Shown here in pieces: positions 1 to 44,313 of a stretch of 44,313 bases of DNA. The notes beneath the pieces are model-generated. The model did no database searches and was not told the DNA's origin. It saw only the letters and a list, made by a program, of their open reading frames with translations. The stretch is taken from positions 1 to 44,313 of IMG/VR virus record IMGVR_UViG_3300022939_000039. One strand, given 5' to 3'. The DNA comes from a virus. Position 1 is the first letter of the stretch, and every line of letters starts with the position of its first letter. Made by a program: the position numbers and the translations under genes.

Positions 1-636
1 GTTGTATTAAGTGGTACACCATTAATCGTAGCTGGTGGAGGTGGTGGTGACGGTGCCTACAGTGGTTCAGAATCAGGTACGTTATATGACGGTTTAGATG
101 CAGTTACAACTATAAATGGTACTTCATCAGTATTCGGTGCACCTGGGGGTACCAATGGAAATGGTGGTGAATCACACACAGATGGAACAACAACATCGGC
201 AAACGCTTATGATTCGGGTTCAGGTGCTGGTTTCTTAACTGACGGTGAAAATGGTGATGGTACTTCAGGTGGTGCTGCGACTACTCAAGATGGTGGTGCA
301 GGTAGAACATATTCCGCAGGTTTAACAGGTGGTGTTAATGCCACTAGTTACGCAACACAATCAGGTGATGGTGGATTCGGTGGTGCTGGTGGTGGTTCTC
401 CTATCTGTGGTGGAGGTGGTGGAGGATACTCTGGTGGTGGAGGTTCATATAGAAATGGTAACCCACGTGCCGATGGGGGTGGAGGTGCTGGTTCTTATTT
501 AATATCAGGACTTACTAATGTATCGACTACTGATGGACAATATAATAACAGTTCAACTTTTGGTGGTAATTCAATCACCAATTTAAACTCATATAACACT
601 GGCGGTGGGTATGTTACAGTTACTTTAATAAACTAA
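1..636 (+). CDS. Glycine-rich tail-tip adhesin-like protein, C-terminal part (5' end outside window)
   Basis: The reading frame is open from base 1 to a TAA at 634-636 and has no start in the window, so 211 residues of a longer protein are visible. The composition is extreme: runs of Gly with Asp, Ser, Thr and Asn, including stretches such as GGGGGGYSGGGGSYRNG, ending in the beta-like sequence GGGYVTVTLIN. Glycine-rich domains of this look occur at the tips of T-even type adhesins (gp38-like), where polyglycine helices form a receptor-binding sandwich, and in other bacterial surface glycine-rich domains. Tail-fibre-type genes follow directly and share the + strand. Inference: a receptor-binding or fibre-tip protein that helps set host range. 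A generic glycine-rich virion protein is the alternative. The missing N-terminus prevents a firmer call. Confidence 0.6.
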   Translation, partial: VVLSGTPLIVAGGGGGDGAYSGSESGTLYDGLDAVTTINGTSSVFGAPGGTNGNGGESHTDGTTTSANAYDSGSGAGFLTDGENGDGTSGGAATTQDGGAGRTYSAGLTGGVNATSYATQSGDGGFGGAGGGSPICGGGGGGYSGGGGSYRNGNPRADGGGGAGSYLISGLTNVSTTDGQYNNSSTFGGNSITNLNSYNTGGGYVTVTLIN

Positions 637-639
637 AAC

Positions 640-646
640 TATTTAT
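640..646 (+). promoter_or_regulatory. Putative late promoter heptamer TATTTAT before the 661 gene
   Basis: TATTTAT lies 14 bases before the ATG at 661. The same heptamer at similar spacing precedes most virion operons here (17021, 19072, 30827, 42242; 5828 and 7435 on the minus strand). It is read as a phage late promoter core by analogy with the short AT-rich T4 late promoter. No Shine-Dalgarno sequence is present; the leader is A-rich. Confidence 0.55.
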
Positions 647-660
647 AAAATAAAAAAGAC

Positions 661-1113
661 ATGGCAAACTTAACTATAGACCAATTAACCTCATTTACAG
701 GCACACCACAGAGTAGTGATTTAATTATTATTCATGATGGAACGAATGCCAAAAAAATAACATATGCTGAACTATTCAATAAGATTTTTTCGGGTTCAAC
801 ATCATTACAAGCTGATGGTTCACAATTTAATTTGACAGGACATATAATTCCAACAACAAATGATGTCTATGATTTGGGTTCTGCAGAATACAAATTCAGA
901 GATTTATATTTGGGTGCCAGTACAATACATATTGGAGATAAAACAATTAGTGAAACTAATGTTGACGACAGTATGGAGATTAAAAACATATCCGTACCAT
1001 CTTCTCCAACATCTGAAGGTAATAAAGGAGATGTTGTGTTTGATGATACCCATATGTATATTTGTATTAGTACTAATTCATGGAAAAGAATTAACTTAGA
1101 CACCACTTGGTAA
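661..1113 (+). CDS. Tail fibre / virion surface protein, small
   Basis: This is a 150-residue protein. The middle part contains NDVYDLGSAEYKFRDLYLG (about residues 67-85), a motif typical of repeats in phage tail-fibre and virion surface proteins (the DLG-S-xx-xW/F-RDLYL type). It is followed by a beta-rich end with GDVVFDDTHMYICISTNSW, resembling the short beta-strand modules at the ends of fibre proteins. It follows the glycine-rich adhesin by 24 bases and ends one base before the next ORF, so the three form a small host-interaction cluster. The late heptamer at 640-646 lies upstream. Function is inferred from the motif and neighbours only; it could be a fibre subunit, a fibre connector or a baseplate-peripheral protein. 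Confidence 0.6.
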   Translation: MANLTIDQLTSFTGTPQSSDLIIIHDGTNAKKITYAELFNKIFSGSTSLQADGSQFNLTGHIIPTTNDVYDLGSAEYKFRDLYLGASTIHIGDKTISETNVDDSMEIKNISVPSSPTSEGNKGDVVFDDTHMYICISTNSWKRINLDTTW

Positions 1114-1114
1114 T

Positions 1115-1468
1115 ATGGAATTTTTTATTAAACAAAATAGTGAGTTACCTATCTTAAAAATGCAGGTAGTTAAGGACGGTAGAACAAACGCCAATAAAGT
1201 GTTTGATGAGGACCTTGACACCGCTACGATTCGTTTTTCTATGAAGAATGAAGCTAATGGTATCCCTAAGGTTTTAATGAACAATGCATACATCACGGAA
1301 AAGATACAACAAAACCCTGACGCACCAAAAGAATATTACATTTATTATAAATGGAGTAAAAGGGACACCAAACAAAAAGGTCGTTTTATTGGTGAATTTC
1401 ACATAGTAAACTCAATGGGTGAATTGATTACACCAATCAGAGAAAATCTTTATATTAACATCATTTGA
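1115..1468 (+). CDS. Small phage protein, possible BppU-like baseplate/fibre domain
   Basis: This 117-residue protein starts one base after the preceding stop codon, so the two are translationally coupled. The sequence alternates short strands: a segment ATIRFSMKNEANGIPKVLMN, then a central Tyr-rich strand, then RFIGEFHIVNSMGELITPI. The pattern (a strand describing a property, a polar middle, then 'GxFxxEFxIxxxxGxxxTxP') resembles the N-terminal immunoglobulin-like domain of baseplate upper proteins of Gram-positive phages. The similarity is seen by eye and is weak. Its position after fibre genes supports a role in the tail tip. The stop overlaps the -35 box of the polymerase promoter, so this is the last gene of its operon. 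Confidence 0.5.
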   Translation: MEFFIKQNSELPILKMQVVKDGRTNANKVFDEDLDTATIRFSMKNEANGIPKVLMNNAYITEKIQQNPDAPKEYYIYYKWSKRDTKQKGRFIGEFHIVNSMGELITPIRENLYINII

Positions 1469-1493
1469 CAAAGTAGTTAATCTATTATATTAT
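1465..1493 (+). promoter_or_regulatory. Sigma70-like promoter of DNA polymerase gene
   Basis: TTGACA (1465-1470), a 17-base spacer and TATTAT (1488-1493) form a near-consensus promoter. Transcription would start near 1500, giving a leader of about 65 bases before the ATG at 1566. A preceding T makes TTTG (1464-1467), so the element also fits the TTTG -33 box of Bacteroidota promoters. The late heptamer TATTTAT is absent here, which separates this replication gene from the virion genes. Confidence 0.7.
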
Positions 1494-1515
1494 TTGTTTA
1501 AATGTCAAAGAGTAA

Positions 1516-1534
1516 TCACATCACAACGATGTGA
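1516..1534 (+). promoter_or_regulatory. Leader hairpin, candidate gp43 translational operator
   Basis: TCACATC (1516-1522), loop ACAAC and GATGTGA (1528-1534) make a perfect 7-bp stem with a 5-base loop in the leader of the polymerase mRNA, 31 bases before the start codon. T4 and RB69 gp43 repress their own translation by binding a leader hairpin. Equivalent function here is inference from position only. Confidence 0.45.
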
Positions 1535-1565
1535 GTAGAATGTCTCAGACGGAAAAACAAGTATT

Positions 1566-4397
1566 ATGGTATCACAAACAGAAATTGAAGAATTCCTTCA
1601 CGGAGAGGACCCTGAACAGTATATTGTTGCGTTAGAATATGATTACGCATCAGGAAAAATATTCAAAATTATTCAACACCCTGAACAGGGAAAAGTTATA
1701 AAATCAGACACATTTATTCCATTCGCGTGGGTTGGAGACCTTAGGGGTATTAACTTCTATAGAGGTTCAAAAGCAGCACAGAAACAAGCCATGTCAGAAC
1801 ACGGTATTATTATCGAAAAACTCGACACTCATGGAGATGAAAGAATGGAAAAAGGTCTTAAGTATTTGGTTAAGACCACAAAATCATATAGTAACTTAGT
1901 AAACTTTTTTAAAGGTGGTGGACTTGAACCTTGGGGTAGAGAAAGTTCAGACCACATTATGATTCTACCACCAACAGAACAATATTTAGTTCAAAAAAAC
2001 AAACGGCTATTTAAAGGTTTTGATGAATACGATGAAGTACACCGTTTTGTATTCGATATCGAGACCACAGGTCTTTCACCAGAGGATAGTAGAATATTCC
2101 TTATCGGGATGAAGGATAATAAAGGTTTTGAAAAGGTTATTGCTTGTGAGAACGATGAAGAAGAACGAAAGGTAATCATCGATTTTTTTGACACAATAGC
2201 ATACCTTAAACCAACACTTATTGGTGGTTATAACTCGGCGTTCTTCGATTTTCCCTTTATTCTTCGTAGAGCTGAAATCTTAGGTCTTAACCCAAAAAAG
2301 ATTGCAAAAACACTAAACCCCCAACAGTCTTTACGACAAAAAGAGGGTATGTTAAAACTTGCAAACGAAATGGAACCCTATACTCAGACGATGATGTGGG
2401 GATATAACATTGTTGATATTGCCCATGCAGTTCGTAGAGCACAAGCCATTAACTCAGATATTAAGAGTTGGGGTCTTAAATACATTACTCAATTTATTGG
2501 TGCAGAAAAGGAAAACCGAGTTTATGTTGAGGGTGACAAGATTGGTAAAATCTATTTTGACAATAAGGACTATTACTTCAATCCAAAGTCAGGTGGTTAT
2601 AAAGAAGTCGGAGCAAAGGGTACTGAAAACCTAATGGAAAGATTTCCTGGTGCGTTTGAAAAGGTTGGTGGTAAATACATTATCGAGAGATATCTTTATG
2701 ATGATATTTGGGAAACTATGGTTGTTGATGAAGAGTTTAATCAGGCTAACTTCCTTCTATCAAAATTGGTTCCAACTACATATGAAAGACTATCAACGAT
2801 GGGAACCGCAACTTTATGGAAAATGATTATGGCCTCGTGGTCTTATAAAAATAATCTTGCGATACCTAAAAAGGGAGAAAAAAGACCGTTCACTGGTGGA
2901 CTTTCTCGTCTACTCGCAGTCGGATACTCCACTAATGTATTAAAGCTTGACTACTCGTCTCTATACCCTTCCATTCAGTTGGTCCACGATGTGTTCCCTA
3001 AGTGTGATGTTACGGGTGCAATGAAGAGTATGTTGAAGTATTTTCGCGATACTCGTATTAAGTATAAAAAACTAGCAGGTGAACTTTACGAGTCAGACCC
3101 AAAAGAATCAAAGAAATACGGACGTAAACAATTACCTATTAAAATTTTCATTAACGCATTCTTTGGTTCATTATCCGCACCTCAGGTATTCCCGTGGGGG
3201 GATATGGATATGGGTGAACAGATTACCTGTACGGGTCGTCAATACCTTCGTCAGATGATTATGTGGTTTATGAATAGAGGATACAAACCACTTGTTATGG
3301 ATACGGATGGTGTTAACTTCTCATCTCCTCCTGGTCGTGAAGAACACACTTACGTAGGTAAGGGTCTTAATGATTTGGTAGTTGAAGGTAAAACATATTA
3401 TGGAACCGAAGCCGATGTTGCTGAGTATAATGATTTATTCATGAGAGGTGAAATGGGTCTTGATACTGATGGTGTATGGCCGTCAACTATCAATGTGGCT
3501 CGTAAGAACTATGCTCTTCTCACAGATTCAGGAAAGGTAAAACTTACAGGTAATACCATTAAGTCAAAAAAATTACCGACCTATGTTGCTGAGTTTTTGG
3601 ATAAAGGATTGAGACTGTTATTAGATGGTAAAGGTCATGAGTTTTTAGATTATTACTATGAATATGTTGATGTAATTTACAATCAACAAATACCACTATC
3701 TAAGATTGCAAATAAAGCTCGTGTTAAACAATCAATTAAAGAGTATAAAGTTCACATAACTAAAAAAACAAAGTCAGGTTCCCTTATGTCTCGTCAAGCA
3801 CATATGGAGTTAGCCATAAAACACAACATACCTGTTGGTCTTGGTGATACTATCTATTATGTTAATAATGGTGAAAAGAAGTCTCACGGAGATGTACAGA
3901 AAAAGAATATATGGCACGCCACCGCAGCTGAAAAAAGACAATATAAGGCAGAACATGGAGTTGCAATGCCTGCTGATGATGTTGAGATTGTATTAAATTG
4001 TTATTTGATTGACGACCAACTAATTACTAACGAACCTGATAAGTTAGGTGAATATAATGTTCCTCGTTATTTGGCGGCATTTAATAAAAGAATTGAACCT
4101 TTGTTGGTAGTTTTCTCAACTGATATTCGTGATGAGATTTTGATTGAGGACCCTAACGATAGACCTTTCTTTACTAAATCACAAACTGAGTTGGTTAGGG
4201 GTTATCCTCGTAGAGACGGTGACCAAGATACATTAGATGAAGTATTAACTCTATCAGATACTGAAATAACATTTTGGGATAGTGTAGGTATTGACCCTTA
4301 CTACATGTACTTAGAAAATACTATGAATTTGGTTAATGAAGAATATGTTGATAAGAATAAAAAACTTATGAGTTCTTTAGCCCGTCAGACGACATAA
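1566..4397 (+). CDS. 43: Family B DNA polymerase (gp43-like replicative polymerase)
   Basis: A 943-residue replicative polymerase with 3'-5' proofreading; T4 gp43 is 898. The exonuclease domain shows Exo I FVFDIETTGL (Asp164, Glu166), Exo II GYNSAFFDFPF (Asp228) and an Exo III-type segment YLYDDIW. The polymerase domain shows motif A LKLDYSSLYPSI (Asp462), motif B QLPIKIFINAFFGSLSAP and motif C VMDTDGVNF (Asp579, Asp581). All catalytic carboxylates are present, so the enzyme should be active. It acts with gp41 helicase and gp32, both encoded in this window. It has its own sigma70-like promoter and a hairpin in its leader, suggesting autoregulation as in T4. No Shine-Dalgarno is seen before the ATG. 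Its last 32 bases overlap a convergent minus-strand gene. Confidence 0.97.
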   Translation: MVSQTEIEEFLHGEDPEQYIVALEYDYASGKIFKIIQHPEQGKVIKSDTFIPFAWVGDLRGINFYRGSKAAQKQAMSEHGIIIEKLDTHGDERMEKGLKYLVKTTKSYSNLVNFFKGGGLEPWGRESSDHIMILPPTEQYLVQKNKRLFKGFDEYDEVHRFVFDIETTGLSPEDSRIFLIGMKDNKGFEKVIACENDEEERKVIIDFFDTIAYLKPTLIGGYNSAFFDFPFILRRAEILGLNPKKIAKTLNPQQSLRQKEGMLKLANEMEPYTQTMMWGYNIVDIAHAVRRAQAINSDIKSWGLKYITQFIGAEKENRVYVEGDKIGKIYFDNKDYYFNPKSGGYKEVGAKGTENLMERFPGAFEKVGGKYIIERYLYDDIWETMVVDEEFNQANFLLSKLVPTTYERLSTMGTATLWKMIMASWSYKNNLAIPKKGEKRPFTGGLSRLLAVGYSTNVLKLDYSSLYPSIQLVHDVFPKCDVTGAMKSMLKYFRDTRIKYKKLAGELYESDPKESKKYGRKQLPIKIFINAFFGSLSAPQVFPWGDMDMGEQITCTGRQYLRQMIMWFMNRGYKPLVMDTDGVNFSSPPGREEHTYVGKGLNDLVVEGKTYYGTEADVAEYNDLFMRGEMGLDTDGVWPSTINVARKNYALLTDSGKVKLTGNTIKSKKLPTYVAEFLDKGLRLLLDGKGHEFLDYYYEYVDVIYNQQIPLSKIANKARVKQSIKEYKVHITKKTKSGSLMSRQAHMELAIKHNIPVGLGDTIYYVNNGEKKSHGDVQKKNIWHATAAEKRQYKAEHGVAMPADDVEIVLNCYLIDDQLITNEPDKLGEYNVPRYLAAFNKRIEPLLVVFSTDIRDEILIEDPNDRPFFTKSQTELVRGYPRRDGDQDTLDEVLTLSDTEITFWDSVGIDPYYMYLENTMNLVNEEYVDKNKKLMSSLARQTT

Positions 4398-4698
4398 CGT
4401 ACCAACCGTCAACAATATAACGAAGTTCTACTGAAGCGTACATATCTAAAACTATTTCTTCAAACTCGTTATCTATTAACTTGTCAGTAGTTACTGTTGT
4501 ATCACACATAGATTTTATTGTGACGTGGTCGGTAGTTGTTTCATCGAGTGTAATTGTACAGGGTGTTTTAGACTTTGTAACAATTGCACTCTCACCATTA
4601 GTAGTGTATTTGTTACTTGTGCAAATAATACTATCAGATGTCTTAACTTCTTTACCTGCAACTATTTTGGTAACAGGATATGATTTCTGTATACCCAT
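4366..4698 (-). CDS. Small beta-rich virion-type protein
   Basis: This 110-residue protein starts with MGIQKSYPVTKI and ends with VELRYIVDGWYVMSSDGLKN. It is Thr/Ser/Val-rich with alternating polarity, consistent with an all-beta fold. The ending 'VELxYxVDGWYVxSSDGL' is of a type common at the C-termini of small phage decoration and fibre proteins. It lies 2 bases downstream of the gp13-like gene on the same strand and so belongs to that late operon. Its 3' end overlaps the end of the polymerase gene by 32 bases in antisense. I read it as real because of operon position and protein-like composition. A decoration, neck-whisker or fibre-associated role is possible; none is proven. Confidence 0.6.
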   Translation of the reverse strand: MGIQKSYPVTKIVAGKEVKTSDSIICTSNKYTTNGESAIVTKSKTPCTITLDETTTDHVTIKSMCDTTVTTDKLIDNEFEEIVLDMYASVELRYIVDGWYVMSSDGLKNS

Positions 4699-4700
4699 AA

Positions 4701-5813
4701 TTAAATAACATAAATCTGACGAGGCATTGCTCTGAATTGTAGTGACTTATTTAGGTTTTCTGCAATTCCTGCCTCTCTTTCCATCATCTTCTCAGGTCTT
4801 AATCTTTCTAATCTCTGAGTCAACTCTTCCATTAATTTAGATTTTTCATCTTTAGCTTCTGTGAGTAAAGAATCGTATTCTAATTGTAATTCTGAATCAG
4901 GTGTCTTCAAGTTACCACTAAACTTACCTCTAACTCTACCTAAAGTTTCTTTAACATAAGATACGAACCACTTTCTTACCCATGTTTGTGCTGGATTATT
5001 TAATTCATCCCACTTCATTTCATCAATAGGTATGTCTGATGGTAGTCTTACTACATCAGGGTTTTTAGCTAAACAATCCTCACGGTCTTCAGTATCGTAA
5101 TACCAATACCAAACACGGTATTCGTTATGTTGTATATTTCCGAAGTCAAATTTACCACCAGGTACGTTCATTAAGTGAACAGCTTTTTTACCATCAGGTA
5201 ATGCGGTTACTCTATAAGTTAAGTCACCTGAAATAATTCTTCTTTTAACATTAATATCTTGCATTCTAAGTAGGATATCAAATGCTGGTGTAATAAAGTA
5301 ATTACCCATAGTTCCCATTTGTGAGAAACCAGCAGCACCACCTAAACCGATACCACCAAATCCACCGAAACCACCCATAAACGGGTCAAAGAATGCTGCG
5401 TCTAACTCCGCTCTTTGGAACCATAAAAGTTCATTTAATTCTCTACCTTTTGGTATTTCATATATTTGTTGACCTGGAACCAAGTCAATATAGTCTTTTT
5501 TAAGAACGTAATCACCACCAGCTTGTAAACCTACAATTTTAGAATAAGCGTAAGTATATTGAGTTTCCCAGTCTAAAGAACGAGTCGTAAAAGCACGTGT
5601 TACGGATTGTTCGTCTAAGTTCATTCCGTATAATGAGGTCCATTGAGATTCAATTAACCAATCATTTACATATTGTGCGTAGTCTTGAATTGATAACTCT
5701 AATAATGAGTCCATCATTTCATCTTCAATTTCTACACTACGAATAGGGGCACCTAACAGGTGTTTTACACGTGTATATAGTTTTGTTCTTTGTGGTTCGT
5801 TAATTACAGACAT
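4701..5813 (-). CDS. 13: Neck protein gp13-like (head-tail connector)
   Basis: A 370-residue homologue of the T4 neck protein gp13 (309 residues), which with gp14 closes the filled head and joins it to the tail. Near the start, LLGAPIRSVEIEDEMMDSLL matches the gp13 pattern 'LGAPI..VE....Q..D....A'. Near residues 270-320, TWVRKWFVSYVKETLGRVRG and the following helix with LLTEAKDEKSKLMEEL match the gp13 C-terminal region (RWVKDYATALAKELNGQI, then EARLEKEALREEL). A Gly/Phe-rich loop (about residues 147-165, GGFGGFGGIGLGG) resembles the Gly-rich loop in T4 gp13. It carries the late heptamer (minus strand, 5828-5834) 14 bases before its ATG. It is separated from gp14 by the dismutase and helicase genes and inverted relative to it, unlike T4, where 13 and 14 are adjacent. 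Confidence 0.85.
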   Translation of the reverse strand: MSVINEPQRTKLYTRVKHLLGAPIRSVEIEDEMMDSLLELSIQDYAQYVNDWLIESQWTSLYGMNLDEQSVTRAFTTRSLDWETQYTYAYSKIVGLQAGGDYVLKKDYIDLVPGQQIYEIPKGRELNELLWFQRAELDAAFFDPFMGGFGGFGGIGLGGAAGFSQMGTMGNYFITPAFDILLRMQDINVKRRIISGDLTYRVTALPDGKKAVHLMNVPGGKFDFGNIQHNEYRVWYWYYDTEDREDCLAKNPDVVRLPSDIPIDEMKWDELNNPAQTWVRKWFVSYVKETLGRVRGKFSGNLKTPDSELQLEYDSLLTEAKDEKSKLMEELTQRLERLRPEKMMEREAGIAENLNKSLQFRAMPRQIYVI

Positions 5814-5827
5814 AATGTGTTTTCTAT

Positions 5828-5834
5828 ATAAATA
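5828..5834 (-). promoter_or_regulatory. Putative late promoter heptamer before gp13 gene
   Basis: Reading the minus strand, TATTTAT lies 14 bases before the ATG at 5813. Orientation relative to the gene is the same as at the plus-strand sites, which argues for a directional signal and not just AT-richness. Confidence 0.55.
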
Positions 5835-5853
5835 TTAAGAAAACAACATTTCT

Positions 5854-7419
5854 TTACTTTGCATATTGTGCAGACTCGTCAAAAACGTATCTACCGTCAA
5901 TTATTTTAGTATTTGAGTTGTCAAAGACTATTGTACCTAACTTATTATTTTGAAAAACTAAAAAGTCTGTTTTATATGGTTTTACGTTTGCAGTCCCAAA
6001 AACAGTGATTTTACCATCAACATTTTTAGTGTCATTATACGGTTTAATTTGCATAGTCTTCGTTCCTTCAGGAAGTTCAACAATTGCGTCAACACCACCA
6101 ATCATGTCGTCTACACCACCCAGTTCACCTACTTTAGTAACTTTGTCGGTTTTAAAAATCTTCTTTAAGTCTTCGACAGCATCGACCTCTCTCTTATCAC
6201 CAAATTTGTTAGTTTTATCTAATCCTGCCATTAATGTTTGGAAAGTTGGTGACTCACTATTAAAGATTCGATATCTTAACTCAATAAGATATTTGTTCAA
6301 CCTATTAACCTCTTCAATTTGTTGTCGGTTATTTTTATTGTTAAAGTTAATTGCGTCGATACCATATTTTCTTAAGTATTGATTTATATCGTTAACTAAG
6401 GTACAGAACGCGGTATAATTTGTATTCAACTTGTTAATAACTGAACGACCTTTTTGTTCGTAATCATATACCCCCGACATCTGACCTTTATCATATTGTC
6501 CTTTTTCATACCAATACTCAGAGAATACTTCTTTTAAAATATCCATGATGGTAAACATAAACTTTTTCTTAATTTCAGGGTTTGTGTTAAATAATCTTCT
6601 ATAATTTTGAACTTGGTTTCTATTACAACCTGCACTGGCACCTTCACTGATGATACTCTTTACCTTTTTAACTTCATTAATTTTTTTCTCAGTCTTTAAG
6701 TTATATAAGTCATTAACAAAGTCCCAATTAATAACAGACCAAAAGTTTTTAATGTAATCATCACGTTTGTTTTTATATTTCAAATAATATGCGTGTTCCC
6801 ACACATCTAATCCTAAAATAGGAAATCCACCATTTTTAACAACATTCATTAATGGGTTGTCTTGATTTGGTGTTGACATAACTTTCAGTTTACCTGATTT
6901 AGTTAATACTAACCAAACCCACCCTGAACCAAATCTTTTTTTGGCTTCATTACTGAATATGGATTTAAACTTAGAAAACCCGTTAAAGTCTTTGACAATT
7001 TTATCATAAACCTCACCTTGTGCTCTTTGTTTTTTTGGTGATAACATTTTCCAAAATAATGCGTGGTTAAAAGCTCCACCCGCATTATTTCTAATGGTTG
7101 TGTTATATCTTGAGATACCTTTTATAATTTGTTCTAATTCTAAGTCACCATCTTTTCTTTTTGACAATGCGTCGTTTAATTTTTTTACATACCCTTTGTA
7201 GTGTTTGTTGTAGTGGGTATCCATAGTATCTGCGTCGATAAATCTTTCTAAGGCAGAATAGGAGTATGGTAAGTTTTCAATTCCTACTTTTTTCATTTCC
7301 GTTAAAATTTCTTTAGGGATTTGCGTAGACAACTCAGACAATAGTTTTTGAGTGTCTTGGCTTTTGTTTATTTTATGTTCAATCAATGAGATTTTTTCTT
7401 GTAATCTTCTGAACTTCAT
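5854..7419 (-). CDS. Fe/Mn superoxide dismutase fused to a helical and PD-(D/E)XK nuclease-like C-terminal region
   Basis: A 521-residue fusion. Residues about 49-245 are a complete iron/manganese superoxide dismutase (2 O2- + 2 H+ to O2 + H2O2): LPYSYSALERF; ligands His69 (MDTHYNKHY), His119 (NNAGGAFNHALFW), Asp205 and His209 (LDVWEHAYY); Tyr77; GSGWVWLVL. Gln186 in STPNQDNPLM sits where Mn-type enzymes place the second-sphere Gln, so Mn or cambialistic use is likely. Residues 1-48 are a basic/helical extension. Residues 265-400 are helical and unknown. Residues 405-500 look like a restriction-endonuclease fold: Glu411/Glu416 in KREVDAVEDLKKIF, Asp444 in GGVDAIVEL, Gln457-Ile-Lys459 in TMQIKPY, then TDFLVFQNN. 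The nuclease reading is inference by eye. It has a late heptamer and lies between neck genes, suggesting a virion-related protein. Confidence 0.9.
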   Translation of the reverse strand: MKFRRLQEKISLIEHKINKSQDTQKLLSELSTQIPKEILTEMKKVGIENLPYSYSALERFIDADTMDTHYNKHYKGYVKKLNDALSKRKDGDLELEQIIKGISRYNTTIRNNAGGAFNHALFWKMLSPKKQRAQGEVYDKIVKDFNGFSKFKSIFSNEAKKRFGSGWVWLVLTKSGKLKVMSTPNQDNPLMNVVKNGGFPILGLDVWEHAYYLKYKNKRDDYIKNFWSVINWDFVNDLYNLKTEKKINEVKKVKSIISEGASAGCNRNQVQNYRRLFNTNPEIKKKFMFTIMDILKEVFSEYWYEKGQYDKGQMSGVYDYEQKGRSVINKLNTNYTAFCTLVNDINQYLRKYGIDAINFNNKNNRQQIEEVNRLNKYLIELRYRIFNSESPTFQTLMAGLDKTNKFGDKREVDAVEDLKKIFKTDKVTKVGELGGVDDMIGGVDAIVELPEGTKTMQIKPYNDTKNVDGKITVFGTANVKPYKTDFLVFQNNKLGTIVFDNSNTKIIDGRYVFDESAQYAK

Positions 7420-7434
7420 TTGTGTTATTTTAAT

Positions 7435-7441
7435 ATAAATA
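7435..7441 (-). promoter_or_regulatory. Putative late promoter heptamer before dismutase fusion
   Basis: Minus-strand TATTTAT lies 15 bases before the ATG at 7419, within the 40-base gap to the helicase gene. It implies the dismutase fusion is expressed late with virion genes and independently of the helicase upstream. Confidence 0.55.
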
Positions 7442-7459
7442 ACCCCGAACTAAGATTTA

Positions 7460-9223
7460 TCAACGTCTGACTGAAATTTCGTTGATGATTTCTTCCATAA
7501 TATCCCCTTTTCCTTCGTTATCACCCATAACGGTTTCAAATATATTCTTTTTCTGAGATAAGATATCATATATGATTCCCTCAATAGAGTTTTCAAAAAT
7601 AGGGTAGAATACTGATACGTTTGATTTTTGTCCGTATCGATAGGCTCGGTCTTCGGCTTGTGAATGGTCGGAAGGTACAAATGATAAGTCATTCATTATA
7701 ACTGCCTCAGCGGCGGTTAATGTAATTCCTACACCTGCAGCTTTTAGGTTTCCGACAAAAACTTTTATTTTGTCGTTTTCCTGAAATTGGTCAACAGAAT
7801 GTTGACGAGCAGGTTTACTCATTTTACCATCCAACTTAACTGCCGACTTACCAAAATGGTCGGTGATTTGGTTTAGGGTATCTGTAAAGTTTGTGAATAT
7901 AATTACTTTTTTTCCTTGTTCAATAATGTTTTCAGCAATCTCACAAGTTTCTTTTACTTTATTTTCTGCAATAACCTGACGAACTTTCATAAGTTTTGAA
8001 AATTGGACAGTAAGAGATTTCTTTTCACTATCGTCTTCCATCCAATCATAATACTCACCCATTAACTCTTCGTATTGTTTTGATTTTAAATTCAAATATA
8101 CTGGTGTTAAAATCTTATCAGGTAAATCTAAGATATCTTGTTTTAATCTTCGTAATACGTGTGTTTTTGTTCGGTCCCTCAATTCTAAAAGATTTGATGC
8201 TCCGTTTACATTCCATACTTTTCTACTACCCACATTAAATTGATATCCTTCACAGTAACGAATAACATACGCCATCCAATTATAAGCAACAGGAGATTCA
8301 ACTAAGTTTAGTAGGTTGTAATAGTTAATTGGTCGTGAGGTCATTGGTGTTCCTGTTAACAACCACACTTTACCAATCTTAGTAATTATATCGTTTATAA
8401 GTTTGGTTCTTTTGGCTTGAACGTTTTGAATGTAGTGTGCTTCATCAACAACTACTAAATCAAAACCTTCTTGCATTATGACCGATTCTTCTTTATTTTT
8501 TGTGTCGTGAAAGTTCTTTAATATATCATAGTTGATGATAACAAAATCTGCACTTTCCCATTTTTTACCCTCAATAATTGATATAGACTTATCAGTATAG
8601 TTTTGTATCTCCCTTTTCCAATTTATTTTTAAAGACGCTGGACACACAATCAATACTCTCTCCGCACCTGACTCTAAAGCTGCAATCACAGTAGATGTCG
8701 TCTTACCTAAACCCATATCATCAGCTAAGATGTATTTGTCGTGAGATGCTAATTTTTCAATTGCTTCTTTTTGGTGAGACAGGGGCGGACGGTGAGAGTA
8801 TCGTTCATAATCAATTGAAACGTCTTTGACTTTTTGTGTTGGTATCAATGCAACTTTAGGTAACCAAAAGTCATGTAGTTTTTGGTTTTCAAATAATTTT
8901 CCCCAAATATGAAAAGACTTGTCTTTTTCAACAAGTATCTTTTCAACATAAACTTTATCAGGTACTTTTGTGAAAAGTTTTTCTTCCATCATCTTCGTAC
9001 CAAAATAACTGTCGAGGTCAACCCACTTTCTTGCAATCTTTGGTGTTGTTTCGTAATATGAATTTATATAGTCGGCTTGTGCTCGTGTTAATTTAAAGTG
9101 TTTTTGAACTTCGCTCTTTTTCTTAATGGACATTATATAGTTATTGAACCCATCGTACTCTTCTAAAATACGTTGTGCCCTTACTTCAGGTATTTTTGAT
9201 AATTTATCTTTATTACTTTGCAT
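7460..9223 (-). CDS. SNF2-family DNA-dependent ATPase / helicase (SMARCAL1-like)
   Basis: A 587-residue superfamily 2 motor. Motif I is LADDMGLGKTTS (Lys174), motif II VVVDEAHYIQN (Asp260-Glu261), motif III WLLTGTPMTSRP, and motif VI HSQAEDRAYRYGQ near residue 525. The order Q-motif (SHQKEAIEKL), DEAH, LTGTP and the RxxRxGQ box define the SNF2 family; the short, compact form resembles SMARCAL1-type annealing helicases. Such enzymes remodel forks and recombination intermediates using ATP. In T4 the unrelated-in-detail UvsW helicase has this role, and no UvsW is seen here, so substitution is plausible but unproven. It has its own sigma70-like promoter (9238-9266, minus) and no late heptamer in the gene's orientation, matching a replication-stage gene. 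Confidence 0.92.
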   Translation of the reverse strand: MQSNKDKLSKIPEVRAQRILEEYDGFNNYIMSIKKKSEVQKHFKLTRAQADYINSYYETTPKIARKWVDLDSYFGTKMMEEKLFTKVPDKVYVEKILVEKDKSFHIWGKLFENQKLHDFWLPKVALIPTQKVKDVSIDYERYSHRPPLSHQKEAIEKLASHDKYILADDMGLGKTTSTVIAALESGAERVLIVCPASLKINWKREIQNYTDKSISIIEGKKWESADFVIINYDILKNFHDTKNKEESVIMQEGFDLVVVDEAHYIQNVQAKRTKLINDIITKIGKVWLLTGTPMTSRPINYYNLLNLVESPVAYNWMAYVIRYCEGYQFNVGSRKVWNVNGASNLLELRDRTKTHVLRRLKQDILDLPDKILTPVYLNLKSKQYEELMGEYYDWMEDDSEKKSLTVQFSKLMKVRQVIAENKVKETCEIAENIIEQGKKVIIFTNFTDTLNQITDHFGKSAVKLDGKMSKPARQHSVDQFQENDKIKVFVGNLKAAGVGITLTAAEAVIMNDLSFVPSDHSQAEDRAYRYGQKSNVSVFYPIFENSIEGIIYDILSQKKNIFETVMGDNEGKGDIMEEIINEISVRR

Positions 9224-9230
9224 AGCGAAA

Positions 9231-9263
9231 TATTTATAATATAACTATAATCAAACTATTTAT
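9231..9263 (+). promoter_or_regulatory. Two putative late promoter heptamers before gp14-like gene
   Basis: TATTTAT occurs at 9231-9237 and 9257-9263 in the 46-base divergent gap. The first is 32 bases and the second only 6 bases before the ATG at 9270. If the second is a -10-type element the transcript would be almost leaderless; the first would give a leader of about 25 bases. Which is used cannot be decided from the sequence. Confidence 0.45.
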
Positions 9264-9266
9264 CAA
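9238..9266 (-). promoter_or_regulatory. Sigma70-like promoter of SNF2 helicase gene
   Basis: On the minus strand TTGATA (9266-9261), a 17-base spacer and TATATT (9243-9238) are followed after 14 bases by the ATG at 9223. The start point near 9231 would leave a leader under 10 bases. It shares the TTGA-17-TAtATT form with the gp43 and gp32 promoters. Confidence 0.5.
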
Positions 9267-9269
9267 CAT

Positions 9270-9785
9270 ATGAGTAATAGAAAGGTACCAATAACGAGAT
9301 TAGAAAAGTTTTTCGGGTCTGAAGATTTTGCATTAGAGCAAGAGATGGGACGTGAATGGCTTGAGGGCGATATGAACTTTACCTTAGTATTGTATCGTGT
9401 AGACCGTCAAAAAACTAAGACGGATGATGTATATGGTGAGACTGAAGAAGATGGTATTAAGTTTTTACCACCTGTAGAGTTTAGAGGTTATGTAACTATT
9501 GAACAACCTGAAAACCAAGACTATGCCAATTCTCGTATGAGTCAAATGGAACCTGGTAATTTAAAGGTCGGTGTATATCAAAACGCTTTGGATGAATTAG
9601 GTATTGATATTTCATATGGTGATTACATTGGGTATTACGAAACAGAAAAAAGAGTTAGATATTATTCAGTAGTTAATGACGGTCGTGTTGTCAGCGACAA
9701 TAAACATACTTACGGTGGTTACAAACCTTTCTATAGAAGTATTGTGGCTGCACCTGTTAATGATGGTGAGTTCAGAGGAATATAA
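9270..9785 (+). CDS. Probable neck protein gp14-like
   Basis: This 171-residue protein is the first of a head-tail connector pair before the sheath gene. The segment DDVYGETEEDGIKFLPPVEF and a later IDISYGDYIGYYETEKRVRYYSV resemble the gp14 layout seen in T4 (a D-x-x-x-GE segment, a central strand pair, then a 'GD.I.y......y.V' strand pair). The similarity is one of pattern only and is moderate. Position supports it: T4 order is 13, 14, 15, then 18, and here gp15-like and gp18 follow. T4 gp14 is longer (256 residues). It would form the gate that closes the filled head. An alternative is a head-closure protein of another family. The next ORF starts 12 bases after the stop, in the same operon. 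Confidence 0.55.
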   Translation: MSNRKVPITRLEKFFGSEDFALEQEMGREWLEGDMNFTLVLYRVDRQKTKTDDVYGETEEDGIKFLPPVEFRGYVTIEQPENQDYANSRMSQMEPGNLKVGVYQNALDELGIDISYGDYIGYYETEKRVRYYSVVNDGRVVSDNKHTYGGYKPFYRSIVAAPVNDGEFRGI

Positions 9786-9797
9786 ATAAATTAAATA

Positions 9798-10838
9798 ATG
9801 GCATTACCTAAAAAAATTAAAAAACATCTTCCATTAGAACCTGAAAAAATTCTTTTACAAAGAAGGGAAGAGTTGTTAGAACAAATTCAAGAAGATGGTA
9901 CATACCTACCTAAATCAATATTACATGCTGATTTGGACCGTGGAATGTTAGATTTCGTAAAGGAAAATTTAGAGACGACTGTTAGTGGTAAAAAGATACC
10001 AACGATTGATTTAATCATTACAACACAGAATTGGGCTCAGTTTACAGAGAGTTGGAACTTCCAAGATTTGGATAAAAATATTAAACCACCATTTGTTGCC
10101 ACAGTTAGAAATCCTGATGTAAAGTTTGGAACCAATCCATCATTACAATATACGATACCAAATAGAAAACAATTTTATTACGCCAAAGTTCCGACATGGG
10201 ATGGTCAAAGAAAAGGTATTGATATCTATAAAATACCTCAACCCGTTCCTGTAGATATTACTTACAATGTAAAAATATTTTGTAATAAGATGAGACACCT
10301 AAATGAATTTAACAAAAAAGTTTTACAAACATTTAGCTCTCGTCAAGCATATACTGAAATTAAAGGACACTACATACCTATCATATTAAACAACTCATCT
10401 GATGAGTCTGTTTTAGATATTGAAAAAAGAAAGTACTATGTTCAGAATTATGAATTTTTAATGATGGGATTCTTAATGGATGAAGAAGAGTTTGAGGTGT
10501 CACCTGCAATTTCAAGAACCGCAACATTTTTAGAGGTCGATACTTTTAATGTTAAAAGAAGAGTTAAGAAAGAACCTGCAAACCCTACTAATTTTGATTT
10601 AAACATTGTTTTTCCTCAGGGTATTACAGAGTTGTCTGAAACATATAGATATGAAGTAGACTTATCTATTATAGAAACTGATAATGTTGACAGTTATTCT
10701 GTTTATATAAATAACAACTACATTGGTGATGATGTTAGTGTTATTAAAATATCAACTAACGATGTTATTAGAATTGAAGTCGTAAAAAATGATGTCACTA
10801 AAGATTCTAACTTACTGACTAAAGCACGTCTTCTTTAA
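9798..10838 (+). CDS. Probable tail terminator / sheath stabiliser gp15-like
   Basis: A 346-residue protein immediately before the sheath locus. The core (about residues 90-250) contains VPVDITYNVKIFCNKMRHLN, QTFSSRQAYTEIKGHYIPII and KRKYYVQNYEFLMMGFLMDE. This pattern, a strand 'I.YnvkIf....hlnefn..vLq.F..r.', a short linker and a final 'y....fe.....w', matches the T4 gp15 family that caps the tail tube and sheath and docks the neck. T4 gp15 has 272 residues. The extra length is a C-terminal beta-rich tail after about residue 262 with YRYEVDLSIIETDNVDSYSV, resembling a small Ig-like module. Gene order (before gp18) agrees. The stop codon abuts a convergent minus-strand mini-gene. Confidence 0.6.
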   Translation: MALPKKIKKHLPLEPEKILLQRREELLEQIQEDGTYLPKSILHADLDRGMLDFVKENLETTVSGKKIPTIDLIITTQNWAQFTESWNFQDLDKNIKPPFVATVRNPDVKFGTNPSLQYTIPNRKQFYYAKVPTWDGQRKGIDIYKIPQPVPVDITYNVKIFCNKMRHLNEFNKKVLQTFSSRQAYTEIKGHYIPIILNNSSDESVLDIEKRKYYVQNYEFLMMGFLMDEEEFEVSPAISRTATFLEVDTFNVKRRVKKEPANPTNFDLNIVFPQGITELSETYRYEVDLSIIETDNVDSYSVYINNNYIGDDVSVIKISTNDVIRIEVVKNDVTKDSNLLTKARLL

Positions 10839-10988
10839 TTATTCACCGTAGATGTCTGTCACTTCTTGACAGTTTTCTTCTATCAACTTTTCTAAGAACT
10901 TATAGATTTTCAAACCGTTTTTCTCACAGTGTTTTTTTAGTAGTTCGTGAGACTTTGGTGAAATTTTTATGTTTTTTATTTTACTCAT
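10839..10988 (-). CDS. 49-residue probable ribbon-helix-helix DNA-binding protein
   Basis: A minus-strand ORF of 50 codons, ATG at 10988 to TAA ending at 10839, directly abutting the gp15-like stop at 10838. The protein begins MSKIKNIKISPKSHELLKKH and continues with CEKNGLKIYKFLEKLIEENC. A short basic beta strand (IKNIKIS) followed by two helices (SHELLKKHCEKNG and KIYKFLEKLIEE) is the ribbon-helix-helix layout of Arc/MetJ/CopG-type repressors, which bind DNA as dimers. Family assignment is by pattern. It is the only gene opposed to its neighbours between the connector genes and the sheath, so it may regulate the adjacent sheath promoter. A minus-strand late heptamer lies 50 bases upstream (11039-11045). 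Confidence 0.7.
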   Translation of the reverse strand: MSKIKNIKISPKSHELLKKHCEKNGLKIYKFLEKLIEENCQEVTDIYGE

Positions 10989-11038
10989 CGGTGTTTTTTT
11001 AAAAGGTAGAAAAAAGGTAGACTTTTTTCCTACTCCTA

Positions 11039-11045
11039 ATAAATA
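11039..11045 (-). promoter_or_regulatory. Minus-strand TATTTAT copy upstream of mini-gene
   Basis: TATTTAT on the minus strand, 50 bases before the ATG at 10988 and 37 bases from the divergent sheath heptamer at 11083. The longer spacing makes it less certain than other copies. The intervening sequence carries short direct repeats of GGTAGA (within 11005-11021) of unknown role. Confidence 0.35.
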
Positions 11046-11082
11046 TAGCGGTGTAATAATAGTTTTTTGACTTTTTCCGTAA

Positions 11083-11089
11083 TATTTAT
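11083..11089 (+). promoter_or_regulatory. Putative late promoter heptamer before tail sheath gene
   Basis: TATTTAT lies 32 bases before the sheath ATG at 11122. The leader is A-rich with no Shine-Dalgarno. The 32-37 base spacing recurs at 9231, 15469 and 35277, forming a second spacing class beside the 13-15 base class. Confidence 0.5.
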
Positions 11090-11121
11090 CTAAAAAATAA
11101 AACTTAAGAAATTATTTAACA

Positions 11122-14100
11122 ATGGCGACAGCAAACAAAGTATTCGTTTCTCCAGGTGTTTATACATCTGAAAGAGATTTAAGTTTTGTAGCACAAAGTG
11201 TCGGTGTAACAACATTAGGTATTGTAGGTGAAACTCTTTCGGGTCCAGCATTTGAGCCGATTTTCATCTCAAACTTTGATGAATACCAAGCATACTTTGG
11301 TGGTACAAATCCAACAAAATTTGTCAACACCCAAATTCCTAAGTACGAAGCAGCGTATATCGCTAAAGCTTATTTACAACAATCTAACCAATTGTTTGTA
11401 ACAAGAGTACTTGGTTTATCGGGTTACGACGCAGGACCTTCATGGTCAATTACGACAGTAGGTAATTTAGATAGTACAGGTATGACTGCAACTGATGTTT
11501 TAGGTCCATATGAAGTTACATTTACAGGAACTTCAGGAACTACAACAAGTATTGAGGTTACTGACTATTCAAACTTACCTTCAATTATTCAAGACGTTAT
11601 AACTACTACGTACACAACATATACTGGTGGTGACTCTACTATATTAGGTGATATGGAGGGTTATCTATATGGTGAGATAGTAGAACAAGCATCTTCAGGT
11701 TCCACAGGTTATTACTGGGGAGCGGTAAGTGCTGATACATACGCAAGTGTTAGTGCTGCAACCCCTTCAACATACACTGCAAGTACTAACGTATTTGAAG
11801 TAGATGATATTCGTTTTGAAGATAACGATTTAGATGACTCAACTAATGACCCTTGGTACTATTCATTATTTAGTGAATCTAGTGATGTATATAGTGGTTC
11901 GGGATTTGGTATGATTGTAACTGAATTAAACAACACAGGTGGTTTAATATATACAGGAACTGCAGAAGTATATGTTACTACATACTCAGGTACACCTATT
12001 GCGGAGTACCATGATTTAGTAGTTGCAACTTTACGTTCTAGAGGTATTGCAACATATTCAAATGATGATGGTCCTGTATATGAGGTATCAGGATTAACCG
12101 ATGCGTCTATTGATTCATCAGGTCCATACTCGGCAATCACTAAAAATCCATTTGCAACATTCGCAATTGATGCAACTGCAATTGATGGTGATACATTTAC
12201 GTTTAAAACATCGTTTAACATATCAAGTTCAAATTACATATCTAAAGTATTTGGTAAATCAAACTTTGCTAAACCTCGTACCGATGTACCTTTATTCTTA
12301 GAAGAAGATTACCATTCAATGTTAAACATTGGTTATAGAAAAGGTAAAATTAGAGGTCTTAACACTTCATTTTTATCTTTAGAAGGTGCAAGAACTGACA
12401 CTAACAATACAGGTATTGGTTGGTACTTAGACCGTTACCAAACACCTGAAACTCCATATGTTGTTTCAGAACTTAGAGGTAGTAAGGTTTACGATATGTT
12501 TAAATTTATTACAGTATCTGACGGTAATTCAGCAAACAGAGAGGTAAAAATTTCAATTATCAATATTTCATTTAATAATGGAACTTTTGATGTTGTTGTT
12601 CGTGACTTCTTTGATACTGACGCTAATCCTGTGGTAATTGAAAAATTCACTAACTGTACAATGGACCCAGGTCAAAATAGTTTTGTCGCTAAGAAGATAG
12701 GTACAGCTAACGGTGATTTCGAATTAAAATCTAAATTTATCATGTTAGAGATGAATGAAGATGCACCAATCGATTCATTACCTTGTGGTTTCCGTGGATA
12801 TTTAACAAGACAATATTCAGGTGCTAAATCACCATTCTTAGAATATAAGACAGAGTATTACACACCAGGTCAAGTTATCTTTAACCCACCGTTTGGTAGT
12901 TCAACAGGAACTGATAATGAAACAAGGTCAGGTGGTGATAAGGTTAGAAAAACTTACTTAGGTATTTCTAATACTATGGGTATTGATTATGACTTCTTTA
13001 ATTATAAAGGTAAACAAAATCCAACAGACTTAGAAACGGCTACTGAGTCAACATCATGGGCATACTTAACAAAAGGTTTCCACATGGATTCAGGAGCAAC
13101 AGTTGTTACAATCCCTGATGGTTACACAACATCAGGTCAGTCGGCATTTGAAGTTGGTGTTGCACAGTTTAGAACTGAACCAACTGATGAGTCAAGTCCA
13201 TATTACAAATTAAACTCACGTAAATTTACAATCGCACCTTCAGGTGGTTTTGATGGATGGGACATCTATAGAGAGTACAGAACTAACGGTGATAGATATC
13301 AGTTAGGTGCTGCTGGTTATAGAGCAGGTGCTGCACCGTCTATTACTTATCCAACATCAACAGGTTGGGGAGCGTTTAAACAAATTACAGGTCCTGACCA
13401 GTTAACGTGGGGTAACACTGACTACTATTCTTACTTATGGGGTCAGTATACATTCAAAAACCCTGAAGCGGTTAACATTAATGTATTCACAACACCAGGT
13501 GTTGATTATGTAAATAATTCAAACCTTGTTGAAGAAGCTATTGATATGGTTGAGACGGACAGAGCAGATTCAATCTATATCTGTACAACTCCTGACTACA
13601 AAATGTTTGTACCAACTTTAGGTGATTTTGACACTAACTTCATTTATCCTGAAGAAGCGGTTGACAACTTAGAAGAAACAGATATTGATTCTAACTACAC
13701 AGCAACTTACTACCCATGGATTTTAACAAGAGATTCAGTTAATAACACTCAAATCTACATTCCACCAACTGCGGAGGTTGTTAGAAACTTAGCGTTAACT
13801 GATAACATCGCGTTCCCATGGTTCGCTTCAGCGGGTTACACAAGAGGTTTAGTAAACGGTGTTAAAGCACGTAAGAAATTAACTCAAGAAGACAGAGATA
13901 TCTTGTATAAGGGTAGATTAAACCCAATCGCAACCTTCTCAGATGTGGGTACAGTGATTTGGGGTAACAAAACTCTACAGGTTAGAGAATCTGCACTTGA
14001 CAGAATAAACGTAAGAAGATTGTTACTACAAGCTCGTAAACTGATTTCAGCAGTAGCTGTTAGATTGTTGTTCGAACAGAATGACGAACAAGTTAGACAA

Positions 14101-14310
14101 GAGTTCTTAGATTCAGTTAACCCAATCTTGGATGGTATCAGAAGAGACAGAGGTTTGATTGACTTTAGAGTAACAGTTTCTAACACACCTGAGGATTTAG
14201 ACTCTAATACATTAACAGGTAAGATTTACTTGAAACCGACAAGAGCACTTGAATTCATTGATATTGAATTCTTAATTACTCCGACAGGTGCATCATTTGA
14301 GGATATTTAA
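11122..14310 (+). CDS. 18: Contractile tail sheath protein gp18-like (enlarged)
   Basis: A 1062-residue sheath subunit; T4 gp18 has 659. The N-terminus, ANKVFVSPGVYTSERDLSFV, is the sheath start that threads into neighbouring subunits. The C-terminal third contains AFPWFASAGYTRGLVNGVKA, then NVRRLLLQARKLISAVAVRL and FLDSVNPILDGIRRDRGLID, and ends with LITPTGASFEDI; this is the conserved helical core shared by contractile sheaths. The excess over T4 lies mainly between about residues 115 and 400, a Thr/Ser/Tyr/Gly-rich beta stretch that probably forms extra domains on the outside of the tail. The gene is followed by a hairpin (14331-14355) and has a late heptamer upstream. Identity is secure; the insert's role is not known. 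Confidence 0.95.
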   Translation: MATANKVFVSPGVYTSERDLSFVAQSVGVTTLGIVGETLSGPAFEPIFISNFDEYQAYFGGTNPTKFVNTQIPKYEAAYIAKAYLQQSNQLFVTRVLGLSGYDAGPSWSITTVGNLDSTGMTATDVLGPYEVTFTGTSGTTTSIEVTDYSNLPSIIQDVITTTYTTYTGGDSTILGDMEGYLYGEIVEQASSGSTGYYWGAVSADTYASVSAATPSTYTASTNVFEVDDIRFEDNDLDDSTNDPWYYSLFSESSDVYSGSGFGMIVTELNNTGGLIYTGTAEVYVTTYSGTPIAEYHDLVVATLRSRGIATYSNDDGPVYEVSGLTDASIDSSGPYSAITKNPFATFAIDATAIDGDTFTFKTSFNISSSNYISKVFGKSNFAKPRTDVPLFLEEDYHSMLNIGYRKGKIRGLNTSFLSLEGARTDTNNTGIGWYLDRYQTPETPYVVSELRGSKVYDMFKFITVSDGNSANREVKISIINISFNNGTFDVVVRDFFDTDANPVVIEKFTNCTMDPGQNSFVAKKIGTANGDFELKSKFIMLEMNEDAPIDSLPCGFRGYLTRQYSGAKSPFLEYKTEYYTPGQVIFNPPFGSSTGTDNETRSGGDKVRKTYLGISNTMGIDYDFFNYKGKQNPTDLETATESTSWAYLTKGFHMDSGATVVTIPDGYTTSGQSAFEVGVAQFRTEPTDESSPYYKLNSRKFTIAPSGGFDGWDIYREYRTNGDRYQLGAAGYRAGAAPSITYPTSTGWGAFKQITGPDQLTWGNTDYYSYLWGQYTFKNPEAVNINVFTTPGVDYVNNSNLVEEAIDMVETDRADSIYICTTPDYKMFVPTLGDFDTNFIYPEEAVDNLEETDIDSNYTATYYPWILTRDSVNNTQIYIPPTAEVVRNLALTDNIAFPWFASAGYTRGLVNGVKARKKLTQEDRDILYKGRLNPIATFSDVGTVIWGNKTLQVRESALDRINVRRLLLQARKLISAVAVRLLFEQNDEQVRQEFLDSVNPILDGIRRDRGLIDFRVTVSNTPEDLDSNTLTGKIYLKPTRALEFIDIEFLITPTGASFEDI

Positions 14311-14320
14311 TCACTCATTA

Positions 14321-14327
14321 TATTTAT
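14321..14327 (+). promoter_or_regulatory. Putative late promoter heptamer downstream of sheath gene
   Basis: TATTTAT (in the extended form TATATTTAT) lies 11 bases after the sheath stop codon. It would start a transcript for the 47-residue and HAD genes. The hairpin at 14331-14355 would then sit at or near the 5' end of that mRNA. Confidence 0.45.
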
Positions 14328-14330
14328 AAT

Positions 14331-14355
14331 ATGGGGACTACGATGTGGTCCCCAT
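14331..14355 (+). terminator. GC-rich hairpin after sheath gene
   Basis: ATGGGGAC (14331-14338), a 9-base loop and GTCCCCAT (14348-14355) make a perfect 8-bp stem, the most GC-rich hairpin in the area. The following sequence (tagcctttatt) has only a weak T run, so it may be a weak terminator, a 3'-end protector for sheath mRNA, or a 5' stabiliser of the next transcript. The ATG inside the stem is not used as a start in this annotation. Confidence 0.5.
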
Positions 14356-14390
14356 TAGCCTTTATTAAACGTTTAAATAAATATACAAAC

Positions 14391-14534
14391 ATGGAATTCA
14401 CAAAGAAAACTCTTAACGAAACATTAGATGTAAAATCTAATGGTAAAAAATCTTTTTCAGAAAAACCACAAAACATTGTTATTTCTGAATCACAATTAGA
14501 AAGATTAATTGAAAAACTAAACTCAACAAAATAA
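14391..14534 (+). CDS. 47-residue small protein with ISESQLERLIE motif
   Basis: I chose the ATG at 14391 because the in-frame ATG at 14331 lies in the stem of a hairpin, while 14391 follows a normal A-rich leader (tatacaaac). The protein starts MEFTKKTLNETLDVKS and ends with QNIVISESQLERLIEKLN. It is mostly charged and helical. Short 'ISESQLERLIE'-type helices recur in small proteins of large marine phages; their function is not known to me. The stop overlaps the ATG of the HAD gene (taATG), so the two are coupled and probably work together. It may be an assembly tag, a targeting peptide carrier or an adaptor for the HAD protein. No function can be claimed. Confidence 0.55.
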   Translation: MEFTKKTLNETLDVKSNGKKSFSEKPQNIVISESQLERLIEKLNSTK

Positions 14535-15385
14535 TGTCGATTAAAAGAATCATCAGAGAATTTTACGAAGAAAAACAACTTCGTGAAGGATTTGACCCTG
14601 AAGGTAGTCCTGATTTAAAATACTATGCTTTTGATTGGGACGATAACATCGTAACGATGCCCACTCAAATCATTGTTTTAACGGAAGATGACCAAGAAAT
14701 GGGGATGTCTACTGAGGATTTTGCAGACTACCGAGGGTTGATTGGTAAAGAACCTTTTGAATACAACGGTGAAATGATTGTTGGTTATGCTAATGACCCT
14801 TATAGAAATTTTGGGGTACAAGGTGATAAAGCATTCATTATTGATTCTATGATGGCATCTGTTGGTCCTTCATGGGATGATTTTGTTGAATGTATTAACG
14901 GTGGTTCAATCTTTGCAATTATTACTGCAAGAGGACATACACCGTCAGTATTAAGAGATGCAATATATAATTATATTGTGACCGACCATAACGGTATCAG
15001 TAAAGAAATATTGGTACAAAACTTAATAAAATACCGTAATATGGTGGGTGACACTGAAAAGGATATCCAAATTATGATTAATGACTATTTGGACCTTTGT
15101 AAATATTATCCTGTAACATACGGGGAGGGGTCAGCATCAAACCCTGAAGAAGGGAAGATTAAAGCACTAAGAGAGTTTATTGCTTATGTAAAAGAGATGA
15201 GTGAAATACTTGGAAAAAGAGCGTTCCTTAAAAATGATGTAAAAAATAATTTCGTACCGATGATTGGGTTTTCAGATGACGACCCAGGAAATGTGGAAAA
15301 AATCAAAGCATTTTTAGATTCAGAGTACGAAGATAAACCAGTAAGAACCTATTTAACTAAAGGAGGAGATAAACAAGAAATTTAA
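14534..15385 (+). CDS. HAD-superfamily phosphatase-like protein
   Basis: A 283-residue protein with HAD hydrolase motifs: motif I AFDWDDNIVTMPT (nucleophile in the DWDDN segment, about residues 33-37), motif II AIITARGHTPSVL (about residues 132-144), and motif IV IGFSDDDPGNVEK near residue 248. HAD enzymes remove phosphate from small molecules, proteins or nucleic acid ends through an aspartyl-phosphate. The substrate cannot be read from the sequence; T4 Pnkp's 3'-phosphatase is a HAD domain, but no kinase domain is seen here. Residues 1-20 (MSIKRIIREFYEEKQLREGF) form a basic amphipathic helix before the catalytic domain, similar in style to the leaders of other late non-structural genes in the window. 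It sits between sheath and tube genes, in a late operon. Confidence 0.8.
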   Translation: MSIKRIIREFYEEKQLREGFDPEGSPDLKYYAFDWDDNIVTMPTQIIVLTEDDQEMGMSTEDFADYRGLIGKEPFEYNGEMIVGYANDPYRNFGVQGDKAFIIDSMMASVGPSWDDFVECINGGSIFAIITARGHTPSVLRDAIYNYIVTDHNGISKEILVQNLIKYRNMVGDTEKDIQIMINDYLDLCKYYPVTYGEGSASNPEEGKIKALREFIAYVKEMSEILGKRAFLKNDVKNNFVPMIGFSDDDPGNVEKIKAFLDSEYEDKPVRTYLTKGGDKQEI

Positions 15386-15468
15386 ATTATTTTAACTAGT
15401 TTTTATTTTCTTCTAGTGGAACTTACCGAAAAATAATAAAAAGTAAATAGAAAAACTTTTGTAGTTGA

Positions 15469-15475
15469 TATTTAT
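15469..15475 (+). promoter_or_regulatory. Putative late promoter heptamer before tail tube gene
   Basis: TATTTAT lies 37 bases before the ATG at 15513. The 127-base gap 15386-15512 holds this motif and an A-rich leader without Shine-Dalgarno; nothing else was recognised in it. Confidence 0.5.
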
Positions 15476-15512
15476 TATAAAATAAACATAAGAACAGAAA
15501 AACCAAAATACT

Positions 15513-16001
15513 ATGGCTGATTTATTAATGAAAATGCCCGTTCCTTATGAACCTAAAAGAAAAAATAGGTTTATCCTATCATTTCCTTCTTCATTGGGGA
15601 TTAACTCTTGGTATGTTGAGTCTACATCAAGACCGAACATCCAAATCGGGGCAACAGAAATACCTTTCTTAAACACATCTACGTATGTGGCTGGTAGATT
15701 CACTTGGAATACCATAAACGTAACTTTCCGTGACCCAATCGGTCCATCAGCTTCACAAGCATTGATGGAGTGGGTTCGTTTACACTCTGAGTCTGTAACA
15801 GGACGTATGGGTTATGCTGCGGGATACAAAAAAGACATTGACTTAGAAATGTTGGACCCAACAGGGGTGGCAGTGGAGAAGTGGATTCTTCAAGGAACAT
15901 TCTTAACAGATGTTAATTTTGATAGTTTAGGTTATAGTGATGATGCGTTAGCTACAATTTCAGCGACGTTACGTCCAGATAGATGTATTTTGGTTTACTA
16001 A
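15513..16001 (+). CDS. 19: Tail tube protein gp19-like
   Basis: A 162-residue protein, almost exactly the length of T4 gp19 (163). It forms hexameric rings that stack into the inner tail tube through which DNA passes. Conserved features include KRKNRFILSFPSSLGINSWY near the start, the 'R' and 'P' turn around STSRPNIQIGATEIPFLN, TWNTINVTFRDPIGPSASQA and the C-terminal strand LATISATLRPDRC. Gene order sheath then tube matches T4, with two accessory genes inserted. Two hairpins follow the gene, one a good terminator, which fits the need for many tube copies compared with the baseplate hub protein encoded next. Confidence 0.95.
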   Translation: MADLLMKMPVPYEPKRKNRFILSFPSSLGINSWYVESTSRPNIQIGATEIPFLNTSTYVAGRFTWNTINVTFRDPIGPSASQALMEWVRLHSESVTGRMGYAAGYKKDIDLEMLDPTGVAVEKWILQGTFLTDVNFDSLGYSDDALATISATLRPDRCILVY

Positions 16002-16013
16002 TATAAAAATAGT

Positions 16014-16030
16014 ATTGATTAAAAATCAAT
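16014..16030 (+). terminator. AT-rich hairpin after tube gene
   Basis: ATTGATT (16014-16020), loop AAA and AATCAAT (16024-16030) form a 7-bp stem with a 3-base loop just after the gp19 stop. It lacks a T tract and probably assists the stronger terminator at 16046 or protects the mRNA 3' end. Confidence 0.4.
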
Positions 16031-16045
16031 CAATCATATATTTAA

Positions 16046-16084
16046 TCCATAGAGGTCATTGTATCTCTATGGATTTTTTATTTT
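16046..16084 (+). terminator. Rho-independent terminator between tube and gp26 genes
   Basis: TCCATAGAG (16046-16054), a 10-base loop and CTCTATGGA (16065-16073) are followed by TTTTTTATTTT. This is a classical intrinsic terminator. Read-through would supply the gp26, gp51-like and later genes at lower level, since no late heptamer lies between it and the gp26 start. Confidence 0.8.
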
Positions 16085-16091
16085 AACAAAT

Positions 16092-16841
16092 ATGGACCAA
16101 TCACAACAATACGGACAAATCAATATGAACTTACCACACGATGTGGTACCACTACCTTCACAAGGACTTTTTTATAAAAACAAAAAGAAAACTTTAAAGG
16201 TGGGTTATCTAACTGCTCAGGATGAAAACATCTTACTTTCCTCTAGTAATAATCAAAACTTAGTGACAACATTATTAAAGAATAAAATTTATGAACCTGA
16301 TTTTAATGTTAATGAAATGTTGGATGGAGATGCTGAAGCTATCCTTATATTTTTAAGAAATACTGCGTTTGGTTCTGACTACAATTTTAAATTAAAAGAC
16401 CCTAAAACAGGTAAAGACTTTGAAACTACGGTATTACTTGACGAATTAAATATTATTCAACCTAAGATAAAACCAAATAACGAGGGTCTTTTCGAAATGA
16501 ACTTACCAAAAACAGGAAGTAATATTTTGTGTAGACTTTTAAATATTGGTGATACTAATGAGTTAAGTAAATTACAAGATTCATATCCAGAAGGTGTAAC
16601 AGTACCAATAGTTACACGAAGATTAGAAAAACACATTGTTTCAATTGATGGTGATACTAATAGAGAAAAAATTGCAACATTTGTAAATACGTTACCTATT
16701 ATGGACTCTAAATTTATCAGAACTACTATGATAGATTGTGAACCACGTTTAGACCTTAATAGAACTGTTACAGCCCCGTCAGGAGAAAAAGTGAATGTAC
16801 GTATCACTTTTGGGGCGGAGTTTTTTCGTCCTTTCTTCTGA
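16092..16841 (+). CDS. 26: Baseplate hub protein gp26-like
   Basis: A 249-residue protein from the ATG at 16092. A longer in-frame start at 16059 lies inside the terminator stem and is rejected. The start region VPLPSQGLFYKNKKKTLKVG followed by LTAQDENILLSS matches the T4 gp26 family layout ('LPSkGlfYp....i.vr.mt..eE..L'), then a helix GDAEAILIFLRNTAFGSDYN corresponding to 'gD..fLlf.lR..syG..Y'. The family normally has a cysteine pair in the middle; here the region reads LKDPKTGKDFETTV without cysteines. gp26 belongs to the hub at the centre of the baseplate. T4 gp26 is 208 residues. The gene ends TTC-TGA, and a gp51-like frame overlaps its 3' end. Confidence 0.8.
   Translation: MDQSQQYGQINMNLPHDVVPLPSQGLFYKNKKKTLKVGYLTAQDENILLSSSNNQNLVTTLLKNKIYEPDFNVNEMLDGDAEAILIFLRNTAFGSDYNFKLKDPKTGKDFETTVLLDELNIIQPKIKPNNEGLFEMNLPKTGSNILCRLLNIGDTNELSKLQDSYPEGVTVPIVTRRLEKHIVSIDGDTNREKIATFVNTLPIMDSKFIRTTMIDCEPRLDLNRTVTAPSGEKVNVRITFGAEFFRPFF
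16821..16830 (+). other. Candidate +1 ribosomal frameshift site (TTT TTT CGT C)
   Basis: Near the end of the gp26 gene the codons read GAG TTT TTT CGT C. The +1 frame is open from well upstream through this point into the next ORF, so a +1 slip on TTT to TTC would join gp26 to the gp51-like protein. TTT-CGT-C is the same core as the known influenza PA-X +1 site. Whether it is used here is inference. Confidence 0.3.
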
Positions 16842-16854
16842 TTACAAGAAAACT

Positions 16855-17016
16855 ATGCTCGATGAGTTCTACTATCTGAGTAAGCATGTTAATATGTCTT
16901 ACACGGATATGATGTCTATGCCTACATTTGAAAGAAAGTATTTCATCAACAAATTATCTGAAGAATTTACAAAAAGAGAAGAAGAGTACGAAAAACAACG
17001 TAATAAATCTCGTTAA
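16855..17016 (+). CDS. Short gp51-like baseplate hub assembly protein
   Basis: A 53-residue protein from the ATG at 16855 (MLDEFYYLSKHVNMSYTDMM), 13 bases after the gp26 stop. The body (MSMPTFERKYFINKLSEEFT then a charged KREEEYEKQRNKSR tail) matches short proteins found straight after gp26 in many T4-type phages and often labelled gp51 or hub assembly factor; the pattern is 'f.y..vy.MPv.eR.wfi.kl.eefe.q.e..ek'. The same frame is open upstream to an ATG at 16795, overlapping gp26, so either this start is used or a gp26 frameshift product is made. T4 gp51 itself is longer (249 residues), so the name is by position and pattern. It likely helps assemble the central hub. Confidence 0.65.
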   Translation: MLDEFYYLSKHVNMSYTDMMSMPTFERKYFINKLSEEFTKREEEYEKQRNKSR

Positions 17017-17020
17017 AGAA

Positions 17021-17027
17021 TATTTAT
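17021..17027 (+). promoter_or_regulatory. Putative late promoter heptamer before tape measure gene
   Basis: TATTTAT lies 14 bases before the ATG at 17042, in the 25-base gap after the gp51-like stop. The leader TGTAAAATAAGAAT has no Shine-Dalgarno. Confidence 0.55.
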
Positions 17028-17041
17028 TGTAAAATAAGAAT

Positions 17042-19030
17042 ATGTTTTTCCAAAATAACGGAGGTTTAAAAGCGGATACTCAAACAATTGTTGAAAATAT
17101 AGAGTTAGCGGAAATTAGTTTAAAAAACTTTGCCCAAAATCTAAAAAATAGTGTTACTGATGTACAGAGAGTTATAAATCAGGCAGCCGCAATTAATAGT
17201 CAAACAGCTAATCAGGTAAGACAAACATTAGGTCAAACTAGAGTTGTTAGTAATCAAGTACAAGATGTTATTGCTCAGGCAACCAAATCTACAGGTCTTA
17301 TAGGTATTAATGCTGAAAAAAACATCGAGTTATTTGGTGCGTTGAATACTGCGATGCAAAGAAACACCTTCTTTACTGACCAACAAATTACAAGATTTCA
17401 GGCATTAGGATTTACGGCAAACATGACCGCACAACAATTGGCGGATATGGCAACTTCATTTGATACTTTAGGGTATACTACAGATGAGACTCTAGTGATG
17501 ATGGAAGGTATGACCAAAGAAGCACGTTCTTATGGGTTAAATGTTAGTCAATTTATGGACCAAGTTAATAAGAACCTGAAACTAATGGTTGGTTATAACT
17601 TCAAGGGTGGTGTTGACGGATTATCTAAAATGGTAGCACAAGCACAAGCATTAAGAATTGATATGGGTGCTACGAAATCTTTTGCTGAAAAATTATTAGA
17701 CCCTGCTCAAGCAATTGAAACTGCCGCTGGTTTCCAAATGTTAGGAGGGGCAGTAGGAGATTTAGGAAACCCATTCCGATTACTTAACATGGCTCAAACC
17801 GATATGGCGGGATTACAGGATGAATTAGTTAAAATGTCTGCAGCGTCCATACAATTTAATGAAGAGACGGGTGAGTTTGATATCCCTGTTACACAAATGT
17901 ATCGTATGAGGGAAGCTGCCAACTTAGCTGGACGTAGTTATGAGGAGTTTAGTGAAATGGCGATGAACGCGGCTCAGAGAACACAAAAACTTAAATTACT
18001 TGATGAGTTTAACGTTCCTGAAGAACAAAAAGAATTAATTGCTAGTTTAGGAAAGATAGGTGCTAACGGTAATTTAGAAATAACAATGCCTGACGGTTCA
18101 ATTAAAAAGATAGGTCAAGGATTTAATGAATTGGTTGGTGATGACTATGCCGAGTTACAAAAAATGTTAGATGTTAATAAAATGTCTGAATTAGATGTAG
18201 CAAAAACTTCTATGGGTTATTTAGATGAGATTAAAAATGCTCAAGACACATTAGTAAAACTTACAACGTTGAACTTAATACAATCGGGAGGATTTGAAAC
18301 ATTCGGTGAAAATATAAGTAAAGCTCAAGATTTATTAACTACTAGTTTTTTAAAGAGAGAAAGTGAAATAAATCTTCCACCATCTGCCGTAAATGCTGTG
18401 GGAACAGTAACAACTCAATTAAAATTAGAACCTGAAGATGCTGATAATTTTGTTGGTGCAATGGTTGATGGTCTTAATACTTTTTCTAAAACTATTGAAG
18501 ATAAATTTATACCTGCTTTAGAAAATTTTGATTTTAATAAAAATCTTATTGAACCGATGACAAAAGGATGGGAGAGTGTATCGGATGCAATTAGAGATAC
18601 GGGTTGGCTTGAAATTGATAATGGTAATGTCATTATTAGAAATGTTAATGCTGGACAACGAGAATTACTTAGTGGTGAATCAGCAACTGCAGGTCAACGA
18701 GAATTACTTAGTAGTGAATCAGCAACTGCAGGTCAACGAGAGTTAATAAATGGTATGTCTTCAGCCTCTATCAATGCAATTGAGAATGCAACAATTAACA
18801 ATATGAATGGTGCACCAACAGGTGGTTCATCAGAACCTATACAACTAGCGGTTTCAGGAGATATAAATCTTTCATTAGAAAATATCTTAACTAATGCTAG
18901 TATTGATAATGATGTTCTTGGAAGGGCATTGGCCAACAACCAACAATTTATTGCCGATTTAGAAAAAGAAATGAATAATAGTTTGAATTCATACAACTAC
19001 CGTAGTAATTCGAATAGTAGAGTTTCGTAA
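17042..19030 (+). CDS. Tail tape measure protein (gp29-like role)
   Basis: A 662-residue, largely helical, Gln/Asn/Ala-rich protein following the hub genes, where T4-type phages place the tape measure; T4 gp29 has 590. The N-terminal 100 residues are heptad-like (TVENIELAEISLKNFA, VNQAAAINSQTANQV-type repeats). A more hydrophobic central stretch (about residues 225-250, AGFQMLGGAVGDLGNPFRLL) resembles the mid-part of tape measures that may contact the membrane. Residues about 537-575 carry three tandem copies of a 13-residue unit, AGQRELLSGESAT. At roughly 0.15 nm per residue of extended helix it would suit a tail of about 100 nm. Function is inferred from length, composition and position. 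Confidence 0.75.
   Translation: MFFQNNGGLKADTQTIVENIELAEISLKNFAQNLKNSVTDVQRVINQAAAINSQTANQVRQTLGQTRVVSNQVQDVIAQATKSTGLIGINAEKNIELFGALNTAMQRNTFFTDQQITRFQALGFTANMTAQQLADMATSFDTLGYTTDETLVMMEGMTKEARSYGLNVSQFMDQVNKNLKLMVGYNFKGGVDGLSKMVAQAQALRIDMGATKSFAEKLLDPAQAIETAAGFQMLGGAVGDLGNPFRLLNMAQTDMAGLQDELVKMSAASIQFNEETGEFDIPVTQMYRMREAANLAGRSYEEFSEMAMNAAQRTQKLKLLDEFNVPEEQKELIASLGKIGANGNLEITMPDGSIKKIGQGFNELVGDDYAELQKMLDVNKMSELDVAKTSMGYLDEIKNAQDTLVKLTTLNLIQSGGFETFGENISKAQDLLTTSFLKRESEINLPPSAVNAVGTVTTQLKLEPEDADNFVGAMVDGLNTFSKTIEDKFIPALENFDFNKNLIEPMTKGWESVSDAIRDTGWLEIDNGNVIIRNVNAGQRELLSGESATAGQRELLSSESATAGQRELINGMSSASINAIENATINNMNGAPTGGSSEPIQLAVSGDINLSLENILTNASIDNDVLGRALANNQQFIADLEKEMNNSLNSYNYRSNSNSRVS
18650..18766 (+). 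repeat. Three tandem 39-bp units in tape measure gene
   Basis: Units at 18650-18688, 18689-18727 and 18728-18766 encode AGQRELLSGESAT, AGQRELLSSESAT and the diverged AGQRELINGMSSA. The first two differ at only a few bases, suggesting recent duplication. Being in frame, loss or gain of a unit would change the protein by 13 residues. Confidence 0.9.
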
Positions 19031-19071
19031 ATTTAGAATTCACAAACAACATAAAATTATATATGCATCTA

Positions 19072-19078
19072 TTTATGT
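19072..19078 (+). promoter_or_regulatory. Putative late promoter heptamer before 1602-residue baseplate gene
   Basis: TATTTAT lies 15 bases before the ATG at 19094. The 63-base gap after the tape measure gene holds nothing else recognised. Confidence 0.55.
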
Positions 19079-19093
19079 ATAAAGAATAATTAG

Positions 19094-22000
19094 ATGCCAA
19101 GTCCATTATCATTTGATTCAACAGAAAACTTCAGAAAGAAGTTATTGGTTAAGAATTTACAACCATACAACAGCGATGGTTTTGTACCTAATAGTGAACC
19201 AGGAACTACTGAATTTAACCTAAACGACCAAGCGGTGGTTGATTCGGTTGAGGTTGAGGTTATCGGTGAAGACGAATCAAAAAACGCATATGTAAAAAAT
19301 CTTTATGGTCCTGAAGGGGGTTATGGTATGCCTTTAAGTGTGGACGATGTTATTAACCCATCATCAACAGCATTAATAGGTAAAGAAGGGTATTTCACAT
19401 TTATTTCATCAACATACAACGCATTTAGTCTTTTAACCAGTAATAACCCACAGGGTGACAATGGTTCTTTATCTCAAGACTCTAATTTAGCTAAGATTGC
19501 TGCCGACTCTTTAAAGTCTGAATTTGAATATAGGGTCGCCCAAGAAACGTATCAACAAACATTAGGTAGGGTAAATGCTATAGATGCATTACAAGACCCA
19601 TACGATTTATTAGGTATTGTTACGGGTAACAAAACGATTATTGAAAGAGATTGGAAAATATCTGTACCAAAAAATATTTTTGCAAAGGGATTAGATTTTA
19701 TCAGTCGTATTAGTGGTGTGTATTCACCATATTCGTGGATACCTGGTGACTATTTTAGTACTGAGCCAAGACAATTATTATTAAACCAAGCAGCAAATGC
19801 GGTTACAGGTTTATTTGATAAGAGAGGAATTCTAAAATTACCAACAGAAAAAACAGGAATGCAAACATTCTTGGACAACACTGGTGGTGGACAAAGGTCA
19901 AGATTATTTAAGGGGTTATCAATGAACAGGTATGTACCTGATTATAACAAAAATTTCTTAACTGATTTATTTACTGAAGTACCAAAACAAAATTACTATG
20001 TTGGTAGTTCACAACAGGAGGTTAGTGATATTGTTGCACCTCAAGATTCATTACCATTAGACCAAGACGGTAACAAAACACAATCACCAGTTTTTGGTTA
20101 TGATGAGGTTGCCAAAATTTACGAAAACGAACAAAAAGAAAACCAGTTTAAATTTGGATTAAACCAAACATCAACATATGATGGTGGTGGAGTTCAAGGA
20201 GGGTTCACATGGGTGTCGCCAAAGAGGAAAGACTCGGCAGGACAGAAAGTTGGTAGAGGTGCAGAATTCTATGGTACTATTGACGGTGATTGGACGGAAA
20301 CAGGTATTCAAACAACATTCCAAGCCAATCAATCTGTTGGTGGTGCTGGTGACTATGAGTTTACGAAGGGTTCTATTTTAGATAATACTCAACAATTAAT
20401 TAATTCTGCCGATGAGGTCACAGGTGTTAAGAGACTACAACATGTGGGTAATGCTATTGACCAAGTATCGAAAGTATTTCATGACGGTACTAGAGAATTA
20501 ACAAAAGGTTCAAGAGTTATTGCTTATAAAGATGAAGGTGGTGCTATTGTAGGTAAAGAATATTGTAGAGTGTTTACTAAAGATACTCCATATTATTCTA
20601 TGGCGGATTTACAAAAAGGTGACGGTATTACTGAATCAGGTCGTAAGTTTACGTATTCAGTACTTGATAGAACATATAATTTAAATATTGCACCAATCAG
20701 AGGTGATGAGTCAACAAACTTAACTGGTAATGATTTTAGTAAAGATGGTGTGAAAAAATACATGTTCTCATTGGAAAACTTAGCGTGGAGAACATCACGT
20801 AAAAAAGGGTTTACATACCAAGACTTACCACATTGTGAAAGAGGACCAAACGGAGGTCGTATAATGTGGTTCCCACCATATGATATGAGCGTTTCTGAAA
20901 CGAATTCAGCAAATTGGAATTCAAATGAATTTTTGGGTCGTCCTGAACCAGTATATACATATAACAACACCAGTAGAGTGGGTAGTCTATCATGGAAGAT
21001 AATTGTGGACCACCCATCAATATTAAACGCCATCGTTGATAAAGAATTAAAAGATGAAAGTAATAGTAGGGTTAACGCTATTGTGGATAGTTTCTTTGCG
21101 GGGTGTCGAAAGTATGATATATATGAATTGGCGTTGAGGTTCCCTCAATTTACCTACCAAGACATATATGATATCATAACAACATACCCTGAACCTGAGG
21201 TTGTAAAGGCAGAGTTTAAAAAAGAAGTTACACCAATACCTGGTGATAAAGACCCTGCGGTTGAAGAAGAACCAAAGAAAATCACTCCTCAGGATTATGA
21301 ATTTGCTTACTACTTTCATAATGATGTTCCTGGACCAAGAAATAAAACGTCCACAACTGCCGATGAAGATTATCTAACATCGTTAACGGAGTATCTTTTA
21401 TTAGAGAGTGTCTACAAAAAGAAAGCATCAAATAAAAATGATGTGATGAAATTTTTTGATGATAATGTTAAGACAACTAAGGATAACATTAATAGTTTGG
21501 TTAAAAAAATAGGTACCGCATTAAACGCGGGTGCAGAAATAGAAATATCTATGAAAGGTTCTGCATCATCACCAAACACTAAAGAATATAACGTTGCGTT
21601 GTCTAAAAGAAGAATTAATAGTGTTAAACAATATCTCTTAAAATTAAAAGATGAAAACGAAAATACGTTACAAGATTGGGTAGATAAGGGTAAATTAGTA
21701 ATTAACGATAATCCAGTTGGTGAACAAACTGAAATTGAAGATACAGATTGTAGTAAAGAATTGACGGGTAATGATAAAATTTACTCTACCGATGCTATGA
21801 AATGTAGAAGGGTTAAGATTAGTAAAATAACTGAAAAATATCCAGACCCAGACCCTGTAACTGACGAAGAGGAAGATATCATTCAAGATGACATCATTAC
21901 AAATACTGGTACTACGCAACCTGTGCCACCACCTGCTAAAGACCCTACAAGTTTTATAAGACAAAAAGAAGAGGTGGCTAAAATAATTGTAAGAAAATTA

Positions 22001-23902
22001 TTAACAGAGTGTGATTACTTTGATGTGATGAAGGAAACAACACCTCTTGTGTATGATGGTATTAAAGAAAAAATTAAATATTTCCAGCCAGCTTTCCACT
22101 CTATAACCCCTGAAGGGTTAAACTCAAGATTAACTTTCTTACAACAATGTATCAGACCTGGTGACACAATACCTGTTATTGGTGAAGATGGTAAACCTAC
22201 CGAGTTTAATGCTAAGAACACCGCCTTTGGTGCGCCACCTATTTGTGTTTTAAGAATCGGTGATTTTTACCATAGTAAGATTGCCATAAATCAAATAGGT
22301 ATTCAATACGAACCATTAACATTTGACTTAAACCCTGAAGGTATTGGTGTACAACCGATGTTGGCATCTATTAATATGTCGTTCTACTTTATTGGTGGAC
22401 AAGGACTAAAAGAACCTGTTGCGAGGTTACAAAATGCTTTATCATTTAACTACTATGCGAATACTGAGGTTTATGACGATAGGTCAGTGGTAACTGAGGA
22501 AAGAGAAGAATTAAATAGGGAGATATGGCAAGAGATAGAATCTACTACTGACTTTGGGATAAATAACAGAACAACACAAGAAGATATACCTGGTATTGGT
22601 AATACTATTGGTGTTGAAAGGGCTGAACAACAATTTGTTTCTTACCCATCAAACGGTGCCGACACAGTAAGTGGTTCAACATCATTTAAGGTTATAATGG
22701 ATGAAACACCTGCATTGGTAAAAGCGTATGCCGATAACATAATTAACACATTAACTGAAATTTCTAACCAATATTCATACGATGGTATGGCGTACTTTAA
22801 TGCCGATAGAAACTACCTTGAAGGTGATATGTTGGGGTATTACGGTTCTCCAACATATTTTACAGGTCTTACACAAACAATTGGTTTATTTGGTAAACCT
22901 CAAGAAAATGTTATTCAAGAAAGGGTTGATAAATTGTTTACAGACACCATTAACGATATTTCAGGAGGTACGTCACCACTGTTAAAAAATATTAACACAA
23001 GTAACTTTGCTAAAAAAGACATCACAAAGTATAAAGCTAATATTGTAAATAAGATTAATCAGATAAAACAAACATATATCAACGGATATATGAGTGTAAT
23101 GTCAGATATATCCTCAAACCAAACTAACTTAGTTTGGAATATTGATAGGTTAAATTTTGTGTTAACAAATACTGATGGTTATCAACTTAATAATGGTAAA
23201 AACATATTATTAGATTTAACCGCAACAACTGAAGTGGATATATCTTCAACAAATCCAGTCCCTGACAACACTTATGAAGAAATGTATGACGACATTTTTA
23301 CGATGGGTCTTGATTTAGCATATTTGGATAATCAACTATTTATAAATGCCGACAAATATTTCCAAAAAGAATATAATGCAAATTATGGTTTTAGTATTCT
23401 TGATGAACCTTACAAGTCTGACCCAGCATTTGTTAGATTAATGCATGTTTGTTATAAAGAAATTGGTGATAAACCAAATGAGTTTGTTGATGCGATATTA
23501 GGTCAAGATTTAAAGGCGAAGCCAGAGTGGGTTAAATATGTAAATAAAATAGTATTTGGTGTTGCGGGTACGCCAGCAATAACTGAAGAATTGGTTATGG
23601 GTACCGAAGGGTATGGTAGCAATGTTATATTACCTGAAGTACCTGCAGTAAAAGGACTAACGGATATATATCAAAACATGAGTATTAAATCTAATAACAG
23701 GTTATCTGAACTTAAGAAAAAGCCTGATGTTACCAAATTTGCTGAATACACACCATTTACGTTAGGTAAAGAGAGGGTATTTAACTATGTAAAAGTACCT
23801 GTTTCTGAAAATAACCCTGACAAAGTCGGATTCTTTACTAACTTATATAAGTTAATGAATATTGGTGATAAAAAGACCTTTAATGGTAAAATTGACATTT
23901 AA
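19094..23902 (+). CDS. Giant baseplate protein with internal OmpA-like peptidoglycan-binding domain
   Basis: A 1602-residue structural protein between the tape measure and the gp53-like and hub genes, so most likely a baseplate component. I do not recognise a T4 counterpart for the N-terminal part. Residues about 735-915 resemble the OmpA/MotB C-terminal domain: YYFHNDVPGP, then IEISMKGSASSP, then the signature YNVALSKRRINSVKQYLLKL, and finally DAMKCRRVKISKI. In OmpA this fold binds the meso-diaminopimelate of peptidoglycan. Residues around 575-640 (FTYQDLPHCERGPNGGRIMW, VGSLSWKIIVDHPSI) look like a beta-rich tail-hub fold, with a second copy-like region near 1035-1110. Other parts are unassigned. 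Inference: a baseplate plate that anchors to the cell wall during infection. Confidence 0.75.
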   Translation: MPSPLSFDSTENFRKKLLVKNLQPYNSDGFVPNSEPGTTEFNLNDQAVVDSVEVEVIGEDESKNAYVKNLYGPEGGYGMPLSVDDVINPSSTALIGKEGYFTFISSTYNAFSLLTSNNPQGDNGSLSQDSNLAKIAADSLKSEFEYRVAQETYQQTLGRVNAIDALQDPYDLLGIVTGNKTIIERDWKISVPKNIFAKGLDFISRISGVYSPYSWIPGDYFSTEPRQLLLNQAANAVTGLFDKRGILKLPTEKTGMQTFLDNTGGGQRSRLFKGLSMNRYVPDYNKNFLTDLFTEVPKQNYYVGSSQQEVSDIVAPQDSLPLDQDGNKTQSPVFGYDEVAKIYENEQKENQFKFGLNQTSTYDGGGVQGGFTWVSPKRKDSAGQKVGRGAEFYGTIDGDWTETGIQTTFQANQSVGGAGDYEFTKGSILDNTQQLINSADEVTGVKRLQHVGNAIDQVSKVFHDGTRELTKGSRVIAYKDEGGAIVGKEYCRVFTKDTPYYSMADLQKGDGITESGRKFTYSVLDRTYNLNIAPIRGDESTNLTGNDFSKDGVKKYMFSLENLAWRTSRKKGFTYQDLPHCERGPNGGRIMWFPPYDMSVSETNSANWNSNEFLGRPEPVYTYNNTSRVGSLSWKIIVDHPSILNAIVDKELKDESNSRVNAIVDSFFAGCRKYDIYELALRFPQFTYQDIYDIITTYPEPEVVKAEFKKEVTPIPGDKDPAVEEEPKKITPQDYEFAYYFHNDVPGPRNKTSTTADEDYLTSLTEYLLLESVYKKKASNKNDVMKFFDDNVKTTKDNINSLVKKIGTALNAGAEIEISMKGSASSPNTKEYNVALSKRRINSVKQYLLKLKDENENTLQDWVDKGKLVINDNPVGEQTEIEDTDCSKELTGNDKIYSTDAMKCRRVKISKITEKYPDPDPVTDEEEDIIQDDIITNTGTTQPVPPPAKDPTSFIRQKEEVAKIIVRKLLTECDYFDVMKETTPLVYDGIKEKIKYFQPAFHSITPEGLNSRLTFLQQCIRPGDTIPVIGEDGKPTEFNAKNTAFGAPPICVLRIGDFYHSKIAINQIGIQYEPLTFDLNPEGIGVQPMLASINMSFYFIGGQGLKEPVARLQNALSFNYYANTEVYDDRSVVTEEREELNREIWQEIESTTDFGINNRTTQEDIPGIGNTIGVERAEQQFVSYPSNGADTVSGSTSFKVIMDETPALVKAYADNIINTLTEISNQYSYDGMAYFNADRNYLEGDMLGYYGSPTYFTGLTQTIGLFGKPQENVIQERVDKLFTDTINDISGGTSPLLKNINTSNFAKKDITKYKANIVNKINQIKQTYINGYMSVMSDISSNQTNLVWNIDRLNFVLTNTDGYQLNNGKNILLDLTATTEVDISSTNPVPDNTYEEMYDDIFTMGLDLAYLDNQLFINADKYFQKEYNANYGFSILDEPYKSDPAFVRLMHVCYKEIGDKPNEFVDAILGQDLKAKPEWVKYVNKIVFGVAGTPAITEELVMGTEGYGSNVILPEVPAVKGLTDIYQNMSIKSNNRLSELKKKPDVTKFAEYTPFTLGKERVFNYVKVPVSENNPDKVGFFTNLYKLMNIGDKKTFNGKIDI

Positions 23903-23907
23903 GTGAT

Positions 23908-24225
23908 ATGAGGTATTGGAATAGATATGGAGATTTTTTAGTAAATGGACAACAAACTGTTGTTCCTTTTGTGAATATCCCTTCAAAACCTTCAGATAAG
24001 AGGTATATTTACAGAACGGGACGTAGTAGATTAGACAAAATAAGTTATGAGTTTTACGAGTCACCCTATTTTGGATGGTTAATAATGGCGGCTAATCCAC
24101 AATACGGTGGTTTAGAATCTAACATACCTGATAATAGTCTTTTGTTTATTCCTTTCCCATTAACAAATTCTATACAGGATTATAAAGCGGCATTAGAAAA
24201 CCATTTCTTCTATTATGGCAGGTAG
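23908..24225 (+). CDS. Baseplate wedge gp53-like / LysM-type protein
   Basis: A 105-residue protein starting 5 bases after the giant baseplate gene. The core RLDKISYEFYESPYFGWLIM followed by AANPQYGGLESNIPDNSLLF resembles the LysM-like part of T4 gp53 (R.eelA..iYGnp.lyWvll..N) and of small phage tail proteins of the gpX/LysM type, where a short repeat sits around a 'P..G..L.IP' turn. T4 gp53 is longer (196 residues). gp53 joins wedges around the hub; LysM-like folds can also touch peptidoglycan. The gene overlaps the start of the hub gene by 11 bases, so the two are co-translated. Confidence 0.7.
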   Translation: MRYWNRYGDFLVNGQQTVVPFVNIPSKPSDKRYIYRTGRSRLDKISYEFYESPYFGWLIMAANPQYGGLESNIPDNSLLFIPFPLTNSIQDYKAALENHFFYYGR

Positions 24226-27200
24226 TAAGTTTTACGGAAATCAAAAAGTATATGTTGAAACTGATTTTGATAACGTGGTTCTTGTGGACCCAAACAAAAT
24301 CGTAAACGAAGACGGTACTGTTGACGAAAGATTAGTTAACCATGAAAACTTAACGGTTTATGCTAATTTAGAGGCAAGAGTAATACCTCGTACCAAGCTT
24401 GCTATTGGTTCAAATTATGACGATAGTGTTAGAAACATTGGTTTAGCTCAGATGAATATTAACTTCATGGAGGGTAAATCACCAGATTCTAATACACCTC
24501 AAGAAACTTTTGACAAAAAATATAATCCCGACAAACAACAAGACAAATATTTTGATACCACATGGACTGACCAAATCTTACCGTTTAGTAAAGACGGTGG
24601 TAATTCTTGGTCAGGTAATGAGGTTGACAACCAATTGTTAGGTATTACACGTATTAGTGTTAAAATGAATCCAGCCTTCGTACCTACCGTAACTATTGAA
24701 ATGACAGACGTTCAGGGTAGGGTACTATTTGAAAGAGGTGACCAATCACCATATTCTGCATTTATGCAATTACCATATCCCATATTCACACTTACGTTAA
24801 AAGGATATTATGGAAAGGCAATAAAGTTAGAGTTGATGTTAAAAGACTTTAACGCACGTTTTGACCCTTCAGACGGTAACTATAAGATTACCACTAATTT
24901 CATTGCAAGAAGTCACGCCTTCCTTCAGGACACACTATTGGATTATCTATATGCTACACCACACATGTATGTTAAATCATATGAGGTAAACAACAATACC
25001 AACGGAACAACGGATGGTACTGTGGGTATTGAAGCGTCAACCACCACCAAAGGTATGGAAAAGATAAAGGAGGTTTATTCTTTATATAAAACAAAAGGAC
25101 TTATTGATGAGGATTTTCCTGAGATAACTTTAAACCAAATGACGATGAGGTTGGAGTATTTCAACAGGTATGTTATGGAGGCGTATTCTAAAGAAGATAT
25201 GTCAGTGTTAACTGATATTGTTAATTATGAAAATGATTTATCTGATTATAGAAGAAAAGTTTTTATTAACACTCAAGATTCGTGGTTTGAAAAATATGTG
25301 GATGCTTCAAGTAAGATAGTTAAAAGTAACACTTCACAAGCGTTATTATATGAGTTTAAAAAAGAATTGGATGAACAAAAAATTATTGAGGCAATTAGTG
25401 AGTTAAAATCTATAATTGAAGAATACAATAAAAAATTAAAAGATAATCCGACTTTCTATAACCCTGGTATCTACACTATTGAAAATAAAAAGAAGGAAGC
25501 GAAGATTCCTGTAAACATTAGAAAAGGTGATATTATAAAAAGAATTACTGACCCTAATGATATTGACTATGAAAAAACATATACCCTAAGAAATGGTCGA
25601 CCTCCTGAGACGGACGAGAACAATGAACCGAGCGCTGAGTTTAAAGAATTTGAGCAAAAACTAAGGGCTAGATTTGAATTATCCAGTAACGAATATGTTG
25701 TTGCTAATGATGGGATTCAAGAACAAGAAGTAGGTGTTAGGTTTATCATGTTTGGTGATACTATAACAAAACATTTCCAAAACGGTTCGTTTTTATCTAA
25801 ATTGGCTAAAATTGATGATACTTTTAAAGATAAGAGAAAAAAGATTGAAGAGGAACTATCTGAGGCATTGGCGAAAAAGATAATTTCATCAGATGTAGGT
25901 CTTGGGTTTAATCCAACAATCAATAATGTATTGGCTGTTATCTGTGCATGTGCTGAAGGTTTCTATAGATTAATGGATGAGGTCGCTGACAATGCTTGGG
26001 AAGAAAGAGCAAATCCGAAAAGACTTTCGGCTATTATACCACCACAAAAATCTTTTGGTGAGGACGGAAAGAAACTATTAAATCAGGTAACAACAACAGG
26101 TGGTACACTACAAAACAAATCGATAGTTTATCCTTGGCCTCAATATTTTGAAGAGGTTATTGATGAAAATGGTGACAGTAAATATGAAATAAAATATCCA
26201 GGACAACCATCAATTGCGAGTTCTATTGATGGGTGGAACTATCAGTTATGGCCTGAAATAGAATTTGTTGAAGAATACATTAAAGCATCTTTAGAGAAGG
26301 ATAAGCCTGTGGTTAGTGTTAACTATGAAAATGAAACACAACTAACTAATTATATAAGCTCAAACGCCATTGAATTCCCATTCGATAGTACACCATATTC
26401 AAATAAGGAATACGTTTCATTTTTCTATGAAATTTTTGAAAGAACTTATTTGAATACCAACTACAACAAAATTATTAGGAATAATAATTTTAGAAAGTCG
26501 TTGTATAATGTATTTGCCGATTTTGAGTCGTTAAACATTCAAGAAGGGTTAAAAGGTAGTCCTAAACTAACGAAGATATTCAAAGAATATAAGTTTAATG
26601 TAAACAGTTTTAACAATTACTTATCGTCAATATCGAATAACGGTCAAGGAAGTTACTATTCAAGAAAATCGAGAGACATCTTTACTCAACCATATATCAA
26701 TAATTTTATTGAGACAGACTACGGTATATACTCAATAGATAATATTTTATCAGATTCAGTATCAGTAATCCCTTCGTCTGAAAAATCTGTTCAACAGTTG
26801 GAGGAGTATATTAGTGGTACTTCATCTAACGATGTTACATTCTTAGATGTTTTTCCGTTCACCAATCTAAGTTGGTTAAAAAAGAATTTGGCTGACGGTA
26901 CATCGGTGGGTACGGTTAATGGTGCTAATGATACTACTGAAATTATGAACTTTAATGTTCTAAAGAAAACATTGGCAACATTTGATGATGAAATTGAAAA
27001 GGACAGTGTGTTTACTGATAGATTATTAACCTATTTTGATTTTATTACAAACTTCCCATCTGCCCCTAATCAAATAACAAGTAATAATAGTTACTCTACA
27101 GTTTATGGTAATAGCCAACAGATTGCACAATATTATGATGGAAGGAAAAATAAAGATTTTTATTTAACTGAAGGTACCTTAGATTATGGTACTAACTATA

Positions 27201-30200
27201 ATACTGTCTATAATAAGATAACATCAACTCAGACCACATCATTATTGAATACCCCGTATTTTGTAAATTCATTTATTAAAGGTGTTGATAATGAGAGAGA
27301 TGGGGTACAAAACCCATATGTTGGTTTAGGATATATGTATTTAAACTCATTACCACTACCTACACTGAGTGAGAAATTTTTAACTAAAAATATTTCAGAC
27401 GAGGGTGTTGCTTCTAATGTGTGGAGTAATTACATCTATGCAGGTTTAAGTAAATTTTCAGCAATCCATAAAATCCCATATCCGTGGATATTGAAGTACG
27501 GTTCTATATGGCATAGATACAAAGAGGATAAGTTAGGTAATGGTGATATACTGGATGGTATATGGGAAGATTTTGATTATGTTGATGCTTATGACCCTAT
27601 CAACGGTAATATCAATAAAGTATATGAAGTTCAAAACCTAAATGGTGGTTCATATGATTATGTCCCTGAAGATTTAAAAACGACAGTTAGTGGTCAGATA
27701 TTATCATTAAATAATGGTTTTTATCCTAAAGTTATTAACAACACTTATAGGTTCTTTACTGGTGAAGAGGTATTGGTTAACTATGACAATACCGAATTAG
27801 ATGATATGTACACCAACGGTGGGTTTAAATCAGGTCATTTAAATGAAAGCAGATTGTTTGCAGGATATGACGAAGTCAACCCTACAAGACATTTAGAATA
27901 CCAAAGTTGGTTCCAATATTTTGATATTGATGGAAACAAGGCATTTGATACTGATTCGAACAATTCTATTTTGGTTATCCCTTCTGCTGGTTTCCAAAAG
28001 TTTAATCAATCGATGAGAGAGTGTTTAGACAACAACGGTAAACTAACACAAGATATTGAAGGTAATCCGTCAGTTCAAAACGGTAGTGTAAGGTCATTAT
28101 GGGGTGCACCTAACTACGGATATTTTAACAATCAGTGGGTTAGAAAACCAAATACAAACGAATACATCAAAGTTATCGATAGTTCAGAAGAACAACAAAA
28201 CGCGTTTAACTTAATCAATAAAGATAGTGATAAAAACTATAAATCCGTTGAGGAAATATTCTCTATATTCTCAAAAGAGATGTTGGACGATTTTGAAAAA
28301 CACTTCTTAAATTTCTGTAAGAAAGAAAAAGATTTTGAGGATATAGTTCCTAACCCATCAAAGATTAATAACGACAACTACTTGGGTGAATTTAATGTTA
28401 GTTACGATGATAACATTGAAAGAGTGATGAAAACGTTATTATTTGTTCAAAAAAATACTAATATTACGTTATCACAAAACACTTCTGGTGGTGAGAATAA
28501 TCTTGTTAAAAACATAACTGAGGCTCAAACTCAAAGATTTGTGACTAAATCAAATGAGTTTTTAAATAAGGAGGTGATATTAAAGATTGGTAATCCTGGT
28601 CAGTTTGACCGTAGGGTATTTGATTCTTTTTCATCTAATGAAGATTTTATACCTGTTGATAAGATTGAATTCGGACCGTATGTAGAAAACACGGTACCGA
28701 CTGCTGCGAACGGTGTAACATTATTGACGAGTCAAACAAATCACCCTGAAGCATGGGAAGCGTTATATTTGTATGTTGGTGAATATGTGGAAGACGGTCT
28801 AAAGTATAGTGACGGTGGTTCATACATTACTGATTTCTTCCCTGAGTTTAATGTGGAGTTTACTGAATCAAATGTTATTGACTTAAGTAGGTTGATAAAA
28901 GTTTATGCCAGTAAAAAGTATAATGATAACAATTTAACAAGAGGACTGTTCCTACAAGATTTTGAATCTTTTATGAATCAAAATCAATTGAATCAGTATA
29001 ATATGTTAAATCAAATATTCTCTAACCTTAATAGACGATTACCATCGGTTGAGGAAAGTAAAAAAGAGGTGAGAGTATCAAAACTTGATGGTAATACTAA
29101 TAAGAATGAAATTTGGACGGTGTTCAAAAACATGAACGATAGATGGATATCAGGTCAAGACGTTAAAGGTAAAACATTATTTGAACAATTCTTATTCTTA
29201 GATAGTGGTAACAGACCGATAGGTGACAAGGTAATTATTAATATTGAAAAATTAAGAGAAACATTAAAAGGTTACACTGCAACTGATAGTGTATTAAACC
29301 TGATGGGTTCAATATTAGAAGACAATAACTTTGTCTTTATGCCGACACCAACATATGCAAACTTCTTTGGTAGAAACGAAAGGGTAAAAGAGGGTATGCC
29401 TGACCCATCATATAGTGATATTGCGAACAATGCGTTTGGTACATTCTTAGAGGTAGACACTCACGGTTCCGAACCAAAGTTCTTGGCAATTTATGTTGGT
29501 AAAGTATCTGAGAAAATTAATACATCACCTGAAAATGAAAATTACTTATATCAAGATGATGCATTTGATATTTCAAAATCAACTAATAACCCTTTAAGGT
29601 CGTCACTTGACGGGGTGGACAACTTCTCAAATAGAAATAAAGTTGTGGCATTTAATGTGGATTTTGGTGTTAGAAACCAAAACATGTTTAAATCAATTTC
29701 TATTGATATGTCACAAAGAAAAAATATTGCACCAACCTTTGAAATTTTAGCTGGGTTAGGTGCTATGGGTGACGGTATGAAAGTTGCTCAGCAGACTGCC
29801 AGTTTATATAACTTCTATAAAAATTCAAGTTACAACTGTACGGTAAGCTCTATGGGTAATGCTATGATTCAACCAACAATGTACTTTAATCTTAGGTATG
29901 TACCGATGTTCTATGGTCCATATTTGATTACAAGTGTTAATCACGATATTACAACTAGAGATTTTAGTACAACATTTGAAGGTGTAAGGGCAACAAAATA
30001 CTCTTTACAGTTACCAGATAGTTTGGTTTCTAGTGTGAATGTGGATTTAGTACAAAATTATCTTTCAGACGTTAGAAGGTTGGCATCAACAAATAGTAGA
30101 CTAACTGAGAGTGAGGTAAAAAGAAGTGACAATATTAAAAACAGTACAACTTCAACTAATAATAAAAAACAGGGTGAAGATAATAAGTGTATTGCTCAAC

Positions 30201-30793
30201 AAAAGTTAGATAAACCATACGAGAAAAATAAGAAATCAACAATTAACAGTTCAACGTTTAAAGCTGCGATTAACAAGATTTCATTGTCTGAAGATGTTAA
30301 GAAATATATTTTTGGTGTTGGTTATGTTGAAACAGGTGTGGGACAAAACTTAACCGCTTTCAATAATAACTTCTTTAATCTTAAGAATATAAAAGAAAAC
30401 GATAGATGGACAGTAGACTTTAAAAAACAAACATGTGTTAAGGATAATGGATTTGACATTCCATATTTGGCCTTTGATAGTTTGTCAGATTCTGTTAAAT
30501 TTATGAATGATATATGTAGTCAGTATGAAAACATTATACAGGCATTTTTAACCAACCCATCTATAAATGGTGACTTGGCAAAATCATTTACTTACATATG
30601 GTATTATACACTTAGGTTTACAAAATTAGATAAACAAATAAACACGAGTGAAAATATTAAGGACACCGTTGAAACCATAATTGCGACTATTGACGGTGAA
30701 ATTTCTAAAAATTCTGAATCCAAAAAAACATTTGATAAGGGATATGATATGTTTGGTAGAAAGATAAACGCGTGGGATAAACGCGTGGGATAA
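24215..30793 (+). CDS. Giant baseplate hub protein with C-terminal glucosaminidase-like (GH73) domain
   Basis: A 2192-residue protein, the largest in the window. Residues about 150-230 (TRISVKMNPAFVPTVTIEMT, PYPIFTLTLKGYYGKAIKLE) and about 1800-1950 (VVAFNVDFGVRNQNMFKSIS, MYFNLRYVPMFYGPYLITSV) look like beta-rich hub folds of the gp27/gpD kind. Residues about 2009-2150 resemble a GH73 glucosaminidase: IFGVGYVETGVGQNLTAFNN with candidate catalytic Glu2039, FFNLKNIKEND, and LAFDSLSDSVKFMND. GH73 enzymes cut the glycan chain of peptidoglycan. T4 splits these jobs between gp27 and gp5 (lysozyme); here hub and wall-cutting functions appear fused. The middle 1500 residues are unassigned. It overlaps the preceding gene by 11 bases. 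The stop codon lies in a 13-bp tandem duplication. Confidence 0.8.
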   Translation: MAGSKFYGNQKVYVETDFDNVVLVDPNKIVNEDGTVDERLVNHENLTVYANLEARVIPRTKLAIGSNYDDSVRNIGLAQMNINFMEGKSPDSNTPQETFDKKYNPDKQQDKYFDTTWTDQILPFSKDGGNSWSGNEVDNQLLGITRISVKMNPAFVPTVTIEMTDVQGRVLFERGDQSPYSAFMQLPYPIFTLTLKGYYGKAIKLELMLKDFNARFDPSDGNYKITTNFIARSHAFLQDTLLDYLYATPHMYVKSYEVNNNTNGTTDGTVGIEASTTTKGMEKIKEVYSLYKTKGLIDEDFPEITLNQMTMRLEYFNRYVMEAYSKEDMSVLTDIVNYENDLSDYRRKVFINTQDSWFEKYVDASSKIVKSNTSQALLYEFKKELDEQKIIEAISELKSIIEEYNKKLKDNPTFYNPGIYTIENKKKEAKIPVNIRKGDIIKRITDPNDIDYEKTYTLRNGRPPETDENNEPSAEFKEFEQKLRARFELSSNEYVVANDGIQEQEVGVRFIMFGDTITKHFQNGSFLSKLAKIDDTFKDKRKKIEEELSEALAKKIISSDVGLGFNPTINNVLAVICACAEGFYRLMDEVADNAWEERANPKRLSAIIPPQKSFGEDGKKLLNQVTTTGGTLQNKSIVYPWPQYFEEVIDENGDSKYEIKYPGQPSIASSIDGWNYQLWPEIEFVEEYIKASLEKDKPVVSVNYENETQLTNYISSNAIEFPFDSTPYSNKEYVSFFYEIFERTYLNTNYNKIIRNNNFRKSLYNVFADFESLNIQEGLKGSPKLTKIFKEYKFNVNSFNNYLSSISNNGQGSYYSRKSRDIFTQPYINNFIETDYGIYSIDNILSDSVSVIPSSEKSVQQLEEYISGTSSNDVTFLDVFPFTNLSWLKKNLADGTSVGTVNGANDTTEIMNFNVLKKTLATFDDEIEKDSVFTDRLLTYFDFITNFPSAPNQITSNNSYSTVYGNSQQIAQYYDGRKNKDFYLTEGTLDYGTNYNTVYNKITSTQTTSLLNTPYFVNSFIKGVDNERDGVQNPYVGLGYMYLNSLPLPTLSEKFLTKNISDEGVASNVWSNYIYAGLSKFSAIHKIPYPWILKYGSIWHRYKEDKLGNGDILDGIWEDFDYVDAYDPINGNINKVYEVQNLNGGSYDYVPEDLKTTVSGQILSLNNGFYPKVINNTYRFFTGEEVLVNYDNTELDDMYTNGGFKSGHLNESRLFAGYDEVNPTRHLEYQSWFQYFDIDGNKAFDTDSNNSILVIPSAGFQKFNQSMRECLDNNGKLTQDIEGNPSVQNGSVRSLWGAPNYGYFNNQWVRKPNTNEYIKVIDSSEEQQNAFNLINKDSDKNYKSVEEIFSIFSKEMLDDFEKHFLNFCKKEKDFEDIVPNPSKINNDNYLGEFNVSYDDNIERVMKTLLFVQKNTNITLSQNTSGGENNLVKNITEAQTQRFVTKSNEFLNKEVILKIGNPGQFDRRVFDSFSSNEDFIPVDKIEFGPYVENTVPTAANGVTLLTSQTNHPEAWEALYLYVGEYVEDGLKYSDGGSYITDFFPEFNVEFTESNVIDLSRLIKVYASKKYNDNNLTRGLFLQDFESFMNQNQLNQYNMLNQIFSNLNRRLPSVEESKKEVRVSKLDGNTNKNEIWTVFKNMNDRWISGQDVKGKTLFEQFLFLDSGNRPIGDKVIINIEKLRETLKGYTATDSVLNLMGSILEDNNFVFMPTPTYANFFGRNERVKEGMPDPSYSDIANNAFGTFLEVDTHGSEPKFLAIYVGKVSEKINTSPENENYLYQDDAFDISKSTNNPLRSSLDGVDNFSNRNKVVAFNVDFGVRNQNMFKSISIDMSQRKNIAPTFEILAGLGAMGDGMKVAQQTASLYNFYKNSSYNCTVSSMGNAMIQPTMYFNLRYVPMFYGPYLITSVNHDITTRDFSTTFEGVRATKYSLQLPDSLVSSVNVDLVQNYLSDVRRLASTNSRLTESEVKRSDNIKNSTTSTNNKKQGEDNKCIAQQKLDKPYEKNKKSTINSSTFKAAINKISLSEDVKKYIFGVGYVETGVGQNLTAFNNNFFNLKNIKENDRWTVDFKKQTCVKDNGFDIPYLAFDSLSDSVKFMNDICSQYENIIQAFLTNPSINGDLAKSFTYIWYYTLRFTKLDKQINTSENIKDTVETIIATIDGEISKNSESKKTFDKGYDMFGRKINAWDKRVG
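30763..30793 (+). repeat. 13-bp tandem duplication at hub gene stop codon
   Basis: GATAAACGCGTGG occurs twice in direct tandem (30763-30775 and 30776-30788), followed by a partial third copy GATAA that contains the stop codon. The duplication changes the reading frame of the last residues: without it the end would read INAWDNS, with it INAWDKRVG. It looks like a slippage event. Confidence 0.9.
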
Positions 30794-30826
30794 CAGTTAA
30801 AAATTAGAAAAACACTAATTAACGTA

Positions 30827-30833
30827 TATTTAT
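30827..30833 (+). promoter_or_regulatory. Putative late promoter heptamer before 74-residue gene
   Basis: TATTTAT (extended TATATTTAT) lies 13 bases before the ATG at 30847. It would drive the 74- and 216-residue genes up to the terminator at 31763. Confidence 0.55.
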
Positions 30834-30846
30834 TAATAAAAAGATT

Positions 30847-31071
30847 ATGAATACAAAATCATTATTAGACCAGTATTTGTCAAAAGACACTAGAATTACT
30901 GAAAGAGATTCGGGTAATGGTTACAAAGAAGTTTGTGACTTAGACACAGGTGATTGTTACACTGTTAGAATGAAAGACGGCCTTATTGAAAGAGTAGATA
31001 ACACAATGAAATTAAACAGAACTCTTAAGGTTGAAACACCACAAGGAGTAAAAACTCTTTTAAACGGTTAA
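30847..31071 (+). CDS. Small protein of unknown function (74 aa), late operon
   Basis: I do not recognise this protein. It has 74 residues with a helical start (MNTKSLLDQYLSKDTRITER) and a beta-rich remainder (GYKEVCDLDTGDCYTVRMKD, LKVETPQGVKTLL). Two cysteines at CDLDTGDC could form a disulfide or be incidental. No signal peptide or membrane segment is seen. It has a well-placed late heptamer and is followed after 11 bases by the acidic 216-residue gene, so the pair is likely co-expressed late and may concern the virion or its assembly. Confidence 0.7.
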   Translation: MNTKSLLDQYLSKDTRITERDSGNGYKEVCDLDTGDCYTVRMKDGLIERVDNTMKLNRTLKVETPQGVKTLLNG

Positions 31072-31082
31072 AAAGAATTATT

Positions 31083-31733
31083 ATGTCAGTAGATAAAAAA
31101 ATATTAAAAGAAATTGAGTCTTATAAAAGAATCAATAAGTATATTCTTGAACAAGAAGAACCTGTCGACCCCGCGGCCGACCCAGCATTAGATTTAGGTG
31201 GTGATGCTGAAGCACCTGCTGGTGATGAAATGGGTGAACCACAACCTGTAGATGTTGATACAGACCCAGATGTTGAGGTTGTTGATGAACCAGGTATGGA
31301 AGGTGGTGATGAAGTATCGTCTGATGAAGTTTCATCTGATGAGGGAACTGAAGAATTAGATATCACTGATTTAGTAACCACACAAAAAGACATGTCTTCA
31401 AAGCAAGAAGAGTATATGGAGACAATGATGGATAGATTGAATGACTTAACAAGTAAGTTAGAAGATATGGACCAAATTTTACAAAAGATTAATGATTTGG
31501 AACATAAGGTTGAAAAATACCGTCAAAAATCTCCTGAAGAAAAATTACAATTAAGAAGTTTAGACAGTTACCCATACAATCAAAAATTAACTGATTTCTT
31601 TTCAGACAAAGAAGTTGAAATGGAAAAAACAGGTAAAAATGAATATGTTTTAACTTCTGATGAAGTTGAAAACTATAGTGATGGTGAGATTAAAAAATCT
31701 TTCGACACACCATTTGAAGATGAAGGAATGTAA
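31083..31733 (+). CDS. Acidic coiled-coil protein (216 aa), possible head core/scaffold or internal protein
   Basis: I do not recognise a family. The first 25 residues are a basic amphipathic helix (MSVDKKILKEIESYKRINKY). Residues about 25-95 are extremely acidic and Pro/Ala/Gly-rich, with a short repeat SSDEVSSDE encoded by near-identical 15-base units (31307-31341). Residues about 100-155 form a coiled coil (MDRLNDLTSKLEDMDQILQK). A lone helix-to-acid-to-coiled-coil plan is seen in prohead core and scaffold proteins such as T4 gp22, but position beside gp32 does not support a capsid operon. Late expression is suggested by the heptamer at 30827. A strong terminator follows directly. Alternative: an internal head protein or a DNA-mimic. 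Confidence 0.65.
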   Translation: MSVDKKILKEIESYKRINKYILEQEEPVDPAADPALDLGGDAEAPAGDEMGEPQPVDVDTDPDVEVVDEPGMEGGDEVSSDEVSSDEGTEELDITDLVTTQKDMSSKQEEYMETMMDRLNDLTSKLEDMDQILQKINDLEHKVEKYRQKSPEEKLQLRSLDSYPYNQKLTDFFSDKEVEMEKTGKNEYVLTSDEVENYSDGEIKKSFDTPFEDEGM

Positions 31734-31762
31734 TTGACAAACCAAAAAATATAGACTATAAT
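31734..31762 (+). promoter_or_regulatory. Consensus sigma70-type promoter P1 upstream of gp32
   Basis: TTGACA (31734-31739), 17-base spacer, TATAAT (31757-31762): a perfect consensus. Its start point (about 31769-31770) lies inside the hairpin of the overlapping terminator, so transcripts from it lack nearly all of the 5' stem arm and should not terminate there, while transcripts from upstream would. Confidence 0.75.
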
Positions 31763-31788
31763 AAGACCACAATTCGTGGTCTTTTTTA
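31763..31788 (+). terminator. Rho-independent terminator after acidic protein gene
   Basis: AAGACCAC (31763-31770), loop AATTC and GTGGTCTT (31776-31783) form a perfect 8-bp stem followed by TTTTATTTTAT. It ends the late operon that starts at 30827 and separates it from the replication block. Confidence 0.85.
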
Positions 31789-31800
31789 TTTTATAACCAT

Positions 31801-31828
31801 TTGACTAAATCACCTTATGTGTTATATT
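31801..31828 (+). promoter_or_regulatory. Promoter P2 of gp32 gene
   Basis: TTGACT (31801-31806), 16-base spacer and TATATT (31823-31828). It gives a leader of about 45 bases that contains almost no C and many AAGAG/GTAAA units, hence unstructured. Two tandem promoters suit the high demand for the ssDNA-binding protein. Confidence 0.6.
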
Positions 31829-31878
31829 TAAAAGAGAGTAAATAAGAAATAAATTAAAAAGAGTAAAAAAGAGAAACT

Positions 31879-32730
31879 ATGGCAAATGCATTAGACGCTG
31901 TACTGGCACAGTACGAAAAAAACACCTCTAAAAATAGTGGTGGTAATCAGTCGATGTCTCAAGAAGACCGACTAAAACGTTATTTCACAACGTACCTACC
32001 TAAAGGTACTAAATCAGGTCAGAAAAGAGTTCGTATTCTACCAACATCAGACGGTTCATCTCCATTTAAAGAGGTGTGGTACCACGAGGTACAAATTGAT
32101 GGTAAGTGGACTAAACTCTACGACCCAGGTAAAAATGATGGTGAACGCTCTCCACTTACTGAGGTATATGAAGAGTTGATGTCAACAGGTAAAGAGTCAG
32201 ACAAGGACTTGGCTCGTCAATACCGTCCACGTAAATTCTACATTGTAAAACTTATCGACCGTGAAAATGAAGACCACGGACCTAAGTTTTGGAGATTCAA
32301 AGACAACTACAAGCAAGAAGGTATCTTGGATAAAATTATCCCTATTTGGAAGGCTAAAGGTGACGTAACCGATGCTAACGAAGGTAGAGATTTGATTATC
32401 GAGTTGGCTAAAGCAAAAACTCCAAAAGGTATTGAGTACACTGTGGTTCAAACAGTTATGTATGACGACCCATGTGCAATTCATGAAGACGCAGGTCAAA
32501 TGAAAGAGTGGGTTGAAGACGAACTTACTTGGCAAGACGTATACGCTCAAAAACCTGTTGAGTATTTGGAAGCAATCGCAAGAGGTGAGACACCTGTTTG
32601 GGATTCAGAGTTGAAAAAATATGTTTATGGTGAGGAATCAGAAATGTCTATCGGTGGTTCATCTTCTACAACTGAAGATACAGTAGACCCACAAGCTACG
32701 GCTGAGGTAGATGACGACCTACCATTCTAA
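31879..32730 (+). CDS. 32: Single-stranded DNA-binding protein gp32-like
   Basis: A 283-residue replication protein (T4 gp32 has 301) that coats ssDNA at the fork and organises polymerase, helicase and recombinase. N-terminal LDAVLAQYEKN and the basic DRLKRYFTTYLPKGTKSGQK are followed by an OB-type core (VRILPTSDGSSPFKEVWYHE, RPRKFYIVKLIDRENEDHGP). The cysteine/histidine zinc ribbon of T4 gp32 is absent: the core has a single Cys in DDPCAIHED. The C-terminus is a Ser/Thr linker and an acidic tip ending DDDLPF, very close to the DDDIPF tip of bacterial SSB. It is the first gene of the replication block, with two promoters and an unstructured leader that may allow autogenous control as in T4. 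Confidence 0.92.
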   Translation: MANALDAVLAQYEKNTSKNSGGNQSMSQEDRLKRYFTTYLPKGTKSGQKRVRILPTSDGSSPFKEVWYHEVQIDGKWTKLYDPGKNDGERSPLTEVYEELMSTGKESDKDLARQYRPRKFYIVKLIDRENEDHGPKFWRFKDNYKQEGILDKIIPIWKAKGDVTDANEGRDLIIELAKAKTPKGIEYTVVQTVMYDDPCAIHEDAGQMKEWVEDELTWQDVYAQKPVEYLEAIARGETPVWDSELKKYVYGEESEMSIGGSSSTTEDTVDPQATAEVDDDLPF

Positions 32731-32743
32731 AGAAAGTTAACAT

Positions 32744-32770
32744 GATGGTGCAGGCAATGTCTGCACCATC
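32744..32770 (+). terminator. Hairpin between gp32 and uvsX, partial terminator/attenuator
   Basis: GATGGTGCAG (32744-32753), loop GCAATGT and CTGCACCATC (32761-32770) form a perfect 10-bp stem but only TTTAT follows. It probably stops part of the transcripts or protects the abundant gp32 mRNA, letting uvsX and later genes be made at lower level. Confidence 0.65.
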
Positions 32771-32787
32771 TTTATAATGTAAAGATT

Positions 32788-33789
32788 ATGGCAATTAAGA
32801 AAAAAGATTTTAGTAGTATTAAAAAGAAGTTCTCAACTTCTGCAAAATACAAACCCCAAAGATTTTTTGATTTGGGTGAACAGTTCTTGGATGCTGTTGG
32901 TGTTCCTGGTCCTGCAATTGGACATTTAAATATGTTCTTAGGTCATTCAGATACAGGTAAAACTACTGCGTTGGTAAAGACTGCGGTTGATGCTCAACGA
33001 AGAGGTATGTTACCTGTGTTTATCATCACAGAACAGAAATGGTCTTTTGAACATGCAAAACTTATGGGTTTTGAATGTGAGGAAGTGGTTGATGAGGAAA
33101 CGGGTGAATTGGATTGGGATGGATTCTTTATCTTTAACAACAATTTTGAATACATTGAACAAATCACAGATTATATCAACGAACTATTAGATGCACAAGC
33201 AAAAGGTGAGTTAGAATATGATTTGTTGTTCTTATGGGATTCTGTAGGTTCAGTACCGTGTAAAATGACTTATGAAGGTAAAGGTGGTAAACAACACAAC
33301 GCGGCCACTTTAGCTGATAAGATTGGTATGGGTATCAACCAACGTATTTCAGGTTCTCGTAGAGCGGATTCAAAATATGAAAACACATTGGTTATTGTTA
33401 ATCAACCGTGGGTTGAACTACCTGACAATCCGTTTGGACAACCAAAGATTAAAGCTAAGGGTGGTGAGTCTATTTGGTTAAACTCGTCTTTGGTATTTTT
33501 ATTTGGTAATCAAAAAAATGCGGGTACCAACAAAATCACGGCAGTTAAAGACAAGAGAAAAGTTAAGTTTGCGACCAGAACTAAAGTATCTGTGATGAAA
33601 AACCATATTAATGGTTTGGGTTATGAAGATGGTAAAATCATCGTAACACCTCATGGATTTTTGGCTGGTAAAGATTCAACAGAAGAAAAGAAGTCTATTG
33701 AGGCGTATAAGTCTGAACAGGCGGACTATTGGAAAGAGGTCATCGGAACAGAGGGTGACTTCAAATTGGAAGAAGAAAAAGAAGTGTAA
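32788..33789 (+). CDS. uvsX: UvsX recombinase (RecA-like)
   Basis: A 333-residue RecA-family strand-exchange protein; T4 UvsX has 391. Walker A is LGHSDTGKTT (residues 51-60, Lys58), the catalytic Glu candidate lies in VFIITEQKWSFE, and Walker B is YDLLFLWDSVGSVPC. The segment NTLVIVNQPWVELPD corresponds to the L2-region Gln, and GGESIWLNSSLVFLF to the RecA 'kalkfyas' strand. The shorter C-terminus ends in Glu/Lys-rich sequence. It forms filaments on ssDNA displaced from gp32 and drives recombination-dependent replication; the mediator UvsY is not in this window. It is the second gene of the gp32 operon, behind an attenuator-like hairpin, and 18 bases before the RNase H gene. Confidence 0.95.
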   Translation: MAIKKKDFSSIKKKFSTSAKYKPQRFFDLGEQFLDAVGVPGPAIGHLNMFLGHSDTGKTTALVKTAVDAQRRGMLPVFIITEQKWSFEHAKLMGFECEEVVDEETGELDWDGFFIFNNNFEYIEQITDYINELLDAQAKGELEYDLLFLWDSVGSVPCKMTYEGKGGKQHNAATLADKIGMGINQRISGSRRADSKYENTLVIVNQPWVELPDNPFGQPKIKAKGGESIWLNSSLVFLFGNQKNAGTNKITAVKDKRKVKFATRTKVSVMKNHINGLGYEDGKIIVTPHGFLAGKDSTEEKKSIEAYKSEQADYWKEVIGTEGDFKLEEEKEV

Positions 33790-33807
33790 CCATTTAACAC
33801 AATAAAC

Positions 33808-34824
33808 GTGGTTAAAACATTATTAGTAGACGGAAATAATTTATTCAAAATAGGTTTTCACGGTGTTAGAGAATTCTATCACGAAGGAAAACATATTGGT
33901 GGAATTTATCATTTCGTTAATACTATCAGAAGGTTCTTAACTGAACACAACTATGACAAAGTAATCGTCTTTTGGGATGGAGAAAATAACTCCGCCCAAA
34001 GACGACTTATTTCCCCTGATTATAAACAAAACAGAAAACAAACATTAAACGAATCTAAGAGAGAATCGTTTGAATGGCAGATGCAACGCATTCAAGCATA
34101 TCTTGAGGAGATGTTTATACGTCAGGTATCCATAGAAGAAACTGAAAGTGATGATTTAATTGCATACTATTGTCAAATATCTGAAGACGAGTACAAAACC
34201 ATATTCTCTTCAGATAAAGACCTTACACAACTTATCTCAGAGAATGTTGAGGTGTACCAACCCATGAAGAAGATAACTCTTAAGAACGGAGATTTGGTAC
34301 CTCTAAAAGACATCTCAATACCCCATAGTAATATTGCAACATTTAAAATTATATCTGGTGATAAATCAGATAATATTGACGGTATTCAATATATGGGTGA
34401 AAAGACATTTGTTAAATTATTTCCTGACATAGTTGATAATACGGTATCTGTTGACGATATTAAACAACGTGCTGAGGAATTACACAAAACGGACAAAGAC
34501 AATCGAGCATTACAAAACCTTTTATCGGGTAAAACAAGAAAAGGGGTTTTTGGTGAAGAATTTTTTGATATTAACAAAAAACTCGTAGATTTGTCCAAAC
34601 CATTGCTAACTGAAGAGTCAAAGGAGACTATTGAACTTTACCATAAAGAAAATTTGGACCCCGATGGTAGAGGATATAAGAACCTAATGAGGATGATGAT
34701 GAGTGATGGAATTTTTAAGTACCTACCTAAACATGACAATGCTTGGGTAGAATTTTTAACACCTTTTATGAAACTTACTCGTAAAGAAAAAAGAAGATTT
34801 AAAAACAAAAAAAGAAAATTATGA
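33808..34824 (+). CDS. rnh: RNase H / 5'-3' exonuclease (T4 Rnh, FEN family)
   Basis: A 338-residue 5'-nuclease of the T4 RNase H/FEN-1 family (T4: 305) that removes RNA primers and flaps. Acidic metal-binding residues are visible in LLVDGNNLFKIGFHG, VIVFWDGENNSAQRRL, EETESDDLIAYYC, TIFSSDKDLTQL and the helix-turn segment ISGDKSDNIDGIQYMGEKT. The C-terminus is very basic (KEKRRFKNKKRKL), suitable for contact with DNA or the acidic tail of gp32. The start is GTG at 33808, chosen because it begins the conserved 'vkTLLVDGNN' sequence and no ATG lies nearby. The stop overlaps the next start (ATGA), so the downstream gene is translationally coupled. Confidence 0.93.
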   Translation: MVKTLLVDGNNLFKIGFHGVREFYHEGKHIGGIYHFVNTIRRFLTEHNYDKVIVFWDGENNSAQRRLISPDYKQNRKQTLNESKRESFEWQMQRIQAYLEEMFIRQVSIEETESDDLIAYYCQISEDEYKTIFSSDKDLTQLISENVEVYQPMKKITLKNGDLVPLKDISIPHSNIATFKIISGDKSDNIDGIQYMGEKTFVKLFPDIVDNTVSVDDIKQRAEELHKTDKDNRALQNLLSGKTRKGVFGEEFFDINKKLVDLSKPLLTEESKETIELYHKENLDPDGRGYKNLMRMMMSDGIFKYLPKHDNAWVEFLTPFMKLTRKEKRRFKNKKRKL

Positions 34825-35273
34825 AAGAAAAAAGTGACGTTACAAAGTTAGAGTTTTTGTTAACACTTAATGACAACATTGTAGTACAGAGATACTTCAA
34901 TGTTAGGGGGTACAATCCTAAGGCGAGAGCTAGTGTTGATTTGTACAATTTGGTAAGGTCTCTTTCTGAGAACATTCAGAAAGATTTAAAGACTAAAGCG
35001 TTGAATTATCTTAACGATAATGCTGAACAAATTTTTTCAAATCCTGACATTTTGGACACCTCAAACACGGACGGTCCTGAGAATTTTAATGTCTATATTA
35101 GGATAGGAGATGAGACAATTTGTCATAGAATATGGGACGCAAAGGTATACCCTCCAAAGACAAGATATACCGTAGACGTACGCCCACACCTAAAAAAGTT
35201 GCTTCGCGACTTGACTGACATTTTTTCATCGGAAAATTTATCTTACACCTACATGGACTATCAACTAGTTTAA
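34821..35273 (+). CDS. Unknown replication-operon protein (150 aa)
   Basis: I do not recognise this protein. It has 150 residues, a predicted strand-rich start (LEFLLTLNDNIVVQRYFNVR) with a central helical region (LVRSLSENIQKDLKTKALNY) and strands toward the end (FNVYIRIGDETICHRIWDAK, YTYMDYQLV). No zinc site, nucleotide-binding loop or membrane segment is seen. It overlaps the RNase H gene by 4 bases and precedes the helicase gp41 gene, so it is embedded in the replication operon and is likely to act in fork biology, for example as a helicase loader or accessory factor in the place where T4 has gp59; there is no sequence support for that identity. Confidence 0.75.
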   Translation: MKEKSDVTKLEFLLTLNDNIVVQRYFNVRGYNPKARASVDLYNLVRSLSENIQKDLKTKALNYLNDNAEQIFSNPDILDTSNTDGPENFNVYIRIGDETICHRIWDAKVYPPKTRYTVDVRPHLKKLLRDLTDIFSSENLSYTYMDYQLV

Positions 35274-35276
35274 CCA

Positions 35277-35283
35277 TATTTAT
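35277..35283 (+). promoter_or_regulatory. TATTTAT copy before gp41 gene
   Basis: TATTTAT starts 4 bases after the stop codon of the 150-residue gene and lies 33 bases before the ATG at 35317. It matches the 32-37 base spacing class, though gp41 is a replication gene in T4, so late-phase use is uncertain. Confidence 0.4.
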
Positions 35284-35316
35284 ATTCTACACACAAAGAT
35301 TAAAGCTTAATAAATT

Positions 35317-36723
35317 ATGTCAAAAGAAAAGAATTTTGGATACCTCGGAAACACATTTCAACTACAACTTCTTAACAACATTATCCTATACAAGGATTTT
35401 GCGAATTCTATCGTAGATGTTCTCGAACCAAAGTACTTTGACAATCAATATTTTAAGTTAATCATGCAGATGACGAAGGAGTACTATCAGAAGTACGAAC
35501 ACACTCCTTCATTTTCAACTTTAGAACAGATTACAAAGTCCGAAGTAACATCTCCAATGGCTCAAAAAATGGTCCTGGATATGATTGGGCAAGTAAAAGA
35601 GGCTTCAAACGAGGGTCACCAATACGTTCAAGAGAAGTCTTTAAAGTTCTGTAAACAACAAGAACTTCAGAAGGTAATGACCAAAGCTCAAAAGATTATC
35701 GACAAAGGTGATTTTGAGTCATACGACCACTTAGAAGAGATGGTTCGTGAAGCATTACAGGTAGGTGAAGTTGATTCTGGAACTGCAGATGTTTTCTTTA
35801 ATTTGGATGAGGTTTTGGATGACGATTTCCGTCACCCGATTCCGATGGGTATTGTCGGTATTGACAACCTACTAAAAGGTGGGTTGGCAAAAGGTGAGAT
35901 TGGAGTAATACTGGCACCTACTGGTGTTGGTAAAACAACGGTCTTAAGTAAGATATCCAACAACGCATTTAACTTGGGTTACAATGTGTTACAGATATTC
36001 TTTGAGGACAATCCTAAAATTATCCAAAGAAAACACTTCACTATGTGGACAAAGATTGCTCCTGACAATCTGTCATTACATAAAGAAGATGTTTTAAATA
36101 AAGTAAGACAGATTAAGGAAAATGCTTCAAATAGACTGGTCTTAAAAAAATTACCGTCAGACACATTAACCATGAATCAGATTAAAAATCAGATTCGTAA
36201 AATGATTGCTGAAGGTAATAAGATAGATATGGTTGTTTTGGATTATATTGATTGTGTCGTTCCTGATAAAAATTTAGGGGACGAATGGAAAAGTGAAGGT
36301 TCAGTAATGAGAGGTTTTGAAGCGATGTGTCATGAGTTAGACATTGTTGGATGGACTGCAACACAAGGTAACCGTTCCTCTATTTCATCAGAGGTGGTTA
36401 CGACTGACCAAATGGGTGGTTCTATCAAAAAAGCACAAGTTGGTCACGTAATTATTTCTGTTGCAAAATCATTACAACAGAAAGAAATGAATTTGGCTAC
36501 AATCGCAATCACCAAATCTCGTATTGGTAAAGACGGTATCGTGTTTGAAAATTGTAAGTTCGACAACGAGATGATGGAAATCGATACAGAATCAAGTGTT
36601 ACTTTCTTAGGTTTAGAAGAACAAAAAGAAGAAAGAAACAAAGACCGTATCAAAGAATTATTGGAGAAACGTAAGAATAGAGAAAATTCTAACAACAACA
36701 ATCAAACTCCAAACATTAAATAA
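35317..36723 (+). CDS. 41: Replicative DNA helicase gp41-like (DnaB family)
   Basis: A 468-residue hexameric replicative helicase; T4 gp41 has 475. The N-terminal domain (about residues 1-150) is helical, as in DnaB. The C-terminal RecA-like motor begins at MGIVGIDNLLKGGLAKGEIG, with Walker A APTGVGKTT (residues 200-208, Lys206), Walker B MVVLDYIDCVVP and the DnaB-type motif GWTATQGNRSS, followed by MGGSIKKAQVGHVIISVA and TIAITKSRIGKDG. The C-terminus is charged and Asn-rich (KDRIKELLEKRKN then NSNNNNQ), probably a flexible tail for primase or gp32 contact. It unwinds ahead of the gp43 polymerase. No primase gene is visible in this window. Confidence 0.95.
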   Translation: MSKEKNFGYLGNTFQLQLLNNIILYKDFANSIVDVLEPKYFDNQYFKLIMQMTKEYYQKYEHTPSFSTLEQITKSEVTSPMAQKMVLDMIGQVKEASNEGHQYVQEKSLKFCKQQELQKVMTKAQKIIDKGDFESYDHLEEMVREALQVGEVDSGTADVFFNLDEVLDDDFRHPIPMGIVGIDNLLKGGLAKGEIGVILAPTGVGKTTVLSKISNNAFNLGYNVLQIFFEDNPKIIQRKHFTMWTKIAPDNLSLHKEDVLNKVRQIKENASNRLVLKKLPSDTLTMNQIKNQIRKMIAEGNKIDMVVLDYIDCVVPDKNLGDEWKSEGSVMRGFEAMCHELDIVGWTATQGNRSSISSEVVTTDQMGGSIKKAQVGHVIISVAKSLQQKEMNLATIAITKSRIGKDGIVFENCKFDNEMMEIDTESSVTFLGLEEQKEERNKDRIKELLEKRKNRENSNNNNQTPNIK

Positions 36724-36740
36724 AATACAAAGAAAATATT

Positions 36741-38021
36741 ATGGAAAGTTTAATTAGTCAGGTAAGTAAAGACATTCGTTATGTCATTAAAAGAAGCGGA
36801 GATAAAGTCCCATTTCAAACAGAAAAAATTGAAAGGGCAATCCTAAGTGCTATGGAAAGTATAGATAGAGTAGATGAAGAAGCTGCGGAAAGAATCGCAA
36901 GAATATCTACAAAAGCTCTATTCAGAAATAATAAAGATAATGTTCCACATGTTGATGAAATTCACGATATGGTGGAGAACAAACTAATGGATAACGGTTT
37001 AAATGAGATTGCTAAAGAATACATCATTTATCGTTCTAAACATAGACCAAACATTTTTGCAAAAAGAGTAAACCTTAAACCTTATGACTACCCAAGTTTA
37101 AATGAGTATGTCGATGCTATTCGTCATTCATATTGGGTACATACTGAGTTTAATTTTACTTCAGATATTCAGGACTATAAAGTTCACTTAAGTGAAAAAG
37201 AAAAATCAGCAGTTGAAAGAGCTATGTTGGCAATTTCACAAATTGAGGTTGCGGTTAAAACGTTTTGGGGTGATATCTACAAAAGAATGCCAAAACCTGA
37301 AATCGGAAATGTTGGTGCTACGTTTGCTGAGTCTGAAGTTAGACACGCAGATGCGTATTCACATTTAATTCAATTGTTAGGTCTTAATAATGAGTTTGAA
37401 AACTTATTACAAGTACCAGCAATTCGTAGAAGAATTAAATACTTAGAAAAATCTATATCAAATTCTAAGTCAGTTGAAAACAAAGAATACTTTGAATCTG
37501 TTGTATTATTCTCAATGTTCGTAGAAAACGTATCATTATTCTCACAATTTTTAGTTATGTTGTCTTTCAACAAACATAAAAATATGTTAAAAGGTATTAG
37601 TAATGCGGTTGAGGCAACATCAAAAGAGGAAAATATTCATGCTGAGTTTGGATTTGATTTGGTAAATCTAATCAAAGAAGAAAACCCATCATGGTGGACA
37701 GAAGAGTTAAAAGATGATTTGGTAAACGCAACAATGGAGGCGTATGAAGCGGAAAGTGAGATTGTAGATTGGATTTTTGAAAAGGGAGATTTAGATTTCT
37801 TGACAAAAGCTGAGACAATGGAGTTTATTAAAAATAGATTTAATATATCATTAAACTCTATTGGTATTGACAGTATTTTTGAAATCAGAGAACCTTTGTT
37901 AGAAACAACAGAATGGTTTGATGATGAAATTCTAACTACCAAACACACAGATTTCTTCAACAAAAGAAGTATTAACTATAGTAAGAAATCAAAATCAATT
38001 ACGTCAAACGACTTATTTTAA
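36741..38021 (+). CDS. nrdB: Ribonucleotide reductase class I radical subunit NrdB with N-terminal ATP-cone
   Basis: A 426-residue small subunit of class I ribonucleotide reductase. Residues about 12-105 are an ATP-cone (YVIKRSGDKVPFQTEKIERA, VPHVDEIHDMVENKLMDNGL, AKEYIIYRSKHRPN), the regulatory domain normally on NrdA. The ferritin-like body carries the dimetal ligands Glu169, Glu199 and His202 (ESEVRHADAY), Glu262 (FVENVSLF), Glu297 and His300 (KEENIHAEFG); Tyr206 sits at the radical Tyr position. The C-terminus ends SNDLF and should dock to NrdA. ATP-cones on NrdB are known from a small group including Leeuwenhoekiella (Flavobacteriia), where dATP inhibits by making NrdB tetramers. The nrdA gene follows by 24 bases, so order is B-A, the reverse of usual. 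Confidence 0.95.
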   Translation: MESLISQVSKDIRYVIKRSGDKVPFQTEKIERAILSAMESIDRVDEEAAERIARISTKALFRNNKDNVPHVDEIHDMVENKLMDNGLNEIAKEYIIYRSKHRPNIFAKRVNLKPYDYPSLNEYVDAIRHSYWVHTEFNFTSDIQDYKVHLSEKEKSAVERAMLAISQIEVAVKTFWGDIYKRMPKPEIGNVGATFAESEVRHADAYSHLIQLLGLNNEFENLLQVPAIRRRIKYLEKSISNSKSVENKEYFESVVLFSMFVENVSLFSQFLVMLSFNKHKNMLKGISNAVEATSKEENIHAEFGFDLVNLIKEENPSWWTEELKDDLVNATMEAYEAESEIVDWIFEKGDLDFLTKAETMEFIKNRFNISLNSIGIDSIFEIREPLLETTEWFDDEILTTKHTDFFNKRSINYSKKSKSITSNDLF

Positions 38022-38045
38022 AAAAAACAATAATAAAAAATTAAT

Positions 38046-39752
38046 ATGAAAGATAGAAAACCTTTTGATTGGATTAATGAAGAATCGGTAACGTTTCTAC
38101 AAAGAGGGTATTTAAGTGAAGGTGAAGAACCTTTAGAAAGAATTAGAACAATTGCTGAACATGCAGAAAAGTTGTTAGGTATCGAGGGTTTTGCAGATAA
38201 ATTCTACGACTACATGGGTAGAGGATGGTATTCTTTATCATCACCAGTGTGGGCAAACTTTGGAAAAAGAAGAGGTTTACCTGTAAGTTGTTTCGGGTCT
38301 AACATCGGAGATAACATCGAGTCAATCTTATATACACAGGCTGAGGTCGGTGAAATGAGTAAGATGGGTGGAGGTACCTCAGGTTACTTTGGTAACATTA
38401 GAGAAAGAGGTGCTGAAATTACTGACAATGGTCACGCACCTGGTTCAGTACACTTTATGAACTTATTTGAGAGTGTTGTTGATAACATTTCACAAGGTTC
38501 AACACGTAGAGGTAGATTCTCACCTTATCTTCCTGTAGAACATCCTGATATTATGGAGTTCTTGGAGATTGGTACTGAGGGTTTCCCTATTCAAGATTTG
38601 ACACACGCAGTTACTGTGACTGACAAGTTTATGGAAGAAATGATTGCAGGTGATGATGAAAAGAGAGCAATTTGGGCTAAAGTTATTCAAAGACGTGGGG
38701 AGATTGGTTACCCATATATTATGTTCCACGACACAATGAACAACAAGACTGTAGATGTTTATAAAGACAAAGGAGCTACAATCTACAATTCAAACTTATG
38801 TTCTGAAATTGCACTTCACAACTCTGAAGAAGAGTCATTTGTTTGTGTATTGTCATCAATGAATGTTCTTCACTATGATGAGTGGAAAGACACAGACGCG
38901 GTTGAGACTATGACTATGTTCTTAGATGCTGTTGTAACTGAATTCTTAACTAAGATTGAGGACATCAGAGATAACGGAACTATCGAAGGTAAGAGAGGTT
39001 TCTTCTACTTGGAGAAAGCTTACAACTTCGCTAAGAGACAAAGAGCGTTGGGTCTTGGTGTATTGGGTTGGCACTCACTTCTGCAAAAGAGAGGTCTACC
39101 ATTTGACACAAGAGACACTGCAAGGTTGAATGTTGAGGTATTTAAACTTATCAAAGAAAAGTCTTATAAAGCATCTGAAGAATTGGCGACAATGTTTGGT
39201 GAACCTGAATACTTAAAAGGTTACGGTAGAAGAAATGTTACGTTGAACGCTATTGCACCAACGACATCTTCAGCGTTTATCTTAGGTCAAGTATCACAAT
39301 CAATTGAACCTATTTGGTCCAACTGTTATGTGAAGGATGTTGCTAAGATGAAGGTAACCATTAAGAACCCTGTTCTTAAAGAGTTATTAGATGAGTTAGG
39401 TCAAAATACCAAGGCAGTTTGGAACAGTATCAAACAAAACGATGGTTCAGTACAACACTTAGATTTTTTGAGTGATGAACAGAAAGAAGTCTTTAGAACT
39501 TTTGCTGAAATTAATCAGTCATCAATTATTAATCAAGCTGCGGTTCGTCAAGATTATATCGACCAATCACAGTCATTAAACTTAATGATTTCACCTGACA
39601 TGCCGACAAGGGATGTTAACAAACTTCTTATTGAAGCTTGGCAGTTGGGAGTTAAGACATTATACTACCAACACTCAATGAATTCAGCTCAAGCTTTCGC
39701 AAGAAAGAAGTTGGGATTGAATGACCTTCACTGTGTGGCATGTGAAGGATAA
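38046..39752 (+). CDS. nrdA: Ribonucleotide reductase class I catalytic subunit NrdA (short, no ATP-cone)
   Basis: A 568-residue catalytic subunit, much shorter than T4 NrdA (754). It reduces ribonucleoside diphosphates to deoxyribonucleotides for phage DNA. Redox cysteines Cys82 (GLPVSCFGSN) and Cys267 (FVCVLSS), the active-site Asn250-Leu-Cys252-Ser-Glu254 (NSNLCSEI), the radical-transfer pair Tyr540-Tyr541 (TLYYQHSMNSAQ) and a C-terminal Cys563-x-x-Cys566 (DLHCVACEG) are all present, so it should be active. It begins directly at the catalytic barrel (KPFDWINEESVTFLQRGYLS), with no ATP-cone, matching the cone on the partner NrdB. Overall activity control has thus moved to the radical subunit. 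A strong terminator lies 59 bases downstream. Confidence 0.96.
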   Translation: MKDRKPFDWINEESVTFLQRGYLSEGEEPLERIRTIAEHAEKLLGIEGFADKFYDYMGRGWYSLSSPVWANFGKRRGLPVSCFGSNIGDNIESILYTQAEVGEMSKMGGGTSGYFGNIRERGAEITDNGHAPGSVHFMNLFESVVDNISQGSTRRGRFSPYLPVEHPDIMEFLEIGTEGFPIQDLTHAVTVTDKFMEEMIAGDDEKRAIWAKVIQRRGEIGYPYIMFHDTMNNKTVDVYKDKGATIYNSNLCSEIALHNSEEESFVCVLSSMNVLHYDEWKDTDAVETMTMFLDAVVTEFLTKIEDIRDNGTIEGKRGFFYLEKAYNFAKRQRALGLGVLGWHSLLQKRGLPFDTRDTARLNVEVFKLIKEKSYKASEELATMFGEPEYLKGYGRRNVTLNAIAPTTSSAFILGQVSQSIEPIWSNCYVKDVAKMKVTIKNPVLKELLDELGQNTKAVWNSIKQNDGSVQHLDFLSDEQKEVFRTFAEINQSSIINQAAVRQDYIDQSQSLNLMISPDMPTRDVNKLLIEAWQLGVKTLYYQHSMNSAQAFARKKLGLNDLHCVACEG

Positions 39753-39763
39753 TAGATAAAATA

Positions 39764-39796
39764 TCAGAAGAAATGAAAACTCAAAATATCTTCTGA
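39764..39796 (+). other. Inverted repeat after nrdA
   Basis: TCAGAAGA (39764-39771) and TCTTCTGA (39789-39796) form an 8-bp stem with a 17-base loop between nrdA and the terminator at 39811. With no T tract it is unlikely to terminate by itself; it may protect the 3' end or be a regulator site. Confidence 0.45.
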
Positions 39797-39810
39797 GGTT
39801 AAGGAAGGGA

Positions 39811-39839
39811 AAAAAGGTCAGATACGTCTGACCTTTTTT
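39811..39839 (+). terminator. Rho-independent terminator after nrdA
   Basis: AAAAAGGTCAGA (39811-39822), loop TACG and TCTGACCTTTTT (39827-39838) form a 12-bp stem with a T tail and tetraloop. It ends the replication block and, with the A tract on the left side, may work in both directions. Confidence 0.85.
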
Positions 39840-39871
39840 ATTATGGGTTTAGATAAAATAACCTGTGATTA

Positions 39872-39878
39872 TATTTAT
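39872..39878 (+). promoter_or_regulatory. Putative late promoter heptamer just before gp25 gene
   Basis: TATTTAT (extended TATATTTAT) lies only 5 bases before the ATG at 39884. If it is a -10-type element, transcription would start at about the start codon, giving a leaderless mRNA. Confidence 0.45.
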
Positions 39879-39883
39879 GGAAT

Positions 39884-40345
39884 ATGGCAGACGGTAAAAC
39901 ATATGGTGTATTTTTCCCATTTAGGGATAGTGAACGTGGAGACTACGTAACCTTAACTCAAACTTCTGAGGATGAGATTAGGGCGGATTTGTTACACTTA
40001 ATATTAACTCGTAAAGGTAGTAGGTATTATTTACCTGATTTTGGCACACGAATTTATGAGTTTATTTTTGAACCATTAGATGGTCCAACATTTGATTCTA
40101 TTAAAGCGGATATCAGACAAGCGGTTGAAAAATACATACCAAACTTACAAATAAACAATATCACTGTTGAGCCATATTTAGACTCTGAACCATTACCTGG
40201 TGAAATTAACTATGAAGAGTTGGGTAACCAAATCTTTAAGATACCAGGACGAGGGACTGAAGAGTACACTGCGAAATTGAGAATAGATTATTCTATAGTT
40301 AATGGAACATTTTCATCTAAAGATTTCGTAATAATTAATATTTAA
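39884..40345 (+). CDS. 25: Baseplate wedge protein gp25-like
   Basis: A 153-residue protein of the gp25 family (T4: 132), a small lysozyme-like-folded protein conserved in all contractile tails that starts sheath assembly on the baseplate. The diagnostic segment is EIRADLLHLILTRKGSRYYL, then PDFGTRIYEFIFEPLDGPTF, matching the 'v...I...l.T..GeR..rPdfG..l...lFep' pattern. Residues 125-153 form extra strands. The gene is first in an operon with gp6 (6 bases apart), the same pairing as in T4. Its start codon is 5 bases from a late heptamer. Confidence 0.93.
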   Translation: MADGKTYGVFFPFRDSERGDYVTLTQTSEDEIRADLLHLILTRKGSRYYLPDFGTRIYEFIFEPLDGPTFDSIKADIRQAVEKYIPNLQINNITVEPYLDSEPLPGEINYEELGNQIFKIPGRGTEEYTAKLRIDYSIVNGTFSSKDFVIINI

Positions 40346-40351
40346 TAGTAT

Positions 40352-42190
40352 ATGGCTAATCGTAGAATATCATACACAGAAAGAGATTTCGCAGGGTTAA
40401 GACAGGACCTGGTAAACTATACTCAACAGTATTACCCTGAACTGATTGCTAATTTTAATGATGCATCAATTTATTCTGTGTTTATGGATTTAAATGCTGC
40501 GATTGGTGATAACTTACATTATCACATGGACCGTAGTATTCAAGAAACGGTCTTACAATATGCACAACAAAAATCTTCAATATATAATATAGCCAGAACC
40601 TACGGGTTAAAGATACCTGGTAATAGACCATCAATTGCTTTGGTTGACGTTTCAATTACGGTACCAGCATTGGGTGACCAAGAGGATGAAAGATACTTGG
40701 GTATTATGAGAGCGGGTTCACAATTTATTGGTGCAGGTCAGGTATTTGAAAATCCAAACGACATCGACTTTAGTTCTCAATACAATAGTGATGGTTATCC
40801 AAACAGAACTAAGATTCCTAACTTTGATTCTAACAATAGACTTATTAATTATACTATTACTAAAAGAGAGGTTGTTGTTAATGGTTTAACAAAAACATTT
40901 AAAAAGGTTATCAGTAATAGTGATGTAAGACCATTCTTTGAATTTTTCTTACCTGAGAAAAATGTTATTAGTATTAATGCTATTATTCAAAAAGATGGTA
41001 CTAGTTATCAATCACCACCACTTTATGGTGAATTTATCAATTCACCTGATAAATGGTACGAGGTGGATGCATTGGCTGAGAGTAGAATATTTGTTGAGGA
41101 CCCTACAAAGCCTTCAGACCAACCAGGTATTAAAGTTGGTAAGTACATTGAAACTGAAAACAGGTTCGTATCTGAGTTTACACCTGAGGGGTATTGTAAG
41201 ATTACTTTTGGTGGTGGTACAACAACACCTGAGGAACAACTACAAGAGTTCAGTAGAACAGGGGTACCATTAAGAATTCAAGATTATCAAAATAATATTG
41301 GTTTAGGTGTTACTGTAAAACCAAATACTACGTTGTTTGTACAATATAGAATTGGTGGTGGTAAGTCATCTAATGTTGGTGTAAATGTTATCACTCAATT
41401 TGGTACAACGAGATTTGACGTTAAGGGACCATCAGACACTATCAATCAAAATGTTATTAATAGTTTAAGATGTACAAATGTTACAGCTGCTATTGGTGGT
41501 GGAGACCTACCAACAACTGAGGAGGTACGTAACATGGTTTCCTTTAACTTTGCGGCACAAAAGAGAGCAGTAACTATCAATGATTATAATTCGTTGGTTA
41601 GAACAATGCCGAGTAGATTTGGTGCACCTGCGAAAGCCGCAATTACTGAAGAAGATAATAAAATTAAAATTGAACTATTATCGTATGACCCACAGGGTAA
41701 ATTAACAGATTCAGTTTCAAATACATTAAAACAAAATATTGCCAATTATTTATCACACTATAGAATGATAAATGATTATATTCAGGTGACCACAGCAAAT
41801 GTTATTGATTTAACGTTTGATATTTCTGTGGTTATTGATTCAACACAAAATCAGGGAGAGGTTATCACAAATGTTATTGATGGGGTAAACGATTACTTTA
41901 CACCACAAAAACAACAGTTGGGTACAAATGTAAACATTTCTGATATTAGAAGAATAATTCAAAATATGCCAGGTGTGATTTCATTGGCAGATTTAAAAGT
42001 CTTTAATAATGTGGGGGGTAGGTATTCAAATTCACAAACATCACAAAGATATGTAGACAGTGAAACCAAAGAAATACAGTTAATTGATGACACCATTTAT
42101 GCTGAACCTAATCAGGTATATCAGATAAGATTTATTGAAAGTGATGTCGTTGTTAGGGTGAAGACTTTGTCAAATACTGATTTCTCATAA
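40352..42190 (+). CDS. 6: Baseplate wedge protein gp6-like (baseplate J family)
   Basis: A 612-residue protein corresponding to T4 gp6 (660), the core wedge subunit whose dimers make the inner ring of the baseplate. The N-terminus (ISYTERDFAGLRQDLVNYTQ) and the following FNDASIYSVFMDLNAAIGDN with its long helix are typical of gp6/J proteins. The C-terminal half includes FNFAAQKRAVTINDYNSLVR and the 'P..FGAPAKA' strand, then VNDYFTPQKQQLGTNVNISD with IRRIIQNMPGVISLADLKVF, all conserved elements of baseplate J proteins. It is co-transcribed with gp25, which it holds under the sheath. Confidence 0.93.
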   Translation: MANRRISYTERDFAGLRQDLVNYTQQYYPELIANFNDASIYSVFMDLNAAIGDNLHYHMDRSIQETVLQYAQQKSSIYNIARTYGLKIPGNRPSIALVDVSITVPALGDQEDERYLGIMRAGSQFIGAGQVFENPNDIDFSSQYNSDGYPNRTKIPNFDSNNRLINYTITKREVVVNGLTKTFKKVISNSDVRPFFEFFLPEKNVISINAIIQKDGTSYQSPPLYGEFINSPDKWYEVDALAESRIFVEDPTKPSDQPGIKVGKYIETENRFVSEFTPEGYCKITFGGGTTTPEEQLQEFSRTGVPLRIQDYQNNIGLGVTVKPNTTLFVQYRIGGGKSSNVGVNVITQFGTTRFDVKGPSDTINQNVINSLRCTNVTAAIGGGDLPTTEEVRNMVSFNFAAQKRAVTINDYNSLVRTMPSRFGAPAKAAITEEDNKIKIELLSYDPQGKLTDSVSNTLKQNIANYLSHYRMINDYIQVTTANVIDLTFDISVVIDSTQNQGEVITNVIDGVNDYFTPQKQQLGTNVNISDIRRIIQNMPGVISLADLKVFNNVGGRYSNSQTSQRYVDSETKEIQLIDDTIYAEPNQVYQIRFIESDVVVRVKTLSNTDFS

Positions 42191-42241
42191 ATTACTACCA
42201 TATACTTTTCTTAAAATCAAATTAAAATTAAGATGAATAAC

Positions 42242-42248
42242 TATTTAT
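42242..42248 (+). promoter_or_regulatory. Putative late promoter heptamer before partial baseplate gene
   Basis: TATTTAT lies 14 bases before the ATG at 42263. The 72-base gap after gp6 holds nothing else recognised. Confidence 0.55.
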
Positions 42249-42262
42249 CTTAAAAACTTATT

Positions 42263-44313
42263 ATGCCAAAATCAATCAGAATAAGAACTGAACCTGGTGT
42301 TGATAAAAATATCAATATAAAGATTGACCAAGAGTTTGATTTCTTAGAGATATTGTCTTTAAAGTTAAGACAAGAAGATTTATACACACAATTCTGTGCT
42401 GACTACGGTGTGGTTGTTGGTCGTGTAATTGCCAATGGGGGTGTGGGTATACCAAATGCTCACATATCTATTTTTGTTCCTATTGACCAAATTGATGAGA
42501 ACGACCCTGTTATCTCAACAATATATCCATTTAAATCTCCTGAAAGTAAAAACGAAGACGGGTTTAGGTATAACCTATTACCTTATGAAAATGAGTATTA
42601 TGGTCATACCGCAACAGGTACGTTTCCAACGGATGAGGATGTCTTAACACGAAAAGAAGTTCTTCATGTATATGAAAAGTATTATAAGTATTCAGTAAGA
42701 ACAAATGAATCTGGTGACTTTATGATTGTTGGTGTACCATTGGGTGCACAGAAATTGGTAATGGATTTGGACTTATCTAACATGGGTGAGTTCTCACTTA
42801 GACCTTCAGACCTTATTAGAATGGGTATGGGTGTACCTGCTCAGTTTGATGGTCAACTATTTAAAGCATCTGAAAATATTGATTCACTACCTCAGATTTT
42901 ACACGATGTTAAAGACATTGATGTGTCGTCATTTTGGGGTGCTGATGATGTGTGTGACGTGGGCATCACAAGAGCCGATTTTGATTTAAGAGAGAGAGGT
43001 ATTGAAATATTACCTCACTCGGTGTTTATGGGTTCAATTATATCTTCAAGTGAAGAAGATTTTTTAAAGGCGAGTTGCCGACCTAAAAAAGACACTGGTA
43101 ATCTGTGTGATTTAACTGTAGGTCCTGGTCAGGTTTTAGCGATTAGACAGACTATTGAGGTTGATGAAAATGGTGACCCTGTGTTGGAAGAATATAAATT
43201 AGAAGAGGGTGGTAATGTTATTGATGATAACGGTACTTGGTTAGTAGATTTACCGATGAATCTTAATTATATAACTACAAATGAGTTTGGTGAAAGAGTA
43301 ACTTCTAATGACCCAAGGGTGGGTATACCAACTAAAGCCAAATACAGATTTAAAGTTAAATGGCAGAATGAAGGTGGGTTAGATAATGATATTTTAAGAG
43401 CTAATTACCTAATTCCAAATATTAAAGAACACTGGGATATAGACCCTAGTAGTGATTATGGTAATCAACCTGAAGGTAAGTTTAATAAATCATATGCGTT
43501 TTCTTTAGATTGGAACGATTATGAAGACAAAGCTGCAGCCATAAAATGTGAGGATACATTCTATCAGTTTACCTTTAATAAGGTATATACAACCGCGGCT
43601 CATTTAGACCGTTTTAAATGGGGATTTAATAGACAAAAACATTTAGGTATAAAAAATATAACAGATAGAGATTGTATTACAGAAAATAATAAATTTCCAA
43701 CAAATGAAGCACAAAGAAATTTCGACTTTTTATATTCTTTAATGTCTTTTATTTTGTTAATATTCACACCTGTCATATTATTACTAATTATTGTTGCTCA
43801 CTTCTTATCTTTTATTGCGGAAATAATTATATTTTTTATAAACGCTCTTAGACCGTTAATAAATTTAGTTTATTTTCTTATATGTCCTGCGGTTGCATTT
43901 TTTAGTAAAAAGGTAAAACAAAGCGATTGTAGAGAACCTTTATTACCTGAGAAGGTTGAAAATCCAATAACCAATCTACCATTACCAATGTTAACATATC
44001 CTGATTGTGAGTCGTGTCCTTGTAAGTCAACTGCAAATGGTGGAAGTGCAGTCGGTACCGAAGAAAACCCAAAACCAGTTGAGCAACCTCAAGTTTTAGC
44101 AAGTGACTTGGCAGATTTTAATAATTATTTTAGATATAATGAAATTAAATGTGGTGATAGTGAAGTTGAAGACGAATATTTAGTTCAGGTTTATTCTGGT
44201 TATGAAGAAGGAATACCCGATGGGTTGGATAATGAGTCAGAACCTATATGGTTTAAAACACCTCTATATTATCAAACTAATGAAATGAATAATGTTATCT
44301 CTAATAAATGGAG
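42263..44313 (+). CDS. Large baseplate/tail protein with carboxypeptidase-regulatory-like domain and membrane-spanning segment (3' end outside window)
   Basis: The frame is open from the ATG at 42263 to the window end, 683 complete codons. The start MPKSIRIRTEPGVDKNINIK is followed by a beta-sandwich resembling a carboxypeptidase-regulatory domain (VVVGRVIANGGVGIPNAHIS, about residues 50-75, and SGDFMIVGVPLGAQKLVMDL near 155-175). Residues about 487-548 are strongly hydrophobic, FLYSLMSFILLIFTPVILLL then IIFFINALRPLINLVYFLIC, enough for two membrane helices; such segments are unusual in a virion protein. A Cys cluster (YPDCESCPCK) follows near residue 592. It follows gp25 and gp6, so a baseplate or tail-tip role is likely. 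I know of no T4 equivalent. It may insert in the host membrane. Confidence 0.75.
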   Translation, partial: MPKSIRIRTEPGVDKNINIKIDQEFDFLEILSLKLRQEDLYTQFCADYGVVVGRVIANGGVGIPNAHISIFVPIDQIDENDPVISTIYPFKSPESKNEDGFRYNLLPYENEYYGHTATGTFPTDEDVLTRKEVLHVYEKYYKYSVRTNESGDFMIVGVPLGAQKLVMDLDLSNMGEFSLRPSDLIRMGMGVPAQFDGQLFKASENIDSLPQILHDVKDIDVSSFWGADDVCDVGITRADFDLRERGIEILPHSVFMGSIISSSEEDFLKASCRPKKDTGNLCDLTVGPGQVLAIRQTIEVDENGDPVLEEYKLEEGGNVIDDNGTWLVDLPMNLNYITTNEFGERVTSNDPRVGIPTKAKYRFKVKWQNEGGLDNDILRANYLIPNIKEHWDIDPSSDYGNQPEGKFNKSYAFSLDWNDYEDKAAAIKCEDTFYQFTFNKVYTTAAHLDRFKWGFNRQKHLGIKNITDRDCITENNKFPTNEAQRNFDFLYSLMSFILLIFTPVILLLIIVAHFLSFIAEIIIFFINALRPLINLVYFLICPAVAFFSKKVKQSDCREPLLPEKVENPITNLPLPMLTYPDCESCPCKSTANGGSAVGTEENPKPVEQPQVLASDLADFNNYFRYNEIKCGDSEVEDEYLVQVYSGYEEGIPDGLDNESEPIWFKTPLYYQTNEMNNVISNKW

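Follow-up and report, generated by a model that had tools for sequence, protein, structure and literature searches.

What does a phage protein that joins a superoxide dismutase (SOD) to a second, nuclease-type domain do, and where would it act? The question is raised by a 521-residue open reading frame in a 44-kb virus record (IMG/VR record IMGVR_UViG_3300022939_000039, positions 1 to 44,313), the whole of which was analysed and is referred to as the window. A sequence-only reading had proposed an Fe/Mn SOD fused to a nuclease-like domain, made late, encoded between the neck genes gp13 and gp14, and possibly able to enter the head or the new host as a DNA-linked antioxidant that would protect injected DNA, with a second domain that would cut or repair DNA. 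The features of the locus are collected in Table 1. Conservation was counted over 69 non-redundant fusion homologues, thinned to at most ~92% mutual identity.

Table 1. Features of the fusion gene and its surroundings (positions in the window)
Feature	Position	Strand	Description
Whole fusion gene	5854..7419	(-)	521 aa: leader, Mn-type SOD (predicted), linker, PD-(D/E)XK-type domain
Leader, residues 1-46	7282..7419	(-)	Helical; model confidence low from residue 19; putative prohead-targeting segment
Leader (I/L)xE motif ending at E41	codon 7297-7299	(-)	Putative protease site
Mn-type SOD (predicted), residues 47-240	6700..7281	(-)	Ligands H69, H119, D205, H209
Linker, residues 241-262	6634..6699	(-)	Two conserved (I/L)xE motifs, putative prohead-protease sites
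Linker motif KINE (E249)	codon 6673-6675	(-)	Putative prohead-protease site
Linker motif IISE (E259)	codon 6643-6645	(-)	Putative prohead-protease site
C-terminal domain, residues 263-521	5857..6633	(-)	Nuclease-type core ~391-521 with E411, D444, Q457, K459
SNF2-type helicase	7460..9223	(-)	Conserved upstream neighbour of the fusion
gp13-like head-tail connector	4701..5813	(-)	Conserved downstream neighbour; PHROG 211, E 3.8e-10
TATTTAT, putative late promoter	7435..7441	(-)	22 nt ahead of the start codon
Gene-start TATTTAT copies in the window	640, 5834, 7441, 9231, 11083, 15469, 17021, 19070, 35277, 39872, 42242	coding strand	

The Fe/Mn SOD identity was borne out by Pfam, PDB and ligand conservation. 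Both family domains scored above their cut-offs (PF00081, E 3.8e-22; PF02777, E 1.2e-39), residues 49-240 matched SODs in PDB with a best E-value of 4.5e-60, and the four metal ligands were invariant in 69/69 homologues, as were H73, Y77, G115, Q186, W207 and E208. Based on G115 and Q186, which we take to be the mark of Mn-type SODs, the enzyme is predicted to be of the Mn type. The fusion protein is predicted to have dismutase activity. Phage SODs as such are already known from freshwater phages, and have been published as ROS-defence, host-protecting genes without packaging (PMC6802176). Among close relatives whose synonymous sites are unsaturated, dN/dS was ~0.04-0.06 in the SOD, ~0.03-0.05 in the C-terminal domain (C-domain) and looser, at 0.15-0.40, in the leader. 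In the full-length AlphaFold2 model the C-domain was confident (~90), and residues 19-51 and 244-261 fell below 50. As for the placement between neck genes, the downstream gp13-like connector stood, whereas the gp14 identity of ORF 9270-9785 found no support from Pfam or PHROGs and the real upstream neighbour is an SNF2 helicase.

When the fusion was sought in other phage genomes, it was found in many IMG/VR contigs. At least 591 stretches of IMG/VR encode a relative (599 candidates were listed), a number that may include SOD-only relatives, and the best 80 of these at least 591 relatives span nearly the whole fusion. We gathered 207 fusion loci, repeats of the same contig included, which yielded 124 distinct proteins. 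Their gene order is near-constant, running from the SNF2 helicase through the fusion, the gp13-like connector and a small gene to DNA polymerase. Far from being a one-off, the fusion is how this core gene usually appears in a large, uncultured clade of T4-like phages. No match in an annotated phage collection spanned more than 42% of the query, and what aligned was essentially the SOD. Flavobacterium phage immuto, which by its recombinase (44% identity) is the closest cultured relative, was absent from these SOD matches. Since this nearest relative is a Flavobacterium phage, we infer that Bacteroidota are plausible hosts. As a separate hint on the host, secreted-type proteins of long relatives (L097:14250-16559 (+) and L108:5205-5735 (-)) have N-termini ending in YSQ or HSQ, which are typical of Bacteroidota. 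The architecture is common in metagenomes and undescribed in the open-licence literature searched, where no paper on a phage SOD-nuclease fusion, or on virion SOD in a tailed phage, was found.

The late expression that had been read from a heptamer ahead of the gene is supported by the placement of TATTTAT. This element lies upstream in 66/69 homologues, 11-30 nt away and mostly 20-28, and in the window 12 of its 21 coding-sense copies are 12-44 nt ahead of gene starts, mostly those of virion genes. The canonical T4 late promoter TATAAAT was rejected as the driver here, with only 2/22 copies near gene starts. TATTTAT is possibly a variant late promoter of the clade.

To the C-domain the sequence-only reading had assigned a PD-(D/E)XK arrangement. 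E411, D444 and Q457-x-K459 were invariant in 69/69 homologues, but Glu416 varied among them and was rejected as a catalytic residue. In the AlphaFold2 model, E411 is within a long helix, D444 is just ahead of a strand and Q457-x-K459 is on the next strand, so that the acidic/Lys motif sits on a helix-strand-strand core, with Gln at the position where Asp or Glu is usual in the third motif. When the C-domain was modelled alone (mean pLDDT ~87), the top PDB folds were all PD-(D/E)XK nucleases, namely I-Ssp6803I (E 4.9e-3, probability 0.98-1.00), NhoI and archaeal Hjc, with marginal E-values and TM-scores below 0.5. A viral structure library gave weaker matches, including PD(D/E)XK and Holliday-junction resolvase entries. 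At the sequence level, residues 263-521 had no applicable family in Pfam, PHROG or PADLOC, where the fusion fits no defence family; no curated nuclease profile of Pfam or PHROG matched among 26 members, and the C-domain profile gave only noise against PDB sequences. Hits to Pfam PHD_like, RFXA, MC4 and others were weak, confined to one member each and without family support. The missing curated-profile match is not decisive because the PD-(D/E)XK superfamily is very divergent. Scanned with the C-domain, contigs of bacterial and archaeal genomes gave no hit that could be confirmed. An uncultured phage of 735 kb encodes a SOD-less homologue (~23% identity) in which the E/D/Q-x-K motif is retained. 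Taken together, the C-domain likely has a PD-(D/E)XK fold, and nuclease activity may be expected from this model. The homologue of the 735-kb phage (L193:4743-5615, LR756501) has another gene setting, and a search using it alone gave no matches; a contig related to that phage carries a further SOD-less C-domain homologue (L281, from 2989), also in another gene setting. The same C-domain fold (E 1.4e-17) was also seen in UniProt A0A8D9CCA0, a protein of 1113 aa from an uncultured marine phage with a far larger architecture.

A search anchored on the distant homologue uncovered a natural experiment on the role of the SOD, namely orthologues that lack it and yet occupy the locus of the fusion, flanked by the SNF2 helicase and the gp13-like gene. 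No SOD domain was found elsewhere in these phages in the searched records, which reach 318 kb and are possibly incomplete. In a C-domain tree, eight SOD-less rows were nested among SOD-bearing rows and needed two separate changes, for which two independent SOD losses are the simplest reading. Between SOD-less L322 and SOD-bearing L228, close relatives whose C-domains are 92% identical, we found one clean in-frame deletion of 609 nt. In L322 it takes out the SOD together with the first linker site, so that the leader (LNE, then MKKI) is joined to the second site (ISE, then GKSE). The SOD-less proteins of both lineages still have a leader and, at the E259 position, an (I/L)xE, and most SOD-less orthologues retain a TATTTAT-type element just upstream. 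Leader and site therefore belong with the nuclease module and are no by-products of the SOD. The comparison shows the SOD to be dispensable, apparently an optional cargo ahead of a conserved putative nuclease with its own leader. At two other loci (L311 near 2836 and L184 near 3947) the SOD part and the C-domain are in separate frames, which may be natural splits or assembly errors.

The T4 prohead protease gp21 cleaves after L/I-x-E, and N-terminal capsid-targeting sequences bring proteins into the T4 head, where EcoRI and a staphylococcal nuclease have been packaged in this way (PMC9026906). In the fusion homologues, E249 was present in 69/69 with L, I, V or M at P3, E259 in 68/69 with I or L at P3 in 68, and E41 in 60/69 with mostly L or I at P3, the remaining homologues having a shifted site. 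All three glutamates are within the low-confidence segments 19-51 and 244-261 of the AlphaFold2 model. A gp21-type protease (Peptidase_S77) is encoded by 7/10 and 4/5 long relatives, and the window is without one. The major capsid proteins of long relatives have HLINE followed by Ala at the expected propeptide end. Head-cluster genes, in regions picked by eye, were enriched for N-terminal hydrophobic-(I/L)xE leaders both in one long relative (9/39 vs 7/124, p 0.003) and in a second (7/42 vs 0/63, p 0.001), and the best non-self match of a linker profile was an acidic head-cluster protein (score 10.1 vs a shuffled best of 6.6). The (I/L)xE motif is short and common, and L206-W207-E208 in the SOD core fits it too; the presence of [ILV]xE in all leaders (69/69) was discounted as stand-alone evidence, the leaders being Glu-rich and chance motifs frequent. 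Against cleavage at E41, the P1' residue is mostly Met, whereas Ala or Gly is common at such sites. On the whole, the alignment suggests that the linker and leader sites look made for cutting by the phage's own head protease, and nothing argues more strongly for a processed precursor than that leader and site persist once the SOD is deleted. The proposed entry into the head was strengthened by the conserved (I/L)xE motifs, the gp21-type protease of relatives and the leader and site that outlast the SOD. A single DNA-linked antioxidant gave way to another picture: going by the conserved protease-type sites, the mature products would be two separate enzymes.

The best-supported model is a prohead-targeted polyprotein whose SOD and nuclease are cut apart within the head, and we regard the truth of this model as evenly balanced. 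A late precursor would be made that consists of the leader, a Mn-type SOD, a cleavable linker and a PD-(D/E)XK-type nuclease, and the leader would steer it into the prohead. A gp21-type protease would cleave after (I/L)xE at E41 and at E249 and/or E259, releasing an SOD of ~23 kDa and a nuclease of ~29 kDa within the head, and both freed enzymes would be ejected along with the genome. The nuclease would be the conserved core, which may cut host or competitor DNA or resolve branched DNA, and the SOD an optional cargo clearing superoxide in the virion or the newly entered cell. We infer targeting, cleavage, packaging, ejection, both activities and the benefit. A difficulty for packaging is that an active packaged nuclease must be kept off the phage's own DNA. 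More tentatively, with the balance slightly against it, the head would deliver SOD and nuclease with the DNA from one protease-split precursor in which the SOD is an exchangeable module with a protease site on either side; this would give a widespread uncultured clade a natural system for loading two enzymes into its capsids.

The main rival, which we consider rather unlikely, is a late bifunctional enzyme that is never cut and remains inside the infected cell, where the SOD, as an auxiliary metabolic function, would protect the cell against oxidative stress and the nuclease, like T4 gp49 and with the neighbouring SNF2 helicase, would resolve branched DNA before packaging; an SOD dimer would also bring two nuclease domains together. 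The Hjc-like predicted fold, the adjoining helicase and the publication of phage SODs as ROS-defence genes (PMC6802176) fit such an enzyme, as does the finding that ten long relatives, whose records may be fragments, have no RuvC, RusA or above-cut-off endonuclease VII. It leaves unexplained, however, the (I/L)xE motifs of the disordered linker and leader, and why leader and site outlast the loss of the SOD. If the leader instead targets the fusion into the head and the linker stays uncut, its glutamates being structural or scaffold-binding, then both the leader of SOD-less forms and the conservation of the linker glutamates would be accounted for; we judge this improbable, as the linker, a segment modelled with low confidence, has two fits to the gp21 consensus. 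Least probable of all, in our view, is a C-domain that is catalytically dead or a non-nuclease DNA-binding relative of the PD-(D/E)XK fold. The marginal fold matches (E 5e-3, TM < 0.5), a third motif with Gln where Asp or Glu is usual and the lack of a sequence-profile match would agree with it, but E411, D444, Q457 and K459 are invariant in 69/69 homologues and present also in that of the 735-kb phage, and the C-domain survives SOD loss.

Compared with Fe/Mn SODs (PF00081/PF02777), including those of freshwater phages (PMC6802176), the fusion has the same full set of ligands and Mn-type residues, and is likewise phage-encoded as the latter are, but it also contains a leader and, behind a conserved linker, a second enzyme-type domain; it has a late-type upstream element and is placed between the helicase and the gp13-like gene. 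With I-Ssp6803I and archaeal Hjc the C-domain shares the predicted fold and an E/D/Q-x-K motif in matching secondary-structure elements, whereas it has no sequence-level match to them, its fold scores are marginal, and it has an extra N-terminal helical half (263-390). T4 IPI-IPIII and Alt, with their gp21-cut targeting sequences (PMC9026906), resemble the fusion in the N-terminal leader, the (I/L)xE sites and the gp21-type protease of relatives; the fusion differs in having two enzyme domains per precursor and internal sites, its packaging is predicted, and its leader was compared within its own clade. Among giant viruses, Cu,Zn SOD (e.g. of Megavirus) is one of the virion-packaged enzymes (PMC9405923). 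The analogy is that of a virus-encoded packaged SOD, although the fold is unrelated, the kind of virus is different and packaging is a prediction for the fusion.

UniProt A0A6J5L953, a 501-aa 'superoxide dismutase [uncultured Caudovirales phage]', has a predicted structure that shows it to be this fusion (C-domain E 1.6e-25). It differs in its label, being annotated as SOD only, and we found no analysis of the remainder; the public label is corrected here in that the record is a fusion. New here are the conserved (I/L)-x-E motifs, the gp21 cleavage signature, in two disordered segments, the leader and the linker. Should the precursor be packaged and cut, phages would deliver an antioxidant and a nuclease at the first moment of infection, beyond what later gene expression provides, and nature would have found a compact way to load a T4-like head with two enzymes. 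Whether a packaged SOD brings a benefit can be tested directly on the paired natural variants of this locus, which either have the SOD or have it cleanly deleted.

Leaders of similar appearance were also observed elsewhere. In the window, ORF 14534-15385 (+), between the tail sheath and tube genes, opens with a leader (SIKRIIREFYEEKQLREG) and a DWDDN stretch of HAD-like type; it belongs to no Pfam or PHROG family and is kept in two relatives (G001 and G002). In long relatives, large proteins near the capsid genes (L107:15184-19337, L108:3901-7729, L108:14412-15557 and L099:12406-13920), which belong to almost no known family, have leaders such as KKIIRLTESDLENIVRRIITEQ or KKLLSEIERLNELMGNKLLLNEQ, and by these leaders they are candidates for further head cargo.
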